Source: Candidatus Nomurabacteria bacterium GW2011_GWE2_34_25
GTDB taxonomy: Bacteria; Patescibacteriota; Minisyncoccia; Phycocordibacterales; UBA9973
Reading direction: 5' to 3'
Assembly (NCBI GenBank): GCA_000990325.1
Contig: LBPS01000007.1
Coordinates: 1-32,360, forward strand
Length of the DNA stretch: 32,360 bases
In this document: positions 1 to 32,360 of the stretch, piece by piece
Layout: every line of letters starts with the position of its first letter
How positions within the stretch are numbered: position 1 is the first letter of the stretch
Made by a program: the position numbers and the translations under genes
The notes under the pieces: generated by a model
Databases searched by the model: none
Seen by the model: the letters and a program-made list of their open reading frames with translations, nothing else
What the model was told of the DNA's origin: nothing

Positions 1-1
1 C

Positions 2-562
2 ATTTACGCAAGGCCTTTAAATGACAATGCCACATTTACAGTTTATCAACCAGGATTAATTGGTAACTATAAATCCCTCTCCGACTGGCAAACCTTCTCC
101 TCCCAAGACGCCAACTCCAAAAAGTCCCCCATTTCTATCACTTCCGAATCCGACATCTTCTTCGACTACAACGCCACCCAATCCTCCAAAACAGTCTCCC
201 TCCCTTGGCCAGTAGTAGATATGGACGGAGTCAAACATACAGGTAACATAACTATTGATCCATATCGTTCTGTCATATATCTAAAAGATCCCAACCCTAC
301 ACCCGAACCAGAAATAATTACTCCACCCATCACTCCACCAGCCACTCCATCAGGTGGCGGCGGAGGAGGCGGCGGCTCCTCATCCACCCCTTCCACTCCA
401 TCCCTAACCGAGACCCAACTAAAAGCCAAATCAAAAGACATCAAACAAGACGGACATCTAAACATCATCGACTTCAACATCATCATGACCGGAGATGGTA
501 AGATCGACATCTTTGATATCAATCAATTGATGGTTTATTGGGATGTGAAATATACTGTATAA
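2..562 (+). CDS. C-terminal part of a secreted surface protein with dockerin-like Ca-binding loops (5' partial)
   Basis: Frame 2 is open from the window edge, so the ORF track entry at 221 is only an internal Met; the true start lies upstream. What is visible is a beta-rich segment, a Pro-rich hinge (PEPEIITPPITPP), a poly-Gly/Ser linker (GGGGGGGGSSS), and a tail with two Asp-rich loops, DGHLNIIDFN and DGKIDIFDIN, spaced like the duplicated Ca-binding loops of type I dockerins. The stretch between the two loops is shorter than in a classical dockerin. Linker plus dockerin-like tail suggests an extracellular modular protein that docks to a partner or to the cell surface; no cohesin gene is seen in the window. 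The coding strand uses many C-ending codons (tcc, ctc, acc, gcc, atc), unlike the A/T-ending codons of its neighbours. A function beyond surface protein cannot be assigned. Confidence 0.75.
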   Translation: MYARPLNDNATFTVYQPGLIGNYKSLSDWQTFSSQDANSKKSPISITSESDIFFDYNATQSSKTVSLPWPVVDMDGVKHTGNITIDPYRSVIYLKDPNPTPEPEIITPPITPPATPSGGGGGGGGSSSTPSTPSLTETQLKAKSKDIKQDGHLNIIDFNIIMTGDGKIDIFDINQLMVYWDVKYTV

Positions 563-580
563 TTTTATGGTGAAGGGCTT

Positions 581-720
581 GCCCCCACACTTAATTTGCT
601 GTAGCTTTTTTGTTCTACCGACAAAACATTTATCTATTTTTTATATTTATTACTCAAAATAAGAATATTATTATTTTTAATATTGAAAAAGCAGAATAAC
701 AGCAAATTGAGTGTAGGGGG
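581..720. repeat. Imperfect inverted repeat upstream of rpsL
   Basis: The left arm (581-611, core ACACTTAATTTGCTGT) and right arm (686-720, core ACAGCAAATTGAGTGT) are reverse complements with a few differences, and both continue into a GCTTTTTT-like tract toward the centre. About 75 bp of very AT-rich DNA lies between them. It could fold as one long hairpin, end the upstream transcript, or be the relic of a small palindromic element. Confidence 0.6.
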
Positions 721-759
721 CTTGCTTTTTTAGAAACTTTATAGTAAAGTACGAGGACT

Positions 760-779
760 AGTCGTTTCGACTATTTTTG
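760..779 (+). promoter_or_regulatory. Small hairpin with T-run in the rpsL leader
   Basis: AGTCG-TTT-CGACT is followed by ATTTTTG, a weak intrinsic-terminator shape about 30 bp before the rpsL start. It may act as a leader attenuator or simply terminate upstream readthrough. The stem is only 5 bp, so confidence is low. Confidence 0.35.
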
Positions 780-807
780 TTTGAAATACATGTTCAATTA
801 GAAAATT

Positions 808-1233
808 ATGCCCACAATCAATCAATTGGTTCGAAAGAGCCGTAAAATAATAAAAAGAAAGTCAAAGGCCGTAGCTTTAGCTCGCGGTTTTAATTCGATT
901 CACAATAAGCCAGTATTCTATCCAGCTCCCTTTAAGCGTGGAGTTTGTACTAAAGTTTCAACCACTACTCCTAAGAAGCCTAACTCAGCTCTTCGTAAGA
1001 TTGCCCGTGTTAGACTTACAAATGGTATGGAAGTTACAGCATATATTCCAGGAGAAGGACACAACTTACAAGAACACTCAGTTGTCATGATTCGTGGTGG
1101 TCGTGTGAAAGACCTTATCGGAGTACGTTACCACATCGTTCGTGGACGTCTTGATACAACAGGAGTAGAGAAGCGTCGTCAGTCAAGAAGTCTCTATGGT
1201 ACAAAGACACCAAAAGCAGCAGTTAAAAAATAA
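808..1233 (+). CDS. rpsL: 30S ribosomal protein S12 (uS12)
   Basis: uS12 sits at the decoding centre of the 30S subunit and helps control fidelity. The family signatures are clear: PTINQLVRK at the N-terminus, [13 protein letters not shown] (residues about 52-64), [10 protein letters not shown] and GGRVKDL. At 141 residues it is longer than the usual ~124. The extra length is mainly an insertion at about residues 20-42 ([20 protein letters not shown] region) before KRGVCT. The Lys matching E. coli K43 is kept. The near-universal KDLPG motif reads KDLIG here, a substitution at the Pro whose mutation in E. coli alters streptomycin response. First gene of a str operon, 11 bp before rpsG. No Shine-Dalgarno sequence is visible. 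Confidence 0.97.
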
Positions 1234-1244
1234 TTTAAAATAGT

Positions 1245-1715
1245 ATGCGAAGAAAAATAAAAAACAGAAATATAGTTGACCCAGATATAATGTATAACTC
1301 TCAGAAGTTAGGTAAGTTCATAAACAACATCATGGTTCATGGCAAGAAGGAAACAGCTCGCAAGGCCGTGTATAAAGCTTTTGAAATAATTAAAGAAAAA
1401 ACTGGTAATCCAAATCCTCTTGAAGTTTTCGACACTGCACTGAAGAATGCTGGTCCTACAGTTGAGGTTCGTTCACGTCGTATTGGTGGTGCTAACTATC
1501 AAGTTCCTCGTGAAGTTCGCCCTGAAAGACGTTTAGCCCTCGCAATGCGTTGGATTATTGGGGCAGCTCGTTCAAAGAAAGGAGCACCTATACACGAAAA
1601 GCTTGCTGAAGAATTGATACTTGCCTCTAAAAATGAAGGAATTGCAATCAAGAAAAGAGACGATACTCACAAGATGGCAGAATCAAACAAAGCCTTTGCA
1701 CACTTCGCTTGGTAG
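1245..1715 (+). CDS. rpsG: 30S ribosomal protein S7 (uS7)
   Basis: uS7 nucleates assembly of the 30S head and contacts the 3' major domain of 16S rRNA. The 156-residue length is normal. Family motifs include DPxxxS-like DPDIMYNS, KLGKFINNIMVHGKK, NAGPTVEVRSRRIGGANYQVP and the C-terminal KRDDTHKMAESNKAFAHFAW. It follows rpsL closely, as in most bacterial str operons, and is followed by a strong hairpin terminator rather than directly by fusA. The C-terminal tail stops just after the FAHF(A)W motif, as in many bacterial S7 proteins. Identification is secure. Confidence 0.97.
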   Translation: MRRKIKNRNIVDPDIMYNSQKLGKFINNIMVHGKKETARKAVYKAFEIIKEKTGNPNPLEVFDTALKNAGPTVEVRSRRIGGANYQVPREVRPERRLALAMRWIIGAARSKKGAPIHEKLAEELILASKNEGIAIKKRDDTHKMAESNKAFAHFAW

Positions 1716-1739
1716 CAGTTATATAAAATATTTAAACGT

Positions 1740-1765
1740 AAAACTCTCCGAAAGGGGAGTTTTGA
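1740..1765 (+). terminator. Intrinsic terminator after rpsG
   Basis: AAAACTCTCC-GAAA-GGGGAGTTTT: a 10-bp stem with one G-U-type pair, closed by a GNRA tetraloop and ending in a T4 tract. It separates rpsL-rpsG from the inserted genes and fusA. Confidence 0.8.
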
Positions 1766-1767
1766 TG

Positions 1768-1773
1768 TATAAT
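1768..1773 (+). promoter_or_regulatory. -10 box for the 61-aa ORF
   Basis: A perfect TATAAT immediately follows the rpsG terminator, about 35 bp before the ATG at 1809. No clear -35 box. Confidence 0.5.
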
Positions 1774-1808
1774 GTAATAGAAATATAAATCTTTTAATTC
1801 TATGTGTT

Positions 1809-1994
1809 ATGTATAAAAAACTTAGCAGAAGTGAGGAAATTCTGGCAAATTTACCAGAGATTCCAGTTGACCCAGAAGAAGAACTGCAAAAGATGGAAAG
1901 AATGAATTCTTACATGAGGGAAGTGCGTAGAGACTTTATTTACAAAAGCGCCATGTCTGAAAGAAGTGCTTCTGAAGTAATTTTAAATAGTTGA
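1809..1994 (+). CDS. Small hypothetical protein (61 aa)
   Basis: I do not recognise a family. The protein is short, charged and predicted helical, with an N-terminal segment (KLSRSEEILANLPEIPVDPEEELQKMERM) followed by a basic stretch (REVRRDFIYK). It has no signal peptide or membrane segment. Support for it being real: its own TATAAT box, its position in a gap between an intrinsic terminator and the next promoter, acidic/basic patterning typical of a folded small protein, and a TGA stop just before the palindrome that begins the next unit. It is the first of two extra genes inserted between rpsG and fusA. It might be a partner of the PaaX/Cas2-like gene or an unrelated small protein. Confidence 0.5.
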   Translation: MYKKLSRSEEILANLPEIPVDPEEELQKMERMNSYMREVRRDFIYKSAMSERSASEVILNS

Positions 1995-2015
1995 TGCAAA
2001 TCAGCTATTTATTTT

Positions 2016-2051
2016 TTTACCAACCTAAACCTATGGGTTTGAGTAGGTAAA
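2016..2051. promoter_or_regulatory. 36-bp palindrome (copy 1), likely operator of the PaaX/Cas2-like gene
   Basis: TTTACCAACCTAAACCTA is followed by TGGGTTTGAGTAGGTAAA, its imperfect reverse complement. It covers the expected -35 position of the promoter at 2054-2062, the usual place for a repressor site. A near-identical palindrome follows the gene at 2573-2608. Several non-Watson-Crick positions are G-T pairs, so an RNA hairpin is also possible. Confidence 0.65.
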
Positions 2052-2053
2052 GA

Positions 2054-2062
2054 TGATATAAT
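2054..2062 (+). promoter_or_regulatory. Extended -10 promoter giving a leaderless transcript
   Basis: TGATATAAT (extended -10) ends 7 bp before the ATG at 2069, so transcription should start at the A of the start codon. The -35 position is occupied by the 36-bp palindrome. Confidence 0.65.
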
Positions 2063-2068
2063 ATAATT

Positions 2069-2569
2069 ATGAGCGTAGAAAAATTGATTTTAGAATATTT
2101 AAAAGAAAATAAAAATAAGCCCGCTATTAGACATGCAGGTGTTCGGTTAGGATTTTTGGGTTTGCCTGATTTTAAGTATTATAAATATCAGACACTTGCG
2201 AATCGATGTTCGGAATTAAAAAATAGGGGATATGTAAAAGAAGTGAATGGACAATATTTTATAACTTATAAAGGGGAAGAATTTTTAAACAGAAAAGCAA
2301 GATTCAATTTTAAAACATTTGTATCAGAAAAAACAGATAAAGATCCAAAAGATTTACTTATATTATATGATATTCCTCAAAATCAAACTTCAATAAGAAA
2401 TTGGTTTAGAAGGGAGCTTCAAAATTTTCATTTTGTCATGGTACAGAGAAGTGTCTGGGTTGGTCCATTTCCATTACCTAAAGATTTTTTACAATATGTC
2501 AAAGAAATGAAAATCAGTAAAAATTTTAAAACGTTTAAATTAGAAAAAGGATTAAATATACAAAAATAA
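2069..2569 (+). CDS. PaaX-type regulator / Cas2-fold protein
   Basis: The N-terminal ~85 residues look like a winged helix with repeated basic and aromatic residues (YQTLANRCSELKNRGYVKEVNGQYFITYKGEEFL). The C-terminal half has the PaaX-C/Cas2 ferredoxin-like pattern: first strand KDLLILYDIPQNQ, a helix with RNWFRRELQNF, then second strand HFVMVQRSVWVGPFPLP. Proteins combining a winged helix with a Cas2-like domain are common in Parcubacteria; here there is no cas1, other cas gene or CRISPR array. The gene is inserted in the str operon between rpsG and fusA, appears leaderless, and has a 36-bp palindrome over its -35 region and a second copy 3 bp after its stop. The likeliest role is an autoregulated DNA-binding protein; a nuclease or a selfish mobile unit is an open alternative. 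The Asp of ILYDIP matches the position of the Cas2 metal-binding Asp. Confidence 0.75.
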   Translation: MSVEKLILEYLKENKNKPAIRHAGVRLGFLGLPDFKYYKYQTLANRCSELKNRGYVKEVNGQYFITYKGEEFLNRKARFNFKTFVSEKTDKDPKDLLILYDIPQNQTSIRNWFRRELQNFHFVMVQRSVWVGPFPLPKDFLQYVKEMKISKNFKTFKLEKGLNIQK

Positions 2570-2572
2570 TTC

Positions 2573-2608
2573 TTTACCAAGTTAAACCTATGGGTTTGAG
2601 TTGGTAAA
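2573..2608. repeat. 36-bp palindrome (copy 2), after the PaaX/Cas2-like gene
   Basis: TTTACCAAGTTAAACCTA / TGGGTTTGAGTTGGTAAA. The core AAACCTATGGGTTTGAGT and both ends are identical to the copy at 2016-2051; the few differences are at arm positions 9-11 and one base in the right arm. It begins 3 bp after the stop codon. It may double as a terminator (GTAAAGAGGGTTTTTGAG follows) or mark the edge of a mobile unit. Confidence 0.65.
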
Positions 2609-2649
2609 GAGGGTTTTTGAGAAAAATTGAAAGAGGAGTGGAAATTTTC

Positions 2650-2678
2650 TTGCAAAAAAGGTGAATATATTGTATATT
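2650..2678 (+). promoter_or_regulatory. fusA: Candidate fusA promoter
   Basis: TTGCAA (2650-2655), a 17-bp spacer and TATATT (2673-2678) with TG directly upstream. Start would be near 2685, leaving a ~75-nt leader before fusA that holds the hairpin at 2687 and a heptad array. Confidence 0.45.
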
Positions 2679-2686
2679 TGGGGGAC

Positions 2687-2709
2687 AAAAGACTGCTATG
2701 TCTTTTTTT
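2687..2709 (+). terminator. Hairpin with T-run between the PaaX/Cas2-like gene and fusA
   Basis: AAAAGAC-TGCTAT-GTCTTTT followed by more T. It has intrinsic-terminator form. It either ends the upstream transcript or, if the 2650-2678 promoter is used, sits at the very 5' end of the fusA leader. Confidence 0.55.
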
Positions 2710-2721
2710 ATTACTAAAAAT

Positions 2722-2756
2722 ACTAGTCACTAAAACCTAGCAACTAGAAACTAATT
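2722..2756 (+). repeat. CTAG heptad array in the fusA leader
   Basis: Five consecutive 7-mers in perfect phase: ACTAGTC ACTAAAA CCTAGCA ACTAGAA ACTAATT. It ends 4 bp before the fusA ATG. The same degenerate 7-bp-period pattern recurs in the efp leader (19296-19330) and around 24.5 kb. Confidence 0.7.
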
Positions 2757-2760
2757 AAAC

Positions 2761-4902
2761 ATGGAAAGAGATTATCCACTAGAAAAAGTAAGAAATTTTG
2801 GTATTATTGCTCACATTGATGCGGGAAAGACTACCACAAGTGAACGTGTCCTGTTCTATACAGGAGTGTCACACAAAATAGGTGAAGTTCACGACGGGGA
2901 GACAACCACAGACTGGATGGAGCAAGAAAGAGAGAGGGGTATTACTATTACTTCTGCAGCTGTTACTTGTTTCTGGAACCCTACATACGCACCAACTGAT
3001 AAGAATAAGAAACATCGTTTCAATATTATCGATACACCTGGACACATTGACTTTACTGTTGAAGTGAAGCGTTCACTTCGTGTACTCGATGGAGCTGTCG
3101 TGGTGTTCGATGGAGTTGCTGGAGTAGAACCTCAATCAGAAACTAATTGGCGTTATGCTGACGAAGCACTCGTTCCAAGAATTTGTTTTATAAACAAGCT
3201 TGATCGTATTGGTGCATCTTTTGAGCATTCATATGCGACAATTCTAGATCGCTTAAATAAAAATGCTATTCGTATGCAGATTCCTATTGGACTTGAAGAA
3301 AAACATGAAGGAGTAGTGGATTTGCTAAAAATGAAAGCTTACTATTTTGAAGGGGAGATGGGCTCATCCGTTATTGAAAAAGATATTCCAGAAAATTTAA
3401 AAGCTGAAGCAGAAAAGTATCATGCGGAATTGATCGAGAAGATTGTTGAACAAGACGATACAATTATGACAGAATATCTAGATGGTAAAATTCCAACTCT
3501 CGATGTTTTAAAATCTTTAATGAGAAAAGCAGTTATTGCAAATAAAATTTTCCCAGTTTTTGCAGGTTCAGCTTTAAAGAATAAGGGAGTACAGCTCGTA
3601 CTTGATGCTGTCGTGGACTACCTTCCTTCACCGATCGACATTCCAGCCATAGAAGGTATTAATCCTGACAATGACGAAAAGGATGTACGTCACGCTTCTG
3701 ACGCTGAGCCATTTTCAGCTCTTGCTTTCAAGGTTGCTACAGATCCATTTGTCGGACAGATTATATTCTTCCGTGTTTATTCAGGAACACTAGCTGCTGG
3801 AAGTTATGTATATAATCCTCGCACTCGTAACAAAGAACGTATTGGACGAATCCTTCGTATGCATGCCAATGATCGTGAAGAAGTGAAGAAAGTTTATGCA
3901 GGAGAGATAGCAGCAGCAGTAGGATTGAAAGATACTATCACTTCAGATACTTTGTGTGATGAAGAACACCCAATTGAACTTTACCGTATTGTTTTCCCTG
4001 AGCCAGTTATTCAGCTACGTGTTGAACCAAAGACTAAAGCTGACCAAGAGAAAATGGGTATGGCCCTTTCACGTCTTGCACAAGAAGATCCAACTTTCCG
4101 GGTTACGACAGATGCAGAAACTAACGAAACAATTATCGCAGGAATGGGAGAACTTCATCTTGAAATTATCGTTGATCGTATGAAGCGTGAATTCTCAGTT
4201 GAGACAAATGTAGGTAAGCCTCAGGTTGCGTACCGTGAGACTATCACAGGTGAAGCCCAAGTAGAAGGTAAATATATTAAGCAGTCAGGAGGCCGTGGTA
4301 ACTATGGTCACGTGAAGATTAAGATCAAGCCTATGGATCAAAGTATTAAAGCCGAAGATCTTCCAAAGAATGTAAAAAGAGAAAAAGGATTTGAATTCAT
4401 AAATACAATCAAAGGAGGAGCTATTCCACAAGAATATATTCCTGCTTGTGAAAAAGGATTCAAAGAAGGACTCGACAGGGGAGTACTTGCAGGATTCAAA
4501 CTTGAAAATGTTTCTGTAGAGCTTTACGATGGATCATTCCATGATGTTGACTCCAACGAAATGGCCTTCAAGATTGCAGCTTCAATGGCAGTACAAGATG
4601 CATGTAAAATTGCTCGCCCAGTAATACTAGAACCAATGATGCAAGTAGAAGTTGTGACGCCAGATAAATTCATGGGAGATGTAACAGGATCACTTTCTTC
4701 AAAGCGTGGACTTATAGAAGGAATGGAAGCGAGAGGTATGAATCAAGCAGTCAAGGCTGTTGTGCCTCTATCTGAAATGTTTGGATATATGACAACTCTT
4801 CGCTCTATGACAGAAGGAAGAGCAGGGTTTACAATGGAATTCTTACGTTATGATATAGTGCCACAAAGTGTTGCTACTTCTATAATAGAGGCAAGAAAAT
4901 AA
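2761..4902 (+). CDS. fusA: Elongation factor G
   Basis: EF-G is the GTPase that drives tRNA-mRNA translocation on the ribosome. At 713 residues it has the usual length and domain order: G domain with P-loop AHIDAGKTT (residues about 17-25), switch II DTPGH, NKLDR and GSA; domain II; and the domain IV motif [10 protein letters not shown]. The C-terminal [15 protein letters not shown] is standard. The gene keeps its str-operon place downstream of rpsG, but with two unrelated genes in between and its own putative promoter. No tuf follows; the gene ends in a strong hairpin terminator. The leader carries a CTAG heptad array right up to the start. Start at 2761 is the conserved N-terminus [24 protein letters not shown]. 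Confidence 0.98.
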
Positions 4903-4921
4903 GTAAGTATTATTTGTAAAT

Positions 4922-4957
4922 AAAATACCTTATTATTTTAATAATAAGGTATTTTAT
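4922..4957 (+). terminator. Terminator after fusA
   Basis: Perfect 15-bp stem AAAATACCTTATTAT-TTTA-ATAATAAGGTATTTT. The final TTTT serves as the U-tract on the plus strand. Confidence 0.8.
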
Positions 4958-5048
4958 AGTTATGCACATGTATATTAATAATTTATTACCAGAATATTTT
5001 AATTTATGTTATTATATTTAAATAGTATTATAAATTTAATATTTCTCT

Positions 5049-5696
5049 ATGAAAAAAATCATGTTCAAAAGGGTTCTAGTTGCTTCGATTATTTCGTTGT
5101 TCTTTGTGCAGTCACTTTATTTGACGCTTGAGCCAACTTATGTAATTGCGGCTTCTGTAAATGATTCAGTAGTGGTTACTCTCACTGTTGATGCAGGAAT
5201 TACTATTACTTCTCCTACGGATGTAACAATGTCTCCTAATATGGGCATCACCGCCAATGGATCTATCGGTAGTTCAGCTTGGACAGTAAAAACAAATAAT
5301 ACAACAGGTTACAGTCTAGCGGTCAAAGCCTCAGCAGCTCCAGCTCTTGTTAGTGGGGCAAATTCTTTTGCTGATTATACAGAGGCTGTTAATGGAACAC
5401 CTGAAGTTTGGTCTGTCCCAGCTTCTAGTAAAGAATTTGGTTATTCTGCTTATGGAACAGATGTTGCAACTGCTACTTGGGGGACTGGGGCTGGTTGTGG
5501 TTCAGCTGGGGCTCCATTGGGCACAATGAAATATGTTGGTTTTGAAATAACGGACAAAACTGTTGCTACTGCATCTACCGTCACACCTTTTGCTGGTACC
5601 GCCACAACAGTTTGTTATGCTGTTGAACAGGATACAGTCTATGCCGCTTCAGGAGTCTACACTGCCACTATTACTGCGACAGCGACAACCTTATAG
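5049..5696 (+). CDS. Secreted WxL-like surface protein, copy 1
   Basis: A signal peptide or N-terminal anchor (KRVLVASIISLFFVQSL) is followed by a mature Thr/Ala/Val-rich beta protein that starts near ASVNDSVVVTLTVD. A central SSAWTVKTNNTTGYSLAV and the terminal GVYTATITATATTL resemble in position and style the two conserved segments of Gram-positive WxL domains, though the second Trp is missing and the first reads WTV. Two Cys (GAGCGSAG and TTVCYAV) may form a disulfide. The next gene is a close paralogue with near-identical ends and a divergent middle. The cluster also encodes a WxL-interacting-type protein, so I infer a secreted partner of a surface complex. The assignment rests on context and motif style, not on a confident domain match; secreted beta-sandwich protein is the safe call. 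Confidence 0.65.
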   Translation: MKKIMFKRVLVASIISLFFVQSLYLTLEPTYVIAASVNDSVVVTLTVDAGITITSPTDVTMSPNMGITANGSIGSSAWTVKTNNTTGYSLAVKASAAPALVSGANSFADYTEAVNGTPEVWSVPASSKEFGYSAYGTDVATATWGTGAGCGSAGAPLGTMKYVGFEITDKTVATASTVTPFAGTATTVCYAVEQDTVYAASGVYTATITATATTL

Positions 5697-5718
5697 TTGT
5701 TTATTTATTTAAGTTTAG

Positions 5719-5724
5719 TATAAT
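5719..5724 (+). promoter_or_regulatory. -10 box between the two paralogues
   Basis: Perfect TATAAT 41 bp before the preferred ATG at 5766. It suggests the second copy has its own promoter in addition to readthrough. Confidence 0.4.
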
Positions 5725-5765
5725 TGAAATATATAGGTTATTTTATTAAAAAATTATTATTTTAT

Positions 5766-6413
5766 ATGAAAAAAGACATTATAAAGAAAGTTATTACAAT
5801 TTCGACCATTTCTTTGTTCTTTGTGCAGTCACTTTATTTGATACTTGAACCAACTTATGTGATTGCGGCTTCTGTAAATGATTCAGTAGTGGTTACTCTA
5901 ACTGTTGACTCTGGTATCACAATTACCACTCCATCTGATGTCACTATGGCTCCTAGTTTTGGCGTTGCTGCTGATAGTTCTATAGGATCTGCTACTTGGA
6001 ATGTAAAAACAAACCACGCTACAGGTTACAGTCTAGCAGTCAAGGCTTCAGCTTCTCCAGCTCTTGTCAGTGGGGCAAATAATTTTGCTGATTATACAGA
6101 AGGTACACCAACAGTACCAGAGCTTTGGTCCGTTGCATCTGGAGCAAAAGAATTTGGTTACTCTGCCTATGGGACTGATACTTCAACTGCAACCTGGGGA
6201 ACATCTGCTTCTTGTGGTTCTGCCGGAGTACCTGCTGCTGCACAGAAATATTTAGGTTTCGAGACAACTGATTTTACTGTAGCTACAAGAGCTGTTGTAA
6301 CAGCAACAACAGGAGTTGATACCACAGTTTGTTTTGCTGCACAGCAAAATGCTGTCTATGCCGCCTCAGGAGTCTACACTGCCACTATTACTGCGACAGC
6401 GACTGAGATTTAA
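5766..6413 (+). CDS. Secreted WxL-like surface protein, copy 2
   Basis: The ORF track starts at 5724, but that ATG lies at the -10 box and adds 14 residues absent from the paralogue. The Met at 5766 (MKKDIIKKVITISTISLFFVQSL) aligns with copy 1 and is preferred. The N-terminal ~65 residues and the last ~20 (YAASGVYTATITATAT) are almost identical to copy 1, including at DNA level, while the middle, from TEGTPTVPELWSV to the second Cys, has diverged. The motif TWNVKTNHATGYSL and two Cys are kept. The pattern points to tandem duplication with divergence or gene conversion. Likely exported and held at the surface with the products of the next genes. Confidence 0.65.
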   Translation: MKKDIIKKVITISTISLFFVQSLYLILEPTYVIAASVNDSVVVTLTVDSGITITTPSDVTMAPSFGVAADSSIGSATWNVKTNHATGYSLAVKASASPALVSGANNFADYTEGTPTVPELWSVASGAKEFGYSAYGTDTSTATWGTSASCGSAGVPAAAQKYLGFETTDFTVATRAVVTATTGVDTTVCFAAQQNAVYAASGVYTATITATATEI

Positions 6414-6425
6414 TACTTCAAATAT

Positions 6426-7394
6426 ATGAAAATTAATTATAAGAAAAAAATAGCAGTAGGGGTCGCTTTTTTAACGGCCTTTTCTTTTATTGGTGTTGCT
6501 TTGGCGTACGAGAAAACAAAAATTGATTTACCTGCTCAAAATGACTTTGTCGTTGAACCAGGTAAAACTGAAATATTTGTAAACCCAGGAGAAAATATAA
6601 CGAAAAGTATTACCATTACTAATCGTATTGGAAAAAATATTAAGTTTAAATTAACAACGGAAGACATGATTGGAACGAATGATTCGTTGTCACCTATTAA
6701 ACTATTAGGGGATGAAAAAGGTCCATATTCTGTCAAAAACTTTATTGAACCAGAAATTAGTGAATTTTCCCTAGAATTAGGAGAAAGAATTGTTATTCCT
6801 GTTAAAGTCTCTGTTCCTTTAGACGCCGAACCGCGTGGTTATTACGGGGCTCTTATTGTTTCAAACGAACCTGAAGTTATTGGTGACACCTCTTCTAAAG
6901 AAACAGAAGGTAAGGCTCGCCTTGTTTCTCGAATTGGGTCACTCTTTTTCTTAAGAATTAATGGGGAAGGTAAAGAATCTGGAGATCTAGAAGATTTTAA
7001 AATAATTGGACCAAATAAAACTTTCTACGAAAACAGGCCAAAGGGGTTTGAAATAGCTTTCAAAAATACAGGGAATGTGCACTTGGTGCCTCATGGCAGG
7101 ATAACCATTAGAAATATTTTAGGTCGGGATGTCGGGTCAATTCCTGTGGATGCATATTTTTCTCTTCCAGATTCTATTCGTTATCGTGAAGTTTTATGGG
7201 AAGAAGGTAGTGGTCTTGGTCGCTATACAGCCAATTTATCTTTATTCCCTGGCTTTGGAAATGAAAATCAAGAATCTTCTGTTGCTTTTTGGATTATCCC
7301 ATGGAAAATACTCTTAGCTACTTTTGTTGGGCTTATTGTTCTTATTTCTTTCATCTACTATATTCTCACTCGTTTCGAACTTAGGAAAAAATAA
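6426..7394 (+). CDS. WxL-interacting-type (DUF916-like) membrane protein
   Basis: 322 residues: a signal segment (VGVAFLTAFSFIGVALA), a soluble beta-rich ectodomain, one C-terminal TM helix (about residues 292-315, PWKILLATFVGLIVLISFIYYI) and a short basic tail. The ectodomain has features I associate with the DUF916/DUF3324 WxL-interacting proteins: FVEPGKTEIFVNPGENITKSITITNR near the start, PRGYYGALIVSN in the middle (family motif G-x-YxGxI-like), and FKNTGNVHLVPHGRITI in the second domain. In Firmicutes such proteins are encoded beside WxL proteins and hold them on peptidoglycan. The gap to the preceding gene is 12 bp and to the next 13 bp, so an operon is likely. The family call is by motif memory and should be tested with a profile search. 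Confidence 0.7.
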   Translation: MKINYKKKIAVGVAFLTAFSFIGVALAYEKTKIDLPAQNDFVVEPGKTEIFVNPGENITKSITITNRIGKNIKFKLTTEDMIGTNDSLSPIKLLGDEKGPYSVKNFIEPEISEFSLELGERIVIPVKVSVPLDAEPRGYYGALIVSNEPEVIGDTSSKETEGKARLVSRIGSLFFLRINGEGKESGDLEDFKIIGPNKTFYENRPKGFEIAFKNTGNVHLVPHGRITIRNILGRDVGSIPVDAYFSLPDSIRYREVLWEEGSGLGRYTANLSLFPGFGNENQESSVAFWIIPWKILLATFVGLIVLISFIYYILTRFELRKK

Positions 7395-7407
7395 TATTTA
7401 ATTTAGC

Positions 7408-8181
7408 ATGAATTTCTATCGCTTTTTTTCAAAAAGTAAATACATCGTTATTTTGATGTGGATTGTTATTTCTTCATTTGTTCTCTCTCAGGATAGTTTG
7501 GCTGATTATATGCAAAGCGGAACTTATCGGATTCAATCTGACAGTTTGAATTTTGGTGGAGCTGATAGTTCTAGCTCTAACTATAAAGTTAATGATACTC
7601 TTGGTGAGATAGGAACAGGGGATTCAAATAGTGGAAACTACTATATGCATGCTGGGTATTGGCAAATGCAGGAAAGTTATATTGCCATATCTAGTCCCTC
7701 TGATCTGGCTATGACTTCTATGGGAGGACTCTCAGGAGGCTCTAGTGAAGGTACTATGTCTTGGGTTGTAACAACCGACAACACAGCTGGATATACAATG
7801 TCAATTGCATCCACAACAACTCCAGCACTTAAGTCTGCAGTAGATTCTCTAGATGACTATACTCCGGCAGGAGCTGATCCTGATTATAATTTTACAAACT
7901 TAGCTACCAATTCTTCTTTTGGTTTTTCTCCAGAAGGGACGGAAACCACTTCTCGTTTTAAAGACAATGGAGTAGCTTGTAATATTGGATCTTCGGAAAC
8001 AACTAGCAAATGTTGGGATGGACTTTCTACGACACCGAAGGTTATCGCCGGTAGCACAACTTCTAATCAACCTTCGGGGAGTACGGTGACGACTCGCTTT
8101 AGGGCCGAATCTGGAGCTGATCATATTCAAACATCTGGAGCGTACAATGTGACTATTGTGGTAACAGCTACTACACTATAA
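7408..8181 (+). CDS. Secreted WxL-like surface protein with an extra N-terminal module
   Basis: A signal segment (KYIVILMWIVISSFVLS) is followed by an N-terminal module (SGTYRIQSDSLNFGGADSSS ... GYWQM) not present in the two smaller paralogues. The C-terminal half is related to them: MSWVVTTDNTAGYTMSI, a Pro-Ala-Leu segment, DDYTPAG, FGFSPEGT, two Cys, and a final GAYNVTIVVTATTL. It therefore looks like a longer member of the same secreted family. Its stop overlaps the next start by one base (TAATG), indicating translational coupling with the fibronectin-type protein. Confidence 0.65.
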   Translation: MNFYRFFSKSKYIVILMWIVISSFVLSQDSLADYMQSGTYRIQSDSLNFGGADSSSSNYKVNDTLGEIGTGDSNSGNYYMHAGYWQMQESYIAISSPSDLAMTSMGGLSGGSSEGTMSWVVTTDNTAGYTMSIASTTTPALKSAVDSLDDYTPAGADPDYNFTNLATNSSFGFSPEGTETTSRFKDNGVACNIGSSETTSKCWDGLSTTPKVIAGSTTSNQPSGSTVTTRFRAESGADHIQTSGAYNVTIVVTATTL

Positions 8182-9518
8182 TGAATTATAAATTTATAAA
8201 AATATTATTCCTATTCATCTTTTTATTTTTAAGCCACTTCTCTTTTTCTAGTGCTCAATCTGCGAGTGGAATAGATGTAAATTTACATATTGGAAGTTGT
8301 AATAATAATAATATATGTGAAACAGGCGATGAGGACTTCTTTGTTTGTCCGGCAGATTGTACTCCTATCATAGTTCCTCCATTACCACCTGGAGGAGGGG
8401 GTAGTGGAGGAGGTAGCAATCTAGCTATGGATAATGTTTTTAATAATCTTACGGTTGAAGTTAGTTATAATAGTGCTGTCATAAAATGGGATAGTGTAAT
8501 TCCCGTAATGTCTAGTTTAAAATGGGGAACAAATCCTGATTATAAAGACGGTGTTTTACGAAATATAAACTATCTATTGAAACATAAAGTAGAACTTATA
8601 AACCTAAAGGATGGAACAGTTTATTATTTTAATATAGAAGCTTTGAATCTTTTGGGTAAAACAAATTCAATCGAGAATCAGGTTTTTCGTACACTTTCTC
8701 CACTAGATACTACCCCTCCAGGCAATCTAAAGAATGTAACTGCTTCATCGGGTGCTCCTGGCATTACTATCTCTTGGGAAAATCCTAAAGATTTAGATTT
8801 TGATTATATACGTATTATGAGAAATTTGGATAGGTATTATGGAAGTCCATTTATTGGTAATGTTGCATATGAAGGGAAGGGAAATTATTTTACAGATAGT
8901 AAAGTGAAAGATGGGATCAAATATTATTATTCTTTGTTTGTTCGAGATAGAGCGGGAAATTATTCCTCGGGCTCTCTTGTAGATATAATTCACAATCCGA
9001 GAGGATTGGATACTTGGGGTGAAGTACTTACTTCAGAGGAAAAAGTTGAATCATCTACTGATCTTTATACTGTAACTCAGGGCTCATCAACTTATGATTT
9101 CTATACAGGCAGGACATTATCATTGGACGGTAATGAGCCTATTGTTATAAAAATAAAGCCTTTTTCAACAATTAAAAACGATGATTTGTGGGTAGAGGTT
9201 AAGAATTCCGATAAAGGAATTATCTGGCGATATTTCTTCTCTCATACTAAAGATAAGGACAGCGATATAAGTGTTAGTATTCCATCTTTTGACATTGAAG
9301 GACATTATATCATCTCTATATATAGGTATCATAATGGAGTAGCACAAATAGTGAATCAAGGAGCTTTTCAGATAGCTGAAGTTAAGGGAGAACAGCTATC
9401 TGATTTTTCTTATAAACATATATTTTGGTTTGTTATAATTATTATTTTATTTGTAGGCCTATTATTACGACTACTATTCACTATCTTTCATAGGTTTTTT
9501 AAGAATAATCACAAATAA
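8181..9518 (+). CDS. Membrane-anchored surface protein with fibronectin type III-like domains
   Basis: 445 residues. A signal peptide (FIKILFLFIFLFLSHFSFSSA) is followed by a Cys-rich motif (CNNNNICETGDEDFFVCPADC) reminiscent of small Ca/disulfide-stabilised repeats, and a Pro/Gly linker (PPLPPGGGGSGGGS). Two FN3-like beta sandwiches follow: VEVSYNSAVIKWDS through VYYFNIEALN, and PGNLKNVTASSGAPGITISW through YYYSLFVRDRAGNYS. A further beta domain and a C-terminal TM helix (HIFWFVIIIILFVGLLLRLLF) with a basic tail end the protein. Last gene of the surface cluster. It may be the scaffold that holds the WxL-like proteins together with the 6426 gene product; this is inference from coupling and architecture. 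Confidence 0.75.
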   Translation: MNYKFIKILFLFIFLFLSHFSFSSAQSASGIDVNLHIGSCNNNNICETGDEDFFVCPADCTPIIVPPLPPGGGGSGGGSNLAMDNVFNNLTVEVSYNSAVIKWDSVIPVMSSLKWGTNPDYKDGVLRNINYLLKHKVELINLKDGTVYYFNIEALNLLGKTNSIENQVFRTLSPLDTTPPGNLKNVTASSGAPGITISWENPKDLDFDYIRIMRNLDRYYGSPFIGNVAYEGKGNYFTDSKVKDGIKYYYSLFVRDRAGNYSSGSLVDIIHNPRGLDTWGEVLTSEEKVESSTDLYTVTQGSSTYDFYTGRTLSLDGNEPIVIKIKPFSTIKNDDLWVEVKNSDKGIIWRYFFSHTKDKDSDISVSIPSFDIEGHYIISIYRYHNGVAQIVNQGAFQIAEVKGEQLSDFSYKHIFWFVIIIILFVGLLLRLLFTIFHRFFKNNHK

Positions 9519-9575
9519 AATCTGGAATGTTATTTATTGTAAATAATAATGGGGGTTATCAAATAATGAAATGGA

Positions 9576-9584
9576 TGATATAAT
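9576..9584 (+). promoter_or_regulatory. Extended -10 promoter for the FKBP gene/exporter operon
   Basis: TGATATAAT (TGn extended -10). Transcription would begin near 9591, giving a ~76-nt leader. A second, weaker TGGTAAAAT lies at 9655-9663, directly at the start codon. Confidence 0.5.
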
Positions 9585-9666
9585 GTGATTGTATCATTAT
9601 ATTTATTAGTTAATTTTGTTAACCGCTCTTTAACCAATTTAGTGCGGGACATCTTGGTAAAATTGT

Positions 9667-10173
9667 ATGCAAAATCAAAAAGGTAATATATGGGTGATCG
9701 TTGCTTTCATTATTGTTGCTGGTCTCATCGGACTTGTAATTTATTCGCTTATGAATAAAACGACAAAAGTTGACCCATTAGAAGGAATAAAGAGTGGGGA
9801 TGTAAGTGAACAGCTTCAGGCCAACGAAGAGCCTATTAAAAAGGAAGGACAATTATTAAATAAACAAAAAAATATGGAACAAATATCAAAAAATGGGGAT
9901 ACTTTAGTTATGAATTATACAGGTCGTTTTGTTGATGGGAAAGTTTTTGATTCAAACGTTGATCCAAAATTTGGACATGTTGAACCATTCGAATTTCAAT
10001 TAGGGGCAGGGAGAGTTATTAAGGGTTGGGATGAAGGATTACTTGGTATGAAAATAGGGGACAAAAAAACATTAACAGTTCCTCCAGAGAAAGGTTATGG
10101 CCCAAATGATTATAATGGAATTCCAGGAGGCTCAACTTTAATCTTTGATGTTGAGTTAGTTGGTATTAAATAA
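9667..10173 (+). CDS. Membrane-anchored FKBP-type peptidyl-prolyl isomerase
   Basis: FKBPs catalyse cis-trans isomerisation of Xaa-Pro bonds and act as folding helpers. An N-terminal TM helix (VIVAFIIVAGLIGLVIYSL, about residues 10-29) places the catalytic domain outside the membrane. The domain (about residues 75-168) shows the canonical sequence: GDTLVMNYTGRFVDGKVFDSN, PFEFQLGAGRVIKGWDEGLLGMKIGDKKTLTVPPEKGYG and STLIFDVELVGI. The aromatic pocket residues of the VIKGWDEGL region are intact. One bp separates its stop from the ATG of the exporter adaptor gene, so the isomerase is probably co-transcribed with the MacAB-type exporter and may fold its extracytoplasmic parts or cargo. Confidence 0.92.
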   Translation: MQNQKGNIWVIVAFIIVAGLIGLVIYSLMNKTTKVDPLEGIKSGDVSEQLQANEEPIKKEGQLLNKQKNMEQISKNGDTLVMNYTGRFVDGKVFDSNVDPKFGHVEPFEFQLGAGRVIKGWDEGLLGMKIGDKKTLTVPPEKGYGPNDYNGIPGGSTLIFDVELVGIK

Positions 10174-10174
10174 T

Positions 10175-11677
10175 ATGAAAGAAAAAGGTAAACTGTTTTT
10201 CCAGAAAAATATTAAGAGGAAGCGCACTTGGGCCGTCATTGGTCTGGTTGTTATTCTTGGCCTCTATTTTATTTTAAGAACACCAAGTAGTGTGATCAAT
10301 ACTGTGACTGATGTTGCTAAAATCTCTGATTTAAAACAGACCGTTTTGGCTACTGGCCAAGTGGTTTCTAATACAGATTTGAATCTATCATTTAATGCGA
10401 CAGGGAATGTGAAGTCTATAAAAGTAAAAGTAGGAGACAAGGTAAAAGCAGGTCAAGTACTGGCAACATTAGAGCAAGGAGCAGAACTTGCATCTTTGAC
10501 TTCAGCTCGTGGAGCTCTTGCTGCCGCCACTGCCCGCCTGAAGCGTATAGTTGAAGGAGCAACGAGCGAGGAGATAGCTCTCTCTCAAATTACTCTTGAT
10601 CAAACTAAGTTGACTCAAGATACGCTCGTTCAAAATGCTTACCAAAATCTTTTGAATTCTACCCCTGAAGCAGTTCCAGAAAATGGTACAAGTGATTATA
10701 CAGCTCCGACTATTAGTGGTACTTATAATTTAGGGAAAGAAGGAAAGATCTACCTTAGTCTATACTATAGTTCTGGTGGAGTAAGCTTTAATGCAACCGG
10801 CCTTACCGAAGGCTCAGGAATTGCAAATACTGTAATTCCTCAACCTATAGGTAATTCTGGACTTTATATCAAGTTTGCATCTGACTCAATCATAGATACC
10901 AAAGATTGGGTAATAGAAATCCCTAATAAAAAAGCATCAAATTATTTAACAAATTATAATGCATATCAAGCTACGGTGTCACAAGCCAAGTCCGCTATTG
11001 ATCAAAGGACAGCTGAGCTTGCAATAAAGAAAGCAAGTGCTCGAAGTTCGGATATCGATCTTGCCAATGCCGATATTCTTTCGGCAGAAGGGCAATTACA
11101 AGCAGCTCTGGCTCGATACAATAACACAGTGATAACAGCACCTGTGGATGGGACTATTACAAGTATAGATATTAAAATAGGAGAACAGGCTACAATGCAA
11201 AAAGAAGCAATAGTGCTTCAAGATGTTTCAAATATTTATCTGGAGACCAATATCAATGAAGCCAATATTGCAAGTCTCTCTTTGGGCATGCCAGTAGAGA
11301 TTACTTATGATTCTTTTGGGACAGATAAAATTTTCAAAGGAAGTATTACAAAGATTGATCCGTCTTCAACTCTTGTTTCTGGTGTTGTGAATTATAAAGT
11401 GACTGCTAGTGCTGAACAGATAGAAGATCTTCGTCCTGGCATGACAGCCAACATGACAATTAAAGTTAAAGAAAAAAGTGATGTTATTGCAATCCCATCT
11501 CGTTCTATCGTTACAAACGACAAGGGAGAAAGGACGATACGTGTCATAACAAATACAAGAAAAAAGAAATGGAAGTCAGTCGGAGTAACAACAGGCATAG
11601 AAGGTGATGGAGGGATGATAGAAGTCTTAAGTGGTCTTTCTACTGGTGATGAATTTGTGATTCTAATTAAAAAATAG
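10175..11677 (+). CDS. MacA/HlyD-type exporter adaptor (membrane fusion protein) with an inserted beta domain
   Basis: I place the start at the ATG 10175, one base after the FKBP stop, rather than the ORF-track GTG/ATG at 10160, which overlaps it. One N-terminal TM (WAVIGLVVILGLYFIL) anchors the protein. The lipoyl halves are split: GNVKSIKVKVGDKVKAGQVLATLE and NNTVITAPVDGTITSIDIKIGEQA. The alpha-hairpin between them is interrupted at about residues 160-265 by a beta-rich segment (TISGTYNLGKEGKIYLSLYYSS ... WVIEIPNKKA) before the second helix. Beta-barrel and membrane-proximal domains follow (LSLGMPVEITYD, LRPGMTANMTI). In Gram-negatives the hairpin tip meets TolC; this organism type has no classic outer membrane, so the tip may have another job. 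Next genes are the cognate ATPase and permeases. Confidence 0.88.
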   Translation: MKEKGKLFFQKNIKRKRTWAVIGLVVILGLYFILRTPSSVINTVTDVAKISDLKQTVLATGQVVSNTDLNLSFNATGNVKSIKVKVGDKVKAGQVLATLEQGAELASLTSARGALAAATARLKRIVEGATSEEIALSQITLDQTKLTQDTLVQNAYQNLLNSTPEAVPENGTSDYTAPTISGTYNLGKEGKIYLSLYYSSGGVSFNATGLTEGSGIANTVIPQPIGNSGLYIKFASDSIIDTKDWVIEIPNKKASNYLTNYNAYQATVSQAKSAIDQRTAELAIKKASARSSDIDLANADILSAEGQLQAALARYNNTVITAPVDGTITSIDIKIGEQATMQKEAIVLQDVSNIYLETNINEANIASLSLGMPVEITYDSFGTDKIFKGSITKIDPSSTLVSGVVNYKVTASAEQIEDLRPGMTANMTIKVKEKSDVIAIPSRSIVTNDKGERTIRVITNTRKKKWKSVGVTTGIEGDGGMIEVLSGLSTGDEFVILIKK

Positions 11678-11678
11678 G

Positions 11679-12398
11679 ATGTTAATAGAACTTAAAGATA
11701 TAATTAAAAATTACGACAACGGAGGCGTAATTACGAAAGTGTTGCGTGGGGTTTCTTTGTCTGTAGACGAAGGGGAGTTCGTCGCTATCATGGGACCATC
11801 TGGTTCTGGTAAGTCGACGTTAATGCATACTATTGGCTTCTTAGATAAGCAGACTTCTGGTACTTATCTTTTCGATGGAGAAGATACTTCTTCTTTCAAT
11901 GATGACGAATTGGCTCGTATTAGAAATGATCGTATTGGATTCGTATTTCAATCTTTTAATCTTCTCCCACGTACTTCAGTTTTAGATAATGTAATATTGC
12001 CACTTCTTTACAATTCAAGTAAAGCAAGTCAGGAGGCTCGCGCCAAGAAAGCTCTTGAATCTGTAGGACTTGGTGAAAGAATACACTTTATGAGCAATCA
12101 GATTTCAGGGGGTCAGAAGCAACGTGTAGCTATCGCTCGCGCTCTTGTCTGTGATCCGAAAGTTATTTTTGCTGATGAACCGACAGGGAACTTGGATTCT
12201 AAAAGTGGAGCGACAGTTATGAACATACTTGAGCGACTCAACAAAGAAGGCCGTACTATTATACTTGTGACTCACGACAAAGGGGTGGCCCTACATGCAA
12301 ACCGCATTGTAACTATCAGTGACGGAGAAATAGTCAGTGATGTTCTTATACCAGAGGAAGATCGAATTCACTCAAAAGAAATTAAAGAGGAAGAATAA
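11679..12398 (+). CDS. MacB/LolD-type ABC transporter ATPase
   Basis: Complete nucleotide-binding domain of 239 residues. Walker A GPSGSGKST (about residues 39-47), Q-loop FQSFNLLPR, signature ISGGQKQRVAIARAL, Walker B VIFADEPTGNLD and the switch His in LVTHD are all intact. The close resemblance to MacB/LolD/FtsE-type ATPases fits the MacB-like permeases that follow. It starts 1 bp after the adaptor gene stop and abuts the first permease. It powers mechanotransmission-type export or extraction from the membrane rather than classic translocation, as known for the MacB superfamily. The substrate is unknown. Confidence 0.95.
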   Translation: MLIELKDIIKNYDNGGVITKVLRGVSLSVDEGEFVAIMGPSGSGKSTLMHTIGFLDKQTSGTYLFDGEDTSSFNDDELARIRNDRIGFVFQSFNLLPRTSVLDNVILPLLYNSSKASQEARAKKALESVGLGERIHFMSNQISGGQKQRVAIARALVCDPKVIFADEPTGNLDSKSGATVMNILERLNKEGRTIILVTHDKGVALHANRIVTISDGEIVSDVLIPEEDRIHSKEIKEEE

Positions 12399-13682
12399 AT
12401 GAATAATTTTGTTAAAGAAATCAAGACGACGATAAAAGACTTACTATCAAGAAAAGGGAGGTCTTTTCTGACTATATTAGGAATCATTATTGGTGTTGCA
12501 GGGGTTATTATCATTATCTCTTTGGGTTCCGGGGCTCAGTCATTGGTGTTAGGCCAAATTACGAAACTTGGTTCCAATATGGTAGGAGTCCTTCCTGGTA
12601 AAAGCAATGAGAATGGTCCACCTACCGCTGTCTTTGGAGTTCAAGTTAAAACGCTGACACTTACGGACGTCATGGCTATAAAAGACAAAAGTAAAGTTCC
12701 AAATGCGACAGATGTGGCTACCTTTGTAAGTGGCAATGTGACGATTATTGCAGGGCGTGAAAGTGTCGACACTTCTTTTACAGCTACTGACGGAAGCTAC
12801 GTCCGTGTTCAAAATGTAGAGATTGATAAGGGAACTTTTTTCTCAGATGAAGAAGGTAGGTCCGGAGCCAATGTAATAGTTTTAGGTTATGATGTTGCAA
12901 CAGGGCTTTTCCCAAATGGAAATGAGATAGGACAGATAGTTAAGATAAAAATTCCCAATGCGAATTCATCACGAGGTGAAGTATCTAGTAGTATTCCACT
13001 TCGAGTTATAGGAGTTCAGAAAAAGATGGGGACAGTAGCATTTCAGAATCAAGATGATCAAGTTTTCATTCCTTTCTCTGTCGGACAACGTCAGATACTT
13101 GGCATAGATTATGTTCAATTTATACGTATCAAAATAGATGACGCTATCAATGTAAAACCAGCGATGGGAGATATAGAAAGAGTTTTAAGAGAGCAACATA
13201 GAATAAAAAATCCAGAAAACGACGACTTTTCTGTTCGTGATTTAGCTGACGCTATCAAGATTCTGACAAGTATTACAGATACACTCCGCATTTTCTTGGG
13301 GCTTATGGCAGGTATCTCTTTAATTGTTGGAGGTATAGGTATCATGAATATCATGCTTGTGACAGTTTCAGAGAGAACACGAGAGATAGGGCTTCGTAAG
13401 GCAATAGGAGCAACACGTCGAAATATTCGCAATCAATTCCTCCTTGAGTCTATTGTGCTTACTTTTACAGGAGGAGTGTTGGGAATTCTTTTGGGAATTT
13501 TAATCTCTTATCTGATAGCTATTGGAGCACGTTTTGCAGGTTATGACTGGGTATTTGTCATTTCTCCTATGGCAATTATTTTAGCAGCTACAGTTTCTGT
13601 AGCTACAGGAATAGTATTTGGTCTTTATCCAGCATTAAAAGCAGCGAAGCTAGATCCTATCGTTGCACTTAGATATGAATAG
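12399..13682 (+). CDS. MacB/FtsX-type ABC transporter permease 1
   Basis: 427 residues in the MacB-PCD plus FtsX arrangement: TM1 (SFLTILGIIIGVAGVIIIISLG, about residues 22-43), a ~230-residue extracytoplasmic domain, then three TM helices near the C-terminus (IFLGLMAGISLIVGGIGIMNIML; LESIVLTFTGGVLGILLGILISYL; AIILAATVSVATGIVFGLYPALKAAKLDPIVALRYE). The loop motif VSERTREIGLRKAIGATRRNI and the terminal LDPIVALRYE are hallmarks of the family. Overlapping operon layout with the ATPase. A second homologous permease follows, so the membrane part is probably a heterodimer. Confidence 0.93.
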   Translation: MNNFVKEIKTTIKDLLSRKGRSFLTILGIIIGVAGVIIIISLGSGAQSLVLGQITKLGSNMVGVLPGKSNENGPPTAVFGVQVKTLTLTDVMAIKDKSKVPNATDVATFVSGNVTIIAGRESVDTSFTATDGSYVRVQNVEIDKGTFFSDEEGRSGANVIVLGYDVATGLFPNGNEIGQIVKIKIPNANSSRGEVSSSIPLRVIGVQKKMGTVAFQNQDDQVFIPFSVGQRQILGIDYVQFIRIKIDDAINVKPAMGDIERVLREQHRIKNPENDDFSVRDLADAIKILTSITDTLRIFLGLMAGISLIVGGIGIMNIMLVTVSERTREIGLRKAIGATRRNIRNQFLLESIVLTFTGGVLGILLGILISYLIAIGARFAGYDWVFVISPMAIILAATVSVATGIVFGLYPALKAAKLDPIVALRYE

Positions 13683-13692
13683 AAATTAATAT

Positions 13693-14958
13693 ATGTACAA
13701 CATTTATTTCAAACAAGCTATACGTGGCATCAAGTCCAATCCATCAAGGACGCTTTTAACGACGCTTGGTATTATGATCGGCATAGGTACTGTTATACTT
13801 GTTCTCTCTGCAGGAGAAGGATTTAAGAGTTATGTGAATGCTCAGGTTGAGGTTTATGGATCCAACACCATGTTCGTAGAGACTTCTGTCCCTGCTTCAA
13901 CAAAGGCTCGTTCCAAAGGAGCAAATGAGTCCGGCAATGTGAATAGTTCTGCCAACAATGCTGTCCCCGTTACCACTTTAAAAGTTCGTGATTTGGAAGA
14001 TTTTAAAAATATTCCAAATGTTAAAAATTCATATGGAGTATCAGTTGGACAGCAGATAGTAACTCATAGTGGTATTTCTAAAACAGCAATGATCTTTGGT
14101 TCTTCGGCTTCACGCTTTGATATTGATAAAGGAGTTATAGAGAAAGGGAGAGGGTATAGCTTAGGGGAAGATAAGTCCTTGGCTCAAGTAGCAGTTTTAG
14201 GGAGTAAGATAGCCACAGATTTATTTGGAGACGAAGACCCCATTGGAGAGCTTATTAGGCTTGGTAACTATAATTTTGAAGTTATAGGTGTATATGAAAG
14301 TAAAGGAAGTTTTGGTCCCATGAGTGAGGACGATCAAATTTTCATTCCAGTCTCTACTTTACAGAAGAAAATTCAAGGCATTGACTATCTTTTTTATGCA
14401 GTGATAGAACTAGAAGATAAGTCCAAAGCAGATGCAACTAAGCTAGACATCATTGATGTTTTACGCAAGAATCATTATATCTCTGATCCATCTCGCGATG
14501 ATTTTAAGGTGAATACTCAAGAAGAAAGTTTAAGTGTTTTTAATACAATTTTGAAAGCGATCACATTTTTACTTATTGCGATTGCCTCGATCTCTCTTAT
14601 TGTAGGAGGAGTGGGAGTTATGAATATTATGTACGTGGTAGTTACTGAACGCATAGGGGAGATAGGTCTTAAGAAAGCACTCGGTGCACGTCGCAAAGAT
14701 ATTCTTTATGAATTTTTGATAGAAGCAGTTCTCCTGACGATTATGGGTGGCATTATCGGTATTATCGGTGGATCCTTTTTGGCTTTTGTTGTGGCAAAGT
14801 TTGCACAAAGTACGGGTCTTGCTTGGAAATTCATAGTACCGATCTGGGGAGTTATCATAGCCGTATCTGTGTCCATGATTATAGGCATTGTTTTTGGCGT
14901 TTTTCCAGCTCGCAATGCTTCTCGCTTGGACCCAATTGTCGCCCTCAATAAAGAATAA
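13693..14958 (+). CDS. MacB/FtsX-type ABC transporter permease 2
   Basis: 421 residues with the same layout as the gene before it: TM1 (LLTTLGIMIGIGTVILVLSAG), an extracytoplasmic domain containing a Ser/Asn-rich stretch (GANESGNVNSSANN), three C-terminal TM helices, the motif VTERIGEIGLKKALGARRKDI and the ending LDPIVALNKE. It is homologous to but clearly diverged from permease 1, which supports a heterodimeric exporter. Ten bp separate the two genes. Its TAA stop overlaps the left arm of the first REP palindrome (14957-14993), which probably serves as its terminator. Confidence 0.92.
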   Translation: MYNIYFKQAIRGIKSNPSRTLLTTLGIMIGIGTVILVLSAGEGFKSYVNAQVEVYGSNTMFVETSVPASTKARSKGANESGNVNSSANNAVPVTTLKVRDLEDFKNIPNVKNSYGVSVGQQIVTHSGISKTAMIFGSSASRFDIDKGVIEKGRGYSLGEDKSLAQVAVLGSKIATDLFGDEDPIGELIRLGNYNFEVIGVYESKGSFGPMSEDDQIFIPVSTLQKKIQGIDYLFYAVIELEDKSKADATKLDIIDVLRKNHYISDPSRDDFKVNTQEESLSVFNTILKAITFLLIAIASISLIVGGVGVMNIMYVVVTERIGEIGLKKALGARRKDILYEFLIEAVLLTIMGGIIGIIGGSFLAFVVAKFAQSTGLAWKFIVPIWGVIIAVSVSMIIGIVFGVFPARNASRLDPIVALNKE

Positions 14959-14993
14959 TAATTTCGCCTAGGTCAGACCTAGGCGAAATTATT
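14957..14993. repeat. REP palindrome 1 (also terminator of the exporter operon)
   Basis: Perfect 18-bp arms around one central base: AATAATTTCGCCTAGGTC-A-GACCTAGGCGAAATTATT. The same GCCTAGGTC/GACCTAGGC core recurs inside the RAYT gene and at its stop codon. Confidence 0.85.
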
Positions 14994-14999
14994 TTATAG

Positions 15000-15008
15000 T
15001 GGTACAAT
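15000..15008 (+). promoter_or_regulatory. Extended -10 promoter of the RAYT gene (leaderless)
   Basis: TGGTACAAT, with its last base exactly 7 bp before the ATG at 15015. The REP palindrome lies immediately upstream, over the -35 position. Confidence 0.55.
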
Positions 15009-15014
15009 AATCAT

Positions 15015-15692
15015 ATGGCTATAAGAGATAAAAATTTAGTTATAAATGAATATTATCATTTATACAATCGTGGAAATGATAAAAAAGAAATTTTTTTAGA
15101 TGAAGAAGATTATGATCGTTTTATAAAGCTTTTATATATCTGTAATTCGAAAAATGATTTTAATTTTAGAAATTCTATTGTAAGAAATAAAATAAATGCT
15201 TTTGATTTTGAAAGAGGGGAACCTTTAGTTTCAATAGTTGGGTGGGTTTTAATGCCTAACCACTTTCATATTATTCTTATTTCGCATAGGTCTGACCTAG
15301 GCGAAGGAGATTATAATCCAATAACAGAGTTTCTACGAAAAGTTTCTACTGCATATGTAATGTATTTTAATAAAAAGTATGGAAAGACCGGTTCGTTGTT
15401 TGAGGGTAAATTTAAGTCAAAACATATTGGAGAAGAAAATTATTTTAATTATATTTTTTCTTATGTGCACTTAAATCCAATTAAATTGATTCAATCAAAC
15501 TGGAAAGAAAAGGGTATACTTGATAAAAATAACGCCAAAGATTTTTTAGAAAAATATAAGTATTCTAGTTTTCAAGATTATTTTGGTCAAGGAAGAAGAC
15601 AAGAGAATATACTTGATAAAAATTCTATTCCAGAATATTGTCTTTGCAACCATATAAAAGACTTATTTAAGTGGATTATTAAAGACGCCTAG
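15015..15692 (+). CDS. REP-associated tyrosine transposase (RAYT, Y1/HUH family)
   Basis: 225 residues. RAYTs are single-strand HUH nucleases related to IS200 TnpA that act on REP palindromes. Family marks: N-terminal YYHLYNRGNDKKEIFLDEEDYDRF, the HUH motif NHFHIIL (about residues 83-89), FLRKVSTAYVMYFNKKYGKTGSLFEGKFKSKHI, and the Tyr-containing helix YFNYIFSYVHLNPIK. A REP palindrome lies just upstream, another is embedded in frame right after the HUH motif (encoding about SHRSDLGEGD), and a third contains the TAG stop codon. There is no IS200-type end pair and no tnpB, so it is more like a domesticated or self-contained RAYT-REP unit than an ordinary IS. The predicted promoter gives a leaderless mRNA. 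The gene is AT-rich like its surroundings. Confidence 0.9.
   Translation: MAIRDKNLVINEYYHLYNRGNDKKEIFLDEEDYDRFIKLLYICNSKNDFNFRNSIVRNKINAFDFERGEPLVSIVGWVLMPNHFHIILISHRSDLGEGDYNPITEFLRKVSTAYVMYFNKKYGKTGSLFEGKFKSKHIGEENYFNYIFSYVHLNPIKLIQSNWKEKGILDKNNAKDFLEKYKYSSFQDYFGQGRRQENILDKNSIPEYCLCNHIKDLFKWIIKDA
15281..15305. repeat. REP palindrome 2, inside the RAYT coding sequence
   Basis: TTCGCATAGGTC-T-GACCTAGGCGAA, one mismatch between arms. It is in frame and encodes part of a surface-loop-like segment just after the HUH motif. Confidence 0.8.
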
Positions 15693-15735
15693 GTCAGACC
15701 TAGGCAAACTATGTAAAACAAACTGACCTAAGCGA
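15687..15735. repeat. REP palindrome 3 containing the RAYT stop codon, plus a half site
   Basis: GCCTAGGTC-A-GACCTAGGC at 15687-15705 is a perfect palindrome, and its first CTAG supplies the TAG stop (15690-15692). A degenerate half site, TGACCTAAGCGA, follows at 15724-15735. Confidence 0.8.
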
Positions 15736-15745
15736 GATATGATTT

Positions 15746-15774
15746 TTTGTACATAAAAATGATAATGATATAAT
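15746..15774 (+). promoter_or_regulatory. Promoter of the 158-aa ORF
   Basis: TTGTAC, a 17-bp spacer, and TATAAT within TGATATAAT. Start near 15781 gives a ~44-nt AT-rich leader. Confidence 0.5.
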
Positions 15775-15824
15775 ACATGAAGTTAGTGTTTTATCAATTA
15801 TTAATATAATAAATAATAAACAAT

Positions 15825-16301
15825 ATGCCTGATTTTAAACCAGATTCGATAAATAGTAAGGTTCTAGTTTCAGATTCTGAGAAATTAAAAGCTGATCTTT
15901 GGTCTACTCTTGAAAGTATTATTCCTAACGATGAACATGAATCACGTAAAAGATTTAATTTTGTAAAAGAAAAATATCGTTTTATAAGTTATGAGGATAT
16001 GCTAAAAGAACTTGGTTCTGTGGAAGAAGAAATGAAAAAATATCACTCAAATAACATAAAAGGATTAAATTATACAAAAGATACATCTCCAGATAAATGT
16101 GTGTTTATGAAAGCAGATAGAGAGGATGGTGCCTCAGCATATGCAGTTATAGGAGTTAATACACCCATACAATATCGTGGAGATTTTTTCTCGCCATCTT
16201 TTTACGGTGGTCATGGAAGCAATCATGATTATAATCGCAGTGAGTTGCTTGGAAGTTTATATGAAGCAGTAACAAGATCTCCATATCCAGAAAAAAATTA
16301 G
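15825..16301 (+). CDS. Hypothetical protein (158 aa)
   Basis: I do not recognise the family. The N-terminal half is charged and helical (DSEKLKADLWSTLESI, KRFNFVKEKYRFISYEDMLKELGSVEEEMKKY). The C-terminal half is beta/Gly-rich with a patterned segment, DKCVFMKADREDGASAYAVIGVNTPIQYRGDFFSPSFYGGHGSNHDY. There is no signal peptide and no membrane helix, so it is probably cytoplasmic. Its own promoter and a good terminator at 16332 make it a monocistronic unit lying next to the RAYT/REP element. The HGSNHD and CVFM segments carry His, Asp and Cys that could bind a metal or be catalytic, but no known motif is matched. Confidence 0.7.
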   Translation: MPDFKPDSINSKVLVSDSEKLKADLWSTLESIIPNDEHESRKRFNFVKEKYRFISYEDMLKELGSVEEEMKKYHSNNIKGLNYTKDTSPDKCVFMKADREDGASAYAVIGVNTPIQYRGDFFSPSFYGGHGSNHDYNRSELLGSLYEAVTRSPYPEKN

Positions 16302-16331
16302 AGAAATAAAAAATAATTAGAAAACACCTGC

Positions 16332-16357
16332 AAACACCTTATTGATAGGTGTTTTTT
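16332..16357 (+). terminator. Terminator of the 158-aa ORF
   Basis: AAACACCT-TATTGAT-AGGTGTTT followed by TTT. A shorter AAACACCT copy lies just upstream (16322-16329). Confidence 0.75.
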
Positions 16358-16372
16358 GCAAAATTTTAAATA

Positions 16373-16381
16373 TGCTATAAT
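16373..16381 (+). promoter_or_regulatory. Extended -10 promoter of the SIMPL gene (leaderless)
   Basis: TGCTATAAT ends 7 bp before the ATG at 16388; a TTGCAA lies about 16 bp upstream as a -35 candidate. The start codon should be at position +1. Confidence 0.65.
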
Positions 16382-16387
16382 AGACGG

Positions 16388-17185
16388 ATGGAAACATTAT
16401 TAAACAACAAAAGAATAACATGTGCGGTTTTTATATTATTAATTATTATTTCATTGTTTACTCTGGCTCGTTTTGTGAATGAGATAAAACAAAGTCAGTA
16501 TGTCGGCCGTGGTAATCAGCCATCCAATACAATCTCTGTATCAGGGACTGGAGAAGTTTTGGCTGTTTCTGATATTGCTTCTTTGTATGTAAATTTAAAC
16601 AAAGAAGGCAAAACTTCAAAAGAGGCTCAAACGTTATTAAACGAGGAAATTACTAAAACATTAAATTATTTAAAAGAAAAGAAAATAGAAGACAAAGATA
16701 TTAAGTCAGAATATGGTGGAATAAACCCAAAATATTCTTATGAACAAGTTGCTTGCTTCTCTTATCCTTGCCCAAACAAAGATCTTAAAATTATAGGTTA
16801 TACGGCTACACAGTCAATCGTTGTGAAAGTTCGTGAAGTAGATAGTGCAAGTGAAGTCCGCACGGGGTTAGCCACTCTTGGAGTCACAGATATTAGTGGT
16901 CCCACATTCTCTATCGATGAAGAAGATAACTTTAAAGATAAAGCACGATCTCTTGCTATAGGAGATGCAAAAGAAAAAGCAAAAGTCTTGGCAAGTGAAC
17001 TAGGAGTAAAATTAGGAAAAGTTGTAAGTTTTTCTGAAAATACAGGTGGATATCCAATGATGTATTCTGCAAAAAGTATGGTGGGAGCAGAAGCCTTACT
17101 TGACAGTAGAACTCCAGCCCCAGTCTTACCAAAAGGAGAGAATAAAATTACCTCAGATGTTTCAATTACTTATGAAATACGATAA
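16388..17185 (+). CDS. SIMPL (DUF541) domain protein, membrane-anchored
   Basis: 265 residues. One N-terminal TM or uncleaved signal (ITCAVFILLIIISLFTLARFV) is followed by the SIMPL fold, recognised by ISVSGTGEVLAVSDIASLYVNL at its start, the helix with EAQTLLNEEITKTLNYLKE, IIGYTATQSIVVKVREVDSASEV, and the repeat half DKARSLAIGDAKEKAKVLASELGVKLGKVVSFSE. The family is periplasmic or extracellular and oligomeric; its molecular role is poorly defined (BP26 of Brucella forms channel-like assemblies). Two Cys in ACFSYPCPN may pair. A perfect long hairpin begins at its stop codon. It lies upstream of secE-nusG but seems to be a separate transcription unit. Confidence 0.9.
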   Translation: METLLNNKRITCAVFILLIIISLFTLARFVNEIKQSQYVGRGNQPSNTISVSGTGEVLAVSDIASLYVNLNKEGKTSKEAQTLLNEEITKTLNYLKEKKIEDKDIKSEYGGINPKYSYEQVACFSYPCPNKDLKIIGYTATQSIVVKVREVDSASEVRTGLATLGVTDISGPTFSIDEEDNFKDKARSLAIGDAKEKAKVLASELGVKLGKVVSFSENTGGYPMMYSAKSMVGAEALLDSRTPAPVLPKGENKITSDVSITYEIR

Positions 17186-17231
17186 GAAAGTCAAACACCC
17201 CCAAGCCTTGCTTGGGGGTGTTTGACTTTCT
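17185..17231. terminator. Perfect 22-bp palindromic terminator after the SIMPL gene
   Basis: AGAAAGTCAAACACCCCCAAGC stem arms around a CTT loop, with no mismatch. The left arm starts on the last base of the stop codon. The arm is longer than termination needs, as with other palindromes in this window. Confidence 0.8.
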
Positions 17232-17300
17232 GCCCATTAAGAGGTACTATTGTATATAAGCCCTCCGGGGTGGTTTTTAATAAGAATAACTAATTTATAT

Positions 17301-17489
17301 ATGAATACAATAACTGATTTTATCAAAGAAGTACTAGCAGAAGCAAAACACATCACTTGGCCGACTCGCAAGCAAGCTATTTACGCTACTATTGCCGTGT
17401 TGGTTATTTCCTTGTTGGTTGCTTACTATTTAGGATTATTAGACTTTTTGTTTAGTAAAGGCTTGGAACAATTATTACTTAACCGATAA
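17301..17489 (+). CDS. secE: Preprotein translocase subunit SecE
   Basis: SecE clamps SecY in the Sec translocon. The preferred start is the Met at 17301 ([26 protein letters not shown]); the ORF-track start at 17250 adds 17 residues not typical of the family. The resulting 62 residues hold the amphipathic helix with [17 protein letters not shown], whose W-P motif is the SecE signature, and one TM helix ([20 protein letters not shown]). This is the minimal one-TM form found in most bacteria. It stands 7 bp before nusG, the conserved secE-nusG-rplK order. Confidence 0.93.
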
Positions 17490-17496
17490 AATCAAT

Positions 17497-18051
17497 ATGG
17501 CAAAACAAGAATTAAGAGGGGAGAGGAATTGGTACGCTATTCATACTTATGCAGGATATGAGAATGCTGTTATGCGTAATTTAAAGCAACGCATAGATAG
17601 TCTTGGGGTCAATGATAAGATTTTTAGTGTTGTTGTTCCAACTGAGAAAAAAATAAAAATAAAAGCAGGTAAAAGAGTAGAAATAGAAGAGAAAGTTTAT
17701 CCTGGATATGTACTTGTCGACATGATCGTAGATGATAACTCTTGGTATGTAGTTCGTAATACTCCCCGTGTTACAGGATTCGTAGGTGCTGGGGTAAATC
17801 CGGTTCCATTAAACAAAAAAGAAGTAGATGATCTCTTCGGCCGAATGGATAAAAGTAAGGGCAGTGTAAGTAAACACATGATTGATCTTGAAGTTGGAGA
17901 AATTGTTCGTATTGCTGACGGTCCATTCAAAGAGCTTGAAGGGAAAGTGAGTGATGTTGATAATGAGAGAGGAAAGGTCAAAGTTCTTGTTTCCATGTTC
18001 GGCAGAGAAACCCCCGTCGAATTAGACTTTCTCCAAATCAAAAAGATTTAG
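17497..18051 (+). CDS. nusG: Transcription elongation/antitermination factor NusG
   Basis: 184 residues, normal length. The NGN domain starts with [23 protein letters not shown] and includes [34 protein letters not shown], the face that binds the RNA polymerase clamp helices. The C-terminal KOW domain (about residues 128-184) reads [46 protein letters not shown]. NusG links RNA polymerase to ribosomal protein S10 or Rho. Conserved neighbourhood secE-nusG-rplK. A structured leader separates it from rplK. Confidence 0.97.
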
Positions 18052-18058
18052 AAATGTA

Positions 18059-18186
18059 GCAGGATTGTTCAAATTTTTATCAGCGTCGGAGCCCTTTAGG
18101 GTAAAGCTGGAAAAATTTAATAATCCTGCGGAGTTTCTATTTGATTAGTGAGGTTAAATATGTTAGATTAAGTCTGTTACGCTGAT
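18059..18186 (+). ncRNA. Structured leader RNA upstream of rplK
   Basis: Nested helices: GCAGGATT (18059-18066) with AATCCTGC (18122-18129), AAATTTTT (18071-18078) with AAAAATTT (18111-18118), CAGC (18081) with GCTG (18106), and CCC-TTTA-GGG at the tip. In addition ATCAGCGT (18079-18086) is the exact complement of ACGCTGAT (18179-18186), which would open the inner helices. Two exclusive folds suggest a ribosomal-protein or attenuation switch controlling rplK. I cannot match it to a known leader class. Confidence 0.6.
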
Positions 18187-18216
18187 GCTTCAAATATTAG
18201 AATAATAAAATAAATT

Positions 18217-18642
18217 ATGGCCAAGAAAATTACAAAAAAAGTTAAGTTACAAATACCAGCCGCAAAGGCAACCCCAGCTCCACCACTTGGACCTGCTCTA
18301 GGTCAGGCCGGAGTCAACATCGCAGAATTCTGTCAGAAGTTTAATGCTATGACCGCTAAGGATGCAGGGGAAATAGTTGGAGTTCTCATTACTGTTTACG
18401 AAGACCGAACTTATGATATCAAAGTCAAGACTCCTCCAGTTGCCGGATTAATATTCAAAGCTGCCGGTATAGAGAAGGGTTCAGGTAAACCCAACACTTC
18501 AAAAGCAGGCAAGATAACAAAAGCTCAAGTCAAAGAAATCGCTATGAAGAAAATGCCTGACTTAAATGCCAAAGATATCGAAGGTGCAATGAAGATTGTC
18601 GAAGGTAGTGCCCGCTCAGCAGGTATTACAGTTGTAGAATAA
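18217..18642 (+). CDS. rplK: 50S ribosomal protein L11 (uL11)
   Basis: uL11 forms the GTPase-associated stalk base with 23S rRNA helices 43/44. The 141-residue length and sequence are canonical: [37 protein letters not shown] in the N-terminal domain (the proline-rich thiostrepton-region linker is intact), and [20 protein letters not shown] through the rRNA-binding C-terminal domain ending in [14 protein letters not shown]. In most bacteria rplA (L1) follows at once; here a perfect palindrome and the convergent efp follow instead. The TAA stop is inside that palindrome. Confidence 0.97.
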
Positions 18643-18699
18643 AATACAAAATAAATTTCCCCTAGGCACAGCCTAGGGGAAATTTATTTTGTATTTTAT
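18639..18699. terminator. 61-bp perfect palindrome, bidirectional terminator between rplK and efp
   Basis: 29-bp arms without a mismatch around ACA. The centre is CCCCTAGGC-ACA-GCCTAGGGG and the outer parts are A/T tracts, so it works as a terminator on both strands. The rplK stop codon lies in the left arm. The core CCTAGGC is shared with the REP palindromes at 15 kb and with the palindrome inside the 23662 gene. TCTAGAACCTAA follows at 18699-18710, a single unit of the CTAG heptad type. Confidence 0.85.
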
Positions 18700-18713
18700 C
18701 TAGAACCTAACTC

Positions 18714-19292
18714 TTATTTCTGAACTCTTTCTACGTATTGACTTGTTTCGGTATTGATGATTACTTTATCGCCTTCTTCTATGAAGAAGGGAACTTGGAT
18801 TTTGACACCATTTTCAAGTGTTGCGAGTTTGCCTCCACCCGACGCAGTGCTTCCCTTTATAGATGGCGGACATTCTTTGATTACGAATTCCATTTTTATA
18901 GGCAAAGATATTTTAATAATTTGCTCAGTCCCATCGTTATCCCAGACTAAGGCTGTAGCATTTTCATTGGTTTTAAGATATTTGCCTGCTTCACCGATTA
19001 TCTTTTCTTCAATTTTAAATCTATCCTTAGGATCAGTAGGGTCAGCAAACCAAAATTCACCCTTATTGGCATAAAGGAATTTCACATCTTTTTTGCTGAT
19101 TTCAGCTTCGTCGGCTTTATCTGAAGCATGAAAGACTGTATTCCAAGTACGCCCAGAGAGTAGACTCTTGAGTTTGGCTTGGTTTTGAGGCTTACGTTGC
19201 TGGGTGCGAGCGACGTGATTGTCCATCACCTCACAAGGCTCATCTTCATATATAATTATTTTTCCTGTACGTATTTCACTGTATTCAAGCAT
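18714..19292 (-). CDS. efp: Elongation factor P
   Basis: EF-P rescues ribosomes stalled at polyproline. The 192-residue three-domain form is complete: N-terminal KOW-like domain (LEYSEIRTGKIIIYEDEPCEVMD), two OB domains, and the C-terminal GGGKLATLENGVKIQVPFFIEEGDKVIINTETSQYVERV, in which the family motif is intact. The domain I loop that normally reads PGKGQAF, with the Lys modified in E. coli, is replaced by ARTQQRKPQNQ and is one residue longer, so the usual modification site is absent or shifted. Start at 19292 fits MLEYSEIRTGK. The 5' leader is almost entirely a CTAG heptad array. Convergent with rplK. Confidence 0.94.
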   Translation of the reverse strand: MLEYSEIRTGKIIIYEDEPCEVMDNHVARTQQRKPQNQAKLKSLLSGRTWNTVFHASDKADEAEISKKDVKFLYANKGEFWFADPTDPKDRFKIEEKIIGEAGKYLKTNENATALVWDNDGTEQIIKISLPIKMEFVIKECPPSIKGSTASGGGKLATLENGVKIQVPFFIEEGDKVIINTETSQYVERVQK

Positions 19293-19295
19293 ATG

Positions 19296-19330
19296 ATTAG
19301 GTTCTAGTGGCTAGTTTCTAGCTTCTAGTA
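19296..19330 (-). repeat. CTAG heptad array forming the efp leader
   Basis: Plus-strand reading: ATTAGGT TCTAGTG GCTAGTT TCTAGCT TCTAGTA, five 7-mers in phase. On the efp strand it reads as CTAGAAGCTAGAAACTAGCC-type repeats and ends a few bases before the ATG, the same position and orientation as the array before fusA. Confidence 0.7.
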
Positions 19331-19352
19331 TATTTAATTTAATAACAAAATG

Positions 19353-19361
19353 AGTATAACA
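19353..19361 (-). promoter_or_regulatory. efp: Extended -10 promoter of efp
   Basis: Minus-strand TGTTATACT (TGn plus TATACT). Start near 19346, giving a ~54-nt leader filled mostly by the heptad array. Confidence 0.5.
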
Positions 19362-19413
19362 GAATTGTTTAAAAAACGGAAGGAGAATATTCTCCTGTAG
19401 TTTTTGCAAAATA

Positions 19414-20484
19414 TTATTCACCAGCGCTCGATATCTGTATTTCTCCAAAACGGCTTTTGACCTCTTTAAGGATTTCATCTGAGAGCTTTTTGTTCTCTCT
19501 CAAGTATATGCGAGCTGCATCGTATCCACGTCCAAGCTTTATCTCCTCCACTGGACCTTTCTCTTTTTGTTTGGCTGTTCCTAGATATGAGAATATTGCC
19601 CCGCTCGATTTACTGATAATTCCAAGCTTCTCTCCGAGAGCCATAATTTCTCCTTCACGAGAAATTCCTTCCCCGTATATAATATCGAATTCTGTTTGTT
19701 TGAATGGAGCTGCAACTTTATTCTTTACAACCTTCACTCTTGTACGACTCCCGACTACTTCCTCACCCTTTTTTATCTGGGCGATTCTTCGTATGTCGAG
19801 ACGGACAGAAGTATAGAATTTAAGAGCCTTTCCTCCCGGAGTAGTCTCAGGATTACCAAACATGACCCCGATCTGCATACGGATCTGGTTTATAAAAATT
19901 AGAGAAGTCTTAGAATGAGCGACTATGGCCGTGAGCTTACGAAGTGCTTGCGACATAAGTCTAGCCTGTTTACCCATGTGTTGCTGTCCCATATCGCCCT
20001 CGATTTCATCTTTCGGAGTGAGGGCTGCGACAGAGTCGATAACTACGACGTCTATTTTCCCAGAACGTACAAGACTCTCTGTAATCTCAAGGCCTTGTTC
20101 ACCGTTGTCTGGTTGAGAGATCAGAAGCTCTTTAATATTGACTCCAAGTTTACTAGCATAATCTGGGTCCATCGCATGTTCAGCATCAATATAGGCGCAT
20201 ATACCACCCTTTTTTTGAGCTTCTGCTACGATATGTAAGGCAAGAGTCGTCTTACCTGAGGATTCTGGGCCAAATATTTCTATCATACGGCCTCTGGGTA
20301 CACCACCGACTCCTAGGGCCATATCAAGACCGATTGATCCAGTAGGTATGACATCGATGTCTACCTTTGGAGCATCACCCAATTTCATAATTGCACCTTC
20401 GCCAAACTTTGTCTGGATTGATCTGATTGTATCCTCGATTTCTCCACCTGTTTCTTTTGGAGCCTTTTTTGCTTTTTTTATCAT
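19414..20484 (-). CDS. recA: Recombinase RecA
   Basis: RecA polymerises on single-stranded DNA, carries out strand exchange and stimulates LexA-type cleavage. The 356 residues show Walker [10 protein letters not shown], the motif [12 protein letters not shown], Walker [70 protein letters not shown] (L2/DNA binding) and the C-terminal ReDNK-type region. The N-terminal extension ([15 protein letters not shown]) is Lys-rich. There is no intein. The gene is divergent from nothing; upstream lies a 181-bp palindrome. Confidence 0.98.
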
Positions 20485-20494
20485 ATATTTATTT

Positions 20495-20675
20495 TTTGAA
20501 ATTAAAATAGTTTTTTAAAATAAATTTAGGGCGTATCTAAAATAGTCTTATCAGAGGGGCCGGCGGAGGCTGTCGAGCCGAGCACTGAGCAAATTTCTAG
20601 CAAGAAATTATGCGGACCCGATGAGAAGAGCTATTTTAGAGGAGCCCTTTTTTAAAAAACTATTTTAATTTCAAA
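20495..20675. repeat. 181-bp palindromic element with a GC-rich structured core
   Basis: Outer arms TTTGAAATTAAAATAGTTTTTTAAAA (20495-20520) and 20650-20675 are a perfect 26-bp match. Inner arms AGGGC...TCTAAAATAG (20528-20545) and CTATTTTAGA...GCCCT (20631-20648) pair next, with a three-base internal loop. A further imperfect helix encloses a ~52-nt core that folds into GGCT-GTCG-AGCC and GCAAATTTCT-AGCA-AGAAATTATGC hairpins. On the plus strand the helix ends GCCCTTTTTT, like a terminator. The core is much richer in G+C than its surroundings. It may be a non-autonomous mobile element or a small structured RNA; no ORF is inside. Confidence 0.75.
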
Positions 20676-20690
20676 GATTATTTTATAATT

Positions 20691-21071
20691 TTACTTACTA
20701 TTAAACGCGACTGTTCCCGCACTTTCTTTATAAACCAATTGGAACTTTTTCTCTTTACTTTTACCAAATTTATCTTCGGTATTAATTGTGATAACAGAAA
20801 ACCCAGGGATAAGAGCAATAGATTCTCTGAAACTTCCATCTTTATCTATATATATTTCTCTACCATTAAGACTTATATGAGTAGCATGCTCAGCCTTCCC
20901 AGTTATATAAGTAATAGCAGTGCCACTTCTTTCTATTGCAGCTTCTACCTGTACTCCTTTTAGCAAGAAAGACATTTTCATAAGAGCAAAAATTCCAATG
21001 GTCGAAAATAATACTACACAGGACATTGTCCCTAGCCACCACTTTATGTTTTTGTCTTTTATGCTTTGCAT
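20691..21071 (-). CDS. Small membrane-anchored Ig-like protein
   Basis: 126 residues: an N-terminal TM helix (WWLGTMSCVVLFSTIGIFALMKMSFLL, about residues 11-37) and an external beta-sandwich with the pattern ITYITGKAEHATHISLNGREIYIDKDGSFRESIALIPGFSVITINTEDKFGKSKEKKFQLVY. This resembles short bacterial Ig-like (glucodextranase B-type) modules that carry a G-R-x-I-Y-I-D-x-D-G-x-F motif. Such small anchored proteins are frequent beside DNA-translocase or division genes in Parcubacteria. Role unknown; it could be a cell-envelope partner of FtsK, inferred only from proximity. It lies 75 bp downstream of ftsK on the same strand. Confidence 0.7.
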   Translation of the reverse strand: MQSIKDKNIKWWLGTMSCVVLFSTIGIFALMKMSFLLKGVQVEAAIERSGTAITYITGKAEHATHISLNGREIYIDKDGSFRESIALIPGFSVITINTEDKFGKSKEKKFQLVYKESAGTVAFNSK

Positions 21072-21146
21072 TATGTATTTGAATTCTTAATTCTTCTCTT
21101 ATTATATCACTTTTTTTAAAAGCTAACACCAAACAGCAAATATCTA

Positions 21147-23327
21147 TTATTGTCCTACTGCGATATCGTCAGTATTATTCACTCCTTTCTCAAGTACATC
21201 CCTTGGTTTAGCACCATTTCCAGGACCGACAACTCCATGGTCTTCAAGCATATCTATAAGCTTAGCAGCTCTGGCATAGCCGACGCCGAGCTTCCTCTGT
21301 AGGTATGAAGTTGAAGCTTTCTGGTCTCTTATTACTACTTCTCTAGCTTCTTCATATAGATCATCTTCTCCACTTTCGCTTTCCATACTATCGCTAAATA
21401 AATTGCTACCTTTTTCAATATTACCTGTCAGTACGATTTGATCGGGGATCTCATCCATATATGCGTTCTTTAAATATTCAACAACTCTCTTGACCTCATC
21501 TTCTGAGATGAAGGCACTCTGTAGACGTTCAGGCTGACTCATTTCTCCACTGGCATAGAGCATATCTCCAGCTCCTAGTAGCTTTTCAGCTCCTCCTTGG
21601 TCGAGAATTGTTCGAGAATCTATCTGTGAAGATACTTGTAGGGCGATACGAGTAGGGATGTTGGCCTTAATGAGACCCGTGATGACATTGACGGACGGAC
21701 GTTGAGTTGAGAGGATGATGTGAATTCCGACAGCACGAGACATTTGCGCAAGTCGCACGATAGCACTTTCTAATTCTCTTGGGTAGGCTTGCATGATATC
21801 GGCAAGCTCATCGATGACGATGACTATATAAGGCATTCTTTCGGCTTCACCTTCTTTGCTTTTTGCATAAACTGTCGAGTGATATGATTCGATGTCTCGG
21901 ACAGATTCAGCCTGGAGGACATCGTATCGGCGATCCATTTCTTTCGCTGCCCATTTGAGAGCCAGGATTGTCTTCTTGGGGTCGGTGATAACAGGGGTAA
22001 GTAGGTGAGGGATTTTGTTGTATAGAGTAAGCTCAACTCTCTTGGGGTCTACCATGATGAGCTTCATGTCTTCTGGTCCATTTCTGTACAAGAGAGAAGT
22101 GATGATTGAGTGAATAGTTACAGACTTACCAGAACCAGTTGTTCCAGCGATTAGTGCGTGAGGCATCTTGGCCAAGTTGCCAAAGACGGCCTTACCAGAG
22201 AGTCCGCGACCAAGGGCGACAGTTAGTGGTTTTGGAGAATTTTGGAATTTATCATCTGATAGTAAAGTAGCAAGTCCGACAGTTGATTTTACTTTATTTG
22301 GAATTTCAACTCCGACGAGAGATTTGCCAGGAATCGGTGCTTCAATACGAATAGGATGGGCAGCGAGAGCGAGGGCTAGGTCATTTTGAAGTCCTACGAT
22401 ACGTGAGAGCTTGACTCCTTGTGCAGGCTTGAGTGCATAGCGAGTGACGGTCGGTCCGACAGTTACCTCATCCATCTCAACAGGAATTCCAAAGTTGAGG
22501 AGGGTACGTTGGATGATGTTTGTATTACCTTTCATGTCCCCGATATTTGGCTTACCTTTATCTTTCTCAAGGAGTGAAAGTGGGGGAGCGATATAGTCAG
22601 TGTGGAATTTCTTTTTAGGTGAAAGTTTTTCTTCCTCGATTGTTTTAATAGCAACTTCGCTGTATTCCAATTCCTGTTCTATTGGTTTCTCATTTTCTTT
22701 TTGAATATTTGGCAGAGCAATCTCGGCAATACTTTCGGTCTCAGTAAATGGTAGGGGAATTTCTTTATTGAAAATGTTTTTAATTTTGTGCCAGATGGCA
22801 AGTAGATTTGGACGTTCGTTTCCGAGTACTATTAGAGAGATGATGAGTATGGTTCCGAGAAGGAGAATCCCTCCATATACTCCAAATGGACTCATAATGA
22901 AAGCCACCAATCTTCCTAGTTGTCCACCATAAGTAAGTACAGTCGAAGTACCTACTCCATTTGTTGCGAGGTCCATGATACCGAGAGTTGAGAGTAGTAC
23001 CGACGCTCCCATTATCAAGTGTAATCGAGCAATACCGAACATTCCTTCTTTCAAGAAAGATACTCCTACGATTCCTAAAATAATAGGTAGTAAGTAGTAC
23101 CCAAATCCAAAAATTAAACTCAACATTTTATAAATAAAATCTCCTGCAACTCCTGCTAACCGAAATATTGATAATAAAATTAAAAGTCCTAAAACCAGAA
23201 AGATAATACCCCAGATACTGTCTGTCGTCTCTTCTTTTAATTCTACTTTTTTCCTGTTATTCTTGCCCGATTTTCGGTTTCTTTTTGCCTCTTCTTTTTC
23301 CTGGTATTCTTTATCTTTTTTTGCCAT
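21147..23327 (-). CDS. ftsK: DNA translocase FtsK/SpoIIIE
   Basis: FtsK pumps chromosomal DNA through the closing septum. The 726 residues have a basic N-terminus, four TM helices within about residues 38-170, a short linker of about 90 residues, the alpha domain, and the RecA-like motor with Walker A AGTTGSGKS (about 394-402), MVDPKRVELTLYNKIPHLL, Walker B IVIVIDELADIM and ILSTQRPSVNVITGLIKANIPTRIALQVSSQIDSRTILDQGGAEKLLG. The C-terminal gamma winged helix (SYLQRKLGVGYARAAKLIDMLEDHGVVGP) reads KOPS-type signals. The linker is short compared with E. coli FtsK and similar to SpoIIIE. The start at 23327 is supported by a TGCTATAAT promoter. Confidence 0.97.
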   Translation of the reverse strand: MAKKDKEYQEKEEAKRNRKSGKNNRKKVELKEETTDSIWGIIFLVLGLLILLSIFRLAGVAGDFIYKMLSLIFGFGYYLLPIILGIVGVSFLKEGMFGIARLHLIMGASVLLSTLGIMDLATNGVGTSTVLTYGGQLGRLVAFIMSPFGVYGGILLLGTILIISLIVLGNERPNLLAIWHKIKNIFNKEIPLPFTETESIAEIALPNIQKENEKPIEQELEYSEVAIKTIEEEKLSPKKKFHTDYIAPPLSLLEKDKGKPNIGDMKGNTNIIQRTLLNFGIPVEMDEVTVGPTVTRYALKPAQGVKLSRIVGLQNDLALALAAHPIRIEAPIPGKSLVGVEIPNKVKSTVGLATLLSDDKFQNSPKPLTVALGRGLSGKAVFGNLAKMPHALIAGTTGSGKSVTIHSIITSLLYRNGPEDMKLIMVDPKRVELTLYNKIPHLLTPVITDPKKTILALKWAAKEMDRRYDVLQAESVRDIESYHSTVYAKSKEGEAERMPYIVIVIDELADIMQAYPRELESAIVRLAQMSRAVGIHIILSTQRPSVNVITGLIKANIPTRIALQVSSQIDSRTILDQGGAEKLLGAGDMLYASGEMSQPERLQSAFISEDEVKRVVEYLKNAYMDEIPDQIVLTGNIEKGSNLFSDSMESESGEDDLYEEAREVVIRDQKASTSYLQRKLGVGYARAAKLIDMLEDHGVVGPGNGAKPRDVLEKGVNNTDDIAVGQ

Positions 23328-23362
23328 ATTGTTTAGTTTAATTGTGATGATTTTATGAGTTC

Positions 23363-23371
23363 ATTATAGCA
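23363..23371 (-). promoter_or_regulatory. ftsK: Extended -10 promoter of ftsK
   Basis: Minus-strand TGCTATAAT, 36 bp from the start codon, with TTTGAT as a poor -35 candidate. Confidence 0.55.
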
Positions 23372-23438
23372 TAAAATTATCAAAAATAATTACGACAAAC
23401 AGGTGATTTTTTCAAATATTAATTTGAAAAAATCACCC

Positions 23439-23447
23439 TGTGGATAA
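23439..23447 (-). promoter_or_regulatory. Perfect DnaA-box match
   Basis: TTATCCACA on the minus strand, directly beside a perfect 16-bp hairpin. Two further exact copies occur at 24662 and 27709. Confidence 0.4.
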
Positions 23448-23456
23448 CTTTTTTTA

Positions 23457-23574
23457 TAATTACTAATTACCTATTACTAATTAATAATTAGAATCCATAA
23501 AATACCAGCACAAAAGCAAAGCTTTTGTGCTGGTATTTTCATTTGTAATCAGTAATTGGTAATTAGTAATTACT
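23457..23574. repeat. AT-type heptad inverted repeat surrounding a palindromic hairpin
   Basis: The left arm (TAATTACTAATTACCTATTACTAATTA) and right arm (reverse complement TAATTACTAATTACCAATTACTGATTAC) have 7-bp period. Between them AAATACCAGCACAAAAGC-AAA-GCTTTTGTGCTGGTATTT is a perfect 18-bp stem with flanking A/T runs, so it can terminate in either direction. Confidence 0.7.
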
Positions 23575-23584
23575 CATTTTTTTC

Positions 23585-23612
23585 TTTACAAGAAAAAAAT
23601 AGAGTATATAAT
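23585..23612 (+). promoter_or_regulatory. Promoter of the helix-bundle/winged-helix gene
   Basis: TTTACA, a ~16-bp spacer and TATAAT (23607-23612). The ~45-nt leader contains AAAGACA repeats and a CCAC-TCTA-GGTGG mini-hairpin. Confidence 0.55.
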
Positions 23613-23661
23613 GGACACATTAAAGACATAAAAATCCACTCTAGGTGGTCAAAAAGACATT

Positions 23662-24495
23662 ATGAATAATCAAAAAGACACACAAAAGACAAGTTTGAAT
23701 TCATATGGACAAGAGAATGTCCTAGACGTTAAATCTTTGCATAGTAAGCATATTTACGAATTTGCAAACAAAAAGACAGAGAAGTTAGTTACCGCTCTTT
23801 ATATGGTCACAGACTGTATGGACACCGACGATGCACTGAAAGCAAAACTTCGAGAACTCGGAGTAAGGTTGCTATCGGACATGTATAAGTTGTCAACACT
23901 CTCTCCTCAAGACAAGCACTTACATATCGGAGCATCTTTGGCACATGTAGATGAAGTACTTTCTTTTATAGAAATCGCTTATACCATAGGTTTTATTTCA
24001 GAGATGAATACAGCCATTTTAAAGAAAGAATTTATGATTCTGATAGGGGAGCTAGAGAACTTGGAGAAGAAAGACAAGCACTTCACTTTCACTCTTGATG
24101 AAGAAATGTTTTCTCTTCCAGCAATCTCCCCTAGGCAAGGCCTAGGGCAAGAGAATAATGTAAAGGACAATAATATTAAAAGGACAAACTTTAATATTAT
24201 GTCTTTTACAAATCACAAGCCTAATTCTTCTTACGGACAAAACCTTTCTGCTAGCCTGCCGAAGAGGCAGGTCTCTGATAAAAAAGAAAGAACAGATAAA
24301 ATACTTACTCTCATTAAGGAAAACAAGAACTTGTCTACCGGAGAGGCTGGAGTTTCTATAAAAGACATTTCAACTGCATTCACCGACTGCTCAGAAAAGA
24401 CAATTCAGCGTGAATTAAATTCTCTTCTTGCTAAAGGACAAATTAAAAAGACTGGTTCCAAGAGGTGGTCAAGGTATCAATTAGTTGCTAATTAG
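23662..24495 (+). CDS. Four-helix-bundle plus winged-helix protein with embedded palindromes
   Basis: 277 residues. The N-terminal ~130 residues resemble the four-helix-bundle family of 23S rRNA intervening-sequence proteins and Avd (KHIYEFANKKTEKLVTALYMVTDCM ... ISEMNTAILKKEFMILIGELENLEK). The C-terminal ~65 residues form a winged helix (KILTLIKENKNLSTGEAGVSIKDIS ... CSEKTIQRELNSLLAKGQIKKTGSKRWSRYQL), so DNA binding is likely. The linker (about residues 150-210) is low complexity and its DNA holds three palindromes (24129-24147, 24160-24209, 24255-24271), each translated in frame, as with Rickettsia palindromic elements. AAAGACA motifs recur at the promoter and in the linker. The TAG stop lies inside the first unit of a CTAG heptad array. 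Likely a clade-specific regulator; no function is known to me. Confidence 0.75.
   Translation: MNNQKDTQKTSLNSYGQENVLDVKSLHSKHIYEFANKKTEKLVTALYMVTDCMDTDDALKAKLRELGVRLLSDMYKLSTLSPQDKHLHIGASLAHVDEVLSFIEIAYTIGFISEMNTAILKKEFMILIGELENLEKKDKHFTFTLDEEMFSLPAISPRQGLGQENNVKDNNIKRTNFNIMSFTNHKPNSSYGQNLSASLPKRQVSDKKERTDKILTLIKENKNLSTGEAGVSIKDISTAFTDCSEKTIQRELNSLLAKGQIKKTGSKRWSRYQLVAN
24129..24147. repeat. CCTAGG-core palindrome inside the 23662 gene
   Basis: CCCTAGGC-AAG-GCCTAGGG, 8-bp arms, with CTC/GAG continuing the pairing outside. It encodes about SPRQGLGQ. Same core as the palindromes at 15 kb and 18.6 kb. Confidence 0.7.
24160..24209. repeat. 50-bp quasi-palindrome inside the 23662 gene
   Basis: GTAAAGGACAATAATATTAAA pairs with TTTAATATTATGTCTTTTAC with few differences, around an AGGACAAAC centre. 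It is in frame. Confidence 0.65.
24255..24271. repeat. CCTGCC-GAAGA-GGCAGG palindrome inside the 23662 gene
   Basis: A perfect 6-bp GC-rich stem in an AT-rich gene, encoding about LPKRQ. It is the third embedded palindrome in this linker. Confidence 0.65.
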
Positions 24496-24525
24496 GTTCT
24501 AGTAATTAGTGACTAGTTTCTAGTA
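24491..24525. repeat. CTAG heptad array, left arm
   Basis: ATTAGGT TCTAGTA ATTAGTG ACTAGTT TCTAGTA, five units in phase. It includes the stop codon of the 23662 gene. It is the reverse complement of the array at 24621-24655 with few changes. Confidence 0.7.
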
Positions 24526-24555
24526 AAAATGCCTCGGCGTACGCCGAGGCATTTT
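24526..24555. terminator. Perfect palindromic terminator after the 23662 gene
   Basis: AAAATGCCTCGGCGT / ACGCCGAGGCATTTT, a 15-bp perfect inverted repeat without spacer, GC-rich in the centre and with T-tract ends. Confidence 0.8.
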
Positions 24556-24620
24556 GTTGTAAGAATTGTATTCCAAGTTCGTCTACTTATGTATATGGTA
24601 GGGCGTATTATTAATATAAC

Positions 24621-24705
24621 ACTAGAAACTAGTCACTAGCTACTAGAAACTAATTATTGACTTATCCACAGCTATTCACTAAAAACTAGCTACTAGAACC
24701 TAATT
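24621..24705. repeat. CTAG heptad arrays, two right-oriented copies with a DnaA box between
   Basis: 24621-24655: ACTAGAA ACTAGTC ACTAGCT ACTAGAA ACTAATT. 24678-24705: ACTAAAA ACTAGCT ACTAGAA CCTAATT. The 22 bases between contain TTATCCACA (24662-24670) and keep almost the same 7-bp phase. Confidence 0.7.
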
Positions 24706-24709
24706 ATTC

Positions 24710-24738
24710 TTGCATATTATAAACCCCTATTATATAAT
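24710..24738 (+). promoter_or_regulatory. Strong promoter with a ~750-nt downstream leader
   Basis: TTGCAT (24710-24715), a 17-bp spacer and TATAAT (24733-24738). The next start codon on this strand is 25492, so it makes either a long 5' leader for the S-layer-type gene or a separate RNA. A weak TACAAT at 25474-25479 could be a second, closer promoter. Confidence 0.55.
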
Positions 24739-25491
24739 GGTATTGCGTATTAGTAGTTGGCATTTATATGCTTTATATGCTAATATGTAATATCTCTATA
24801 TGTATGGTTTACAACCTTATATATTGAGATCCGATCATTGAAAATTTAATACTATATTATTGTTAATACCAAACAGTATATAGCCGTAGTTAGTTCTAGT
24901 ATTTTGTTGTTAGAAATTTTCTTTCAACTTTATAACTTTTAACTTTCTACTTATTCAGTTTTCACTGGTCAAATTGCTATTCGTTTTCTCGTATTTTTCT
25001 TTTTGTTTTTCCTTGCTAAATTTACTTTGATAGAGAAGTAATCTAACGCAGGAAAAATTACATTGTTTTTTTTCTCGCTTTTATTATTACTTTGATAGAG
25101 AGGTAATATATTGCAAGAAAATTCATAAAGATTATTTATTAGATTTCGTTTAGTAGTATCGGCCCTGTCGACAAGGCAGATATGCTTGTCTATATTTGTA
25201 AATTATTCGCAAGAATATTTTATAAATGAAGCAAGCAGATTGTTTATGGATTTCGTTTACGATTCTAAATTTTGTTTCTCCTTTCATCACAACTTTTTTG
25301 ATAGAGAGAAGTCTTGAGAAAAGTTTCAAGGTTTAGAAGTTCAGTAAAAGATTATTCTTTATTATTAAAAAGTAGAGAATAATCAAATATGCACACATAT
25401 TGGTTTTTTCCTCGTCGTATTATTATTTTATTAGTCACGTCCGAGGATAAGTCGAAATCAATTTAAAAGTGCATACAATTAATTAAAAATT
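24739..25491 (+). ncRNA. Long AT-rich leader or small RNA region with repeated TTTGATAGAG hairpins
   Basis: No ORF of note. Contents: TATATGC direct repeats (24764-24785); a pyrimidine-rich run with ~7-bp spacing (AACTTTATAACTTTTAACTTTC, about 24926); three hairpins with a conserved loop, TTACTT-TGATAGAG-AAGTAA (25022-25041), TTACTT-TGATAGAG-AGGTAA (25087-25106) and ACTTTT-TTGATAGAG-AGAAGT (25292-25312); and a GACAAGGCA/TGCTTGTC hairpin (25169-25189). The first two copies also share GCARGAAAA downstream. Stems change while pairing is kept, which favours RNA structure. Confidence 0.5.
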
Positions 25492-27486
25492 ATGTTAAAT
25501 AAATCAAAGACTTTCAAATTTTTGATCGGAACATTCGTTTTTGCTATGGCTTTCGTAGCTACATCAGCATTTGCTATTGATTTCGGTACAACAACTTTGA
25601 AAGTAGGAAGTAAAGGAGAAGCTGTGAAGACTCTTCAAACTTTAGTTGGTGCTGATGTTGATGGATCTTTTGGTCCTCAGACAGCATTGAAAGTTAAAGC
25701 TTGGCAAGCAGCTAACGGCCTAGAAGCTGATGGATTGTTTGGTAACAAGTCAAAGACAGTAGCTATGGGTGCTTACAACAGTGGCAATCCAAATGCAGCA
25801 GGTTCACTTTGTCCAAACGGAATGACATTGGCAAGTAACTGTTCAGTAGCTCCAGGAGCTGCAACAGCAGTAACACTTTGTCCAAATGGAATGACATTGA
25901 CAAGTAACTGCATGACAGCTCCAGGTACAGCAGTTCCAGGAGCATTGGTAGGAACAGCTGGAGAAATAGCCACATTAACTCAACTTTCACAATATAGTGG
26001 AGAAGAAGTTGGTGCAGGACAAAAGGATATCAAAGTACTTGGTTTTGATATGAAATCATCAAAAGATGGTGATATTGGTATCAATTCAGTAAAGGTAAGT
26101 TTTGTTATCACTAATGCTAGTGGTTCAACAAGACTAACTGACTATGCTAGTACAGTTACACTATGGCAGGGCTCAACAAAGGTTGGTTCAGCCCTAGCAG
26201 CTGATTTCAACAAAGACAGTACAGGTCATTACAGTAAGACAATCAGTGTTTCAAGTTCTGTAGTTAAAGCAGATGTTACAGAGAAGTTTTACGTAACAGT
26301 AGATGCTCTTTCAAGTCTTGATTCTGCAGATATTGATTCAGAAGTTATGACTATCGGTATTGATAATGTTAGATATGTTGATGGATCAGGAGTAACAACT
26401 ACTGAAGCTTTAGCAGGAGATCTTCCAATTTCAGGAGTTTCTGTTGCTTTCGTAAGTTTTGCAACTGCAGCTGACACTGAATTGAAGATTACTACATCTT
26501 CATCTTCACCTAAGGCTCAAGTTGTTAAGGCAAGTACAACAGCTAATACTGATGGAGTTGTTCTTTTGAAGGGAGTATTAACCCTAAAGGGAACATCTAA
26601 TGTTTGGTTGGATGAATTGCCAATAACATTTACTGCAGCCAATGATAGTATTGATTCAATGGCAGGATCAGTTACACTTAAACTCGGTGATAATACATAC
26701 ACAGAGTCTCTAGGTGCAAACTGTGTCAGTACTTGTGCTTCAAATACTACAGCCGTAGTTACATTCAACAATCTTGATTACACTATCACTGCAGGAGCTA
26801 CTGTAAACTTTACAGTATCTGCTGACATGAATGATATTGAAAATACAGGAGTTACTGCAACTGACTTTGATGAAGGAGATACTCTTCTTGCTTCTTTGAC
26901 ATCAACAAACCGTGCAGCTATGGTTGTTGAGAATAGTCAAGGAGATTCATTGACTGATGCAACAGAGAGAACTGGTTCATCTGTTGGTGAAGCTATGACA
27001 TTCCGTTCAGAAGGAGTAAATGTAGCAATGGGAACAGTTACTTATGGAAACACAGAAGATTCAAGTGGAAACATCACAACTGTTACTTATACTATTCCAG
27101 TATCTGTAACATCATTCGGTGATACTCTATATATGGGTCAGTCAGCACAATTGGCAACAGCAGCAACAGCTTCAAACGCATTTGCTGTAGTATTCCAAAA
27201 TTCAACTGCACCTACTGTTTCTGATGTAGCAGCAACTGCTTCATTCACTCTTGCAACTTCAGATGCAACTATTGAAACAAACGGTTTCCGTCTTGATGAT
27301 GGGGTAACAAAGAACTTCACAATAACAGCAGTTCTTACAACACCTACAACAGCAAGTAACTCATACCGTGTTGCTCTAAAGCAATTGCAAACATTCACAG
27401 ACGCAAACTTGGGTCTTGGATCAACATTAAATTCTTTGACTCCAGTAGAGTCATATCAAACTGGCTACAAGTTCATAACAAGTTAA
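25492..27486 (+). CDS. Probable S-layer or major surface protein with a peptidoglycan-binding-type domain
   Basis: 664 residues. A signal peptide (FKFLIGTFVFAMAFVATSAFA) is followed by a PG_binding_1-type module (about residues 33-85, LKVGSKGEAVKTLQTLVGADVDGSFGPQTALKVKAWQAANGLEADGLFG). Two copies of LCPNGMTLxSNC come next, then about 500 residues of Thr/Ser/Ala-rich beta structure without a membrane helix, with a Cys pair in GANCVSTCAS. Size, composition, uniform A-ending codon use, a strong promoter and an efficient terminator fit an abundant surface-array protein. The next gene is an O-antigen-ligase-type enzyme, so the protein may be glycosylated. S-layer identity is inferred from these features; homology would have to confirm it. 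No SLH domain or cohesin is present. Confidence 0.65.
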   Translation: MLNKSKTFKFLIGTFVFAMAFVATSAFAIDFGTTTLKVGSKGEAVKTLQTLVGADVDGSFGPQTALKVKAWQAANGLEADGLFGNKSKTVAMGAYNSGNPNAAGSLCPNGMTLASNCSVAPGAATAVTLCPNGMTLTSNCMTAPGTAVPGALVGTAGEIATLTQLSQYSGEEVGAGQKDIKVLGFDMKSSKDGDIGINSVKVSFVITNASGSTRLTDYASTVTLWQGSTKVGSALAADFNKDSTGHYSKTISVSSSVVKADVTEKFYVTVDALSSLDSADIDSEVMTIGIDNVRYVDGSGVTTTEALAGDLPISGVSVAFVSFATAADTELKITTSSSSPKAQVVKASTTANTDGVVLLKGVLTLKGTSNVWLDELPITFTAANDSIDSMAGSVTLKLGDNTYTESLGANCVSTCASNTTAVVTFNNLDYTITAGATVNFTVSADMNDIENTGVTATDFDEGDTLLASLTSTNRAAMVVENSQGDSLTDATERTGSSVGEAMTFRSEGVNVAMGTVTYGNTEDSSGNITTVTYTIPVSVTSFGDTLYMGQSAQLATAATASNAFAVVFQNSTAPTVSDVAATASFTLATSDATIETNGFRLDDGVTKNFTITAVLTTPTTASNSYRVALKQLQTFTDANLGLGSTLNSLTPVESYQTGYKFITS

Positions 27487-27546
27487 TAGCTTTTAATGAA
27501 TTAAGTTTAGTTTGAAAACTTAAACAGAAGGAAAACTGCGAACCAC

Positions 27547-27577
27547 AAAAAGCCACCCAATTGGGTGGCTTTTTGTT
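27547..27577. terminator. Palindromic terminator after the S-layer-type gene
   Basis: AAAAAGCCACCCAA / TTGGGTGGCTTTTT: a 14-bp perfect inverted repeat, followed by GTTGTT. Confidence 0.85.
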
Positions 27578-27609
27578 GTTTATTACTAGGCATTTTATGT
27601 ATTTTTAGA

Positions 27610-27615
27610 TATAAT
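27610..27615 (+). promoter_or_regulatory. -10 box of the ligase gene (leaderless)
   Basis: TATAAT ends 8 bp before the ATG at 27623, placing the predicted start one base from the codon. Confidence 0.55.
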
Positions 27616-27622
27616 TTACCTT

Positions 27623-29707
27623 ATGAGTTCAATTAAGAAAGACATACTTAATTATGGAATATTATTATTATTTTTTCTTACTCCACTGATGTATTTTGGT
27701 AGTAGGATTTATCCACACATAACTTCTAAAACTTTCTTTTTCTATGGATTTGCAAATATATTATTTTTCTATTGGTTATATATTATTCTTATAGACAAAA
27801 GTTATCGTCTTTCTAGGAAACAATGGTTATTTTTTGCACCATTATTTTTGTATGTTATCTGGATGACTATTGCAGGTATATTTGCCGTTAATCCACATCT
27901 CGCTCTTTGGTCATCCTTAGGGAGGGGGACAGGATTATTAACATTATATTATTCGACAACTACAGCTATTATAGTAGCTTCTATCGTTAAAAATAACGGT
28001 ATTAGATATATTTACTCTATATTGAAATGGTTTATAATATCATCTTCTCTTGTTGTTTTGACTGTATGGCTTGGGAACGAAGGTTTTCATTTACAAGGTG
28101 GTTTGTTTGTAAATTCTGGTGGTGGAGGTATCATAGGCAACTCTTCATTAGCTGCAGCTTATCTCATATTTAGTTTATTCTTTGGATTATTTTTAATATT
28201 TTCTAATTCAATACAGAAAAAAATCAAAATATTTACTGGAGTAATTCTTGCTTTTATCTTATTTTCACCCTTATTTATTAATTTATTTGGATTATTGCAA
28301 AGAGGGGAATTACTCGGAAGTGCAAGAGGGGCCATGATTGGAATTATTGTAGGAGTGGGAATAATGATTGTGTCTTATTTCTCTTTTTCAAATAATAAAG
28401 CTCTCAAAATTATAGGGATAATTGGAATTTTCTTATCATTACTTATATTTTCGATTGGATGGAGTAAATTTATGAATCCCGATACTGCTATTCATCAGAA
28501 ATTTACTGAAGTTGCTTCAGGGACTCGTTTCCTATTCTGGAATGTAGCCCAAGAATCAATGAATAAGCATCCATGGCTTGGTTATGGCCCAGAGAACTAC
28601 ATGATTGCTTTCCAGGAAAACTTTAATCCTCAAATATTAAATAAGGATTTAAGTGTTGAGGCATGGAATGATAGGGCTCACAATATTTATTTTGATACTG
28701 GTGTTTCCGGTGGTTATCCAGCCATTATATTTTACAGTATTTTTCTACTCAGTATATTTTATGGTATTTTTGTTTTGTTTAAAAATAATAAAATATCAAA
28801 TGTACAAGTAGGCATCTTTTATGGCTTATTATGTGCTTACATCTTCCAGAATTTATTTGTTTTTGATTCTACTCTATCCATAATGAATTTATTTATGTTT
28901 GCAGGGTTAGCATTTGGATATATTGGATATAAAAGTGATGATGAGAAGAAAAATAAAGAAGAACAAAATGGTAAACAAAAGAAAATAATCGTTAGTCAGA
29001 CTAATGAGATGTTAATAGGTACCACTCTTTTGGTCTTATGTGTGATATTCTGGATATATTTTTCTATATTACCGGCCGATAAGTCTAAGGCATTTTGGTC
29101 TGTATTTAGTAAAAAAATAGAAGTACGTTCAGATTATAGTAATTTATTGCAAGGGTCATCTGTGGGGAATGATTGGGATGTCAGTGGCCTTGCTCATGAT
29201 GTATATAAATCTTATGCACTTAATCCTATTCAAATAAAAAATAACAAAGCCATGCTACCAATTTATGAGAAAGATTTAAATTCGCTATTAAAATATCTTG
29301 AATCTGTCTCAAGGGAAAATACCACTGATTTTAGATTATATAAGAAAATATTTGATTTATATAGCACTTCCATATTTCTTGGTGATAAAAGAAATGATCC
29401 AATATTGATACAGCATTTATTTGAAGTCTTGAATCAAGCAAAAGAACTTTCTCCCAATAATCCAGAGGTATATTGGGGTATGGCTCAATTATATGCATGG
29501 TCTGGTGATTTTAAGAATATAGAGCAAGTATATAAACAAGCCATTGATCTTGACCCAAGTGTTTCAGCTTCACATAAATTACTTATTCAATTTGCTCAAG
29601 CGATAAGAGATCAGAAATTATATAATGAGGCTATTATACAAGCAGAAAAAGATATTCCTGGTTTTGTTGAAGCTAATAAAAAAGAACTAAATATAATAAC
29701 AAAATAA
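27623..29707 (+). CDS. O-antigen ligase / Wzy-type membrane glycan enzyme with a TPR-like tail
   Basis: 694 residues with about 11-12 TM helices in the first ~480. The Wzy_C/WaaL signature region lies in the large loop: EVASGTRFLFWNVAQESMNKHPWLGYGPENYMIAFQENF, followed by DRAHNIYFDTGVSGGYPAII. The R-x-x-x-W and GxGxxN-type GYGPENY elements and the His of RAHN are those used in the family for glycan transfer. A soluble C-terminal part with LSPNNPEVYWGMAQLYAWSGDFKNIEQVYKQAIDLDPS has TPR character. Such proteins attach or polymerise lipid-linked glycans; as there is no LPS in this kind of cell, transfer to a protein such as the S-layer product is a reasonable inference. Its coding sequence contains an exact TTATCCACA (27709-27717), probably by chance. 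Confidence 0.85.
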   Translation: MSSIKKDILNYGILLLFFLTPLMYFGSRIYPHITSKTFFFYGFANILFFYWLYIILIDKSYRLSRKQWLFFAPLFLYVIWMTIAGIFAVNPHLALWSSLGRGTGLLTLYYSTTTAIIVASIVKNNGIRYIYSILKWFIISSSLVVLTVWLGNEGFHLQGGLFVNSGGGGIIGNSSLAAAYLIFSLFFGLFLIFSNSIQKKIKIFTGVILAFILFSPLFINLFGLLQRGELLGSARGAMIGIIVGVGIMIVSYFSFSNNKALKIIGIIGIFLSLLIFSIGWSKFMNPDTAIHQKFTEVASGTRFLFWNVAQESMNKHPWLGYGPENYMIAFQENFNPQILNKDLSVEAWNDRAHNIYFDTGVSGGYPAIIFYSIFLLSIFYGIFVLFKNNKISNVQVGIFYGLLCAYIFQNLFVFDSTLSIMNLFMFAGLAFGYIGYKSDDEKKNKEEQNGKQKKIIVSQTNEMLIGTTLLVLCVIFWIYFSILPADKSKAFWSVFSKKIEVRSDYSNLLQGSSVGNDWDVSGLAHDVYKSYALNPIQIKNNKAMLPIYEKDLNSLLKYLESVSRENTTDFRLYKKIFDLYSTSIFLGDKRNDPILIQHLFEVLNQAKELSPNNPEVYWGMAQLYAWSGDFKNIEQVYKQAIDLDPSVSASHKLLIQFAQAIRDQKLYNEAIIQAEKDIPGFVEANKKELNIITK

Positions 29708-29710
29708 TAT

Positions 29711-29833
29711 ATGTCTAAAATAATTGTCATCCCAGAACGAAAATTTATATCGAATGCATATAAAATTTCGTACGGGACAAGCAGGGGGAGCGGGGTTTAT
29801 AAGACTAGCCAGAACTTGCCACAGGGAAGGTAA
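29711..29833 (+). pseudogene. Truncated 5' remnant of an epimerase-type gene interrupted by a palindrome
   Basis: The segment ATG..AAAATAATTGTCA (29711-29729) equals the start of the intact epimerase gene (31054-31066), and CAGGGGGAGCGGGGTT (29782-29797) equals the following 16 bases (31067-31082). Between them a 52-bp insert, mostly a palindrome, breaks the reading frame. After FI the sequence no longer matches an epimerase. The open frame encodes only 40 residues (MSKIIV...) and is unlikely to be functional. Confidence 0.6.
29730..29777. repeat. 48-bp palindromic insertion in the epimerase remnant
   Basis: TCCC-AGA-ACGAAAATTTATAT then CGAATGC then ATATAAAATTTCGT-AC-GGGA: imperfect inverted repeat with TCCC/GGGA ends. 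It lies exactly at the break in the homology to the intact epimerase start. Confidence 0.6.
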
Positions 29834-30059
29834 ACGGGGGACAGCCACCATTGTTTATTGTTTTCTACATAAAGGTGTAATAGTAACTAGTTTACAATAG
29901 GTTGACAATAAGATATAGAATAGTTGACAATAGATAGTCTTATCATTATATCTATATTTTATAATGAAATTTTCAGTATGTGCAAAAATTGCATAAGTTC
30001 AAATTTAAGAAAGAACTCGCCAGAAAGATTCTTATGAAAACTAGACAAATACAAAATAT
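29834..30059. other. Intergenic region upstream of the Fic gene
   Basis: Contains GGGGGACAGCCACC (29845-29858), two GTTGACAATA direct repeats with perfect TTGACA -35 hexamers (29902-29907, 29924-29929), a TATAAT (29960-29965) too distant to pair with them, and TGCAA-AAA-TTGCA (29979-29991). No convincing ORF or RNA gene. Confidence 0.4.
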
Positions 30060-30102
30060 AACTTTATAAAGTTCCGTTAATTTTGACTAACTTTATAAAG
30101 TT
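30060..30102. promoter_or_regulatory. Twin operator AACTTTATAAAGTT of the Fic gene
   Basis: Two identical 14-bp perfect palindromes at 30060-30073 and 30089-30102, 29 bp centre to centre. The second lies exactly between the -35 and -10 boxes; the encoded protein has an XRE-type HTH, so autorepression is likely. Confidence 0.75.
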
Positions 30103-30111
30103 TGGTAATAT
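30083..30111 (+). promoter_or_regulatory. Promoter of the Fic gene
   Basis: TTGACT, 17-bp spacer, TAATAT with an extended TGG. The start would be near 30118, so the mRNA is leaderless or nearly so with the ATG at 30120. Confidence 0.7.
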
Positions 30112-30119
30112 GTTTATGT

Positions 30120-31055
30120 ATGGATTTACAGCAAAAGCTTAAGATTATTCAAAAAAGACTCGGATTAACTCAGACGGAATTAGCAACAAGATTTGGTGTT
30201 TCTTTTGTGGCATTTAACAATTGGTGGACAGGTAAGTCAGTTCCTCGTAAAAAAGCAGAAGATCTAATAGAAGATTTATTTTTAGAAGTTACTGGTCAGA
30301 AAGTAATATCTAAAGATAAGCTTTTGTTAAAAAAGAAAATAATAAAAGAAAGATCTTCAAGATACAAAAACGTGGTAGGGGAGATTTTGAAAAATAAAGA
30401 TATTTATGATGAGTTTGTTCTTAAATTAACTTATCATAGTAATAGCATAGAAGGAAGCACTCTTACAGAAGCAGATACAAAAGCTGTTATTTTTGATAAT
30501 GTCGCCTTACAAAACAAAACATTAATTGAGCAATTAGAAGCGAAGAATCATCAAACTGCCTTAAATTATTTATTTGAATATATTGCTAAGAACGGAAAAA
30601 TTAATGAAGATTTAATATTGAAACTTCATAGTATTCTTATGAATGGCATTAGGCCTGATGCAGGATTGTATCGAAACCATGGAGTTAGAATTGTAGGAGT
30701 TAGTTTACCAACTGCAAATTATGTCCGAGTGCCGGATTTAATCAAATTGATTGTCTCAGATCTTGAGAAAATAAATAAAGATATTATAGGTATTTCTGCA
30801 AGCGCGCATAGTCGTTTTGAGCAGATTCATCCATTTTCTGATGGCAATGGTCGTATTGGACGATTAATTATGACAGCCATGCTTTTAAGGGCAAATTTAG
30901 CTCCAGCTATTATTCATCAACAGCAAAAACAACTTTATTATACTTATCTTTATAAAGCTCAAACCAAAGACGATCAAAGTCAATTAGAAGATTTCCTTTG
31001 TGATACAGTAATAAGCGGATTTAATATTTTAGATCGAAATAATGAACAAATATAA
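30120..31055 (+). CDS. Fic-domain protein with N-terminal XRE-type HTH
   Basis: The ORF-track start is a TTG at 30102 inside the operator; I prefer ATG 30120, giving 311 residues. An HTH (residues about 1-45, LKIIQKRLGLTQTELATRFGVSFVAFNNWWTGKSVP) is followed by a Fic domain with the complete catalytic motif HPFSDGNGRIGR (from about residue 237), the flap region before it, and the inhibitory motif SNSIEG (about residues 106-111) in front of the core, as in class II Fic proteins that hold their own inhibitor helix. Fic enzymes AMPylate or otherwise nucleotidylate targets. No separate antitoxin gene is seen. The gene has two identical operators at its promoter and overlaps the following epimerase start by 14 bp. 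It sits between two epimerase 5' ends, as if inserted there. Confidence 0.9.
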   Translation: MDLQQKLKIIQKRLGLTQTELATRFGVSFVAFNNWWTGKSVPRKKAEDLIEDLFLEVTGQKVISKDKLLLKKKIIKERSSRYKNVVGEILKNKDIYDEFVLKLTYHSNSIEGSTLTEADTKAVIFDNVALQNKTLIEQLEAKNHQTALNYLFEYIAKNGKINEDLILKLHSILMNGIRPDAGLYRNHGVRIVGVSLPTANYVRVPDLIKLIVSDLEKINKDIIGISASAHSRFEQIHPFSDGNGRIGRLIMTAMLLRANLAPAIIHQQQKQLYYTYLYKAQTKDDQSQLEDFLCDTVISGFNILDRNNEQI

Positions 31056-31950
31056 AATAATTGTCACAGGGGGAGCGGGGTTCATAGGGTCACATATAGT
31101 AGATGCACTTGTAGAGGAAGGGCACGAAGTGCATATAGTTGACGATATGTCCGCAGGCAAGGAGGAGAATATCAACCCAAAGGCTACGATGCACAAGCTG
31201 GATATCAGAGATGGAGAAGCCCTTCTTCCTATCTTTGCTGGGGCTACTTATGTCTTCCACGAGGCCGCTATTCCCCAAGTGCAGTACTCTATAGAGCATC
31301 CAGTAGAGACAAACGATATCAATGTAAATGGCACTTTAAACGTGCTTGAGGCTTGTAGGCTAAACAAAGTGAAGAGGGTTGTATTTGCCTCTTCTTGTTC
31401 TGTATATGGCGATCAGGAAAGGCTTCCTATAGTTGAAGACATGGTTCCTCACCCTATATCTCCATATGCCTTACACAAGTACATCGGCGAAGGGCACATG
31501 AAGCTATATAGCGAGATATATGAGCTCGAGACTGTCTGCCTTCGCTACTTCAACGTCTATGGTCCTCGTCAGTCAGTAGACGGCTCGTATCCTTTAGTCA
31601 TCGCCAGATTTTTAGATCTTAAAAAGAATGGGCAGAAACTCATCATCGTTGGTACTGGGGAAAACACTCGCGACTATGTGAATGTGGCCGACGTCGCCCG
31701 TGCCAATATTTTAGCTATGAAGGGGGAGAAAGTAGGCAAGGGTGAAGTTATAAATATTGGTACTGGGTATCAAGCCTCCGTGAATAGGATTGCTGAGCTA
31801 GTCGGTGGTGAAGTCGAACACATCGCCCCTCGCCTCGAGCCGAAGAGCTTACAAGCAAGCATATCAAAAGCCAAAGAGCTTCTAGGTTGGGAGCCAAGTA
31901 TAAGCTTAGAGGAAGGTATTGGGGAATTGATAAAGTTAAACAATATTTAA
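31042..31950 (+). CDS. NAD-dependent nucleotide-sugar epimerase (GalE/WbpP-like SDR)
   Basis: 302 residues of the extended SDR family. The Rossmann motif GGAGFIGSH (residues about 10-18) binds NAD, followed by DDMSAGK (adenine-ribose Asp), HEAAIPQVQYSIEHP, the catalytic Ser in FASSCSVYG, YxxxK as YALHK, and RYFNVYGPRQ. The ending QASISKAKELLGWEPSISLEEGIGEL is typical of UDP-glucose or UDP-GlcNAc 4-epimerases; the exact sugar cannot be told from sequence. Its ATG lies within the Fic gene and the stop abuts the GT11 gene (TAA then ATG). Codon use is richer in G+C than that of the upstream genes, hinting at transfer. Supplies sugar nucleotide for the glycan locus that begins here. Confidence 0.93.
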   Translation: MNKYKIIVTGGAGFIGSHIVDALVEEGHEVHIVDDMSAGKEENINPKATMHKLDIRDGEALLPIFAGATYVFHEAAIPQVQYSIEHPVETNDINVNGTLNVLEACRLNKVKRVVFASSCSVYGDQERLPIVEDMVPHPISPYALHKYIGEGHMKLYSEIYELETVCLRYFNVYGPRQSVDGSYPLVIARFLDLKKNGQKLIIVGTGENTRDYVNVADVARANILAMKGEKVGKGEVINIGTGYQASVNRIAELVGGEVEHIAPRLEPKSLQASISKAKELLGWEPSISLEEGIGELIKLNNI

Positions 31951-32360
31951 ATGATAATCACACGACTACAAGGAGGTATGGGCAATCAGATGTTCCAGTA
32001 TGCACTAGGAAGAGCTCTTTCTGTGAAGAATAATGTGCCACTTGGACTTGATCTGACCTTTCTGCTGGATCGTACACCAATACCAAACTTTACTTTCAGG
32101 GATTATCATCTTGATGTTTTTAATATAGAAGCTACTTTTGTATCTAAAAAGGATATCCCTTTTTTATATAGAAAACATAATCTTGGAATATTTATGAGGT
32201 ATTTAGATTATATTCGTCGCAAATTGATATCGACACCCGGAAAAGAAAAGATGAATTGTATTTTTGATGCATCTATTTTACAACTTGGGTCAGATGCATA
32301 TCTTGAAGGATGGTGGCAGAGTTATAAATATTTTGAAAGCATTGAAGATATTATTCGCAA
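31951..32360 (+). CDS. Glycosyltransferase family 11, alpha-1,2-fucosyltransferase-like (3' partial)
   Basis: The first 136 residues begin RLQGGMGNQMFQYALGRALS, the N-terminal signature of GT11 alpha-1,2-fucosyltransferases (a Gly-rich donor-site loop). Then LGLDLTFLLD, TFRDYHLDVFNI and YLEGWWQSYKYFE follow in family order; the catalytic HxRRxD motif would lie beyond the window edge. It starts immediately after the epimerase stop, so the two genes are co-translated. It would transfer fucose or a related deoxysugar to a surface glycan. GT11 members are often found in surface polysaccharide loci. Confidence 0.9.
   Translation, partial: MIITRLQGGMGNQMFQYALGRALSVKNNVPLGLDLTFLLDRTPIPNFTFRDYHLDVFNIEATFVSKKDIPFLYRKHNLGIFMRYLDYIRRKLISTPGKEKMNCIFDASILQLGSDAYLEGWWQSYKYFESIEDIIR

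Follow-up and report, generated by a model that had tools for sequence, protein, structure and literature searches.

The palindrome upstream of recA

The palindromic element considered here occupies positions 20495-20675 of the window, the whole 32,360-nucleotide stretch of contig LBPS01000007.1 of Candidatus Nomurabacteria bacterium GW2011_GWE2_34_25 that was analysed. It separates two co-directional genes: downstream lies recA (19414-20484, minus strand), whose start codon is about 10 bp from the end of the element, and upstream a gene for a 126-aa protein with a Glucodextran_B-like domain (20691-21071, minus strand). Since both neighbours are on the minus strand, the plus strand, to which the element is assigned, is antisense to both, as an earlier note made from the letters alone had pointed out. 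Perfect outer arms of 26 bp (TTTGAAATTAAAATAGTTTTTTAAAA) lie at 20495-20520 and 20650-20675, the right being the exact complement of the left. Within them, inner arms of 18 nt each at 20528-20545 (AGGGC-GTA-TCTAAAATAG) and 20631-20648 (CTATTTTAGA-GGA-GCCCT) pair around a 3x3 internal loop formed by GTA (20533-20535) and GGA (20641-20643), the two halves of a GNA/GNA loop that recurs among related copies; AAATAG, on the side of the left inner arm, is the outermost motif that copies have in common. The conserved 64-nt core (20556-20619; 89.9 bits with our covariance model R1) consists of two hairpins and a short outer stem that closes both. Hairpin 1 (20568-20579, GGCT-GTCG-AGCC) and hairpin 2 (20589-20613, GCAAATTTCT-AGCA-AGAAATT-a-TGC) are both recovered in the predicted fold and both have covarying stems, with 99% of cells paired in the first. 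A run of six T residues follows on the plus strand at 20648-20653. The arms, inner loop, GC-rich two-hairpin core and T run all agree with the earlier description, which is confirmed by an inverted-repeat search and by a fold of -76.5 kcal/mol against -40.0 +/- 4.0 for shuffled sequences (z = -9.16; 0 of 200 shuffles as good). At 181 bp the recA copy is unusual for its family, in which 110-120 bp or so is typical. Comparison of the recA site across the genus shows that the left outer arm is similar to arms that an older element has at this site (AAAATAGTTTTTTAAAA), and the recA copy is probably a newer hairpin nested in, or replacing the centre of, that older one.

A dispersed family with a constrained core

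The recA hairpin belongs to a family of dispersed palindromic repeats in Patescibacteria that is apparently undescribed. The search for further copies that the earlier note had proposed returned many, in the source genome and in its relatives. A DNA search found 10 further strong copies of the element centre in the source genome (G000), and the covariance model found 26 copies of the core in the same 0.77-Mb genome at E <= 0.001. All 24 genomes of the genus that were searched carry the core, at 3-35 copies each, occupancy of individual sites varies even among close relatives, and core matches occur in 28 of 380 sampled Patescibacteria genomes, including members of other families, orders and classes. 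Patescibacteria genomes are among the smallest known, and in them the family reaches important genes such as recG and tsaD. Rfam gave no match to the recA element above gathering score or near threshold, the core pattern had no exact counterpart in IMG/VR viral contigs, and the open-access papers searched contained no account of REP-like repeats from Patescibacteria. Nothing specially links the family to recA, which is one of about 26 sites in its own genome.

The core is under structural constraint. Over 99 distinct aligned rows, 91.3% of pair cells hold standard pairs, and the covariation that the earlier note had suggested checking is strong: both sides of a pair have changed in 460 cells compared with 142 in shuffles (0 of 500 shuffles as high), a signal that is lost when the pairing is slid. 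Most core positions show several different pair types, counts that are not independent, the copies being related. G-U pairing is almost absent from both core hairpins, at 19 of 1378 cells. Cores also tend to resemble others in the same genome, with a mean identity of 0.78 within and 0.69 between genomes (means uncorrected for genome relatedness). At the recA site the core of the relative G004 is identical to those at three other G004 loci and 91% identical to that of the source genome; the four G004 copies share one 64-nt core and have different arms. More generally, the recA cores of G004, G019 and G001 each match another locus of their own genome perfectly and recA cores elsewhere at 64-91%, whereas those of G014 and G005 show no such preference for their own genome. 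Such within-genome sharing could equally reflect gene conversion among old sites or transposition.

Copies lie mostly at the 3' ends of genes. Context counts over 146 copies are based on ORFs and include spurious ones, and the whole-genome count for G004 is the cleaner: there, all but 1 of the 27 copies are intergenic, with 15 between co-directional, 10 between convergent and 1 between divergent genes, with convergent and divergent regions of equal total length. All 10 pairs of cores no more than 300 bp apart are inverted, and orientation relative to the replication strand shows no bias (12 vs 11). A minority of copies sit inside genes, in frame in recG of the source genome (L113), G004 and G017 (L193) and in tsaD of the source genome (L109), the G004 tsaD being without the element. 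In recG and tsaD of the source genome the element is translated in the same frame and, judged by eye from the DNA, yields a similar peptide, approximately SKK.S..LLRADG.NM.

Complementary arms and changing sites

Beyond AAATAG/CTATTT the flanks of different copies are unrelated, yet they pair within each locus. Across 146 distinct copies, the 25 nt nearest the core on each side pair at -19.3 kcal/mol with their true partner and at -8.1 with a swapped one, and in 119 of the 146 the own arm does better than all 20 swaps. In 39 copies the arms contain a perfect run of 8 bp or longer some 20 nt or farther from the core, compared with 3.9 on average after swapping. Among 37 calls (36 copies) of 3x3 loops flanked by 4-bp stems, 24 are GNA/GNA, every one of them 18-21 nt from the core, where the recA copy has its GTA/GGA.

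Sites were compared between the source genome and G004 by taking the flanks of the source copies to the G004 genome. The element is present in the source genome and absent from G004 at tig-clpP, C5:8631 and C13:36394, an absence that could in part reflect loss from G004 instead of gain in G000. The empty sites define no target-site duplication, the boundaries being blurred by the locus-specific arms. At four sites (recA, pcrA-ksgA, the junction between a 290-aa gene and rpmB, and glmU-trxB) the core stands in opposite orientations in the two genomes within arms that are kept. This inversion lends indirect support to the earlier suggestion of a recombination-prone cruciform. The earlier note had named arms that decay in sister species among the observations that would refute it; in the sister genome G004 the arms of the recA site are retained.

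Individual junctions differ in what they hold. Across the genus, about half of the genomes have the family at the recA junction, several have other palindromes there and a few have neither. At the end of pilB an ordinary terminator is found in some genomes and the element in others, and the sites at a ZIP-like gene and at nusA have a different palindrome in G004. The junction of the 290-aa gene and rpmB has the same insertion point in G000, G004, G003 and G009. This point falls within the final codons of the 290-aa gene, the stop codon of which then belongs to the AAATAG of the element, and a separate rpmB terminator persists alongside. Other palindrome families at recA and further junctions in G010, G021, G020, G003 and G004 have cores such as GTCCTCGGACGAGGG, CGCTTTACCCAGANTACTGGGCTCCGAC and TAGGGCCCCTTTGGGGTAAAG, and CCCACACCTATATTTTTAT repeats are numerous in G004. 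In several genomes a core copy lies on the far side of recA also (L189, L059, L187, L055, L057), so that elements flank recA on both sides in at least G001 and G014.

A probable DNA hairpin and its alternatives

We consider it likely that the family is a non-autonomous dispersed palindromic repeat, of the sort represented by REPs, MITEs and Rickettsia palindromic elements, that acts as a DNA hairpin. The earlier note had also offered a regulatory RNA, and a cis-acting structured RNA (whether 3' UTR hairpin, terminator or mRNA stabiliser) in which the core is conserved and the closing stem varies freely, as riboswitch P1 stems do, would agree with the strong core covariation, with the location of copies at gene 3' ends and with the plain terminator that takes the same place at the pilB end of some genomes. 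However, copies are randomly oriented with respect to transcription (42 vs 39 in the ORF-based context count), and G-T and A-C mismatches are equally common in arms on the transcribed strand (33 vs 35), so that a function of the RNA in the host transcript is unlikely. The near absence of G-U pairs from the core hairpins, the ordinary terminator kept by rpmB beside the element and the lack of any Rfam match near threshold point the same way. Nor does the recA copy qualify as an intrinsic terminator, its T6 being on the antisense strand and a scan confined to short simple hairpins giving no terminator-like match there. On the element's own strand G-T mismatches outnumber A-C in the arms (89 vs 31), but because many fall at one position and the copies are related we do not use this excess as evidence. 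The structured-RNA explanation is, overall, improbable. Of the readings put forward in the earlier note, the MITE-like one has the best support, from a repeat that is multicopy, palindromic, mostly intergenic and variably present at orthologous sites.

If the family were instead a REP-like repeat moved by a resident REP-associated tyrosine transposase (RAYT), one might look to the RAYT-like genes of 19 of the 24 genus genomes, one of them 5 kb away in the window, and to the location at 3' ends, the inverted pairs and the donation of a stop codon, all of which are habits of REPs (PMC3733652). Against this, the RAYT genes inspected in the source genome have no core next to them, the one in the window is flanked by an unrelated palindrome of its own, five genomes without a RAYT match still have 3-18 copies, and there is no terminal GTAG. 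A RAYT as mobiliser was rejected, with no linkage seen and a copy number that does not simply depend on RAYT count, and we regard this reading as unlikely. The RAYT/Y1-like gene of the window (15015-15692; NF047646, 41.7 bits, below cut-off) has the palindrome GCCTAGGTCAGACCTAGGC at 14962-14990 and 15685-15706, with a third similar copy inside the gene near 15281-15306.

Two further alternatives concern the history of the sites. The copies might be old, vertically inherited hairpins with little or no present transposition, their cores homogenised by gene conversion and their arms kept symmetrical by fold-back template switching. Consistent with this, the recA site is filled in many members of the genus with diverged arms, core identity within G004, G019 and G001 exceeds identity at the same site, one insertion point at the 290-aa gene holds several core types, and the plain terminator hairpin at the pilB end of G017 (L092) extends into the final pilB codons to form a perfect palindrome of 26 bp. 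The clean absence of the element from several sites argues against it, as does the lack of a general excess of mirrored coding ends in G004 (2 observed vs 0-2 after swapping, genome-wide); fold-back is therefore not a genome-wide habit and we do not offer it as a proven mechanism. We hold this explanation to be possible, though on balance doubtful. Alternatively, the arms could be pre-existing palindromes such as terminator stems, into the centre of which the element was inserted: in G001 the point at which G009, G003, G000 and G004 carry the insertion is occupied by a 10-bp palindrome (AAACTAGTTT), and the arms at pilB are an A-tract and a T-tract. Yet the empty tig-clpP and C13:36394 sites have no such palindrome, and other relatives have none at the 290-aa-gene site; we regard this proposal as rather unlikely. 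Insertion into a small palindrome would account for one site and fold-back copying for others.

Like the REPs, BIMEs and REPINs of the GTAG and CGTC superfamilies, the family is palindromic, dispersed, near gene 3' ends and found as inverted dimers, and REPs too sometimes supply a stop codon or sit inside genes (PMC3733652). Some REP dimers lie within longer palindromes (PMC3733652). Like Rickettsia palindromic elements, it consists of palindromes of about 100-150 bp, some of them in frame in genes and encoding a similar peptide (PMC10969869), here in tsaD and recG of the source genome and in recG of G004 and G017; it differs in being mostly intergenic and in a different phylum, and the likeness is one of description. 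In contrast to REPs (20-40 bp stem-loops), the family is three to four times longer, with a branched core and locus-specific complementary arms, and is bounded by GNA loops and AAATAG where REPs have a terminal unpaired GTAG or CGTC tag. It also differs from GTAG REPs in having no linked RAYT, no core flanking the inspected RAYT genes of the source genome as it would in a REPtron. To our knowledge, CGTC REPs likewise have no linked transposase. With MITEs such as ERIC, Correia, RUP and SPRITE it shares the character of a short, multicopy, non-autonomous and non-coding repeat with hairpin potential and an occupancy that differs between species and close relatives, but it has neither fixed inverted repeats at its termini nor a clearly defined target duplication: its outer arms vary by locus, and no autonomous partner with shared termini was present in the loci inspected. 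Mitochondrial double-hairpin elements, GC-rich two-hairpin units scattered in AT-rich DNA and thought to be mobile, seem comparable by description. The family works like a REP or a MITE, and we do not class it as a member of either.

The simplest reading is that of a DNA hairpin handled in trans by a putative enzyme. The unit would be a hairpin about 110-120 bp long, of DNA or single-stranded DNA, comprising the 64-nt double-hairpin core, the AAATAG/CTATTT stem, the 3x3 GNA/GNA loop and complementary outer arms particular to the locus. Its spread or copying between sites may be the work of an enzyme supplied in trans, whose substrate is probably the extruded or single-stranded hairpin; most surviving insertions would be those at gene 3' ends, where the harm is smallest, and some local process may give rise to the outer arms or keep them complementary. 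More speculatively, and with low confidence, we suggest a mobile hairpin whose movement or upkeep makes complementary, locus-specific arms from local DNA, and whose core can be exchanged between sites and inverted in place while the arms of the site stay. We know of no such insertion mode or palindrome maintenance described for bacterial repeats. Identity of cores together with arms that differ yet match raises a directly testable question, namely by what process palindromes form and last in bacterial chromosomes.

A separate observation was made upstream of ruvB (L072, about 1335-1475), where a strongly conserved, probably structured non-coding stretch, AACATAAATCTCTAAACAATCCTTTG...GATTGCTTAGAGAT, lies between pilB and ruvB. 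It has no Rfam match above threshold and is found in the same place in about 22 genomes of the genus.
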